Positions 1 through 38,133 of a stretch of 38,133 nt of DNA are shown here, piece by piece. Source of the DNA: Lachnospiraceae bacterium. Its GTDB lineage: Bacteria; Bacillota; Clostridia; Lachnospirales; Lachnospiraceae. Under the pieces are notes generated by a model. The model searched no databases. It worked only from the letters and a program-made list of their open reading frames with translations, and was not told the origin of the DNA. The stretch spans positions 1 to 38,133 of the forward strand of contig JAAWLQ010000003.1 in assembly GCA_022797995.1 (NCBI GenBank), written 5' to 3'. Made by a program: the position numbers and the translations under genes. Position 1 is the first letter of the stretch, and each line of letters begins with the position of its first letter.

Positions 1-1
1 C

Positions 2-328
2 ACTTCCTTCTGCCTCTCGGTAAACGGAAATGATATGGAGTCTCTGCTGAATGAGATGAAAAATTATTCCTGCGAGCTGAATCTGAACCGCGTCTCCCCC
101 TATTACCTCTTCGGAGAAGCGGCTTCCACTGTACTCAATCCGGGCGTCAGAACCATCAACGCAGTCACTGTCACGCAGCTCAGCGGCGCACTGGCCGGCA
201 ACCTGACGCTGGGCCAGAGCCTGCTGCTGGTATGGCCTCATCTGACCGCGCTGGCCGCGCTGATGTTGATTGTATTTACGATTTCCTATGTATCCTTTAT
301 GCGGCAGGAGATCCGGTCAAAACAATAG
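2..328 (+). CDS. ABC-2 type transporter permease, C-terminal fragment
   Basis: The reading frame is open from base 2, so the ATG at 35 is internal and the gene begins outside the window. The last ~40 residues hold a strongly hydrophobic helix (ALAALMLIVFTISYVSFMRQ) ending in a short basic tail. Before it lies a short extracytoplasmic-looking segment with a GNLTLGQSLLLVWPHL stretch, which is how many ABC-2 (ABC2_membrane_3-like) export permeases end. An upstream ATPase gene would be expected but cannot be seen. The stop codon sits inside a 12-bp stem-loop and a rho-independent terminator follows, so this is the last gene of its operon. The substrate cannot be told from the fragment; the family call is moderately sure. 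Confidence 0.6.
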   Translation, partial: TSFCLSVNGNDMESLLNEMKNYSCELNLNRVSPYYLFGEAASTVLNPGVRTINAVTVTQLSGALAGNLTLGQSLLLVWPHLTALAALMLIVFTISYVSFMRQEIRSKQ

Positions 329-389
329 AATCCACGCTCTGCGAGGATTCTATTGTCATGAATAAAAAAGGGGCGACCACCCCTTTTTT
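322..389 (+). terminator. Stem-loop plus rho-independent terminator
   Basis: A perfect 12-bp stem (322-333 with 345-356) overlaps the permease stop codon. It is followed by an A6-GGGG-CGACCA-CCCC-T6 terminator hairpin at 364-389. Because the hairpin is flanked by A and T runs it should work in both directions, ending the permease on the plus strand and relB on the minus strand. Confidence 0.85.
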
Positions 390-491
390 ATTTGTATGAA
401 ATCCTGTCCTCTGGTGAATTTCAGCACAGCAGTTCATATCCAATAAACTTTCCAGTCAGATGCAACATTCACATAGATATCACATAACTTC

Positions 492-758
492 TTACACCCC
501 AAACATTTCTATTATTTCATCATTACATGCATCTATATCATCAGGAATCACATATTTTCCATTAGCGAGCCCCAATGTTCGTCGGCCGTTATGTGATGCC
601 AGATGCATTGTAAATGGCATGGCTTTTTCTTCAACACTTTGCTTTGCAAAAATTCTTACAGCTTCTGCAAATGATGTCCCCATTTTCTCATATAGTAATT
701 CTACCTGTTCTTTTAAATCGGAATCCATTTTTATCTGCAAAGTTGCTTCTTTTGCCAT
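492..758 (-). CDS. RelB/DinJ-family antitoxin, apparently orphan
   Basis: An 88-residue protein with the RelB/DinJ pattern. The N-terminal ribbon-helix-helix (ATLQIKMDSDLKEQVELLYEKMG, then SFAEAVRIFAKQSV) binds operator DNA. The C-terminal tail would normally wrap and neutralise a RelE/YafQ-type mRNA-cleaving toxin. An AGGG ribosome-binding site (TGGAGGG) lies just upstream of the ATG. In this family the toxin gene normally follows directly, but only about 100 bases separate the stop from the shared terminator and no toxin-sized frame is present on either strand. The gene is therefore an orphan antitoxin, the remnant of a lost pair, or acts on a toxin elsewhere. The family assignment is confident. 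Confidence 0.85.
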   Translation of the reverse strand: MAKEATLQIKMDSDLKEQVELLYEKMGTSFAEAVRIFAKQSVEEKAMPFTMHLASHNGRRTLGLANGKYVIPDDIDACNDEIIEMFGV

Positions 759-867
759 AATATCCCTCCATTATTTTTTGCTGATGTTTTATTTTCACAA
801 AATTTTAATAATGACATATTAACACAATAGAAAATGTATTGCAACCCGGCTGCCCTTGTCAGGAATG

Positions 868-2082
868 TTACTCCACAGAAGCTACAGGGAACAGCAGGGA
901 CATATTGCATGTGACACTTTCTTTCACTCCCATCACATAAATCTGGCAGGGATTCTGTTCTCCCCACAGAGCAGGAAATACTTCAAATTCTTTAAATCCC
1001 AGACTCTGATAGAAGCGGTTGGTGGCGTCATACTCTTCATAACGCCCCATCTGTACCGTTTTCACCTGCAGGAATTCATATCCTTTCTCCGCTGCACATC
1101 TTCTCGCCCTGAAGAATAACTCCCTGCCAATGCCCTGCCGGTGGCACTCTCTGCGCACACCCATTACAGCCAGCTCCACCGTTGCCTTCCCGGTTTCCTT
1201 CAGGCACAGAAAGCCGATTGGCTGTCTTCGTTCTTCATCAAAAGCAGCGAAAAATAGTTGTTCCTGACTATCGTTAATGTATTCCTCTCTGGCCTCCGGA
1301 ATACCGAACCACTCCGGCAGCGCCTCCAGAATCCGGCGCGATATGGACGCCTTTTCCGCTTTCTCCGCTATCTGCTCTATACATATTCTTTTCTGGCCTG
1401 CAGTTCCCTGCCCTTTATTCGCCGGCACTGTCCCGCCTTCATTTTCTTTCTGATCCCTTTGTGCTTCATTTTTCAGCGCTACAATTTTGTTCTCTTCCCT
1501 GAAAATCACGCCGCTTTCCCTTTTCCGGGGCGCCTCATATTCTTTCCGCAGAATGGAATACCAGCACTCGTCACAGATACCCTGATTATTCACGCCGCCT
1601 GCTCTCCACGTCCCCTCATAAGTCATGCCGCACTTTCTCATGACCTTACCGGAATTGGGATTCCGGGGATCATGACAGGCATTGACACAATTTGCCCCCA
1701 CTTCGTCAAAGAAAAAGGCAATGAGCGCTGTCAGCGCTTCCGCCACAATGCCCTGTCCCCACCAGACCCGGCCAATGCAGTAGCCAATGGTGACGGAATC
1801 CGTCTCATCATTTATCTTCACGACGCTGATACTCCCGATGGGCTCTCCCAGCGCCTTCAGAACGATGGCCCACTGATAATATTTTGATCCGCCGCTCTCC
1901 TTCACCCAGCTGTCCGTTACCGCCCGTGACACCTCCACGCTCTTATGTGTAGGCCAGGTCATGAATTTTGTCACTTCCGGGTCCGACGCCCAGTTGCGGT
2001 ACATGGGTTCCGCATCCTCGGGCTGAAACGCCCGCAACAGCAGCCGTTTGGTCTCGATTCTCTTTGTTCCCTTATGCTCCAT
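868..2082 (-). CDS. Tandem GNAT acetyltransferase (RimJ/RimL-like domain fused to a second GNAT domain)
   Basis: A 404-residue protein, about twice the size of a normal GNAT enzyme. Residues ~8-185 form a RimJ/RimL-type N-acetyltransferase: it opens ETKRLLLRAFQPEDAEPMYRN and has the acetyl-CoA loop GRVWWGQGIVAEAL. Residues ~185-245 are a polar, low-complexity linker. Residues ~245-390 form a second GNAT domain with the RRECHRQGIGREL pyrophosphate-binding motif and the NRFYQSLGF segment. Both domains should transfer an acetyl group from acetyl-CoA to an amine; the substrates are unknown. The start is supported by a GGAGGAAGAGG Shine-Dalgarno just upstream of the ATG. It is monocistronic. A fusion of two neighbouring genes is the simplest origin, since there is no frameshift or stop between the domains. 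Confidence 0.85.
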   Translation of the reverse strand: MEHKGTKRIETKRLLLRAFQPEDAEPMYRNWASDPEVTKFMTWPTHKSVEVSRAVTDSWVKESGGSKYYQWAIVLKALGEPIGSISVVKINDETDSVTIGYCIGRVWWGQGIVAEALTALIAFFFDEVGANCVNACHDPRNPNSGKVMRKCGMTYEGTWRAGGVNNQGICDECWYSILRKEYEAPRKRESGVIFREENKIVALKNEAQRDQKENEGGTVPANKGQGTAGQKRICIEQIAEKAEKASISRRILEALPEWFGIPEAREEYINDSQEQLFFAAFDEERRQPIGFLCLKETGKATVELAVMGVRRECHRQGIGRELFFRARRCAAEKGYEFLQVKTVQMGRYEEYDATNRFYQSLGFKEFEVFPALWGEQNPCQIYVMGVKESVTCNMSLLFPVASVE

Positions 2083-2333
2083 GCCTCTTCCTCCCGCTTT
2101 AAGTCCTTTCTTCCGTAACCTTTCGCTTGCTTACATAGCTGTTTTTACATTATAACGTATCTTCTTCCTTATAACAATTTAATATTACTCTACTTTTACA
2201 TAAAATCTTTTAGCATTATTTCTTTTAAAATCTTTTTTCACTGTAAACTGCTTTATTTCCAGCTTATATACCAAAACCACTTTAAAGTTTCCAGCCCTGC
2301 ATAAACTATCACATATAAATTCACCCTTTCCTC
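2083..2333. other. AT-rich divergent intergenic region
   Basis: About 250 bases of AT-rich DNA lie between the divergent GNAT gene and the hipBA-like operon. No open frame of note or RNA gene was recognised. It must hold the GNAT promoter on the minus strand, but no clear -35/-10 pair was identified there. Confidence 0.5.
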
Positions 2334-2363
2334 TTGACTGCTATACGCAAAATTGCGTATAAT
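2334..2363 (+). promoter_or_regulatory. Promoter with embedded operator palindrome for the XRE/HipA-like operon
   Basis: TTGACT (2334-2339) and TATAAT (2358-2363) are separated by 18 bases. Between and over them lies a perfect inverted repeat, TATACGCAA-AA-TTGCGTATA (2342-2361), whose right arm runs into the -10 box. A dimeric HTH protein bound here would block RNA polymerase. The adjacent gene encodes such a protein, so autorepression is the natural reading. Confidence 0.8.
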
Positions 2364-2385
2364 ATCAAAAAGGCGGTGATATAAG

Positions 2386-2859
2386 GTGAATTTAAAGGAA
2401 CTTCGGAAGCTAAGAAAACTCACACAAAAAGAACTGGCCGCTATGAGCGGTGTAAATTTCCGCTCTCTGCAGGATTATGAACAGGGCCGCAAAAAATTGT
2501 CCTCCGCCAGCGGAGATGTGCTGCTCCGATTGTCTACAGTATTGGGCTGTTCCATGGAAACGCTGCTGGCAGACGCCTCTTTTTCCGGCGCACCGTTACT
2601 GCCCTCTAACCAGATAACGACCGACGAAATCCAGAGCCAGAATTTTTACTGCGAAAAATATAAAACGGCCGGCCGTTGGATCTGCAGCGATTCGACGGTA
2701 TCCATCCTTTTTTATTATGAAGGAGAGCGATATACCATTCCCTTCAAAGCTATCTTCGACAGAGAAAATCTCTCCTGGCTGAAGGAAGCGGCAGTTATGT
2801 GCATGGATTCTAAAATCAGGGAGATTCTCTTCTCCCGACTTGAAATGGAGGCCTGGTAA
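2386..2859 (+). CDS. XRE-family HTH regulator, HipB-like antitoxin candidate
   Basis: A 157-residue protein starting at GTG, with AAGGCGG about 9 bases upstream. Residues 1-60 are a Cro/C1-type helix-turn-helix (LRKLRKLTQKELAAMSGVNF, then DYEQGRKKLSSASGDVLLRL). Residues ~85-157 form a separate C-terminal domain with no assigned function, probably for dimerisation or partner binding. The stop is one base before the start of the HipA-like kinase gene, so the two are translated together. The 20-bp palindrome in the promoter is the likely operator. By analogy with HipBA, the protein would bind and silence the kinase and repress the operon. The HTH is certain; the antitoxin role is inferred from context. 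Confidence 0.85.
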   Translation: MNLKELRKLRKLTQKELAAMSGVNFRSLQDYEQGRKKLSSASGDVLLRLSTVLGCSMETLLADASFSGAPLLPSNQITTDEIQSQNFYCEKYKTAGRWICSDSTVSILFYYEGERYTIPFKAIFDRENLSWLKEAAVMCMDSKIREILFSRLEMEAW

Positions 2860-2860
2860 A

Positions 2861-4030
2861 ATGCAGGAAAATTTGTACTATCTCATGCATCGGGATGACC
2901 CGGTGTGCATGATATCCATCGATCCCTTATCCGGAGCCATGCTTCAGGTGTCACAGCAGAAAACACCTGAACTGCTGCCTCCCGGCACAAAATCCGATGT
3001 CCAGATGCTGCGCAAATGGTGGCAGCGACGTGCGGTACCCATAAACCAGGGCCGCATTCAACATATTCTGGAGCAAATGGGCTTTACCACCCCCCAGGAA
3101 TACCTGGTAAAAAACCTGGGTCTGAGTCTGACAGATCATTACTGGATCAAACCGTTGGAGTTAAATCTGGCATGGGAAAATGTTAATTTATTCACAAACC
3201 CTTTTCGCGATCCGATCAGTGATATGCAGTTTGATACCCCTTTGACAGAAGCAGTCATAGTTTCGGATCATGCGTTTTCGCCCAGTTCTTCCGTCCAGGG
3301 TGAACTACAGAAAAAATGGGTTATTTCCAACAGCAAACGATGCCTCATAAAAGGAAATCATGGCAGTAACTCTCAGGAAAGCCTGAATGAAGTCGTCGCA
3401 ACTCTGCTTCACAGAAAACAAAATTCACAGCCTTATGTTGCCTACTCTGTCATACGGCCAGAGTCCTGTGCCCAACTCTATTGTATCTGTGAAAGCTTTA
3501 CATCCGATACAATAGAACTGATTCCGGCAATTGATGTGGTAAATTCCAGAAAAAAGGACAATGCCATGTCCATGTATGAGCATTTTATTGCTGTTTGTGC
3601 CGAATATGGTTTGGATGAGAATAGTACCAGAACCTTTCTGGAATACCAGATCCTGACAGATTTTATCCTCACAAATATTGACCGGCATCTGAATAATTTC
3701 GGTGTTCTCCGGGATACCAATACCCTGAAATTTATCGGTATGGCGCCGATTTTTGATTCAGGGAACTCCATGTTCTGGCAAAATCCCAGGCTGGCGGAGC
3801 AGGATGATCTATTACAAATTTCAGTTAACAGTTTCCGAAAGACAGAGTTCCAGCTGCTCAAATATGTACAAAATCCATCTCTGGTAGACCTGAATCTTCT
3901 GCCGGATGAAAATGAGTTATATGCAATCTATAGTCAGGATCCTCTGATTTCCTGCTTAGATTCTATCCTGACCGGCTACAGAAGAAAAATCGAATTTCTG
4001 AAACAACTGCAAAATAAAACTATCCGGTGA
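2861..4030 (+). CDS. HipA-like serine/threonine kinase toxin candidate
   Basis: The track begins at a TTG at 2840, but the ATG at 2861 has a TGGAGG site 9 bases upstream, giving 389 residues. The C-terminal half carries kinase hallmarks of the HipA fold: a catalytic loop NIDRHLNNFGVL (Asp as base, Asn for metal) around residue 270, and a metal-binding PIFDSGNSMF segment ~30 residues on. The N-terminal half is divergent from classic HipA. HipA phosphorylates glutamyl-tRNA synthetase and causes dormancy; the target here is unknown. The gene lies one base after the HTH gene in one operon, as expected for a toxin-antitoxin pair. Catalytic motifs appear intact. An alternative is a HipA-related kinase used in regulation rather than as a toxin. 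Confidence 0.75.
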   Translation: MQENLYYLMHRDDPVCMISIDPLSGAMLQVSQQKTPELLPPGTKSDVQMLRKWWQRRAVPINQGRIQHILEQMGFTTPQEYLVKNLGLSLTDHYWIKPLELNLAWENVNLFTNPFRDPISDMQFDTPLTEAVIVSDHAFSPSSSVQGELQKKWVISNSKRCLIKGNHGSNSQESLNEVVATLLHRKQNSQPYVAYSVIRPESCAQLYCICESFTSDTIELIPAIDVVNSRKKDNAMSMYEHFIAVCAEYGLDENSTRTFLEYQILTDFILTNIDRHLNNFGVLRDTNTLKFIGMAPIFDSGNSMFWQNPRLAEQDDLLQISVNSFRKTEFQLLKYVQNPSLVDLNLLPDENELYAIYSQDPLISCLDSILTGYRRKIEFLKQLQNKTIR

Positions 4031-4068
4031 TAACAGTACTACAAGATTGATCAAAGGAGAAATCAGAT

Positions 4069-4560
4069 ATGTTAAATGCACTTTGTATGGAAATGATGCG
4101 CTACTATAGCGGAGACCCAGGCCGTATTCAACATTTTGTAAAAGTACATGCTTTTGCAAAGCTCATAGGCGAACTGGAGCACATCGGAGCAGAAACCATG
4201 GAAATCCTGGAAGCCGCCGCTTATGTGCACGATATCGGTATCAAGCCTGCGGAAGAAAAGTTCGGTTCCTGCGCGGGCCCTCTTCAGGAATAGGAAGGCC
4301 CCGCAGTGGCGGAAGAGATGCTGCAGCGACTGTGCTTTGAAAAGCAGTTGATAGAACGGGTCTGTTATTTAGTGGGCCATCATCATACTTACACCCAGAT
4401 AGACGGCATGGACTATCAGATTTTAGTCGAGGCAGATTTTCTGGTAAATCTCCATGAAGGCAGTGCGGACAAAGCTGCTGTGGAATCCGCTTACAAAACC
4501 ATATTCCGGACAGGAAGCGGAAAGCGAATCTGCAGGGAAATGTTTGTCACACAATTTTAA
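4069..4560 (+). pseudogene. HD-domain phosphohydrolase interrupted by an in-frame TAG
   Basis: Two track ORFs (4069-4293 and 4306-4560) lie in the same frame and together make one ~163-residue HD protein. The single interruption is a TAG at 4291-4293, between LQE and EGPAV. The HD metal site is otherwise complete: an early His in RIQHFVKVH, HDIG, GHHHTYT and the EADFLVN aspartate. Sequence quality is high on both sides, so this is a recent nonsense change (for example AAG to TAG), a sequencing error, or possible readthrough. HD proteins of this size usually cleave nucleotide phosphate bonds; the substrate is unknown. An AAGGAG site precedes the ATG. The gene follows the HipA-like gene by 38 bases and may share its transcript. 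Confidence 0.85.
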
Positions 4561-4789
4561 ATGCCACCCATCCTTCTATTCCATAGTGCTCAGATATCTC
4601 TCGTAGGATTCCTGAATATGCCGTCTCCATTGTCTATAGTCCCTTTGTCAATGTCATCGGTTCCGCTGTATTTTACCTAATGTCGAGAGCAAGGCATATA
4701 CTTGGCACAACTATATGGTGGTATTTGCGGAGGCAACAAAATCAGCCGTCCAGGAATAAGGGCCTTATGATTTTCTGTTTTACTTTCTG
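4561..4789. other. Non-coding or decayed stretch
   Basis: No gene is called here. Short plus-strand frames read protein-like for 20-50 codons (for example one ending YMVVFAEATKSAVQE) but lack starts and are interrupted. The segment may be a decayed gene that cannot be identified. Confidence 0.4.
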
Positions 4790-4818
4790 TTGACAGCAAT
4801 ACTGTTCTGTGGCATAAT
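4790..4818 (+). promoter_or_regulatory. Sigma-A-type promoter upstream of the MATE gene
   Basis: TTGACA (4790-4795) and CATAAT (4813-4818) are spaced by 17 bases, nearly consensus. Transcription would start near 4825, only ~40 bases before a strong terminator. The pair could make a short RNA of about 80 nt or act as an attenuated leader for the MATE gene. Confidence 0.7.
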
Positions 4819-4865
4819 GCATTAAAACCCTACGGGGAGTGGATTTTTCAAGAGAAATCTTTTTT

Positions 4866-4905
4866 CGCCACACAATTGCCGGAAGACAATTGTGTGGCGT
4901 TTTTT
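4866..4905 (+). terminator. Strong rho-independent terminator or attenuator
   Basis: A perfect 13-bp stem (CGCCACACAATTG with CAATTGTGTGGCG) with an 8-base loop is followed by T6. An upstream T-rich run (AATCTTTTTT) gives it partial activity on the minus strand as well. It sits between a near-consensus promoter and the MATE gene. Confidence 0.9.
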
Positions 4906-5040
4906 ATGCACAGGCCCGCATAAATGTGAAAAACCATATATGCAAGTTTTTCACATGGAAGTTTGCCGCTAAGGCGGCATGCAGGCCGCGCGGCAAGTAG
5001 GGGAGAAAAGCATTCCCCTATTCGATTAGCAGATTTTCTC
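4903..5040. repeat. Hairpin cluster (locus A of the dispersed hairpin family)
   Basis: Consecutive short stems occupy the MATE leader: TTTATGC/GCATAAA with an ACAGGCCC loop (4903-4924), an 11-bp ATGTGAAAAAC stem (4924-4956), TGCCGC-TAAG-GCGGCA (4964-4979), GCCGCGCGGC (4985-4994) and TAGGGGA/TCCCCTA (4998-5020). GAGAAAA at 5003-5009 can instead pair with TTTTCTC at 5034-5040, so two leader folds compete. The ACAG(G)CCC loop is shared with the hairpins near 8217 and 32227. Confidence 0.7.
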
Positions 5041-5102
5041 ATTCGGTTCAGATTTGTTTATATGCCAGGAAGATTCTGCGACACAGAAAGGAAAAATACT
5101 TT

Positions 5103-6473
5103 ATGGAACAGACTTTTATGAAGGAAAAGAAGATATTGCCCCTTGTGCTGTCCATGTCTACGCCAATGGTAATATCCATGGCGGTGAATGCGCTCTATAA
5201 CATCGTGGACAGCTATTTTGTGGCGCAATTAAATGAAGAAGCCATGACGGCTCTGGCCCTGGTCTACCCTGTGCAGAATATCATAAATGCAATCGCCATC
5301 GGCTTTGCCATTGGAATCAATGCTGTCATCGCACTGTACCTGGGGGCAGGAGACCAGGAAAATGCGGATAAAGCCGCAACACAGGGATTGCTGCTTAATC
5401 TTTTTCACGGGATTGTATTGGCCCTGGCATGTACGTCGGCCATGCCTGGATTTCTGTATTTGTTTTCCTCAGATGAGAATGTGATTTCCATGTCGCTGGA
5501 ATATTCCAGGCGGGTTTTCCTGTTTGCGCCGGTTATCACATCCGGTCTGGTATTTGAAAAGCTTTTTCAGGCAGTGGGGAAAATGAAGATATCCATGTTC
5601 AGTATGATGTGTGGTTGTGTGGCAAATATTATTCTGGATCCTCTGATGATTTTCGGCGCAGGTGTATTTCCGGCTATGGGAATTGCGGGAGCCGCCTATG
5701 CCACCGGCATCGGGCAGGTGATAACCCTTGTCGTATATCTGATCTTCTACAAAACGGCTTCCATTCCAGTAAAGATAAAGAGGAATGCCTTCCGTCCCAA
5801 TCGAAGCATAGCGGCAAAACTATATTCCATCGGCATCTCGGCGACGCTGAATCTGGCACTGCCGTCACTGCTGATTTCGGTACTAAACGGGATACTGGCA
5901 GAATTTTCTGACAAATATGTCCTTGTGCTGGGCGTCTACTATAAGCTGCAGACCTTTATCTACCTGACAGCCAACGGCATCATCCAGGGGATTCGGCCGT
6001 TGATGGGATACAATTACGGAGCTGGAGAAAAATTAAGAGTGCGAAAAATCTTCCATACCACTCTGGCGCTCACAGCCGGTGTCATGGCGGTGGGAATGGT
6101 ACTTTCCTGGACTGTTCCGGCATGGCTGATGGGACTGTTTACCAACCAGCCGGAGACACTCGCCAATGGTGTGAAGGCGTTGCGTATTATCAGCCTTGGC
6201 TTCGTAATATCAGCGGTATCGGTTACCTGTTCCGGTGCTTTGGAGGGACTGGGAAAAGGGGTCCCGTCTCTTTGCATTTCCCTGCTGCGCTATCTTATAA
6301 TCATTATACCGTTAGCTTTTCTGCTGAGCAGAGCGTTGGAAGCAGAAGGCGTCTGGTGGGCATTTTGCATTACAGAATTTATAACGGCCGGAATTTCATA
6401 CTTGATTTATTGTAAAAATGAGAGGTTGCCTGTTCCTGGATGTTCAGATCTGCAGCGCAGCGCTAAAAGCTGA
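5103..6473 (+). CDS. MATE-family multidrug/solute exporter
   Basis: A 456-residue, 12-helix membrane protein of the usual MATE length. It opens with the typical N-terminal segment ILPLVLSMSTPMVISMAVNALYNIVDSYFV and has the second-half repeat (ISATLNLALPSLLISVLNG, then GIIQGIRPLMGYNYGAG), as in DinF/MepA-type cation-coupled exporters. Proteins of this family export cationic drugs or metabolites using a sodium or proton gradient; the substrate cannot be told from sequence. AGAAAGG lies ~13 bases before the ATG. The long structured leader with a promoter, terminator and hairpins suggests expression is controlled after initiation. It is convergent with the MmcQ-EVE gene, with only 18 bases between stops. 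Confidence 0.92.
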   Translation: MEQTFMKEKKILPLVLSMSTPMVISMAVNALYNIVDSYFVAQLNEEAMTALALVYPVQNIINAIAIGFAIGINAVIALYLGAGDQENADKAATQGLLLNLFHGIVLALACTSAMPGFLYLFSSDENVISMSLEYSRRVFLFAPVITSGLVFEKLFQAVGKMKISMFSMMCGCVANIILDPLMIFGAGVFPAMGIAGAAYATGIGQVITLVVYLIFYKTASIPVKIKRNAFRPNRSIAAKLYSIGISATLNLALPSLLISVLNGILAEFSDKYVLVLGVYYKLQTFIYLTANGIIQGIRPLMGYNYGAGEKLRVRKIFHTTLALTAGVMAVGMVLSWTVPAWLMGLFTNQPETLANGVKALRIISLGFVISAVSVTCSGALEGLGKGVPSLCISLLRYLIIIIPLAFLLSRALEAEGVWWAFCITEFITAGISYLIYCKNERLPVPGCSDLQRSAKS

Positions 6474-6491
6474 CATGCTCCCGCCCTTCCT

Positions 6492-7232
6492 TCACAGATT
6501 CAGCTCATACTTTAAGCTGTTGGGTATCCCTCTGGGCCCGCGCACCGCATAAATGCCGAACTCCTTTTTCAGTCTGTCAAAGGTAAACTTTCCGGAATCA
6601 TATTTTTTTAAAAGTTTAATTTTCATCAGTTTACTGATTGTCAGATTTTTATCCTGATACCTGTAAGGGATATCTGTCTCCATCACCTTGCACTGATAGA
6701 GAATCGCCGATACCGGAGCCGCCACATACAGGAAAACCGTATCGCCGGTCTTCATACCGCTGCCCTGCTTCCAATCGATTATCTCCGCTTTGTCAAAGGC
6801 GTGTATAATATCATAGAACTTTGGATTCGCCGGAACAATCCAATCCTTCGGCGGGCGGATTTTTTCCTTCTTTTTCTTCGACGCGGTGGCGGCATAGCTC
6901 ATATCGATCAGGTCGCAGACTTTATCTTTTCCCACAGTGCCGTCCAGAAGCACTGTAATCCAATGCTGCTTATTCATGTGGTACGCAGGGAAAATTCCCT
7001 GTTCCTGTGTCAGTATATCCCGCAGCATCATATCGTCTATTTTCAGGTTGAGGGCGTCCACATCTCCTTCTTCGGAAAGTCCCAGTTTATTCCTGCCTAC
7101 ACACATGGCCAGCGCAAACCACTTTTTGTTGTCACTGTGACGGAAGACAGCACTGGTGTTGTCCTTTGCCCAGGGGTACTCCGGCGTGGTTTTGTATTTC
7201 TTTTTTATATAGCTAAAAGCCTCTTCACGCAT
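6492..7232 (-). CDS. MmcQ/YjbR-family protein with C-terminal EVE/PUA-like domain
   Basis: The track start at 7313 is too early. ATG at 7232 has AGGAGG six bases upstream and gives 246 residues. Residues ~1-120 match the MmcQ/YjbR (CyaY-like) fold: MREEAFSYIKKKYKTTPEYPW, FALAMCVGRNKLGL, and the HMNKQHWITVLLDGT segment. Residues ~130-246 resemble an EVE domain (WIVPANPKFYDIIHAF, GDTVFLYVAAPVSAILYQC), a PUA-like fold that reads modified bases in DNA or RNA. The start overlaps the end of the NUDIX gene by 8 bases, so the two are translationally coupled. The exact role is unknown; a nucleic-acid-binding function is inferred from both folds. Confidence 0.8.
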   Translation of the reverse strand: MREEAFSYIKKKYKTTPEYPWAKDNTSAVFRHSDNKKWFALAMCVGRNKLGLSEEGDVDALNLKIDDMMLRDILTQEQGIFPAYHMNKQHWITVLLDGTVGKDKVCDLIDMSYAATASKKKKEKIRPPKDWIVPANPKFYDIIHAFDKAEIIDWKQGSGMKTGDTVFLYVAAPVSAILYQCKVMETDIPYRYQDKNLTISKLMKIKLLKKYDSGKFTFDRLKKEFGIYAVRGPRGIPNSLKYELNL

Positions 7233-7950
7233 TCTTTGGTCCTCCTGCTTCCCGCCGCCTCGCCAGCAGCCAGGCCATGATGTGTACCGCCTGCTGGAAT
7301 TCACCCTGCTCAATCATTTTCTCTATCTCGTCCGCAGAGTATCTCCTGACATGCAGAAACTCTGTCTCATCCAGGCTCTGCTCCGCGGCCCTGCGGCATT
7401 TTTCCGCCATAAAAATATATGCATAATTATCCGCCAGTGTGGCATTGGACGGTACTGTCAGCAGCTGTGTCCAATGATCCGATACATATCCTGTCTCTTC
7501 CAGCAGCTCCCTTCTGGCCGCCTTCAGTGCATCCTCGGCCTCCATATTCGACGTATTCCCTGTGTCGGTCTGCTTCCCCTCCGCCACAGATGTATTCAAT
7601 GCCTCTATTATATCCTGTCCGGAAGCATGGACTGCCTCCTGTGCTGTTCTATACTCCTTCCCATCCTTCCGTTCAATACCACCTGCGGGAAATTCCGTCG
7701 TCACCTCACGGATTCCCTGTCGAAACTGCCTGACACAGAGGTATTTCCCTTCTTCATCCGATGCCACAATCACCACATAATCCCGGCGGCTGTAACTGTA
7801 AAATGGCTCAAACACACTTCCGTCCGGAAATCGATAAGAGGACCGTCGAAAGTCAATCCACTCATCCTGTACAATATGTTCTGTGCGGATTTCCTCCCAC
7901 GCCAGATTCTTTTCATCTTCACTGCCTGCTATTTCTTTGCTGATATTCAT
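7225..7950 (-). CDS. NUDIX hydrolase (ADP-ribose pyrophosphatase-like) with split Nudix box
   Basis: A 241-residue protein, longer than the usual ~180 for this family. The ADP-ribose pyrophosphatase features are present: a WIDFRRSSYRFPDG opening, the YVVIVASDEEGKYLCVRQFR strand pair, EFPAGGIE, and AARRELLEETGYVSD carrying the catalytic REL.EE.G. Between the PAGGIE glycine and the catalytic helix there is an insert of about 45 residues (DIIEALNTSVAEGKQTDTG and flanks) where the canonical box has five. It should hydrolyse a nucleoside diphosphate linked to X, probably ADP-ribose. AGGAGAT lies ~6 bases before the ATG. It is first in a two-gene operon with the MmcQ-EVE gene. Confidence 0.88.
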   Translation of the reverse strand: MNISKEIAGSEDEKNLAWEEIRTEHIVQDEWIDFRRSSYRFPDGSVFEPFYSYSRRDYVVIVASDEEGKYLCVRQFRQGIREVTTEFPAGGIERKDGKEYRTAQEAVHASGQDIIEALNTSVAEGKQTDTGNTSNMEAEDALKAARRELLEETGYVSDHWTQLLTVPSNATLADNYAYIFMAEKCRRAAEQSLDETEFLHVRRYSADEIEKMIEQGEFQQAVHIMAWLLARRREAGGPKNA

Positions 7951-8064
7951 GCATCTATCTCCTTTTATTCAAAATCTGTTATTTATACTCCATATTACGA
8001 TCTGACATACCGCCTTACAATAATTTTCACTGCTCACTATTTTTAATACAAGCCGAACCTTTTT

Positions 8065-8280
8065 CATTATACCATGTGCGCGGAAAATCAAGCGACTCCG
8101 AAGGAGACATTTGATTTTCAAGCCATGGACTGCCGGGTATAATGCATCACGCAGTGATGGCAAGCCAGCCCACGCTGGCTTGAATTCTGCGAATGCAGAA
8201 TCATTATACCATGTGCACAGCCCGCACATGGTATTGATGGCCATTCGGCCGTCTCCTGCCTTGAATAAGGACATTATACC
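8065..8280. repeat. Tandem hairpin array (locus B)
   Basis: At least six perfect stem-loops follow each other: CATTATACC/GGTATAATG (8065-8073 with 8136-8144) enclosing AAAATCAA/TTGATTTT with CTCC-GAA-GGAG inside; CATCAC-GCA-GTGATG; AAGCCAGC-CCAC-GCTGGCTT; ATTCTGC-GAAT-GCAGAAT; an 11-bp ATACCATGTGC stem with loop ACAGCCC (8206-8234); and GGCC-ATTC-GGCC. CATTATACC recurs at 8065, 8202 and 8272. The last ~75 bases recur inverted near 32166-32243. The array fills the gap between the divergent NUDIX and HAD genes. Confidence 0.8.
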
Positions 8281-8364
8281 TTAAAATCTCTTCTCTTACC
8301 AGAATACAAATACAAGAAACCACCAAAAATGCTTTATATATTTCCCACAAAATTCAACTTTCAA

Positions 8365-8446
8365 AATTGTATATAATGCATAATTAGTCAAAAACAGCAT
8401 ACCGAAAAAAAGAAATATTTACAATAAGCCCACAATAATCTATGGT
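8365..8446 (+). promoter_or_regulatory. Promoter region, copy 1 (HAD phosphatase)
   Basis: TTTACA (8418-8423) and TATGGT (8441-8446) are spaced by 17 bases. About 90 bases, from AATTGT at 8365 through the -10, align with the region at 9354 ahead of the importer operon with a single indel. Shared elements include GTCAAAAAyAGC and GAAATATTTACA. This indicates one regulator acting on both transcripts. Confidence 0.75.
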
Positions 8447-8563
8447 TTATACACACTGCTTCTGCTGTCCTCCGAAAAATGAGAAATCATGGAAGATATC
8501 ACAGAACGGTTACGCAGAGCCAAAGGTGGAAAGTGTCGCTCACGCGGCGGAATGAGAGGAAAT

Positions 8564-9229
8564 ATGCAAAATTCAAAAAAGAAATACAAAGCGTTGGTAT
8601 TTGACTATGATATGACCATTGCGGACACGGGCCCTATTATCGTATCCCTTCTGAATCAGACGGCAAAACATTTCGGATACCCTGAAAAGCCTTATGAACA
8701 GGTCGTTACCATGATCGGCCACACACAGGTGGACATGCTCCGTTTCCTTACGGAAGAAACCGATATGGAGAAAATCCTCACCATAAGGGAATACTACCGC
8801 GCTGTCTGCAGGCAGGAGATGTGCAAAAGGACCACCTTTTTCCCGGGACTGGAGGAAAGCCTGCGGCGGATGAAGGAAAAGGGGCTGAAGCTGGGGATTC
8901 TCTCTCTGAAGCTTAAGGACCTGATACTGGCCTCTCTGGATAAGTATAACCTGACCCAATATTTTGATGTGATTTTCGGCGCGGATGAAATGCCGGCACC
9001 CAAGCCGGATCCCCAGGGATTATTCTCCATCCTGGAGAAGCTGGGGTTGACGATGGCAGACGTGTTGTATGTGGGAGACAGTCTGGTAGACCAGGAGACT
9101 GCCCGAAATGCGGGCGCGGATTTCTGTGCCATGCTGTCCGGGGCAACTCTGAGAGAGCAGTTTGAGGAAGATTTCGTGAAGCTCTTCTGTTCCTCTCCCG
9201 GGGAGCTGGCAGATACCATATGCAATTAA
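8564..9229 (+). CDS. HAD-superfamily phosphatase (phosphoglycolate phosphatase-like)
   Basis: The track start at 8489 has only weak ribosome-binding sequence. ATG at 8564 follows GAGAGGA and starts just before the fold, giving 221 residues; the upstream starts (8489, 8552) cannot be excluded. Motif I is DYDMTIADT (nucleophile Asp and acid Asp), motif II the LSL serine, motif III KPDP, motif IV GDSLVDQETARNAG. A helical cap sits between motif I and II, as in subclass I PGP/GPH-like enzymes. It should dephosphorylate a small phosphorylated metabolite. Its promoter is a near-copy of that of the sugar importer, so its substrate probably derives from the imported sugar. Confidence 0.88.
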   Translation: MQNSKKKYKALVFDYDMTIADTGPIIVSLLNQTAKHFGYPEKPYEQVVTMIGHTQVDMLRFLTEETDMEKILTIREYYRAVCRQEMCKRTTFFPGLEESLRRMKEKGLKLGILSLKLKDLILASLDKYNLTQYFDVIFGADEMPAPKPDPQGLFSILEKLGLTMADVLYVGDSLVDQETARNAGADFCAMLSGATLREQFEEDFVKLFCSSPGELADTICN

Positions 9230-9353
9230 ATTTCCCGGTACACACTTCCTTTATGAGGAGATCTTCTTAGAACAGCGCACATAAATGTCTGCGAAAATAA
9301 ATACCAAAAAAACTATGGCGATACCATATAACTATGGTGGAAAATATTTAGTT
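9230..9353. other. Intergenic region upstream of the importer promoter
   Basis: Non-coding. It holds two ACTATGG motifs around a CTATGG-CGATA-CCATA element (about 9310-9340) that echo the -10 region sequence. These may be operator half-sites, but this is speculative. Confidence 0.35.
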
Positions 9354-9436
9354 AATTGTGCAAATAGCACAATTTGTCAAAAATAGCCTACCTGAAAAAA
9401 TGAAATATTTACAAAAAATGTACAATAAACTATGGT
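9354..9436 (+). promoter_or_regulatory. Promoter region, copy 2 (carbohydrate importer operon)
   Basis: TTTACA (9408-9413), 17 bases, TATGGT (9431-9436). Just upstream is an 8-bp perfect inverted repeat AATTGTGC-AAATA-GCACAATT (9354-9374), a good operator shape. The whole block aligns with 8365-8446. Confidence 0.8.
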
Positions 9437-9475
9437 TAATGTACGCATTGACCAAATCGGAACAGGAGGAAAAAG

Positions 9476-10423
9476 ATGGCAAAGACAAAAGGCGGTACAG
9501 CCGTCGCAAAGAAAAAAGGCATGTCATTCGGACAGGGAATACGTCACAGCTGGCAGTTATATGTACTTCTGCTTCCGGCACTGATTTATCTGTTTGTATT
9601 TGACTATATGCCATTGTATGGAATGCAAATTGCCTTTAAAGATTTTCTGCCGGGGCTGGGATTCTCCGGGAGCCCCTGGGTGGGTCTGAAACACTTTAAG
9701 TATTTTGTGACCTCACCGCAATTTTCCGTTCTTATCAGAAATACTCTGATGCTGAATGTATTGCGGCTGGTGTTCTGTTTTCCTTTTCCTATTTTCCTTG
9801 CACTGCTCCTGAACGAAGCCCGCAATGCATCCTTTCAGAAGATAATACAGAATCTGACATATGCGCCCCACTTCATCTCCACCGTGGTGTTGTGCGGTAT
9901 GATTATCAGCTTCACCTCTCCTTCCACAGGCGTTATCAATACCCTGATTCAGGCGCTGGGAGGCCAGCCCATTGATTTCATGGGACAGGAAAGCTGGTTC
10001 CGACCGGTGTACATCATTTCGGAAATCTGGAAAACCACCGGATGGTCCTCTATCATCTATCTGGCGGCCCTGGCAGGAATTGACCCTTCCCTGCATGAAG
10101 CGGCCCGCGTGGACGGTGCTTCCCGGTTCAAGAGAATCATACATATCAACATCCCGGGTATCGCTCCTACCATCATTATTCTGTTGATTATGGAAGTAGG
10201 CAAAATGATGAGCCTGGGCTTTGAGAAGGTATACCTCCTTCAGAATTCCCTGAACCTGCCTGTGTCGGAAGTAATCTCCACATATGTGTACAAGACAGGT
10301 CTGCTGGGAGCGAAATTCAGCTATACCACTTCCATTGACATATTTAATTCCGTTATCAACTGTATTCTGCTGCTGATCGTGAACAAGATTTCCAGCGCCG
10401 TCAGCGAGACAAGTTTGTTTTAA
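9476..10423 (+). CDS. Carbohydrate ABC importer permease, LplB/YteP type
   Basis: A 315-residue inner-membrane permease of the MalF-like CUT1 class. The polar N-terminus leads to the first helix (YVLLLPALIYLFVFDYMPLYGMQIAF). The ABC-coupling EAA loop is seen as EAARVDGASRFKRIIHINIPGI, as in LplB/YteP proteins. The protein pairs with the YtcP/LplC-type permease encoded next to form the channel. AGGAGG lies 7 bases before the ATG. It is the first gene of the operon, behind the duplicated promoter. No ATPase gene is present nearby, which is usual for CUT1 importers in Firmicutes that share MsmX-type ATPases. Confidence 0.93.
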   Translation: MAKTKGGTAVAKKKGMSFGQGIRHSWQLYVLLLPALIYLFVFDYMPLYGMQIAFKDFLPGLGFSGSPWVGLKHFKYFVTSPQFSVLIRNTLMLNVLRLVFCFPFPIFLALLLNEARNASFQKIIQNLTYAPHFISTVVLCGMIISFTSPSTGVINTLIQALGGQPIDFMGQESWFRPVYIISEIWKTTGWSSIIYLAALAGIDPSLHEAARVDGASRFKRIIHINIPGIAPTIIILLIMEVGKMMSLGFEKVYLLQNSLNLPVSEVISTYVYKTGLLGAKFSYTTSIDIFNSVINCILLLIVNKISSAVSETSLF

Positions 10424-10442
10424 GTTTGTCTGTGACTTGGAA

Positions 10443-10558
10443 AGTAAAGTATCGATGGCGCACGAGAGGAACTTTTATGAGTGCACTTTCGAATGAAAGT
10501 TTCTCTCATAAGAGGTGCGCCGAAGATACTTTACTCTTTAGTGCCGTCGCGCAGCGAC
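10443..10558 (+). repeat. Long intercistronic hairpin between the two permease genes
   Basis: AGTAAAGTATC (10443-10453) pairs with 10525-10535, GGCGCAC (10457-10463) with 10515-10521, CTTTTATGAG (10472-10481) with 10505-10514 with one wobble, and ACTTTC-GAAT-GAAAGT closes the tip. About 34 base pairs in one arm. A second hairpin GTCGC-GCA-GCGAC (10546-10558) follows. There is no T-run, so it is more likely an RNA stability or processing element than a terminator. Its GAAT and GCA loops match hairpins in the 8065-8280 array. Confidence 0.8.
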
Positions 10559-10578
10559 TTTAATTAGGAGGAACATGA

Positions 10579-11487
10579 ATGAAAGAAAAGACACAGCCTT
10601 CAAAAATCCGGGAAAGAGGCATGGAAAGGGTATTCAACTGGGCAATTAACATTCTGCTGCTGTTTTTCGGTCTGATTGCCCTGTACCCGTTGCTCTTCGT
10701 GCTCTCCGCCTCCATCAGCGACCCCACGGCGGTCAACAGCGGAAAAGTGCTTCTGTTTCCCAAAGGCTTCAACCTGGAAGGCTATAAACAGATATTAAAA
10801 AACAGCTGGGTACTGATCGGCTACCGCAACAGTCTCTTCTATGCGGTGGTGGGAACTCTTCTGAATCTGGTGGTAACCATGATGGCAGGCTATGCGCTGT
10901 CCCGTAAGGATTTGTATGGGAAAAAGCTTATTGCCCTGTATATGATGTTCACCATGTGGTTCAGCGGCGGTATGATCACCAAATTTATCGTGGTCAACAA
11001 TATCGGCTTATATGACAAGTGGTACACTCTGCTGGTGCTGGGACTGGTATCCATGTACAACGTCATCATCACCCGTTCCTTTATCGCAGGCAGTATCCCC
11101 GGGGAACTTCAGGAATCCGCCAGAATCGACGGCTGTGATGATTTCGGAACCTTTTTCCGGATTATAGTGCCGCTGTCCAAACCGGTTATCGCTATCCTGA
11201 GTCTTTATTATGGGCTGGGGCACTGGAACAGCTATTTCAACGCACTGATTTATCTGAAAGACAAGAATAAGCAGCCTCTGCAGATTTTCCTGAGGGAAAT
11301 TCTGGTATTGAATCAGTCCATCGACGTGAACAGCGATGAGCTGGAATCCATGATTGAAAGGGCAAGGATGGCTCAGAGCATGAAATACGGGCTTATTGTA
11401 GTAGCTTCCCTGCCCATGCTGATCATCTATCCTTTCCTGCAGAAGTTCTTTGTAAAGGGTGTCATGATTGGCTCCGTGAAGGGGTAA
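10579..11487 (+). CDS. Carbohydrate ABC importer permease, YtcP/LplC (MalG) type
   Basis: A 302-residue CUT1 permease. The first helix (WAINILLLFFGLIALYPLLFVLSASISDP) and the EAA-type coupling loop (ESARIDGCDDFGTFFRIIVPLSKP) match the YtcP/LplC family, and the C-terminus ends GVMIGSVKG as these proteins typically do. It partners the LplB-like permease. AGGAGG is 7 bases upstream of this ATG; a nearer ATG at 10575 is out of frame. It is separated from the first permease gene by 155 bases that form a long hairpin, an unusual spacing inside such an operon. Confidence 0.93.
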   Translation: MKEKTQPSKIRERGMERVFNWAINILLLFFGLIALYPLLFVLSASISDPTAVNSGKVLLFPKGFNLEGYKQILKNSWVLIGYRNSLFYAVVGTLLNLVVTMMAGYALSRKDLYGKKLIALYMMFTMWFSGGMITKFIVVNNIGLYDKWYTLLVLGLVSMYNVIITRSFIAGSIPGELQESARIDGCDDFGTFFRIIVPLSKPVIAILSLYYGLGHWNSYFNALIYLKDKNKQPLQIFLREILVLNQSIDVNSDELESMIERARMAQSMKYGLIVVASLPMLIIYPFLQKFFVKGVMIGSVKG

Positions 11488-11498
11488 TGCTGTCTCAG

Positions 11499-11537
11499 GC
11501 TTTACGCAGGAGACGCATAAAGCGCCTTCGTGAAGCG
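11499..11537 (+). other. Paired stem-loops between permease and binding-protein genes
   Basis: GCTTTA/TAAAGC (11499-11523) and CGCCTTC-GT-GAAGCG (11523-11537) sit in the 158-base gap before the solute-binding-protein gene. Such structures often shield the downstream, more abundant binding-protein mRNA. No T-run is present. Confidence 0.5.
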
Positions 11538-11645
11538 ATTGTGAACAGGAATAATAATTGTAACAGGTTTTACCCGGGCATAATACATATCATTAGTCCG
11601 GTTAGCAACTATACACATTTTAATATAAGTAGAGGAGGTATTTTT

Positions 11646-13406
11646 ATGAAGAAAAAATTGTTGGCGGCACTTCTGGCGGGGTCGATGATTCTGTCCATGG
11701 CAGCCTGCGGGAACGACGATTCCGGCAGTTCGACCCCGGCAGGCGGAAGCGGCTCTGCGGAAAGTAGTTCCGGCAGTTCCGAAGGCAGCGTCGCAGAAAA
11801 CAGCGGTGCGGGAGATGCCGCATCCGATGAAGTCATTGAAGTCACAATGATGGTGGCCACCAAATCCGGGCAGGGCGACTGGAACGATTACTGGCTGATG
11901 GACAAAATCGAGGAAGCATGCGGCATCCGTTTCAAGGTAGATCAGATCATAAAAGACGCATGGTCAGAAAAGGAAAGTCTGGCATTTGCCACACGGGACC
12001 TTCCTATGGTATTCTTAAATGATCTGACAGATACGGAGCTTGCAACCTATGGCGCACAGGGACTTCTTCTCCCGCTGGAAGATTACATTTCCAAAGAGAC
12101 CATGCCAAACCTGTTCGCCGTGATGGAAAGTGAGAATGTAGACCTGCTGGCAGGTATGACTTTCCCGGACGGACATATCTACTCTCTGAGAGGCTTTACA
12201 GCCAATCCCCGGGAGCTGGCAAAGAACCGTTTCTTCGTAAATAAGACATGGATGGAGAGGCTGGGAATCGAGAAAATGCCCGAGACCCTGGATGAGTTCT
12301 ATAATTACCTGGTAGCAGTGAGAGACGGTGATCCCAATCAGAACGGTGACACCACAGACGAGATTCCTTTAGGCGGTTCCTACAAGGAAGAAGACTCTTT
12401 CTATTACAATGCCTTTGTTCCTATTCTGGCAGGCTTTGGCTTCCTGGGTGACACAAAGGGAGCGGACTATCAGGTGGACAGTAATGGAAAGGTAATTTAC
12501 ATTCCGGCAGAAGCCAATTACAAAGAATTTCTGAAGTATATGCATAAACTGTACGCGGAAAAGCTGCTGGATCAGGAGTATTTCACCCAGACTGCGGAGC
12601 AGCGGAAGGCAAAACAGGCGGAAGATAAGTACGGCGCCTTTACCGATTATGCTTCCTGGATGAATATTCCGGACATTAATATCTCCATCCAGTTCCGCGG
12701 CATAGAGCCTTTTACCAGTGAGTATAACAGTGAAAAAATGTGGCCTTCCAAAGATATGCAGTTCAACGGCGGACTGGTCATTACCAACAAAGTAACAGAC
12801 GAAGCTGTCATTAAGAAGCTGATTGCAATGGCCGACTGGTTCTATTCTGAGGAAGGAACCTATACCATTATCCGCGGCGTGCCAAAGGGAGAATTTGCGG
12901 CAAATCCCGAATATGGCTGGTGGCTGGGTGAAACCGACAGATTCGGTACTGTGAAAGTAGAAAATGCGTGGGATGAGGAAAAATATGAGAAAGTGGGCCA
13001 GTGGAGAGATGCCGAGGTCACTCCCGGCAACAATTACTTCCCCATGGGCCAGACACTTGCTTTGACTTCCACTACCATTTACAAGGAAGAAGATTATGTG
13101 CTTACGGAAGATACCGCCGTCACAAACAATAACCGACTTACCACAGACATTATGACCAACGTGTATGATTATCTGAAGGTAGGCTGGCCGGGAACCGTAA
13201 AGTTTACCCAGGAAGAGAATGATGAAATCAGTCTGATAGAGACAGACCTGCGGAATTATAAGGAAACCATGGAATCCAAAATGATCAACGGAGATCTGGA
13301 TATCGACGCCACCTGGGACGAGTATATAAAGGGGCTCAACGACCGAAAGCTCGATCGTTACCTGGAACTTCTCCAGACAGCCTATGACCGTTGGGCCGGT
13401 AAATAA
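11646..13406 (+). CDS. Extracellular solute-binding lipoprotein, LplA type
   Basis: The track start at 11487 is rejected. ATG at 11646 has AGAGGAGG 6-8 bases upstream and begins a classic lipoprotein signal: MKKK, a hydrophobic core, and lipobox LSMAAC with Cys at residue 21. A Ser/Gly/Glu-rich tether (to ~60) follows, then a ~520-residue binding domain typical of the long LplA group. The 586-residue protein is anchored outside the membrane and delivers an oligosaccharide to the two permeases. Many aromatic residues (GEFAANPEYGWWLG and others) suit carbohydrate stacking. The substrate is unknown; the locus context suggests a host-type or acidic glycan. Confidence 0.92.
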   Translation: MKKKLLAALLAGSMILSMAACGNDDSGSSTPAGGSGSAESSSGSSEGSVAENSGAGDAASDEVIEVTMMVATKSGQGDWNDYWLMDKIEEACGIRFKVDQIIKDAWSEKESLAFATRDLPMVFLNDLTDTELATYGAQGLLLPLEDYISKETMPNLFAVMESENVDLLAGMTFPDGHIYSLRGFTANPRELAKNRFFVNKTWMERLGIEKMPETLDEFYNYLVAVRDGDPNQNGDTTDEIPLGGSYKEEDSFYYNAFVPILAGFGFLGDTKGADYQVDSNGKVIYIPAEANYKEFLKYMHKLYAEKLLDQEYFTQTAEQRKAKQAEDKYGAFTDYASWMNIPDINISIQFRGIEPFTSEYNSEKMWPSKDMQFNGGLVITNKVTDEAVIKKLIAMADWFYSEEGTYTIIRGVPKGEFAANPEYGWWLGETDRFGTVKVENAWDEEKYEKVGQWRDAEVTPGNNYFPMGQTLALTSTTIYKEEDYVLTEDTAVTNNNRLTTDIMTNVYDYLKVGWPGTVKFTQEENDEISLIETDLRNYKETMESKMINGDLDIDATWDEYIKGLNDRKLDRYLELLQTAYDRWAGK

Positions 13407-13439
13407 AAAGCTTCACAGGAATTTTATTGTCATAAACTG

Positions 13440-13473
13440 CAGGAAGATGCGGATTGTTGGTCCGCTCTTCCTG
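13440..13473 (+). other. Stem-loop between binding-protein and regulator genes
   Basis: CAGGAAG and GCGGA pair with TCCGC and CTTCCTG around a TTGTTGG loop. There is no T-run. It probably limits readthrough into, or stabilises the mRNA before, the regulator gene. Confidence 0.6.
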
Positions 13474-13505
13474 TATGTATTACAGGAGAATATCAGAGGA
13501 GAAAC

Positions 13506-15501
13506 ATGATCGGAAGAAGAATCAGGCAGCGACAATCCAGGATACTTATATCATATATTGCGTCTCTTGTGGGTTTTATCATAATACCGGTTCTCCTGTT
13601 AACGGGCATTTTTCTGACAAACGGACTGCGACAGATGGAATCCGCCTATGCGGTTTCTCAGGAATATACTTTGCGCCAGGCCATACAGAACATGGACGAT
13701 GATATGAAAAGCTTTCGGCAGGTAGCAATACAGATCGCCACAGATCCCGACGTGACGCCATATGTTCTCAATGTCAATAATTACGACACCATCCTCGCCA
13801 TTCGAAAGCTGGCAATTTACCACGCTCAGGTAAGCTTTTTCGACGAAATGTATCTCCATATTAACGGCGATTCCAATCTGTATTCCGGAACCGGTGTCAT
13901 CTCTGTGGAAAATTTCAAAAATGGCGGCTACCGTCCACAGGGGGATGAAAACAGAGAGGACTTTGACCGATATATTACAGAAGGCCGCCCCTTTGCCCTC
14001 AGTGTCAATGGAAACGGAGGTTACCTGGTCAAAAAATATGATGCAAAGGAATACATCGCCATTACTTACCCGTGGGTGACTTCCGGGGTCCATCCTCTGG
14101 GTTCTGTGATAGGATTGGTGGAATCCAATTATTTCACCGGCATGCTTGATATTTCAGACAAACAGTATCATGAAAACATTTACCTTTTTGACAGCGGCGG
14201 GCAACTGCAATTCGCACTGGAAAATGGTCCTGCTTTTTCCGCCGAAACACTGAAGCTGCTTACAGATAATTATGAAGATCCGGGAATTCATACAGGAAAA
14301 ATCAACGGTATTTCCTGTTTTATCATCATGGGAAAAGCCCCCACCACCGGTTGGAAATATATTGCCGTAATTCCCAGACCGCAGTTTTTCCTGAAATATG
14401 TGCGAAGCGAGAACAAAGTAGCCGCCATTATTACGGTGCTCCTGGTCCTGTGTATCCTGTTTGGTATCGTGCTGGCCTTCAGGATGTATCGGCCCATCAG
14501 AAAATTATGGAACATACTGGAACCCGTTTCTCCTGAGAAACAAAATATTCTGGAAGGAATAGGACCTGAAAGGACCAGAAGAGGTGAATGGGAGAATCTT
14601 CATACCTCTGTCACCAGAATAGCGGAGATGAACAGAAACATTGCAAGGGAGCTGGAAGAAAATAAGGAAATGTATACTCAGAGTATTCTCAAGGCACTCC
14701 TGCTGGGCGCAGTAAGCGCGGAGCATGCACAGAATACGCTGATTGTTCAGGGAGTTAAATTCTGCGAGGCATATTATCTGGTTTCGGTACTGTATTGTAT
14801 GTCACCTACAAGAACAAACCCGTCGGAAACGGCAAAGACACTCATAGAGGAACAGGCAATTCCGGGCCTGTATGTACTGATACTTCCGGAGAATAACGGC
14901 TGCCTGACTCTGCTGTGGAATACCTCCCTGGAGGTACCCCCCCCTGGAAGAAAAAATTACAGAGTTATATACTGTCATTACCGGTAAAACCGAAATGGGC
15001 TGGCTGTTTGCCATAGGCAGCCATTGTGAAGATTTAAACAATATAAGCACTTCCTATCTGGAAGCCCTTGCTGTGGGGGACAGTATGCAGGAAAAAGGCC
15101 GCTCCGGCATCTATCATTACGAAGAATTTCGGAAGGTTCAGGAAAGTAATGAATTGTATCAGGATATTCTGGCCTATGTGGATGCTCATTATGATGACAA
15201 TGATATCAGCCTCTCCGGACTGGCGGAGAAATTCAGCCTGTCTTCCTCTTATCTGAGCAGATTTTTCCGGAAATGTTCCGGCATGAATTTTCTGGAATAT
15301 GTCACCAAACGGCGAATTAAGAAAGCCTGCTGCCTTCTGAGGGATACGGATTTAAAAATTAAGGACATTGTAGAACAGGTAGGGTATTTTGATGTGGCGA
15401 GCTTCACCAAAAAGTTCAGAAACACCATGGGAGTCAGCCCTGCAAAATACAGAGAGCAGGTGCGGCAGGAAGCCGGCATCACAGATAAAGAAACCGAATA
15501 A
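13506..15501 (+). pseudogene. Membrane-anchored AraC-family regulator (YesN-like), frameshifted at a C8 tract
   Basis: Two ORFs (13506-14987 and 14995-15501) are parts of one ~664-residue protein. TM1 is at ~14-36, an extracytoplasmic sensor at ~37-300, TM2 at ~302-325 (AIITVLLVLCILFGIVLAF), a cytoplasmic linker follows, and a C-terminal AraC HTH pair spans ~565-655 (ISLSGLAEKFSLSSSYLSRFF; FDVASFTKKFRNTMGVSPAKY). The frames are joined by removing one C from CCCCCCCC at 14937-14944, after which LEEKITELYTVITGKTEMGW reads on naturally. AGAGGAG precedes the ATG. This is the likely regulator of the importer and HAD promoters. As read it lacks its DNA-binding domain. Sequencing error, true loss and phase variation are all open. 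Confidence 0.88.
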
Positions 15502-15630
15502 AACAGTTCGATGCAACCGATACGGCATAATTCAGGCAGCACAGATAATGTGAAAGCAGAACCGATTGCCGCATGGAGTCCAGCAAGCCCATGCCAGAAG
15601 CCACAAAAAAGATAAAGGGAGTAAACAGAC

Positions 15631-16473
15631 ATGCAAACAACATTATATATGCTTCAGGAACAAAGTCATACACAAATGATGTCCTATGTTCTGCAAAGTA
15701 CGGAAGGAAAGCTTGTGGTCATCGACGGCGGGACCGCCAGGGATGCCGGGCATCTGCTGGACACCCTGATTCGTCTGGGAGGCCCTGAGCCCACAGTGGA
15801 TTTATGGCTGCTGACACATCCCCATTCCGACCATGTGAACGCACTGCTGGAGATTTTCTCCAGGCCGAATCCTTTAAAAGTGAAAAAAATCTACAGTAAA
15901 TTCCTGTCCTATGAATTCTATGAGAAATATGACGAAACCGGCGCCCGCGGGGCAAAAGTTACAAGCGCATTCAATGAATTTAAAGAAGCCCACAGGGACA
16001 TTTGTCTTCCCTTCGAAACCGGGCAGAAATTCACCATTGATTCCATAGAAATCAAAGTGCTGTATGTGCCGGATGAATCCATTACTGAGAATACCATCAA
16101 CAATTCTTCCGTGGTGTTCCGGGTAGATGCGGAGGGACAGCGGATTCTCTTTATCGGCGACCTGGGAGAGGAAGCCGGAGACAGAGTTCTGGCCCTGGTG
16201 CCCCACGGGGAGCTGCGGGCCGATTTCGTGCAGATGGCCCATCACGGACAGAGCGGCGTGAAAAAAAGCTTTTATGAAGTTGTATCTCCGAAAGCCTGCC
16301 TGTGGAACACCCCTCAGTGGCTCTGGGATAATCAGCGCCAGGGGGAGCCCTATAATTCCGGGCCCTGGAAAACGGTGGAAGTACAGGGCTGGATGAAGGA
16401 ATTGGGGGTACAGCATCATTTCATTACAAAGGATAGAGAATACGTACTGCCTCTGCCTTATCCCGTGGGGTAA
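15631..16473 (+). CDS. Metallo-beta-lactamase-fold hydrolase
   Basis: A 280-residue MBL-fold protein of the ComEC-C-like group. The first metal motif is THPHSDHVNAL (HxHxDH), followed by FIGDLGEEAGDRV (metal-bridging Asp) and MAHHGQSGV. The opening LVVIDGGTARDAGHL is the usual strand leading into the active site. It should hydrolyse a phosphate or phosphodiester, or another ester, with two metal ions; the substrate is unknown. AAAGGGAG lies upstream of the ATG. No signal peptide is present, so it acts in the cytoplasm. It starts the catabolic half of the locus, 129 bases after the regulator, and is followed closely by the Cof-type HAD. Confidence 0.85.
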   Translation: MQTTLYMLQEQSHTQMMSYVLQSTEGKLVVIDGGTARDAGHLLDTLIRLGGPEPTVDLWLLTHPHSDHVNALLEIFSRPNPLKVKKIYSKFLSYEFYEKYDETGARGAKVTSAFNEFKEAHRDICLPFETGQKFTIDSIEIKVLYVPDESITENTINNSSVVFRVDAEGQRILFIGDLGEEAGDRVLALVPHGELRADFVQMAHHGQSGVKKSFYEVVSPKACLWNTPQWLWDNQRQGEPYNSGPWKTVEVQGWMKELGVQHHFITKDREYVLPLPYPVG

Positions 16474-16501
16474 TCTACTTCTGAAAGGACAACAATCAAA
16501 A

Positions 16502-17287
16502 ATGCGCAAACTTATCTTCTTCGACATCGACGGAACTCTGATCAGCAAAGGGAATCAGGTTCTGGAGGAAAGCACAAAGGAAGCTCTCCGCAAGGCGAGG
16601 GCAAACGGACATATCTGCATAGTCAACACGGGCAGAACCTGGCGGATGGTGGGAAACTGGCTTCCGCAGCAGACGGAGTTTGACGGCTATCTGCTGGGAT
16701 GCGGCACCATGGTGAGATACGGAGAGGAGATTCTGCTGCACAGGACTTTTTCTCCGGAGGACGCCCGAAGGATTATGGCTGCTCTGGACGAATGCGGAAT
16801 TGACGCCCTCCTGGAAGGCGCTGACAATAACTATGCAAAGAATTTCAGCGAATTTCAGTCAGAAAGATTCCGGGATCATATGCGGAGAAGGCATCCGTCG
16901 GATTGTCTCCCCTGGAAGGAAGCTGCCGGAAATTTTGACAAATTCCTTGCGAATGAGGTGGAAGCACGGCGAATGGAACTTTTTCGGCAGCAATTCCGGG
17001 AAGATCTGAGCTTTATTGACAGAGACCGGGGCTTCTGGGAAATTGCCCCAAAGGGATATTCCAAGGGAAGCGCAATGACTTTTCTGGCGGACAGGCTACA
17101 GATTCCTATGGCCGACACCGTGGCCGTGGGCGACAGCAATAATGATCTGGAAATGTTCCAGTCTGCCGGAACGCGCATCGCTATGGGGAACGCAGTGGAC
17201 AATATAAAAAATTTGTCGGATTTTGTCACCACAGATGTTCTGCAGGACGGCATATGGAATGCACTGAGCTGGTTGGGAGCTATCTGA
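16502..17287 (+). CDS. Cof-type HAD hydrolase (sugar phosphatase-like)
   Basis: A 261-residue HAD IIB (Cof/YidA-like) protein. Motif I is FFDIDGTLISKG; motif II the NTGRTW threonine; a C2 cap spans ~85-185; motif III is the KGSAMTFLADRL lysine; motif IV GDSNNDLEMFQSAG, then GNAVDNIKNLSDFVT. Enzymes of this group dephosphorylate sugar phosphates and similar metabolites. GAAAGGA lies ~10 bases before the ATG. It is 28 bases downstream of the MBL gene and cotranscribed with it. Together with the upstream PGP-like enzyme the locus has two phosphatases of different HAD classes. Confidence 0.9.
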   Translation: MRKLIFFDIDGTLISKGNQVLEESTKEALRKARANGHICIVNTGRTWRMVGNWLPQQTEFDGYLLGCGTMVRYGEEILLHRTFSPEDARRIMAALDECGIDALLEGADNNYAKNFSEFQSERFRDHMRRRHPSDCLPWKEAAGNFDKFLANEVEARRMELFRQQFREDLSFIDRDRGFWEIAPKGYSKGSAMTFLADRLQIPMADTVAVGDSNNDLEMFQSAGTRIAMGNAVDNIKNLSDFVTTDVLQDGIWNALSWLGAI

Positions 17288-17427
17288 ATCTACAGGCCTG
17301 ATGATTGTTTTATCATTTGTCACTCACCATGATTAAGACTTATGAATGTTAGTAACAGAATCCAAAACAAAATTCTATTAGTGTTTGTGCAGAGTTCTGC
17401 AGATTGCGGAAAGGAACGAAACAATAT
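17288..17427. other. Intergenic gap within the catabolic gene run
   Basis: 140 non-coding bases. No convincing promoter or terminator was found. Whether the isomerase gene is read from upstream or from its own promoter is not clear. Confidence 0.4.
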
Positions 17428-18342
17428 ATGAGATTATCAACTACAACAGGATTTTACAGACATCGCCCGGACGGAATTGAAATTCCCATGACTGACTGCA
17501 TCAGGAAGCTGCATGCCATCGGGTATGAGGATGTGGACCTGAATTTCTGCATGACCAAAAAGGACACTCCGGAGAAAGGAAAATGCAAGGAACTGGAGCC
17601 GGATAACTGGCATGACTGGGTTCTGGAGATGAAAGAGCTGCTGGCAGAGCTGGGCATGACCGCCAGTCAGGCGCATGCTCCATTTTATAATGTGCTGGAT
17701 AAGAATTATCCGGACAGAGAACATACGGAGGAAATCGTGCGCCGCTCCATTATGGCGGCCGGAGAGCTGGGCGTAAAAGCCATCGTCATCCATGCCGGAT
17801 TCCACCTTTATGACAACAACTTCCGCAAATGCCTGGAAGACAACATGGAATATTACAAGCCGCATCTGGAGCTGGCCGCCCGTTACGGCCTTTCTGTGGC
17901 GGTGGAAAACATGTTCGACAAGACAGATCCCTCACGGAAATGCAGGCGAGACCGCTTTGCCGCCAGGACGGAAGAATTAATGGAACTTGTGGACAGGCTA
18001 TCGAAGCAGTATGACAATGTGGGCATCTGCTGGGACTTCGGCCATGCCAACATGATGGGATGGAATCAGCCCCAGGCTCTGGAAATGATGGGAAAACGTC
18101 TGATTGCCACTCATGTACAGGACAATTATGCGGACAACGACCACCATCTTCTACCATACCACGGCACCATTGAGTGGGAACCCATTATGAAGATGCTGAA
18201 AAAGATTGATTACAGGGGTGTATTCGCCTATGAGACCCACAAGGCGGCCGAGCGGGTTCCGGAACCGGTCATCGATGCGCTGCTGACCTATTCGCTGCAG
18301 CTGGGGAAGTATCTGGTTTCCCTGTATGATACGGCAGAGTAA
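17428..18342 (+). CDS. Sugar phosphate isomerase/epimerase (AP-endonuclease-2-like TIM barrel)
   Basis: The ATG at 17428 is preferred over the TTG at 17404 because GGAAAGGA lies between them; this gives 304 residues. The protein has the xylose-isomerase-like TIM-barrel pattern: SQAHAPFYN early, IVIHAGFH, SVAVENMFD (metal-ligand Glu), GICWDFGHANMMGW (Asp and His ligands), THVQDNYADNDHHLLPYHGTIEW (His/Asp ligands), and a late FAYETHKA glutamate. Members isomerise or epimerise sugars and polyols or cleave related substrates, using a divalent metal. In this locus it probably converts the imported sugar or its derivative before the aldolase step. The exact substrate cannot be predicted. Confidence 0.88.
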   Translation: MRLSTTTGFYRHRPDGIEIPMTDCIRKLHAIGYEDVDLNFCMTKKDTPEKGKCKELEPDNWHDWVLEMKELLAELGMTASQAHAPFYNVLDKNYPDREHTEEIVRRSIMAAGELGVKAIVIHAGFHLYDNNFRKCLEDNMEYYKPHLELAARYGLSVAVENMFDKTDPSRKCRRDRFAARTEELMELVDRLSKQYDNVGICWDFGHANMMGWNQPQALEMMGKRLIATHVQDNYADNDHHLLPYHGTIEWEPIMKMLKKIDYRGVFAYETHKAAERVPEPVIDALLTYSLQLGKYLVSLYDTAE

Positions 18343-18477
18343 CCGGACTACTCAGCACCATATTGCAAATCATTTGAACACGATTTCGTCCTGTATTGAA
18401 AGTTGAAAGAACCTGTTTTGTGGATAGGATCTCAAAACACGGATTCTGCCAAATGTTTTATCTTTGGAGTGTTCGAA

Positions 18478-18505
18478 TTGACATTTGACTTTATATTGAT
18501 ATGTG
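18478..18505 (+). promoter_or_regulatory. Possible internal promoter
   Basis: TTGACA (18478-18483) is followed after 16 bases by TATGTG (18500-18505), a weak -10, just ahead of the PhnP-like gene. It is the only TTGACA in the 188-base gap between the isomerase and this gene. Confidence 0.35.
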
Positions 18506-18530
18506 CATCGAAATGAATGGAGGAATAATC

Positions 18531-19361
18531 ATGATTCTCACATTTATGGGTACGGGCGCCTCGGAAGGGGTTCCCGGAGTCTTCTGCCAATGTCCGGACT
18601 GTATGGAAGCACGAAGGCTGGGTGGCAGGGAACTCCGCAGCAGATCTCAGCTGTTGATTAACCATGATCTGCTCATCGATATGGGGCCGGAGACTTACTG
18701 GAAGTCTGTGCTCTATGGAATTGAATTATCCCGGGTAAAATACCTCTTCGTCACCCATTCCCACTGCGATCACCTGGAAGAGAGGCTTCTGGGATTTCGG
18801 GGCGCATGGTTCGGCAAGGAAATGATCGAGCCGGTACTGTATGCCTATGGCAATGAAAAAGTCGCACAGAAGATAAATACCCGTCTGGAGGGCTGTCAGG
18901 CAACCGGCATAAAAGAAGCAACCTGCATGCAGGCAGTGCATCCATTCGAAACGGTACAGACAGGCAATTACAATGTCACCCCGCTGCCTGCCATTCATGC
19001 TCCGGGAGAAGAGGCTCTGATTTATCTCATAGCGGATACAGAAGGAAAATGTGTCCTCTATGCTACGGATACCGGCAAGCTTACGGAAGATACTTACGCA
19101 TTTTTGAGCGGAAAACATCTGAACTGTGTCATTATGGACTGTACCCTGGGAGCGAAAACCGTCACCGATACCTATCACATGGGCCTGAGAGACAATAAAC
19201 TCATTCAGGAACGGCTGAGTTCCATGGGTATCACAGACGACAGTACTCGTTTCCTTTGTACTCATGTCTCACATGGCACGGGCGGATACCGATATCTGGC
19301 TGGTTGTGCAGAGGCGCTGGGGATGGAGCTGGCCTGGGATGGAATGACTATAGAAATATAG
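18531..19361 (+). CDS. PhnP-like metallo-beta-lactamase-fold phosphodiesterase
   Basis: ATG at 18531 has TGGAGG 7 bases upstream, which is better than the track start at 18501, and gives 276 residues. The start MILTFMGTGASEGVPG and the CQCPDCMEAR cysteine cluster match the PhnP/RNase-Z-like branch, where these cysteines hold a structural zinc. The active site shows THSHCDHLEERLL (HxHxDH), YATDTGKL and the late THVSHG histidines. PhnP cleaves 5-phosphoribosyl 1,2-cyclic phosphate; here a phosphodiester or cyclic phosphate is a reasonable guess, not shown. It is the second MBL-fold enzyme in the locus and unrelated in detail to the first. Confidence 0.85.
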   Translation: MILTFMGTGASEGVPGVFCQCPDCMEARRLGGRELRSRSQLLINHDLLIDMGPETYWKSVLYGIELSRVKYLFVTHSHCDHLEERLLGFRGAWFGKEMIEPVLYAYGNEKVAQKINTRLEGCQATGIKEATCMQAVHPFETVQTGNYNVTPLPAIHAPGEEALIYLIADTEGKCVLYATDTGKLTEDTYAFLSGKHLNCVIMDCTLGAKTVTDTYHMGLRDNKLIQERLSSMGITDDSTRFLCTHVSHGTGGYRYLAGCAEALGMELAWDGMTIEI

Positions 19362-19556
19362 TATAAGTCGATACCATTTCTTATCTGCGGAAGAAACGCT
19401 TCGTGCAACAGGATATCCATTTGGATCTCCGAAAAGGGCAGAATCTACTATTTTGAAAGCGGCAGGATAACAGAAGCAGGGGCCCACGTGGAATTGCCGG
19501 CACAAAATGAAAACTACTCCTGGATGCATCATCTGCAGGTAAAGCATGAGCATTAA
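19362..19556 (+). pseudogene. Possible gene remnant
   Basis: In the same frame as, and directly after, the stop of the PhnP-like gene, 64 codons stay open and end in TAA at 19554-19556. The translation looks protein-like near its end (GRIYYFESGRITEAGAHVEL, then NYSWMHHLQVKHEH) but has no start codon or ribosome-binding site. It may be the tail of a lost gene or of a longer former product. No family was recognised. Confidence 0.3.
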
Positions 19557-19601
19557 ACAACTACATTAAGCATGCGCTACAACGCGCAGAAAAGGATAAG
19601 T

Positions 19602-20381
19602 ATGAAACAGAAAACAAATATGAAAGAAAAACTGCGCCGACAGGAGCTTTGTATCGGTACCCATGTTTCGCTGGGAGAGGGGCTCGTCAGTGAAATGATG
19701 GGGTATCTGGACTATGATTACCTGTGGATTGATATGGAGCATTCCTGTATCAATCTGGCCCAGCTGCAGAATCACCTGATGGGAGCCAGAGCCTCCAGGA
19801 TCAATGGGATAGTGCGGATACCCTGGAACGATGCCGTACTGGCGAAACCGGTAATGGATGCCGGCGCGGACGGCATCATCTGCCCTATGATACATTCCTA
19901 TGAAGAAGCACTGATGGCTGTGGAGGCCACCTCCTATCCTCCCCGGGGCGTGCGGGGCTATGGGCCGAGACGGGCCTATATGTTCGGGGAAATTGATAAT
20001 GACGAATATCTGGCCCATGCGGACGAAAATCTCATGCGCTTTATCCAGCTGGAGCATATCGGTGCCATTCAGGATTTGGACCGTATTCTGACCATAAAGG
20101 AAATCGACGCATTCATTTTCGGTCCCAATGACCTGTCCGGCTCCCTTGGAAAGCTGGGACATACGCAGGATGCGGACATACGCCGGATCATTGACGATGC
20201 CATCGGGAAAATCCGCGCTGCCGGGCGGGTAGCCGGGGTTTCTCTGGGAAGTGCGGACGAAGAGACGATCAGGGACTGGTATGACAGAGGTGTCAGAATG
20301 ATTTCCACAGGCTTTGACGTAAGTTATATTATGGATGGTGCCAGGGCAAATCTGGCGGCAATGAAGCGGGCCTGTCGATAA
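19602..20381 (+). CDS. HpcH/HpaI-family class II aldolase (2-keto-3-deoxy sugar acid aldolase-like)
   Basis: ATG at 19602 follows AAAAGGA by 5 bases and gives 259 residues, the usual family length; the track start at 19572 lacks a site. Family motifs are LCIGTHVSLGEGLVSEMMG, WIDMEHSCINL (catalytic-site His), GIVRIPWND, the PPRGVRGYGPRRA loop, MRFIQLEHIGAI (metal Glu) and IFGPNDLSGSLG (metal Asp). Related enzymes (GarL, RhmA, HpaI) reversibly split 2-keto-3-deoxy acids into pyruvate and an aldehyde. It is the last gene of the plus-strand run and points to catabolism of a sugar acid or deoxy sugar. Which substrate is used is not decided by the sequence. Confidence 0.9.
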   Translation: MKQKTNMKEKLRRQELCIGTHVSLGEGLVSEMMGYLDYDYLWIDMEHSCINLAQLQNHLMGARASRINGIVRIPWNDAVLAKPVMDAGADGIICPMIHSYEEALMAVEATSYPPRGVRGYGPRRAYMFGEIDNDEYLAHADENLMRFIQLEHIGAIQDLDRILTIKEIDAFIFGPNDLSGSLGKLGHTQDADIRRIIDDAIGKIRAAGRVAGVSLGSADEETIRDWYDRGVRMISTGFDVSYIMDGARANLAAMKRACR

Positions 20382-20393
20382 CGACAGCCCCGC
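20366..20393 (+). terminator. Terminal stem-loop of the catabolic gene run
   Basis: GCGGG-C-CTGTCG-ATAA-CGACAG-C-CCCGC forms an 11-bp stem overlapping the last codons of the aldolase gene. Only TCATTT follows, so termination may be incomplete. It separates the run from the convergent sialidase-like gene. Confidence 0.6.
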
Positions 20394-20452
20394 TCATTTC
20401 AATCGGGAACACAATTTCGAAAAGCAAGTATATTTACAGAACATATTTACAG

Positions 20453-21481
20453 TCAGTCCTCATACTCAAACTTACAGAAAACAATGGTCCTGCGGTTCCA
20501 GGTATAAGTCATCAGAATTTCTGACTTCTCATTGCAAATCACAGCCGGATAGCAGAAGATACCCTCCTCTGTCTCCAGGTCAGTCAAGTGTGTGAAGGTC
20601 TCCCCATTGTCCAGGGATACCAGCACGGACAGAGGGGTGCGCGGCCCTCTGTAAACACCGGGATAATTCTCCCTGGGGTTGCAGGCCAGCACAATATCTC
20701 CATTCTTCATTTTCACCAGGTCGATGCCGCTGTTATTGTTGGGCAGGCCTGTGTCATAGGCAGTACACCAGGTGCGTCCGCCGTCTGTGGAATCGCTGCG
20801 GAAAATGCGGGACGAAGTGCTTCTCAGAAACATATGCACATCCCCTGCTTTATCCTGCCACAAAGTAGGCTGAATGACTCCCTTCCCGAAAATGTAATGC
20901 TTATTATAAGGGCGATTCATCACCCGGGAATCCATGCTGCAACGACGTAGAGGAACCATCTGGCTCATTTCCCAGGTTGCACAGTCATCTGTGGAAATAT
21001 CCACGAAAGCATCCCATGTATTCCCCTCCAGGGACCCCGGCGCCAGGATGGTGCCATCAGTGAGACGGATGGGCTTATTTTTTACCGGGCCGCGACCGCC
21101 GATTTCGTCTCCCTCCACCATTTCCCTGGGCTCTGTAAAAGTAACGCCGTTGTCATGGCTCTCAATGCACCAGGTCTTCCAGGTGGGAATCTCAGCCCCT
21201 ACCTTATAGAAAAGAACAATGGTACCGTCTACTTTCTGGAACAGGACCGGATTCCACATGGCGGTACCTCTCACGTCTGCTACCTTCCGGGGTGTCTCCC
21301 ACTTGCCCTCCACTCTTCTGGAAAGCCAGATAGCCACATCCGGCGCCTTCTCCCAGCTCCCGCCGAACCAGGCGGCGACAATGGTTCCATCCGCCGTCTG
21401 TACCAGAGTGGAAGCATGAGCACTGTCAAAAGCCCTGTCTTCCTTTACGATAAACTCCCGTGTGAAATTTTTGATGCGCAT
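20453..21481 (-). CDS. Sialidase/neuraminidase-like beta-propeller (BNR_2 type)
   Basis: ATG at 21481 with GAGGAG upstream gives 342 residues; the track start at 21523 is an overextension. The protein is a six-bladed propeller by pattern, with Asp-box-like turns (SHDNGVTFTEPR, SDSTDGGRTWCTAYD, SLDNGETFTHL) and the SAHASTLVQTADGTIVAAWFGG opening of the BNR_2 group. There is no signal peptide, so it acts in the cytoplasm on imported oligosaccharides. Members include sialidases and enzymes acting on other sugar acids; several catalytic variants exist, so sialic acid as substrate is a guess. It is convergent with the aldolase gene and probably belongs to the same sugar pathway. Confidence 0.85.
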   Translation of the reverse strand: MRIKNFTREFIVKEDRAFDSAHASTLVQTADGTIVAAWFGGSWEKAPDVAIWLSRRVEGKWETPRKVADVRGTAMWNPVLFQKVDGTIVLFYKVGAEIPTWKTWCIESHDNGVTFTEPREMVEGDEIGGRGPVKNKPIRLTDGTILAPGSLEGNTWDAFVDISTDDCATWEMSQMVPLRRCSMDSRVMNRPYNKHYIFGKGVIQPTLWQDKAGDVHMFLRSTSSRIFRSDSTDGGRTWCTAYDTGLPNNNSGIDLVKMKNGDIVLACNPRENYPGVYRGPRTPLSVLVSLDNGETFTHLTDLETEEGIFCYPAVICNEKSEILMTYTWNRRTIVFCKFEYED

Positions 21482-21698
21482 GATATGCTCCTCATCTTTC
21501 CTCTGCAGTCCATCCCTCTGCAATTTACAGGTTTTGGGATCTGGCAGTATCTTTTCGTAACAGTTTGTTGTTCTTACAAAACTGATATCTGATATCTGTT
21601 TTCATGTTATCATGCTGACTTGCATCAGACAACTGGTTTCCTTTTATGGACAAAATTTACATAGCTGCAAAAATGAATATGCAGCATTTCATCAGTTT
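21482..21698. other. Intergenic region upstream of the sialidase-like gene
   Basis: About 215 bases on the minus strand between yaaA and the sialidase-like gene. It must hold the promoter of the latter. Its sequence does not resemble the duplicated promoter at 8365 and 9354 by eye. Nothing else was recognised. Confidence 0.4.
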
Positions 21699-22445
21699 CT
21701 ATTTTACTCTCTCAAAAATGTATTCCATCTCTGTAGACAGTCCTTCTCTGAACACATAGCCCAATCGGTTATACTTTTTTATATCCACAGGATTCTCTAT
21801 CCTCTCCTCCGCCATAAACCTTACCATATCACCTCTGGCCATTTTGGCATATGTGCCTTTTGTGACAAGCTTTCCATCCACTTTCTCGCAAAATGTAACA
21901 CTTATGTATTTATCATCCCCTTCAAGATATTTCTCGATACACCTTGAATATTCTTTGGATGCAAGGTTTATGATTATTCTGCTTCCGTCCCGAACCACCT
22001 TATATAATCTGTTTCCCCACAACTCATACAGATCCTTATATTCGCCGATAGATGCCTTTGCCTGCATCTCAAGCCTGTATGGCACTACCCCATCCATCGG
22101 CTTCAGCACACCATAAAATCCGGACAGTATCCGCAAATGTTCCTGTATGTAATCATACTGTCCATTCTCAAATACCGCAGGTGCCATATATTGATAAGCG
22201 ATTCCCTCATAGGACAGCACTGCGGGTGTCAGATTATGACACAGGTCCATATGCTCCAGTCGTTCAAAGTTCTGTTCTGCTATTCTGTCATTGCATTTCC
22301 AGAGATTCTTTAACGCTTCATGGGATTGTCCCTTTAGCCAGTCCAGAATTTTCTCTGCTTGATTTACAAGCTCTGGCGCCCCCAAAGGCGCCAGACTGTC
22401 TAAATCCATTTTCATTTTCTTCGCTGGTGACAATATAATTTTCAT
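21699..22445 (-). CDS. yaaA: Peroxide stress protein YaaA
   Basis: A 248-residue protein of the normal family length. It begins MKIILSPAKKMKMD, with the KNLWKCNDRIAEQNFERL helix, AVLSYEGIAYQYM, FYGVLKPMDGVVPYRLEMQ and the IINLASKEYSRCIEKYLEG block, all typical of YaaA (UPF0246). In Escherichia coli YaaA lowers free iron during peroxide stress and binds DNA through a helix-hairpin-helix fold; the biochemical role is not fully settled. The start codon overlaps the stop of bcp by one base (TAATG), so the two are translationally coupled, and the pairing with a thiol peroxidase supports the peroxide-defence role. Confidence 0.95.
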   Translation of the reverse strand: MKIILSPAKKMKMDLDSLAPLGAPELVNQAEKILDWLKGQSHEALKNLWKCNDRIAEQNFERLEHMDLCHNLTPAVLSYEGIAYQYMAPAVFENGQYDYIQEHLRILSGFYGVLKPMDGVVPYRLEMQAKASIGEYKDLYELWGNRLYKVVRDGSRIIINLASKEYSRCIEKYLEGDDKYISVTFCEKVDGKLVTKGTYAKMARGDMVRFMAEERIENPVDIKKYNRLGYVFREGLSTEMEYIFERVK

Positions 22446-22897
22446 TATACCTCTCCCAGCATCTTCTCCGGGTCATCCGCAGCTTTTACCTTATCGTTGG
22501 CTTTGACAATAATCCCTTTTTCATCAATCAGATATGTGGTCCGAACCACTCCCATGGACACCTTACCATAATTCATCTTCTCCTTCCAGACATCATAGGC
22601 TTCTATTACCTTCCTCTCCGGGTCCGCAAGCAGGGTAAAGGCAAGATTGTACTTCTCTTCAAATTTTTTATGAGAGGCCACACTGTCCTTGCTGACGCCC
22701 AGCACTACCGCCCCTTTTTCCTGAAACTGCGGGTATCTCTCGGAAAAGCCACAGGCCTGCTTTGTGCAGCCCGGGGTATTGTCCTTCGGATAAAAATATA
22801 GAATTACTTTCTTTCCCGCATAGTCTGATAGCTTGTGCATCTTTCCGTTCTGGTCCGGCAGTTCAAAATCCGGTGCTTTTGTTCCAATTTCTAACAT
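22445..22897 (-). CDS. bcp: Thiol peroxidase Bcp (AhpC/TSA-family peroxiredoxin)
   Basis: A 150-residue peroxiredoxin of the usual Bcp size. The peroxidatic cysteine is in FYPKDNTPGCTKQACGF, with the resolving cysteine five residues later as in Bcp. GVSKDSVASHKKFEEKYNL and the YGKVSMGVVRTTYLID segment (Thr/Arg of the active site) are also present. It reduces hydrogen peroxide and organic peroxides with electrons from thioredoxin in the cytoplasm. AGGAGG lies just before the ATG. It heads a two-gene operon with yaaA. No clear PerR box could be identified upstream. Confidence 0.96.
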   Translation of the reverse strand: MLEIGTKAPDFELPDQNGKMHKLSDYAGKKVILYFYPKDNTPGCTKQACGFSERYPQFQEKGAVVLGVSKDSVASHKKFEEKYNLAFTLLADPERKVIEAYDVWKEKMNYGKVSMGVVRTTYLIDEKGIIVKANDKVKAADDPEKMLGEV

Positions 22898-23104
22898 GTT
22901 GGGTTCCTCCTGGTTTTAAAATATATTAAAAATTTACTATCCTGTTTACAGTATTACAGTTTTAAAAACAGACTTCATTCGGTTAGAATTCCAAAATAAT
23001 AATACTACATTCTTAATAACTTTTGAACACCCAAATAACAGTTCAAGAACCTATCTATACTATTATCTCTCACTTTAACAGGTATACGTTTAATATTTAT
23101 TGCC
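22898..23104. other. AT-rich intergenic region
   Basis: About 200 bases between divergent bcp and the unknown membrane-protein gene. It marks the start of a lower-GC stretch that runs to about 26300. No gene or repeat was recognised. Confidence 0.4.
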
Positions 23105-23133
23105 TTGACAATTGTACAACACTATAGTATGCT
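23105..23133 (+). promoter_or_regulatory. Promoter of the unknown membrane-protein gene
   Basis: TTGACA (23105-23110), 17 bases, TATGCT (23128-23133). Transcription should begin near 23140, only ~15 bases before the first possible start codon (TTG at 23155), leaving little space for a ribosome-binding site. Confidence 0.65.
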
Positions 23134-23154
23134 AATATACATAAAAGACGAATA

Positions 23155-24753
23155 TTGTCGAAAGTGTTATATTCAATAATTCTAGCATTTAATTGCGTTT
23201 CTGCGATTTTCCATTGGAATAAATTTAAGTTTAGGCTAAAAGGAGGCAGAAACGCCACCGTTTTAGACATAAAATCTGACTTGATTGGGGGGATATATTT
23301 GGATGAAATAAGACTTAAAATTTCTAATCCGATTAATATGACATATAAAAAGATTCTGTTGCGTAAATTTTTTTATATGGTTTTTATAAGTGCTGATGGG
23401 AAAAAACTGGATGTGTACATAGCAACTGTGTTTGGAGGAATTACGCAGGATATTACAGAGCTGGATAAGATATATTCATCTGTTCAGCATGATCCCCAGG
23501 ACGCCTGCTCTTTGGAGTTTGCATTTTTTACTCCTGAAAACGATGGTAAGCTAATAGAAAAAGTATCGTTTACCAATTTGACAGATTCGTTTTGCCAGCA
23601 ACCTCAATGGATAGGTAAGGTTTGGGGGGCTTGTGAATCCTATACCGATCAAAAGAGCATTGCTGAATTATTGAAAAAGACATATCCTTCTCTGTATCCA
23701 AGCGGAAAAGGAGAAGCAAATATTGATATGAATGCATCTCCTAAAATCTATTATATAAAGAAGGGAGACAAGCCATCCCATATTTGTATAGCAGATAAGG
23801 GAAGATATGAGGATGTTTCAGAACCGTCTCGACACAGATACGCATATAAGCTGTATAATCAGAATAAAGGTAAGAAGATAGATGGACTTGAAATAATGAA
23901 TTGGATCAAAGCAGACATTACTCTTTCATCCAATATTTTAAAAGAACCTGTGCTCTTTTCTGTCGAACTTGAGCAGGGCAAAATAATTACACCTGATTTT
24001 ACGTGGTATTTTGCACCCCCGGCGGGTTATGTCGTAAGTGAAAATTCCTCTGTAAGGATTGGGGAAAAAGGCATGGCAAAAGAAGAAAAGAATGCCATAC
24101 AGGGGGTTATGGATGAAACAACTGTTTTGTTTAGCGAATGGGACAAATCTCCCTTGTCAATTAAGGAACGTAAAAAATCGCGGGTATTATTTAAGGCGGC
24201 TCCTGTCAAAGATATTGATAATTTATCCGAAGACACTGTCCTTGCAGTTGCACTATATATGACAAGTCCTCAGGAACCAACAAACCGGCAGTTTTGGATC
24301 GGTCTAATTATTGCATTCCTTCTGTCGTTTTGCTCTGACAAAACAAGGATTAATGATTATTATTCATGTTTGAAACTAAGTTGTACTTGTGTTGAAAATG
24401 CCTGTTTTTGTGAATATGTATGTAACGCTTTAAGTATCCTTTCGCCAATTTTATTGTTATGTACATTTTTTACTTTTATCATGTCCCCCCAAAAGTGTTT
24501 TCCGCCAGATGCTCCAAAATGGACCGTGTGCTTTAAAGTATGTCGTATCTGTGGTTTTGTTTTTACAGCCTTACTTATGGTATATGTATTTGGTTTATGG
24601 TTTCTTGTTCCAGTCTGGCTGATAAGTTTTATAAGCTGCCGTCTCAATATCTGGATCCTTGGATTGTTGTTTTTTCTTGCGGCTATAGCAAATATTGTCT
24701 ACCTCATTTATTGTCTGGGTAAGTTGAAACGTAAAATATTTAATTGTCTGTAA
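23155..24753 (+). CDS. Unrecognised membrane protein
   Basis: A 532-residue protein with no family recognised. A possible N-terminal helix (VLYSIILAFNCVSAIFHW) is followed by a ~370-residue soluble region rich in beta-type patterns, and then three or four helices (FWIGLIIAFLLSFC; LSILSPILLLCTFFTFIM; VFTALLMVYVFGLWFLVPVWLISF; IWILGLLFFLAAIANIVYLIYC) before a basic tail. Cysteines cluster between the helices (LKLSCTCVENACFCEYVC). The start is uncertain: TTG at 23155 has no ribosome-binding site, while TTG at 23299 follows GGGGGG but would remove the first helix. Base composition is clearly lower in GC than the flanks, suggesting transfer. It may be the sensor or transport partner of the next genes; that is only proximity. 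Confidence 0.65.
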   Translation: MSKVLYSIILAFNCVSAIFHWNKFKFRLKGGRNATVLDIKSDLIGGIYLDEIRLKISNPINMTYKKILLRKFFYMVFISADGKKLDVYIATVFGGITQDITELDKIYSSVQHDPQDACSLEFAFFTPENDGKLIEKVSFTNLTDSFCQQPQWIGKVWGACESYTDQKSIAELLKKTYPSLYPSGKGEANIDMNASPKIYYIKKGDKPSHICIADKGRYEDVSEPSRHRYAYKLYNQNKGKKIDGLEIMNWIKADITLSSNILKEPVLFSVELEQGKIITPDFTWYFAPPAGYVVSENSSVRIGEKGMAKEEKNAIQGVMDETTVLFSEWDKSPLSIKERKKSRVLFKAAPVKDIDNLSEDTVLAVALYMTSPQEPTNRQFWIGLIIAFLLSFCSDKTRINDYYSCLKLSCTCVENACFCEYVCNALSILSPILLLCTFFTFIMSPQKCFPPDAPKWTVCFKVCRICGFVFTALLMVYVFGLWFLVPVWLISFISCRLNIWILGLLFFLAAIANIVYLIYCLGKLKRKIFNCL

Positions 24754-24815
24754 ATTTACAGAAGGATCCTACTGACTATATGAATCAAATTATGAAAATT
24801 CAACTATTGTAGAAA

Positions 24816-24844
24816 TTGAAAATATCCTAATAGTGTGGTATTAT
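24816..24844 (+). promoter_or_regulatory. Promoter of the PP-loop/TudS-like operon
   Basis: TTGAAA (24816-24821), 17 bases, TATTAT (24839-24844). A TGTCCG/CGGACA stem-loop (24915-24932) lies in the leader, just before the favoured ATG. Confidence 0.65.
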
Positions 24845-24946
24845 TGCTGTATGATGAATAAGATGCTGAAAGGATACCATTAAATGGGAATGCTTCATTC
24901 TAATATCAATTTGATGTCCGTTGAAATCGGACAGAGAGGGGTGGAA

Positions 24947-25714
24947 ATGGTTAATATAGAAGAAAACTCTCAAAAAGATAAAAGAGTATTGTTAATGCTC
25001 TCTGGAGGCAGAGATTCCTTTTTATCAGCTTGTTGTCTGATTGAAGAGGGTTATCAAGTATATATGGTCACTTATGATAACGGATGTATATCTGATATAG
25101 GCAGCACCAAAGCAGTAGCAGAAAGAATTATCAGAAAATATGGTACTTCCAAGGCTGTATTTGTCGGTGTACAGAGTATAGCAGCTAATTTGTATCGCCT
25201 TCAGGAACCATATCTTTATCAGACTATCAGTGAAAGCAGTGGAAAATATCCTAACTTACGTCCCGCACAGCTGCCTTGTCTGGCTTGTCATACGAGTATG
25301 TATCTGGAAGCTATCGCTTTTTGCAAAGTACACGGCATCCATTATCTTGCAGAAGGCGCACGGAAGGCACAGAAATTTTTTGTAGAGCTTCCAGAGATGG
25401 TAAAACGGTATCGAGAGCTTACAGAACAAAATGGAATCAAACTTGTCCTGCCAGTGTATAATCTCATAAATGATTGGGAACGCAAGCTTCAGCTGGCAGA
25501 CCGTGGATATATCCCCAAAACAAAAGAGCCCCAGTGTTGGATAGGATGTCCATTGCAGAAAGAGCTAATACCCGAAGAAATAGAAAGTCTGGCGACTTAT
25601 TATGATAATGAGATAAAGCCTGAACTACAGCTGCTTATTGATGAAAAGATGAAAATCTATTCTTATGAAGAATTAGATAGCAATATATCTGGAGAAAAGT
25701 ACATTGAGTTTTAA
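24947..25714 (+). CDS. PP-loop (adenine nucleotide alpha-hydrolase-like) ATPase with cysteine pairs
   Basis: ATG at 24947 follows GAGAGGGG closely and gives 255 residues; the track start at 24884 is possible but has a poorer site. The N-type ATP pyrophosphatase loop is LLMLSGGRDSFLSACCL (SGGxDS). Two cysteine pairs, LPCLACHTSMY (~130) and QCWIGCPL (~220), could hold iron-sulphur or zinc, as in TtcA/TtuA thiolases or QueC. Such enzymes adenylate a carbonyl or base and then swap in sulphur or nitrogen. The gene overlaps the TudS-like desulfidase gene by 11 bases, so a shared sulphur-base chemistry on a nucleotide or tRNA is likely. GC is low relative to neighbours. Confidence 0.8.
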   Translation: MVNIEENSQKDKRVLLMLSGGRDSFLSACCLIEEGYQVYMVTYDNGCISDIGSTKAVAERIIRKYGTSKAVFVGVQSIAANLYRLQEPYLYQTISESSGKYPNLRPAQLPCLACHTSMYLEAIAFCKVHGIHYLAEGARKAQKFFVELPEMVKRYRELTEQNGIKLVLPVYNLINDWERKLQLADRGYIPKTKEPQCWIGCPLQKELIPEEIESLATYYDNEIKPELQLLIDEKMKIYSYEELDSNISGEKYIEF

Positions 25715-26267
25715 TGCGCAATATGCAGTCCTACTTCCTCCCTGTATCCTGTCTCCTGGCATACAGGCAAAGAGGAAACCTGGGAAACATTGGGGATATC
25801 CATTTATGGAATTACTCATGCGGTATAGTGTAAATACGGTTTTTTTGCCGTGTCCGGAGTCTTCTTTTGGAGGTTTTGAACGGGGGTTACAGCGTGGGAA
25901 ACATGGAATTGATTATTATAGGCAGTTAAGCGGGTATAAAAACCATTGTCTGTGCCTGGCAAAGGAAACAGCAAGAATGGTTTTGGATATACAGGCAGGT
26001 GGTTTCTGCTTTATCTGCATATTAGGAATCGAACATTCGCCAACCTGTGCTGTCAGTTATATGTATTCTCATAAAGGAATGTTAAAATGTGCAGGAATGT
26101 TTTATGAAGCTTTACAGAAGGAATTAGAGATAATCGGAATAAAAATCCCATGGATAGGCATTAATCGAACATACCCTCAAAAGTCTTTGAAGGAGTTGGA
26201 AAAACAACTGCTTAGCAGAACTGATAAATATCTACCTCAGAAATGTCAAAGTCATATACTACAATAA
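25704..26267 (+). CDS. TudS-like (DUF523-related) putative desulfidase
   Basis: A 187-residue protein starting at TTG, with GGAG 9 bases upstream inside the end of the PP-loop gene; the overlap shows coupling. Three cysteines sit where TudS-type desulfidases bind a [4Fe-4S] cluster: PPCILSPG near the N-terminus, FLPCPESSFGG (~50) and GIEHSPTCAVSYMY (~115). TudS removes sulphur from 2-thiouracil, and related fused forms act on 4-thiouridine in tRNA. The N-terminal ILNTASK-like segment is altered here (ILSPGIQAKRK). Function on free thio-bases or tRNA is inferred, not shown. AT-rich like its partner. DUF523 proteins of other function are the main alternative. Confidence 0.72.
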   Translation: MSFNAQYAVLLPPCILSPGIQAKRKPGKHWGYPFMELLMRYSVNTVFLPCPESSFGGFERGLQRGKHGIDYYRQLSGYKNHCLCLAKETARMVLDIQAGGFCFICILGIEHSPTCAVSYMYSHKGMLKCAGMFYEALQKELEIIGIKIPWIGINRTYPQKSLKELEKQLLSRTDKYLPQKCQSHILQ

Positions 26268-26306
26268 GAAATTTAATAGGCTTTAAATAAGTATATTGGG
26301 TAATAA

Positions 26307-26334
26307 CGCTCAGCTACATGAATGCAGCTGAGCG
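26307..26334 (+). terminator. Stem-loop between convergent TudS-like and recQ genes
   Basis: CGCTCAGCT pairs perfectly with AGCTGAGCG around a 10-base loop. There is no proper T-run on either side, so terminator strength is uncertain, but the place between convergent genes fits. Confidence 0.5.
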
Positions 26335-26362
26335 CTATTGCCACCAAAGATAAGGGAATAAA

Positions 26363-28909
26363 TCACTCAATCAACCCGTGCCGTTTCAGCCTCGCCCGGA
26401 TGCCGCCCGATGTCCTGCTGTGCCGCCTGGCAATCTCTGGTATCTTCATTCCGGACTCATACTCCTGATCCAGCCTGGCGTCTTCCTCCTCGCTCCAGGC
26501 CGCCCCTGCTCCGTCCGGCCGGTTCTTTGATCGATTATATTCCGCCCTGTCAAAAACCTTCGCTTCTTCCTTCTCTGCAGACTCTACGGAACTATCGCCG
26601 CTCTCCTCTTCTGCCCTGGGTCCCACCAGATGCTCAACAATCATCTTCTGCACCTTCGGCGGATACTTCATCAGCTTATATGGGACGCCGCTGGAGCTCA
26701 CCTTTTCTTCAAGCAGGATTCCATATTCCAGGCCCTGTGTGGTAGGTTTCTTGACAAATACGCCGCCGGTGCCATCTTCACAGGTCAGTCCCTGGGATAC
26801 CAGATATTCCCATATCTGTCCCAATGTTGCCTTTTTCACGCCGGTTACCGTACAGATACGGTTGAGTTCATTTTTAATCTCACTGATATAGTACATATCC
26901 TGATACTGAAATTCCTCCGCATCCTTTTCCGCAAGATAAAATGCAGACCTTTTTTTCTTCTTTGTTCTGGAAGTTTTTGAACCTGATGTTCCTGCCGCGT
27001 TCAGCTTTCCATCTTCATCCTCGTTCCCACTTCCGCCATTCCCCATCTGGCTGTCCTGACTCTGCATGCTGATAACAGCGCCCGGATGGGCTTCCACAAA
27101 TGCCGCTATGGCATTCAGGAATCTGTCCCCATATTTCTCACTCTTGCTTTTACCCACACCGGACACCGTCAGTAAATCATCTACCGTTTCAGGTAATTTT
27201 ATGCACATATCAATCAAGGTCTTATCATTAAAAATGATATATGGCGGCAGTCCTTCCTCCCGTGCCATCTCAAGCCGAAGCTTACGCAATTCCTCGAACA
27301 GGTCATACCCCGCTGCCGTCAACGCATCCGTGCTTCTCTTTCGGGAAGCCCTCCTCCTATCCGGCTCTTTTTCTTCATAAATGCGCATGATCACACGGGT
27401 ATTCTCATCTCTTAACCGCGAGATGTCCCCCATTTTCAGTACGCTGTACTGCTCTTCTGTCTGGTACAGATACCCTTCTTCAATCAGCTGGCTGATCAGA
27501 CTCCTCAGCAAAGTTTCATTCCTGTCTTTTAACACCCCGTATGACCTGTAATTCACAGTGCCCAGTTCCCGGAGTCTTGCCCGGTCGGCTCCCATCAGCG
27601 TTCCCAGGACGATGGTCAAGCCATACCTCCCCTTTGTCTCCGCCACACAGTTGATAATCTGCTTCGCCTCGGCAGTCATATCCACTTCCCTGTATTCCCT
27701 GTGACAATTCCCACAGTTATCGCAGGGATTGCTGGTTTTTTCGCCGAAATAATTCAGAATCGTATTCCGCAGACATCCAGTGGTTCTGCAGTAACCTTCC
27801 ATTATCTGGAGCCGCCGCATATCCCTCTGCTTTACCAGCTCCACATCCTCTGTGTCCAGGTCGGAGAAATCCTTCTTCTCCAGCAGGAATTTATTGATGA
27901 TGATATCCTGGGCTGAGAAAAGCAGAATACACTGGGCCGGTTCTCCGTCTCTGCCGGCACGTCCTGCCTCCTGATAGTAATTCTCCATACTTTGGGGCAT
28001 ATTGTAATGAATCACATATCTCACATTGGATTTGTCTATGCCCATGCCAAAGGCATTGGTCGCCACCATAACCGGCGCCCGGTCGTATATGAAATCCTCC
28101 TGATTCTTCTTCCTGGTATCATTGTCAAGTCCCGCATGATACCTTGTTACCGGCACACCCTTTTTACACAGTACTTCAAAAAGGTTGTCCACATTTTTCC
28201 TGGTGGCACAGTAAATAATCCCGCTTTCCCGGGGGTGTTTTTCTATGTAATCTGTGACAAAATCCTCTTTCCTGCGTATATTTTCCACACTGTAATACAG
28301 ATTTTCCCTGTCAAAGCCTGTCACTGTCACACTGGGGTTTACAAGCCGCAGCGTGCACAGAATGTCTTCTTTTACCTCTTCTGTGGCTGTGGCCGTAAAT
28401 GCGCTGACAATGGGTCTCTGGGGAAGATTATTTATGAAATCCACGATTTTCAGATAGCTGGGCCTGAAATCCTGACCCCACTGAGAAATGCAATGAGCCT
28501 CGTCCACGGTTATCATGGAAATATCTGCACGGTTGGCAAATTCTGTAAAACCATAGCTCTCTAAACGCTCCGGCGCCACATAGATAATTCTGTATGCACC
28601 TGCCGCCGCCAGGCTCAACGCCTTTCCAATCTGGGTCTCCGTGAGGGAAGAGTTGATAAACGCCGCGTGAATTCCTGCCTCGTTCAGAGCCTTCACCTGG
28701 TCCTGCATCAGGGATATCAGCGGCGATATCACCAAAGTGATGCCGGGCAGCATCAGCGCCGGAACCTGATAGCATATAGATTTACCCGCCCCTGTGGGCA
28801 TAATTGCGAGGCTGTCACGGCCCGCCATGATTGCTTCGATGATACTTTCCTGTCCCGGCCGGAAGGAATCGTATCCAAAAAAGGTCTTCAGAGTTTCTCT
28901 TGCGGTCAT
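26363..28909 (-). CDS. recQ: ATP-dependent DNA helicase RecQ with extended C-terminus
   Basis: An 848-residue RecQ helicase, longer than the ~600 of E. coli RecQ. Domains in order: helicase lobe 1 with FRPGQESIIEAI (motif 0), MPTGAGKS (Walker A) and DEAH; lobe 2 with ATNAFGMGIDKSNV and QEAGRAGRDG; the four-cysteine zinc site (CRTTGCLRNTILNYFG, then CDNCGNC) at ~375-400; RQC winged helix to ~510; HRDC at ~530-600 (LPPYIIFNDKTLIDM; LLTVSGVGKSKSEKYG); a charged linker; and a C-terminal winged-helix/RQC-like module with a Myb-like end (AWSEEEDARLDQEYESGMKI). It unwinds DNA 3'-5' in recombinational repair. AAGGGG lies before the ATG. It is followed by no close partner gene. Confidence 0.96.
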   Translation of the reverse strand: MTARETLKTFFGYDSFRPGQESIIEAIMAGRDSLAIMPTGAGKSICYQVPALMLPGITLVISPLISLMQDQVKALNEAGIHAAFINSSLTETQIGKALSLAAAGAYRIIYVAPERLESYGFTEFANRADISMITVDEAHCISQWGQDFRPSYLKIVDFINNLPQRPIVSAFTATATEEVKEDILCTLRLVNPSVTVTGFDRENLYYSVENIRRKEDFVTDYIEKHPRESGIIYCATRKNVDNLFEVLCKKGVPVTRYHAGLDNDTRKKNQEDFIYDRAPVMVATNAFGMGIDKSNVRYVIHYNMPQSMENYYQEAGRAGRDGEPAQCILLFSAQDIIINKFLLEKKDFSDLDTEDVELVKQRDMRRLQIMEGYCRTTGCLRNTILNYFGEKTSNPCDNCGNCHREYREVDMTAEAKQIINCVAETKGRYGLTIVLGTLMGADRARLRELGTVNYRSYGVLKDRNETLLRSLISQLIEEGYLYQTEEQYSVLKMGDISRLRDENTRVIMRIYEEKEPDRRRASRKRSTDALTAAGYDLFEELRKLRLEMAREEGLPPYIIFNDKTLIDMCIKLPETVDDLLTVSGVGKSKSEKYGDRFLNAIAAFVEAHPGAVISMQSQDSQMGNGGSGNEDEDGKLNAAGTSGSKTSRTKKKKRSAFYLAEKDAEEFQYQDMYYISEIKNELNRICTVTGVKKATLGQIWEYLVSQGLTCEDGTGGVFVKKPTTQGLEYGILLEEKVSSSGVPYKLMKYPPKVQKMIVEHLVGPRAEEESGDSSVESAEKEEAKVFDRAEYNRSKNRPDGAGAAWSEEEDARLDQEYESGMKIPEIARRHSRTSGGIRARLKRHGLIE

Positions 28910-28995
28910 TTTTATCCCCTTTTAATTATATTGTTTGGAACATACATCCATTTCTCCAATCCCCATTATATTTTCTTTTTCCTAAAATAGCAACA

Positions 28996-29056
28996 AAAAA
29001 GGAATCCATTCCCTCTTTTTCGCCGCTGAGGCAAAAAGAGGAATGGATTCCTTTTT
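28996..29056. terminator. Very long bidirectional terminator hairpin
   Basis: AAAAAGGAATCCATTC (28996-29011) pairs with 29041-29056, CTCTTTTT (29013-29020) with AAAAAGAG, and GCC with GGC at the tip: about 27 pairs with a single bulge. With A-runs and T-runs at the ends it could terminate in both directions, here after the 84-residue gene on the minus strand and before recQ. Confidence 0.85.
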
Positions 29057-29059
29057 CCT

Positions 29060-29314
29060 CTAAACCCAGAAGGGCTTCTGATCCTTATGGGTAAAATTCT
29101 TCATCCTCCCGTTCAGTTCCTCCAGCTGATTCTCATAGAAAACCTTCTGCTTCTCCGTCAGCTTTCCCTCCTCCGACAATGTCCGGAACATATCCTCGAA
29201 CTCCTTCAGATTCAGCTGCGCGGCATCTTTATAATTATTCTCGAAATTCTTCTGAATGCGGTCCAGCTTCTCATCCAGCTGCTTTTCGGCACCTGATTTT
29301 CTCTTCCAGAACAT
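29060..29314 (-). CDS. Small charged helical protein of unknown function
   Basis: An 84-residue protein, almost fully helical by pattern with many Lys/Glu (EKQLDEKLDRIQKNFENNYK; LTEKQKVFYENQLEELNGRM), so a coiled coil or helical hairpin is likely. GAGAGGAGTGG lies upstream of the ATG. The long terminator hairpin begins right after its stop. No family was recognised and nothing in its neighbours fixes a role. It is counted as a real gene because of its good ribosome-binding site, codon use and terminator. Confidence 0.7.
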   Translation of the reverse strand: MFWKRKSGAEKQLDEKLDRIQKNFENNYKDAAQLNLKEFEDMFRTLSEEGKLTEKQKVFYENQLEELNGRMKNFTHKDQKPFWV

Positions 29315-29361
29315 GGTTCCACTCCTCTCTCCGCTTATTTCCCTCCGCTCATTCCTTCTGA

Positions 29362-30905
29362 TTAGGCGCCGTGCCTGACAAGGGCTTCTATTCGATAACT
29401 GACGTCTGCCAGACCGTCAGCAGCATAAGGTATCAACATTACAAAATAAGGCATGGCATATCGAGCGCTTGCCTCCCACAACATACTGAATAAAAAACCT
29501 CCGATAAATGTCACAAGAAGAATCAGATAATCATTTTTCCTGCAATCAACACTATTTTTTTCATTTTTTCTTCTCTTTCTCCAGCGAGCGGCTCCTGATA
29601 TGCAAAAATAACATGCGCCTATATATACCAGGCTCTGGTGTACAGACATAACCGACAGGAGTCTGTCTTTTGTCTCTCCCTGATAAATATCCCACGCCAC
29701 AGATGTGCGTTCGCCACAGAAGTCCAGCGTCTCATACAGACATTGAAAGTCTTCCCTCTCCCATTGCTCTGTAAGCTTATAATAATAAAACTTAACCATA
29801 TAATCAGGATGTTTTATCATATATTCCAGAGAATCCTTAGCCGCTTCAGCACTGATTTGAGCAGTCAATTCTGTATTATAAGAACATTCCATAAAGAGCT
29901 CAGAGTGGTATCCGTTCCATCCTCCGGGGCTGCGGCCTTCATCCCACTGCATCCCCATCGCAATATAAGCAATTGCCGGAACTCCCTCTCCCATCGTATT
30001 TTTTGCCCGATATTCATAAAATTTTCGCGGCAGCATGATACCGGCGACCGTTGCGGCAATCAGTACCAGCAGGAGGCCAAGATAACGTAGCTGGCGCCTG
30101 GACGTATACCCCCCCACACCAGAAAACACGCAATTACAAAGATAAGTGTGTTTTTTCTGAGTGCTATGGCTGTTGCCAGTCCCAAACCTGCGAATAACAG
30201 ATTCATCCAAGAGGGCTTTGCCGAGTACTCCAACAGCATCCATAAGGTAAACAGACACAATGCAATACTGGGAATTTCACCATACATATTATTTATATAG
30301 AGGTAATATGGAAAGCAAAAAAGCATAAGCAGACACCAGAAAATCCTGGTTCGGGGTGTGGAAAACTTTTTTCTCACAATCATATACCCAGATACCAGAG
30401 AAAGTGCCATAAAGGGCATATAAAGCCATTGTATTGTCATTTCATCCGCAACAGGAATCAGCCGGAATATCACTTCAAAAAAGAGTACAAGCCCTGCCTG
30501 AAACGGCCACAAAGACATGTAAGAGCCTGTTGGTGCAATGGGAAGCAAATCATGATTTTTAGCCCGGTACGCGATATCATAAATAGACTTTGCATCGCTT
30601 TGAGGTAAATTGGCCGAATTTATAATCCACCATGCCGAAAAGAGCATAGCTGTCAAAAAGGCCAGCACTAATCCCAAAAAGCGTACTTTCTTTGGCAGCC
30701 TTTCTGCAAGGCAGGAAAATAACCAGCAGAATCCGAAAAAGATAAAACATCCCAAAAAATCTTCCGCCAGTCTCCTCGGACTGCTCACATTCACCTCATA
30801 TCCATCTGAAGTATATAGAAATGAATTAATACTTAAAAACAGCAAAAACAATAAACTGCAGCCATATATAACTATTTTATTAAAGACAATCCATTTATCT
30901 CTCAT
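29362..30905 (-). pseudogene. Multi-pass membrane glycosyltransferase-like protein, frameshifted at a G7 tract
   Basis: Two ORFs (30060-31022 and 29362-30258) make one ~514-residue, ~10-helix protein. The frames join at GGGGGGG (30109-30115 on the plus strand, as C7): one extra G lets FVIACFLVWGG run into YTSRRQLRYLGLLLVLIAA. The start at 30905 follows GGGGG and begins MRDKW; the track start at 31022 is an overextension. The first half (NLPQSDAKSIYDIAYRAKNH, ALRKNTLIFVIACFLVWGG) resembles the membrane part of dolichyl-phosphate-mannose-type (family 39/83) glycosyltransferases. The second half holds a large outer loop (YHSELFMECSYNTEL) and a final LWEASARYAMPYFVMLIPYA. It probably transfers a lipid-linked sugar to the cell envelope. 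As read it would be truncated. Confidence 0.75.
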
Positions 30906-30991
30906 GTTAACCCCCATCTCTCGTATACAATACACATAAATTCCAGTCCCGGTGTGAATTTCGCGGGCAATTTCGCAGTCCAAAGATATGT

Positions 30992-31240
30992 TTAATTCTG
31001 CCCGGCCTTCTTCGCCTTCCACGCGCTTATCTCACTGCAAATGGCAAGCATCTCATCCACAACCAGCTCCGCACTTTGAGGTCTCACGTTCTCCAGATAC
31101 GAGGTCATTCTCCTCATGGCTTTCGGACTTCCCAGGTTCTTCGCGACCGCCTCCCCAAGTTCTTCTGGAAAGCCCAGACTTTTCACGGTGTCTACAAGCC
31201 GCTTCTTTTCCTCCGCCCATTCCTTTTGATTCGGTGTCAT
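30992..31240 (-). CDS. Small conserved-looking protein of unknown function
   Basis: ATG at 31240 has GGGAGG 7 bases upstream and gives 82 residues; the track start at 31255 lacks one. The protein is helical and soluble (KEWAEEKKRLVDTVKSLGFP; KAMRRMTSYLENVRPQSAEL; LAICSEISAWKAKKAG), with no cysteine motif or membrane helix. It lies 25 bases after the NifX-type gene on the same strand and is probably cotranscribed with it. No family function was recognised. Confidence 0.7.
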   Translation of the reverse strand: MTPNQKEWAEEKKRLVDTVKSLGFPEELGEAVAKNLGSPKAMRRMTSYLENVRPQSAELVVDEMLAICSEISAWKAKKAGQN

Positions 31241-31265
31241 GTTTATTCCTCCCAAAAATTATTCT

Positions 31266-31724
31266 CTAATCCTTATGGCATCCATGGTCTCCGCAGGAAT
31301 GGCCTTCTCCATGATGTCCATGGTCTCCGCAGGAATGACCCTCCCCATGATGTCCATGGTCTCCGCAGGAATGCCCTTCCCCATGATGTCCATGATGATC
31401 ACAGTTGGCTTCTGCCGCAAAAGATAGTCTCCCCTCGGCAAAAGCTCTGGCTGCCTCATCTGCCGATCCGCTGACCCCTGCATATAATTCGATGCCAGCC
31501 TCAGCCAATGCCATCTGGGCCCCGCCGCCAATCCCTCCACAAATCAGCGCATGCACTCCCTCCGCCTTCAAAAACCCGGCAAGTGCGCCATGGCCGGTTC
31601 CATTTGTACCTATCACTTTCCCTCCGTTTACTCTGCCATCAGAGACATCGTAAACCTTAAACTGTTCCGTTCTTCCAAAATGCTGAAATACCTGTCCATT
31701 TTCATAAGTTACCGCTACCTTCAT
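31266..31724 (-). CDS. NifX/NafY-type (dinitrogenase iron-molybdenum cofactor-binding fold) protein with His/Cys repeat tail
   Basis: A 152-residue protein. Residues 1-105 form the NifX/NifB-C-terminal-like fold: MKVAVTYENGQVFQHFGRTEQF, the GHGALAGFLKAEGVHALICGGIGGGA core and SADEAARAFAEGRL. Residues ~108-152 are a metal-binding tail with three 12-residue units (GHHGEGHSCGDH). Such proteins outside nitrogen fixation bind metal clusters or metals; the tail suggests nickel, zinc or cobalt storage or handling. AGGAGGAG lies before the ATG. No nif structural genes are present, so the role is general metal biology. A short open frame ends one base before this start. Confidence 0.85.
   Translation of the reverse strand: MKVAVTYENGQVFQHFGRTEQFKVYDVSDGRVNGGKVIGTNGTGHGALAGFLKAEGVHALICGGIGGGAQMALAEAGIELYAGVSGSADEAARAFAEGRLSFAAEANCDHHGHHGEGHSCGDHGHHGEGHSCGDHGHHGEGHSCGDHGCHKD
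31283..31390 (-). repeat. Three 36-bp tandem repeats in the NifX-type gene
   Basis: CATGGTCTCCGCAGGAATG starts at 31283, 31319 and 31355, exactly 36 bases apart, with a partial fourth unit at 31391. Each unit codes for the 12-residue His/Cys repeat. The near-identity of copies at DNA level indicates recent slippage or unequal exchange. Confidence 0.9.
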
Positions 31725-31725
31725 C

Positions 31726-31884
31726 TCAATCTCCTCCTTCTTTCCTGCTCCTTATATTTTCAATATATCTGATTCTATATTCCGTAATAAGCACGCAGTC
31801 CCTCCCAGTTTCTTCCACTGGTTCCGGTTTTGTTGTAATCAGCTGCCCGACTTCCCTGCCCCCCTTATGTATCTGCACATCCAC
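31726..31884 (-). pseudogene. Possible 5'-truncated gene upstream of the NifX-type gene
   Basis: A 52-codon open frame ends TGA one base before the NifX-type ATG (TGAGATG), typical of coupled genes. The translation looks real (QIHKGGREVGQLITTKPEP; DCVLITEYRIRYIENIRSRK). The only starts are GTGs without a ribosome-binding site, and an in-frame TGA lies near 31906. It is either the tail of a lost partner gene or a small protein with a poor start. It is missing from the ORF track. Confidence 0.35.
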
Positions 31885-31934
31885 GGCATTTATTTGGTCT
31901 CAATGATATGCAACAGGCAGTTCCTCAAAATATA

Positions 31935-31962
31935 TTGACTTTCACACAGTATTTGCTATGAT
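31935..31962 (+). promoter_or_regulatory. Promoter of the candidate structured RNA
   Basis: TTGACT (31935-31940), 16 bases, TATGAT (31957-31962). The predicted start at about 31969 coincides with the first base of an 11-bp stem. Confidence 0.65.
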
Positions 31963-31968
31963 AAAAAT

Positions 31969-32042
31969 AATATGGCAGGGCGACTCCTTTTTCAATCGAA
32001 AAAACTATCTTGATAAGAAGATATTTTATTTCCTGCCATATT
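31969..32042 (+). ncRNA. Candidate structured RNA or leader
   Basis: AATATGGCAGG (31969-31979) pairs perfectly with CCTGCCATATT (32032-32042), enclosing two hairpins: TTTTTC-AATC-GAAAAA and TATCTT-GATAAG-AAGATA. This makes a three-way junction of about 74 nt starting at the predicted transcription start. It matches no riboswitch class known to the annotator. It could be a small RNA, a leader for the downstream methyltransferase gene, or a small palindromic mobile element. Confidence 0.45.
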
Positions 32043-32043
32043 T

Positions 32044-32243
32044 ATTATACCGCACAGCGCTTTGAACTGGCAACTGTAATTCGGTGAATTCAATATAGCT
32101 GTATGTTAAACCGTCCATTTTGCAATTTCTGTGCTCACAAGAACTGAGACAATTACAGCAAAGTTATGGCATACGTGCACATATTCATGGCAGGAAACGC
32201 CGAATGGCATAACTACCATGTGCGGCTGTGCACATGGTATAAC
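32044..32243. repeat. Hairpin element (locus C), inverted relative of locus B
   Basis: The right part (32166-32243), read on the minus strand, matches the end of the array at 8205-8280 over about 75 bases, including TATACCATGTGCACAGCC, GCACATGGTA, CCATTCGGC and CTGCC-TGAATA. A further ATTATACCGCACAGCG at 32044 resembles the element start, so the unit may span 200 bases between inverted ATTATACC ends. It lies directly before the ribosome-binding site of the methyltransferase gene. Confidence 0.7.
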
Positions 32244-32264
32244 ACTCATCCAGGAGGCTACATT

Positions 32265-33035
32265 ATGAACATAACATGGAATGCTCAGAATTATCAAGAC
32301 AATTTCTGCTTTGTCTCCCAATATGGAGAGGGCGTTATGGAGTTGCTCACCATTCCCGAAGGAAGCCGCGTCATCGATCTGGGTTGCGGCAACGGGACAC
32401 TGACAGAAAAACTGGCCGAACGCGGCTATACCGTGACAGGTATCGACGCGTCAAAAGATATGCTGGCTCTCGCCCAAAAAGAACACCCTGACCTGACCTT
32501 TATACAGGGAGATGCGCTGTCCTTTACACTGGAGGAAAAAGCGGATGCCATCTTTTCCAATGCCGTCTTTCACTGGATTGATGAGAAAAATCAGGAAATC
32601 ATGATAGCAAACATTGCGGACCAGCTCCGGGAAGGCGGCGAGCTGGTCTGTGAATTCGGCGGCTATGGCTGCGCCGAGGCAGTCCACTCCACATTGGAAA
32701 AATGCTTTGCCGAAAGAGGACTCTTATATCCGAGAACCTTTTACTTTCCAACCGTAGGAGAATATACCCCTCTCCTTGAAAAGCATGGTCTGCGCGTGGA
32801 GTTTGCCACATTGTTTGACAGACTGACCCCGCAGAATTCGGAACACGGAGTCATCGACTGGATCAATATGTTCGTCACAAAGCCTTTTGAGGGTATGGAT
32901 GAGAAAGTCAAAAATGACATTTTACAGGAAACTGAGAATACCTTGTATGAACGTCTGTTTCTGGACGGAAAATGGTATATTGATTATGTCAGAATCAGAA
33001 TCAGAGCCAGGAAAATGAGCACAGTAGAATGCTGA
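32265..33035 (+). CDS. Class I SAM-dependent methyltransferase
   Basis: ATG at 32265 follows CAGGAGG by 7 bases and gives 256 residues; the track start at 32166 lies in the repeat element. Motif I is VIDLGCGNGTLTEKLAERG (SAM-binding glycine loop), the motif II acid is TGIDASKDML, then IQGDALSF and the FSNAVFHWID motif IV. The N-terminus (NAQNYQDNFCFVSQYGEGVM) matches trans-aconitate methyltransferase-like small-molecule enzymes. The methyl acceptor is unknown. Its leader is formed by the hairpin element and perhaps the candidate RNA further upstream, which may affect its expression. It is separated from the acetyltransferase by 113 bases on the same strand. Confidence 0.88.
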   Translation: MNITWNAQNYQDNFCFVSQYGEGVMELLTIPEGSRVIDLGCGNGTLTEKLAERGYTVTGIDASKDMLALAQKEHPDLTFIQGDALSFTLEEKADAIFSNAVFHWIDEKNQEIMIANIADQLREGGELVCEFGGYGCAEAVHSTLEKCFAERGLLYPRTFYFPTVGEYTPLLEKHGLRVEFATLFDRLTPQNSEHGVIDWINMFVTKPFEGMDEKVKNDILQETENTLYERLFLDGKWYIDYVRIRIRARKMSTVEC

Positions 33036-33148
33036 ACCATAAAATCACTGTCCTGACAGTAAGATTAAGGCCGTCACACAGCAACAACCATCCAAAGGGG
33101 AACACCAGTAAAAGAGAAACATTTACAAACAGAAGGGATTTTTAAAAT

Positions 33149-33784
33149 ATGAAAGAAGAAGACAAAATCAAAGCAGGCATCTTGTTTTCTCCGGCAAGCC
33201 CGGACCTGAAAGCCATCAAGCTTCGAACCCATAAGCTGAATCTCGATTACAATCGCACCTATGAAGACGAAACGGAAAAACGGGCTGAGATCATCCATGC
33301 CATTCTTGGCGAAATGGGGGCAGGAACTTTCTTCCAGGGCCCCATCACCTTTCATTACGGCATTCACACCCGGGTAGGCCGAAACTGCTTCTTCAATTTC
33401 AATCTGACCGTACAGGATGACGCCGAAGTAACCATCGGCGACAATTGTAATTTCGGGCCAAATGTAACCATCGTAACGCCCGTGCATCCCATGCTCCCGG
33501 ACGAACGTCGGGAAATGCTCTGTGCAGATGGGGTGAAGCGCGCTCTTTGTTATGCAAAACCTGTACATATCGGCAACGACTGCTGGTTCGGCGCCAATGT
33601 GGTAGTCTGCCCCGGCGTTACCATCGGCAACGGCTGTGTAATCGGCGCCGGCAGCGTCGTGGTCAAAAGTATTCACGCCAATTCCTTTGCCGCGGGAAAT
33701 CCCTGCCGGGTGATTAGAGAGCTCACCGAGGCAGACAGTATGATTTATAAGCCGGAGATTTTGGGGGATAACAGGGTGATCTGA
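33149..33784 (+). CDS. Sugar O-acetyltransferase (maltose/galactoside acetyltransferase-like, left-handed beta-helix)
   Basis: A 211-residue protein of the LacA/Maa/NodL family. The N-terminal helical part (LKAIKLRTHKLNLDYNRTYE) is followed by hexapeptide repeats of the left-handed beta-helix (VTIGDNCNFGPNVTI; VHIGNDCWFGANVVVCPGVTIGNGCVIGAGSVV) and the AGNPCRVIREL end. The catalytic His is in VTPVHPML. It transfers acetyl from acetyl-CoA to a sugar hydroxyl, often for detoxification. GAAGGGA lies ~10 bases before the ATG. A short hairpin with AAGGGA/TCCCTT follows the stop. Confidence 0.93.
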   Translation: MKEEDKIKAGILFSPASPDLKAIKLRTHKLNLDYNRTYEDETEKRAEIIHAILGEMGAGTFFQGPITFHYGIHTRVGRNCFFNFNLTVQDDAEVTIGDNCNFGPNVTIVTPVHPMLPDERREMLCADGVKRALCYAKPVHIGNDCWFGANVVVCPGVTIGNGCVIGAGSVVVKSIHANSFAAGNPCRVIRELTEADSMIYKPEILGDNRVI

Positions 33785-33833
33785 AGGGAATTTTATCCCT
33801 TTTGCTATCATATCACCCTTTTTCAAAACGTGT

Positions 33834-33860
33834 AAAAAAGGAGGGCCCTCAGGTCCTCCT
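33834..33860 (-). terminator. Rho-independent terminator of the McrBC-like operon
   Basis: On the minus strand AGGAGGACC pairs with GGCCCTCCT (one wobble) around a TGAG loop and is followed by T5-6. It lies just after the stop of the DUF2357 gene. Confidence 0.85.
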
Positions 33861-33866
33861 CAGGTC

Positions 33867-36569
33867 TCAGCCCTCATGTTCCATCTCCTCTCCGGCCTGG
33901 ATGGCGCTCTGTAACTGTCGGTATATTTGCGCCGGTCTCCTGGTAAACTCGGTGAGATTTTTCCGCTCCACAATCTTCCCATCCTTCAGCGCCAGAATCT
34001 CTCCGTCCGTAAATACAAACCGGCAGTCCCCTGCCACAAATCCCACTGTCTCATCTTCCGCAATTTCAGCCGCTTTCGCGCTGCGTTTCAGTTCCATATA
34101 GAATCTGTATTCCGCTTCACTTCTGATGCGCAGCTCCGGCACCCATTCACTGTGCTCCAGCAGAAACAGATTCGTAAAATCCACCACAAAGCCGGACTCC
34201 TTCGGGCGAATGGGCCTCTTCGGTTCATTGACTTTCGTAATATCTTCCCATTTACGAACTGTAATTTTATAATATGGATCGCCGCCATTTTTCCTGAACA
34301 CAGGCATCTCTTTGATATCGGCCCGTTTCACAAGCTCGACTCTGATGGCCTCGCCGTAAAATCGGATCTGCCCATTTCCCTCTCCAAACATATTGTTGGT
34401 CTGGTACAAAGCCACATAGTGAATGGGAAGCTTATCCTCGCTCACCCGCTTCGCAGGTACATAATAGAAATTCTTATCATAACAAACCTGAAATTGTTCC
34501 TTCGACCGAAATGTACCGATCAACACATCTCTCTTATCCCAGTCCACCGTTGCCAGCTTTTCTTCTATACCCCGGGGCAGAGAGGTTCTCTCGAAAGCGG
34601 ATTCTCCGGAATCACTGATCAACTCACTCAACAACTTTTGAACCAGCTTTGTCGCACCCGGCAGAAACGGAAGTCCGCCAATATTAACCGTATCTATACT
34701 TTTATAGAAACGATGCTTTCTGTATTCCTCCTCATATCTGCCATCCAAAGGGAACAAAACATAGGCACCGAACATGGTCTTCTCAAAAGTAAATCTGGAC
34801 TGAGGATTCTCATAGACAATGGAATCCCTGTATCGATGCATGGTATTGATATCATCCACCTTCGGACCCTGTTTCGTATCCGGATAGAAATTGCTCTCCG
34901 GGTTGGTCTCTATCCGATACTTTGCGTCAAATACATACTTATAAGAAACCTCCGTACCCTTCTTCTCCAGCTCCAGCACATTATCCGGCTTCTGGTTTAC
35001 AGTCTGCGTTTTGTTCTCTGCCGGATTATAGACCAGCTTAATCACTTCCCCTGTGGCAGGATTAATAAATCTGGCCGTGGACCTTGTCCCTTTTACCAAT
35101 GTGACCGTAATACCGCTATTATCCACCCTGATAATGTCCGGTGAAAGCAGACGATACTCCTTTTTCAACAAACTGAACAATTTGATGAAGCACCAGTACT
35201 CGTACAACTGCGCCGTGTCCTTCGGAGACATTTTAAACACATCCCCGTTTACGGATAAACTTCTCTGCAGCATAAGCCAGTATTTATACAATTCCCTGTA
35301 TCCGGGCGCCATGCCGAATACCAGCGACATACTCCGGGCTGTGGAATATTCCGACACTTCCCGGAGAAATGTGGTATTCAACACTCGCTTTACATCTCTG
35401 ATCATTTCCCCCGCGTCAGCCAGTACTTTTTCTTCCGTCCGGGCCCCGCTTCTGCCATATCTCTTAACAAACTCTTCCAGCTTCCTTATGGTCGATGTCA
35501 GAATAAACTTAACGAATTGATTCTCTAAAGTATCATATGTCACCCTCTTTTTTACAGCCAGAACCTTTTCTGCGTTTATCTCTCCACGGGAAATGTCAAG
35601 ATAGCCCTGATGCTTCCTGAGCCACTTTTCCGAAGTCCTGTCTAATTTTTTCGCCTTGTGCGCCGGAACAACCGTATGCTCCGTGACCCGCTTATGATAG
35701 GGTGCGGAGAGAATCCTGTTTACCGCATTCATATAATCATTAAAAATGGCAGATAGAATCCGGAAATAGACAGCCGACATTGTATTATGCTTTTTCCCCA
35801 GGGAAAACATCTGATACGTTTTCTGCATAAAGTCAATGATTGCTTCGCAGGCCATCTCCGAAATGTCATTTATCATCATTTGATAGTCTTCTTTGTAGGA
35901 AATCTTTGTGGGGAAGACTTCTATTCTTATGGTTACATGCTTTCTGTCATCCAGATATACCTCAAAATCCGAGTAACCAACCGTGTTGTCAAAGTTAATC
36001 ACACCTGACAACAGGGTTTCATCACCGTCGATGACCGATCCCACTTTTTCTCTGATTCGATAATTCTCATTCCAAAAGGAGACTCTGCTGCCGTTCACGC
36101 TTTTTATGATAAGCTCATAATCTGTCTGTTCGAAAAACAGGGGCGGGACGGCAATCTCATGGTGGCTGTATTCTGCCTGGGCAGATTCCGTTCTGGCAGA
36201 TTGTATTCCATCATAATCACTTCTGCCATCGGCCTTTCCGGTAACTTTCGCTCCATCGTAATCGCTTCCGCTATTCTCCTCTCCGACAGATTCCGCGCCA
36301 TCGTGCTCAACTTTGGCAGATACAATTCCGGTAGATATAATTCCATCGTAACCAGTTCTTCCAGATTCAATTCCAGCAGTTCCGACGAATCCCGTATAAG
36401 CTTCAGCCGCTGGAATGTAGATTCTCTGCAAATGATATCCGGCAACGATAACCGAAGAAGATTGCTCCAGATTTACTCCCGGCCGAGCCTTCTTTGCCTT
36501 GATTACAATATTTACTTCTGACGTATGTATCTCCAATACCTTATCAGAGCCAGTAGGAAGTAAAGCCAT
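33867..36569 (-). CDS. McrC-like DUF2357 protein with PD-(D/E)XK nuclease domain
   Basis: A 900-residue protein. Residues ~1-65 are an N-terminal piece; ~70-145 a repetitive hydrophilic linker of 15-residue units ((Y/H)DG(A/I)); ~150-470 the DUF2357 region (YLDISRGEINAEKVLAVKKR; ENQFVKFILTSTIRKLEEFV; EYSTARSMSLVFGMAPGYREL); and ~510-620 a PD-(D/E)XK nuclease with QKPDNVLEL and VFDAKYRIE as catalytic halves. The remainder is a C-terminal domain. It overlaps the McrB-like gene by 26 bases and forms its nuclease partner. Together they should cut modified or foreign DNA (type IV restriction). The ATG follows GAGGAG at a longer spacing; a later start is possible. Confidence 0.85.
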   Translation of the reverse strand: MALLPTGSDKVLEIHTSEVNIVIKAKKARPGVNLEQSSSVIVAGYHLQRIYIPAAEAYTGFVGTAGIESGRTGYDGIISTGIVSAKVEHDGAESVGEENSGSDYDGAKVTGKADGRSDYDGIQSARTESAQAEYSHHEIAVPPLFFEQTDYELIIKSVNGSRVSFWNENYRIREKVGSVIDGDETLLSGVINFDNTVGYSDFEVYLDDRKHVTIRIEVFPTKISYKEDYQMMINDISEMACEAIIDFMQKTYQMFSLGKKHNTMSAVYFRILSAIFNDYMNAVNRILSAPYHKRVTEHTVVPAHKAKKLDRTSEKWLRKHQGYLDISRGEINAEKVLAVKKRVTYDTLENQFVKFILTSTIRKLEEFVKRYGRSGARTEEKVLADAGEMIRDVKRVLNTTFLREVSEYSTARSMSLVFGMAPGYRELYKYWLMLQRSLSVNGDVFKMSPKDTAQLYEYWCFIKLFSLLKKEYRLLSPDIIRVDNSGITVTLVKGTRSTARFINPATGEVIKLVYNPAENKTQTVNQKPDNVLELEKKGTEVSYKYVFDAKYRIETNPESNFYPDTKQGPKVDDINTMHRYRDSIVYENPQSRFTFEKTMFGAYVLFPLDGRYEEEYRKHRFYKSIDTVNIGGLPFLPGATKLVQKLLSELISDSGESAFERTSLPRGIEEKLATVDWDKRDVLIGTFRSKEQFQVCYDKNFYYVPAKRVSEDKLPIHYVALYQTNNMFGEGNGQIRFYGEAIRVELVKRADIKEMPVFRKNGGDPYYKITVRKWEDITKVNEPKRPIRPKESGFVVDFTNLFLLEHSEWVPELRIRSEAEYRFYMELKRSAKAAEIAEDETVGFVAGDCRFVFTDGEILALKDGKIVERKNLTEFTRRPAQIYRQLQSAIQAGEEMEHEG
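36208..36387 (-). repeat. Four 45-bp tandem repeats in the DUF2357 gene
   Basis: CCATC-rich units (xYCCATCGTAATC) begin at 36208, 36253, 36298 and 36343, exactly 45 bases apart, with a degenerate fifth unit around 36389. Each codes for a 15-residue unit starting (Y/H)DG(A/I) and ending near Ser-Asp or Ala-Glu. The copies have diverged more than those in the NifX-type gene. Confidence 0.85.
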
Positions 36570-38133
36570 CCTCTTCGTATCTCCTCATCATATAACAGAT
36601 CTTCCTTGCAGAATTCCTGTATACACAATCATTTCCTTGCATATAGGCTTCCATCTGCTTCCAGATCATATCCTGGTTCAAGCCGCTGTAATCTCCGGCA
36701 AACTTCTGGAATAATCCGCACAGCAGATCTTTCACCGCTATGCTGCTTCCCTGAATCCGGGGCAAAATCTTCTGCATGATCTCGTTATCCAGCGCATCGT
36801 TGTATTCCAGCAGATCAGCCTCGGCATTATTCAGCATATAGAATACAATCTCATCCCTGACACGATATCCCATGTGTGCGTTTACTTTTTGGAGAATATC
36901 ATTGATAGCCTGCAATTCTCCGCATACCCTGATGGCCAGGTCCTGCTGCTCTTTTTTGATATCCGTTTTTAACACGATGTATTTTGCTTTCAAAAAACTG
37001 TTCTTTCGAGGCACAGGTTCCGCTCTTTCTTCTATGGAATCCTCTTCCAAATCCGGTCCTATATCAGATTCCGCACCGAATTCCAGCTCCAGATTCACAT
37101 CGGAAAACTCGATGGTATTGGCTCTGTCCAGAACCTTCCTGCTGAACGGGAAAGTGGTCTCGTCCATATTTACCGTTCCAATGACATATAAATTCTCCGG
37201 AAGAATCAACCTCCCATACTCCTTCTCCGCAGCTTTATCCAGGATAATCTGGTCTGTCACAATCCTGTCTCCAATCCATCTTCTGGTTTCAATCACTGAC
37301 AGAAAATCACTGAGATAATACTCCACCCTTGCCAGATTCATCTCATCCAGACACAGAAAATACGGCCTCTCCGGGTGTTCCCCAGCCTCTTTTACGAAAT
37401 CAATAATTGCTCCCGGGACAAATTCACCCTTCAAGTTCGTATGTCCAAACAGATCGGATGAATCGGACCAATCCGGTCGCACCGATACCAGCCTGTAACG
37501 CCCGTTGCCACCGCTTTCTGACGATGTGGCTCCAATGGCCTCTGCAAACAGTTTCACAAGCCGCGTTTTGCCTGTCCCGGAAATTCCGGCCAGAATGACA
37601 AAAGGCTTCGATTTCAGACTGAGATAGAAGTTCTCGATCAGGCTACCGTTATATGTAAACCCTTTTGATTCTATGTATTTTTTTATCCTTGAAATTATTT
37701 CCCTTGTATCCAATGGTTCTTCCTCTTCCTGGGACTCGGCGCCAGGCTCAATATCCAGTCCGTCAGTCAGGTCCATATCTGCTGAGGGGTCTGCCTGCAG
37801 GTCCGGGTTGTTGTCAGAGTCAGTGTCAGGTCCAGCTTCCGGTTCTTCGTCTGGTGCAGCTTTGGCATTCATGTCCGATTGGTTATCGGATTTATTTTCC
37901 GGTTCCTTCGCCATTTTCTCTGTATACTCACGATAAATGTCCATCATCCGGGACAAATCAGCTTGAAGCTCTGCCTCCTCCGGCACATTTCCTTTCGTGT
38001 ATTTCTTATAAAAGATGGTACCCTTCTGATACAGTTCCACCGGCTCTTTCGAACTATCCCCCAAGTTAATCTCTTCTTCATCTGTTGCAAAGCCTCTACT
38101 GTCTATACAAGATATAATTTTCTTTGCTTCTTC
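36544..38133 (-). CDS. McrB-like AAA+ GTPase/ATPase (5' end outside window)
   Basis: The frame is open to the window edge; the TTG at 38064 in the track is internal, so the N-terminus is missing. After an N-terminal region and a long acidic low-complexity linker (DEEPEAGPDTDSDNNPD and flanks) comes the McrB-type AAA+ domain: GISGTGKTRLVK (Walker A), YFLCLDEMNLARVEYY (Walker B), and the family signature GTVNMDETTFPFSRKVLDRA. The C-terminal ~120 residues are helical. McrB motors use GTP to move DNA towards the McrC nuclease; the partner here is the overlapping DUF2357 gene. Nucleotide preference (GTP or ATP) cannot be told without more of the protein. The DNA-recognition domain lies beyond the window. 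Confidence 0.9.
   Translation of the reverse strand, partial: EEAKKIISCIDSRGFATDEEEINLGDSSKEPVELYQKGTIFYKKYTKGNVPEEAELQADLSRMMDIYREYTEKMAKEPENKSDNQSDMNAKAAPDEEPEAGPDTDSDNNPDLQADPSADMDLTDGLDIEPGAESQEEEEPLDTREIISRIKKYIESKGFTYNGSLIENFYLSLKSKPFVILAGISGTGKTRLVKLFAEAIGATSSESGGNGRYRLVSVRPDWSDSSDLFGHTNLKGEFVPGAIIDFVKEAGEHPERPYFLCLDEMNLARVEYYLSDFLSVIETRRWIGDRIVTDQIILDKAAEKEYGRLILPENLYVIGTVNMDETTFPFSRKVLDRANTIEFSDVNLELEFGAESDIGPDLEEDSIEERAEPVPRKNSFLKAKYIVLKTDIKKEQQDLAIRVCGELQAINDILQKVNAHMGYRVRDEIVFYMLNNAEADLLEYNDALDNEIMQKILPRIQGSSIAVKDLLCGLFQKFAGDYSGLNQDMIWKQMEAYMQGNDCVYRNSARKICYMMRRYEEDGFTSYWL

What the first reader, a model, noticed from the sequence alone, without database searches (positions are those of the whole stretch)
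24816..26267. PP-loop ATPase coupled to a TudS-like desulfidase: possible thio-nucleobase system
A PP-loop enzyme with two cysteine pairs overlaps by 11 bases a protein with the three-cysteine pattern of TudS desulfidases, behind one promoter. PP-loop enzymes add sulphur to bases or tRNA and TudS-like enzymes remove it. A linked pair could salvage or edit a thiolated base, repair thiolated tRNA, or form part of a defence using modified nucleotides. The low GC and island setting support recent gain.
Basis: partly seen in the sequence, partly recalled or inferred. Interest (0 to 1): 0.65.

Follow-up and report, generated by a model that had tools for sequence, protein, structure and literature searches.

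The report
Paired sulfur-adding and sulfur-removing enzymes
Two overlapping genes encode an enzyme that looks built to put sulfur onto a nucleotide and a partner that looks built to take sulfur off; they stay together in distantly related bacteria and archaea, are not described as a pair in the papers searched, and in this genome form a mobile cassette with a membrane protein.

Summary
ORF1 (24884-25714) is a PP-loop ATPase; ORF2 (TTG, 25704-26267) overlaps it by 11 bases and keeps every TudS catalytic residue. The pairing is real: 28 relatives of ORF1 in named genomes (Clostridia, Bacilli, Patescibacteria, archaea) all have the ORF2 gene next in line, 27 intact and one as a deletion remnant. 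Among 391 class genomes, the same three carry both. By fold, ORF1 is closest not to tRNA thiolases but to YcfA, the PP-loop enzyme of 6-thioguanine synthesis (bound to GTP in the PDB); ORF2's best fold match is TudS. YcfA and TgsB lack the three cysteines (CxxC...C) that every paired PP-loop has. Elsewhere the pair lies in a SUF-mnmA operon, or before a true TudS. I favour a thio-nucleotide make/transfer/erase couple, with a possible defence role in this clade. Substrate and chemistry are inferred.

The parts
22919..26362 (.). Inserted or exchanged segment holding the whole cassette, 36% G+C; nucleotide similarity to the sister species G189 stops at 22918 and resumes at 26363 (RecQ stop)
23155..24753 (+). 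Third cassette gene: ~530-aa protein, unknown conserved domain plus C-terminal membrane segments (hydropathy peaks in most members); exact start uncertain, homology begins near residue 50. In relatives it lies directly DOWNSTREAM of the TudS-like gene
   Evidence: no Pfam family above cutoff, no PADLOC or PHROG hit
24816..24844 (+). Promoter-like site (TTGAAA-17-TATTAT, TG before the -10) upstream of ORF1; not above chance for the region
24884..25714 (+). ORF1: PP-loop ATPase of the YcfA/TgsB fold with CxxC (C132, C135) and C218
25691..25694 (+). GGAG, likely ribosome-binding site of ORF2, inside ORF1
   Evidence: read from the sequence
25704..26267 (+). ORF2: TudS-like desulfidase (TTG start); C14, C50, C115, E52, S112, T114 at the TudS catalytic positions

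Best explanation
ORF1 and ORF2 are two Fe-S enzymes that handle sulfur on the same free nucleotide or nucleobase. Most likely steps: (1) ORF1 binds ATP through SGGxDS and adenylates a carbonyl oxygen of a nucleotide, as YcfA does with a guanine nucleotide [inferred from fold and motif]. (2) A [4Fe-4S] cluster held by CxxC...C presents HS- to that carbon and makes C=S [inferred; the pattern of TtuA and of most LarE enzymes]. (3) ORF2 binds a thio-nucleotide at its own three-Cys [4Fe-4S] cluster, hydrolyses C=S to C=O with Glu52 and Ser112, and holds the sulfide as [4Fe-5S] [inferred from conserved TudS residues and fold]. Translational coupling and obligate pairing suggest the two work as one unit: either ORF2 hands sulfide to ORF1 (taking the slot of the PLP sulfur donor in ycf/tgs operons), or it erases or proofreads ORF1's product. 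Shown here: pairing, residues, folds, SUF-mnmA context. In the window's clade the pair has become a mobile three-gene cassette with a membrane protein, sitting at a variable site.
For: Obligate order PP-loop then TudS-like in 28 of 28 named genomic loci, 27 intact and one remnant, mostly with 1- or 4-base overlaps. ORF1 model (pLDDT 85.9): the top 20 PDB matches are all YcfA, E 1e-13 to 3e-12, TM about 0.83 over a ~218-residue target, including GTP-bound entries; MnmA and TtuA follow at about 1e-7. ORF1 has no RNA-binding domain seen by Pfam and about the length of YcfA (relatives ~235 aa). ORF2 model (pLDDT 88.9): best PDB matches are the two TudS entries, 6z96 prob 1.00. All 23 paired PP-loops in the tree set have C132/C135/C218; TgsB and its plasmid relatives have L/[DE]/S at those positions. 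L058 reads sufC-sufB-(sufD)-sufS-sufU-PP-loop-TudS-like-mnmA, with sufC, sufB, sufS, sufU and mnmA confirmed by NCBIfam; L054 and L056 look the same. In two Patescibacteria the pair is followed by a true TudS of PF04463 (L050, L057). TudS prefers 4-thio-UMP over tRNA (PMC10611767).
Against: No biochemical data exist. In strict anaerobes free sulfide may suffice, so a dedicated sulfide donor is not obviously needed. Neighbours such as mnmA, queH and rlmD would suit a tRNA or rRNA substrate equally well. ORF1's similarity to YcfA is by fold (about 20% identity) and the cysteine set differs. ORF2's match to TudS is weaker (E 7e-3). A phage-like contig carries the PP-loop gene alone (L119).
Confidence: 0.5

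Rival explanations
1. tRNA (or rRNA) thiolation/de-thiolation pair: ORF1 puts sulfur on a base of a tRNA and ORF2 removes it or supplies sulfide; the substrate is RNA, not a free nucleotide.
For: Neighbours in several lineages are RNA-modification genes: mnmA (L058; L054 and L056 by homology), queH (L015/L062/L063), rlmD (L068, L071). The CxxC of ORF1 aligns with the catalytic PCxxC of MnmA. RudS shows that TudS domains can act on tRNA (PMC11417400).
Against: No THUMP, zinc-ribbon or MnmA-type extra domain; size and fold match YcfA, which acts on a guanine nucleotide. ORF2 lacks the tRNA-binding DUF1722 domain of RudS. Patchy distribution (3 of 391 class genomes) is unusual for a core tRNA modification.
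Confidence: 0.25
2. Three-gene anti-phage defence: ORF1 makes a thio-nucleotide signal or antimetabolite, ORF2 removes it in uninfected cells, and the membrane protein (23155-24753) senses it or executes the response.
For: Third gene in all 7 members of one clade (98/97 support) and in none of the other paired loci. A sister species carries a PADLOC candidate defence gene (PDC-M04B, 3e-65) at the same prx-recQ site. A PDC-M26A-like candidate lies 10 kb away in the window. The Butyricicoccus copy sits between phage tail genes and transposases plus a type I methylase. Thymidylate kinase or dCTP deaminase genes adjoin two copies.
Against: The pair exists without the third gene in most lineages, in housekeeping operons. 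No member matches a PADLOC model above chance. Location is only indirect evidence and the sister-site comparison is a single case.
Confidence: 0.2
3. Antimetabolite production with self-immunity: ORF1 makes a thiopurine-like compound as in ycf/tgs clusters and ORF2 protects the producer.
For: YcfA fold; a tgsB-type PP-loop next to NUDIX (and, in L003, HAD) genes occurs in the same bacterial family (L002, L003).
Against: No NUDIX plus phosphatase plus exporter set next to the window cassette; the third gene shows no similarity to a known transporter; pairs in Patescibacteria and archaea have no such genes.
Confidence: 0.1
4. ORF1 acts on a non-nucleotide carboxylate or amide (LarE-like cofactor chemistry) and ORF2 recycles the spent thio-compound.
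For: Most LarE homologues have a CxxC-C motif (PMC8584467); CD3072-type TudS relatives lie beside importer genes, so their substrates may not be nucleotides.
Against: The best fold match is YcfA, not LarE; no nickel-cofactor genes seen nearby.
Confidence: 0.1

Closest known systems
YcfA of Erwinia amylovora / TgsB of Staphylococcus chromogenes (6-thioguanine biosynthesis PP-loop enzymes)
   Same: Same compact PP-loop fold (TM about 0.83), SGGxDS, shared Q163 and E168 motifs, sister clade in the tree
   Different: YcfA/TgsB lack the three cysteines. TgsB sits with a PLP cysteine-desulfurase homologue, two NUDIX, HAD and efflux genes (PMC7994395) and YcfA works with YcfC (PMC6225789); ORF1 has CxxC...C and a TudS-like partner instead
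TudS (DUF523, PF04463), 4-thio-UMP desulfidase
   Same: Three-Cys cluster site, C-x-E and S-P-S/T-C motifs, Glu and Ser, fold
   Different: ORF2 scores below the PF04463 cutoff (12.3 against 34.7 bits), has an extra invariant Cys82 and an obligate PP-loop partner
CD3072 family TudS-related putative desulfidase (NCBIfam NF045597)
   Same: Closest named family, E 7e-15; most sampled members also have the extra Cys
   Different: Below the family cutoff (55 against 130 bits); sampled CD3072 types have no PP-loop and lie beside ECF-like or ABC transporter genes
TtuA/Ncs6, TtcA, MnmA tRNA thiolases
   Same: PP-loop; CxxC plus third Cys; CxxC aligns with MnmA PCxxC
   Different: Weaker fold match (about 1e-7), no RNA-binding domains in ORF1
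RudS (TudS fused to DUF1722), tRNA s4U eraser
   Same: TudS catalytic core
   Different: No DUF1722; a separate PP-loop partner

Membership tests
YcfA/TgsB 6-thioguanine synthases | Compact PP-loop fold with SGG/TGGxDS | tested here: met
YcfA/TgsB 6-thioguanine synthases | Belongs to the same clade | tested here: not met
   Paired PP-loops (86/93) and TgsB types (99/99) separate into sister groups; residues at 132/135/218 differ
YcfA/TgsB 6-thioguanine synthases | Operon with PLP sulfur donor, NUDIX, phosphatase or exporter | tested here: not met
   Window neighbourhood and 30 related loci
TudS desulfidases (PF04463) | Three cluster cysteines, Glu, Ser at the catalytic positions | tested here: met
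   C14/C50/C115, E52, S112 invariant in 25 relatives; residue list from PMC10611767
TudS desulfidases (PF04463) | Pfam gathering score | tested here: not met
   12.3 against 34.7 bits
TudS desulfidases (PF04463) | TudS fold | tested here: met
   6z96 and 6z93 are the best PDB matches, prob 1.00 and 0.97, modest TM 0.5-0.6
CD3072 family (NF045597) | NCBIfam cutoff | tested here: not met
   55 against 130 bits
Fe-S PP-loop thiolases (TtuA/TtcA/LarE-like) | CxxC plus third Cys | tested here: met
   27 of 27 aligned sequences
Fe-S PP-loop thiolases (TtuA/TtcA/LarE-like) | The three Cys lie together and bind a [4Fe-4S] cluster | not testable with these tools
   Model coordinates not available; needs spectroscopy or crystallography
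Known anti-phage systems | Match to a PADLOC model | tested here: not met
   ORF1, ORF2 and the window's third protein: none
Either enzyme | Enzymatic activity on a thio-nucleotide | not testable with these tools

The most novel reading that the evidence does not exclude
The window-type cassette is a new kind of phage defence based on a thio-nucleotide: an Fe-S PP-loop synthase makes a sulfur-bearing nucleotide on infection, a TudS-like enzyme erases it otherwise, and the clade-specific membrane protein is the sensor or effector; it arose from a widespread housekeeping thio-nucleotide couple.
Probability: 0.18. Interest if true: 0.92.

Novelty: new variant of a known kind. Interest (0 to 1): 0.68.

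Why it matters
A sulfur-adding and a sulfur-removing enzyme kept side by side across bacteria and archaea implies a thio-nucleotide metabolism that has no described pathway in the papers searched. It would link the 6-thioguanine enzymes, the recently understood TudS desulfidases and the SUF sulfur system, and may show that the Fe-S route to thio-nucleotides is widespread. If the three-gene form is a defence system, sulfur-bearing nucleotides would be a new chemical class of phage-defence signal or poison.

Tried and rejected
Single-sequence scans of genome and viral collections found nothing; an alignment with the two class relatives was needed. I first took the extra invariant Cys82 of ORF2 as specific to the pair and a possible persulfide acceptor; a wider alignment showed it in most CD3072-type proteins too, so that idea was dropped. 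L067 seemed to lack the partner; its TudS-like gene is a remnant with an internal deletion. Phage and plasmid collections hold no close relative of ORF1; plasmid hits of a paired relative were TgsB only. Classification as QueC, MnmA, ThiI or QatC was rejected: all scores far below or below cutoffs. Promoter evidence is not above chance. Only one congener (G189) kept the prx-recQ synteny, so the site comparison rests on one case.

Full report
1. Observation. ORF1 (24884-25714, +) and ORF2 (25704-26267, +, TTG start) are present and overlap by 11 bases. A GGAG lies 9 bases before the TTG, inside ORF1. The finding's start, 24816, is a promoter-like site that a consensus scan also reports (10 of 12), but the region holds no more such sites than shuffled sequence.

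2. Families. ORF1 touches several PP-loop families (MnmA, ThiI, QueC, DUF7411), always below their cutoffs. ORF2 matches NCBIfam NF045597, 'CD3072 family TudS-related putative desulfidase', at 55 bits against a cutoff of 130, and Pfam's 2-thiouracil desulfurase at 12.3 against 34.7. Neither is a clean member of a named family.

3. Is the pair real? A single-protein search of 391 class genomes found two strong relatives of ORF1 (G415, G454). Both are followed at once by an ORF2 relative. A profile of the three PP-loops then found 28 relatives in named genomes: Clostridia, Bacilli, other Bacillota bins, Patescibacteria and archaea (L044-L071; the last two hits of that table, L072 and L073, are other PP-loop proteins). 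In 27 the next gene on the same strand is an intact or near-intact ORF2 relative, mostly overlapping by 1 or 4 bases. In the 28th (L067) a TudS-like gene with an internal deletion remains. In the class sample the PP-loop profile and the strong TudS-like hits (over 200 bits) fall in exactly the same three genomes. The next-best TudS relatives (under 100 bits) have no such partner; most lie beside an ECF-like membrane gene or ABC transporter genes. The one lone PP-loop is on a phage-like integrative contig (L119).

4. Residues and folds. In 27 PP-loop proteins C132, C135 and C218 are invariant, as are SGGxD, G158, Q163 and P190. In 25 ORF2 relatives C14, C50, C115, E52, S112, P113 and also C82 are invariant. 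TudS_A uses Cys10, Cys43, Cys104, Glu45, Ser101 and Ser103 (PMC10611767), so ORF2 keeps the full catalytic set (Thr for the last Ser). AlphaFold2 models are confident (pLDDT 85.9 and 88.9). The PDB's closest folds to ORF1 are twenty chains of Erwinia amylovora YcfA, the 6-thioguanine PP-loop enzyme, apo and with ATP or GTP (E about 1e-13, TM about 0.83); MnmA and TtuA follow at about 1e-7. The closest to ORF2 is TudS (6z96). Cysteine distances could not be measured, because coordinates are not given.

5. Relation to 6-thioguanine enzymes. The plasmid of S. chromogenes strain 1401 carries the tgsA-F operon (PMC7994395). A tree puts TgsB-type proteins (99/99) next to the TudS-paired PP-loops (86/93), with MnmA and QueC outside (the outgroup branches are long). 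TgsB and its plasmid relatives have L, D or E, and S where the paired proteins have C132, C135 and C218. They sit with a PLP cysteine-desulfurase homologue (TgsA) that can provide sulfur; the paired proteins have the cysteines and a TudS-like partner instead. This suggests two chemical routes to the same kind of product: a PLP donor, or an iron-sulfur cluster. The swap of partner is an observation; its meaning is inference.

6. Context elsewhere. L058 (and by homology L054, L056) reads sufC, sufB, sufD, sufS, sufU, PP-loop, TudS-like, mnmA; sufC, sufB, sufS, sufU and mnmA confirmed by NCBIfam. L015/L062/L063 have queH before the pair, L068 and L071 rlmD, L059 RNase Y. In two Patescibacteria (L050, L057) the pair is followed by a true TudS. 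All of this points to sulfur, iron-sulfur and nucleotide or RNA chemistry.

7. The third gene and the site. The ~530-aa protein just upstream (23155-24753) has relatives directly downstream of the TudS-like gene in L044-L049, and the seven carriers form one clade (98/97). It is absent from all other paired loci and from the other 390 class genomes. No Pfam (above cutoff), NCBIfam, PADLOC or PHROG model describes the window's copy; one relative, L049, gives a marginal PADLOC GajA hit (E 5e-4). Hydropathy suggests C-terminal membrane segments in most members. The cassette lies in a 3,444-base segment of 36% G+C between prx and recQ. In the closest congener similarity stops at 22918 and resumes at 26363, and the space holds a 208-aa gene that PADLOC lists as candidate defence protein PDC-M04B (E 3e-65). 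No other of 60 congeners has the ORF1 gene (the single weak hit, E 1e-3, is an MnmA-sized PP-loop protein). Ten kb downstream the window has an AAA protein matching candidate PDC-M26A (1.4e-51) beside a DUF2357/PD-(D/E)XK protein. In Butyricicoccus the cassette lies between phage-tail genes and transposases plus a type I DNA methylase. These settings make defence plausible for this clade but do not show it.

8. Mechanism and rivals. I put 0.5 on a thio-nucleotide couple acting on free nucleotides, 0.25 on an RNA substrate, 0.2 on the defence elaboration (not exclusive), and 0.1 each on antimetabolite production and LarE-like cofactor chemistry. For free nucleotides: the YcfA fold bound to GTP, ORF1's lack of any RNA-binding domain, and the preference of TudS for 4-thio-UMP (PMC10611767). 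For RNA: the mnmA, queH and rlmD neighbours and the tRNA activity of RudS (PMC11417400).

9. Literature. Searches for PP-loop with desulfidase, TudS with gene cluster, CD3072, and YcfA with YcfC returned no description of this pair. The library lacks most subscription journals and preprints, so novelty is relative to it.

Noticed in passing
L078, L079, L081, L084, L085, L086, L088, L089, L090, L093, L095: CD3072-type TudS relatives lie beside a ~185-aa membrane protein (..AIGIAINIVLG..LLFLDTxGTIF..), likely an ECF S component; others (L080, L082, L083, L087, L092, L094) lie beside ABC-transporter or solute-binding genes. Suggests import and desulfuration of an unknown thio-compound.
   Followed up: partly
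L002:1081-2175 and L003:1498-3423: TgsB-like PP-loop (with CxxC...C) beside a NUDIX gene in two genomes of the window's family, plus a HAD gene in L003: possible thiopurine gene clusters without the PLP donor.
   Followed up: partly
L098:4983-7693 (Alicyclobacillus acidoterrestris plasmid pDSM3922.1): PP-loop (TgsB-like), NUDIX, DMT transporter and HAD genes in a row: looks like a 6-thioguanine-type operon outside staphylococci.
   Followed up: no
L050:8058-9874 and L057:7995-9763: In two Patescibacteria the pair is followed by a canonical TudS (PF04463), making an apparent three-gene sulfur operon.
   Followed up: yes
L119:4431-5129 (IMGVR_UViG_3300006204_000121): Phage-like contig with integrase and tail lysozyme carries a paired-type PP-loop gene without the TudS-like partner.
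   Followed up: partly
window 33867-38064 (-): DUF2357/PD-(D/E)XK protein and AAA protein with an MrcB-like N-terminus, matching PADLOC candidates PDC-M26B (weakly) and PDC-M26A: a probable McrBC-like system.
   Followed up: partly
L123 (G189 C28): 1513-2139: Candidate defence gene PDC-M04B occupies the prx-recQ site in the sister species.
   Followed up: partly
L049:6914-8744 and L044:10970-11560: dCTP deaminase-like gene two genes upstream of the cassette in L049, and a thymidylate kinase gene directly after it in L044: pyrimidine-nucleotide genes next to the cassette.
   Followed up: no
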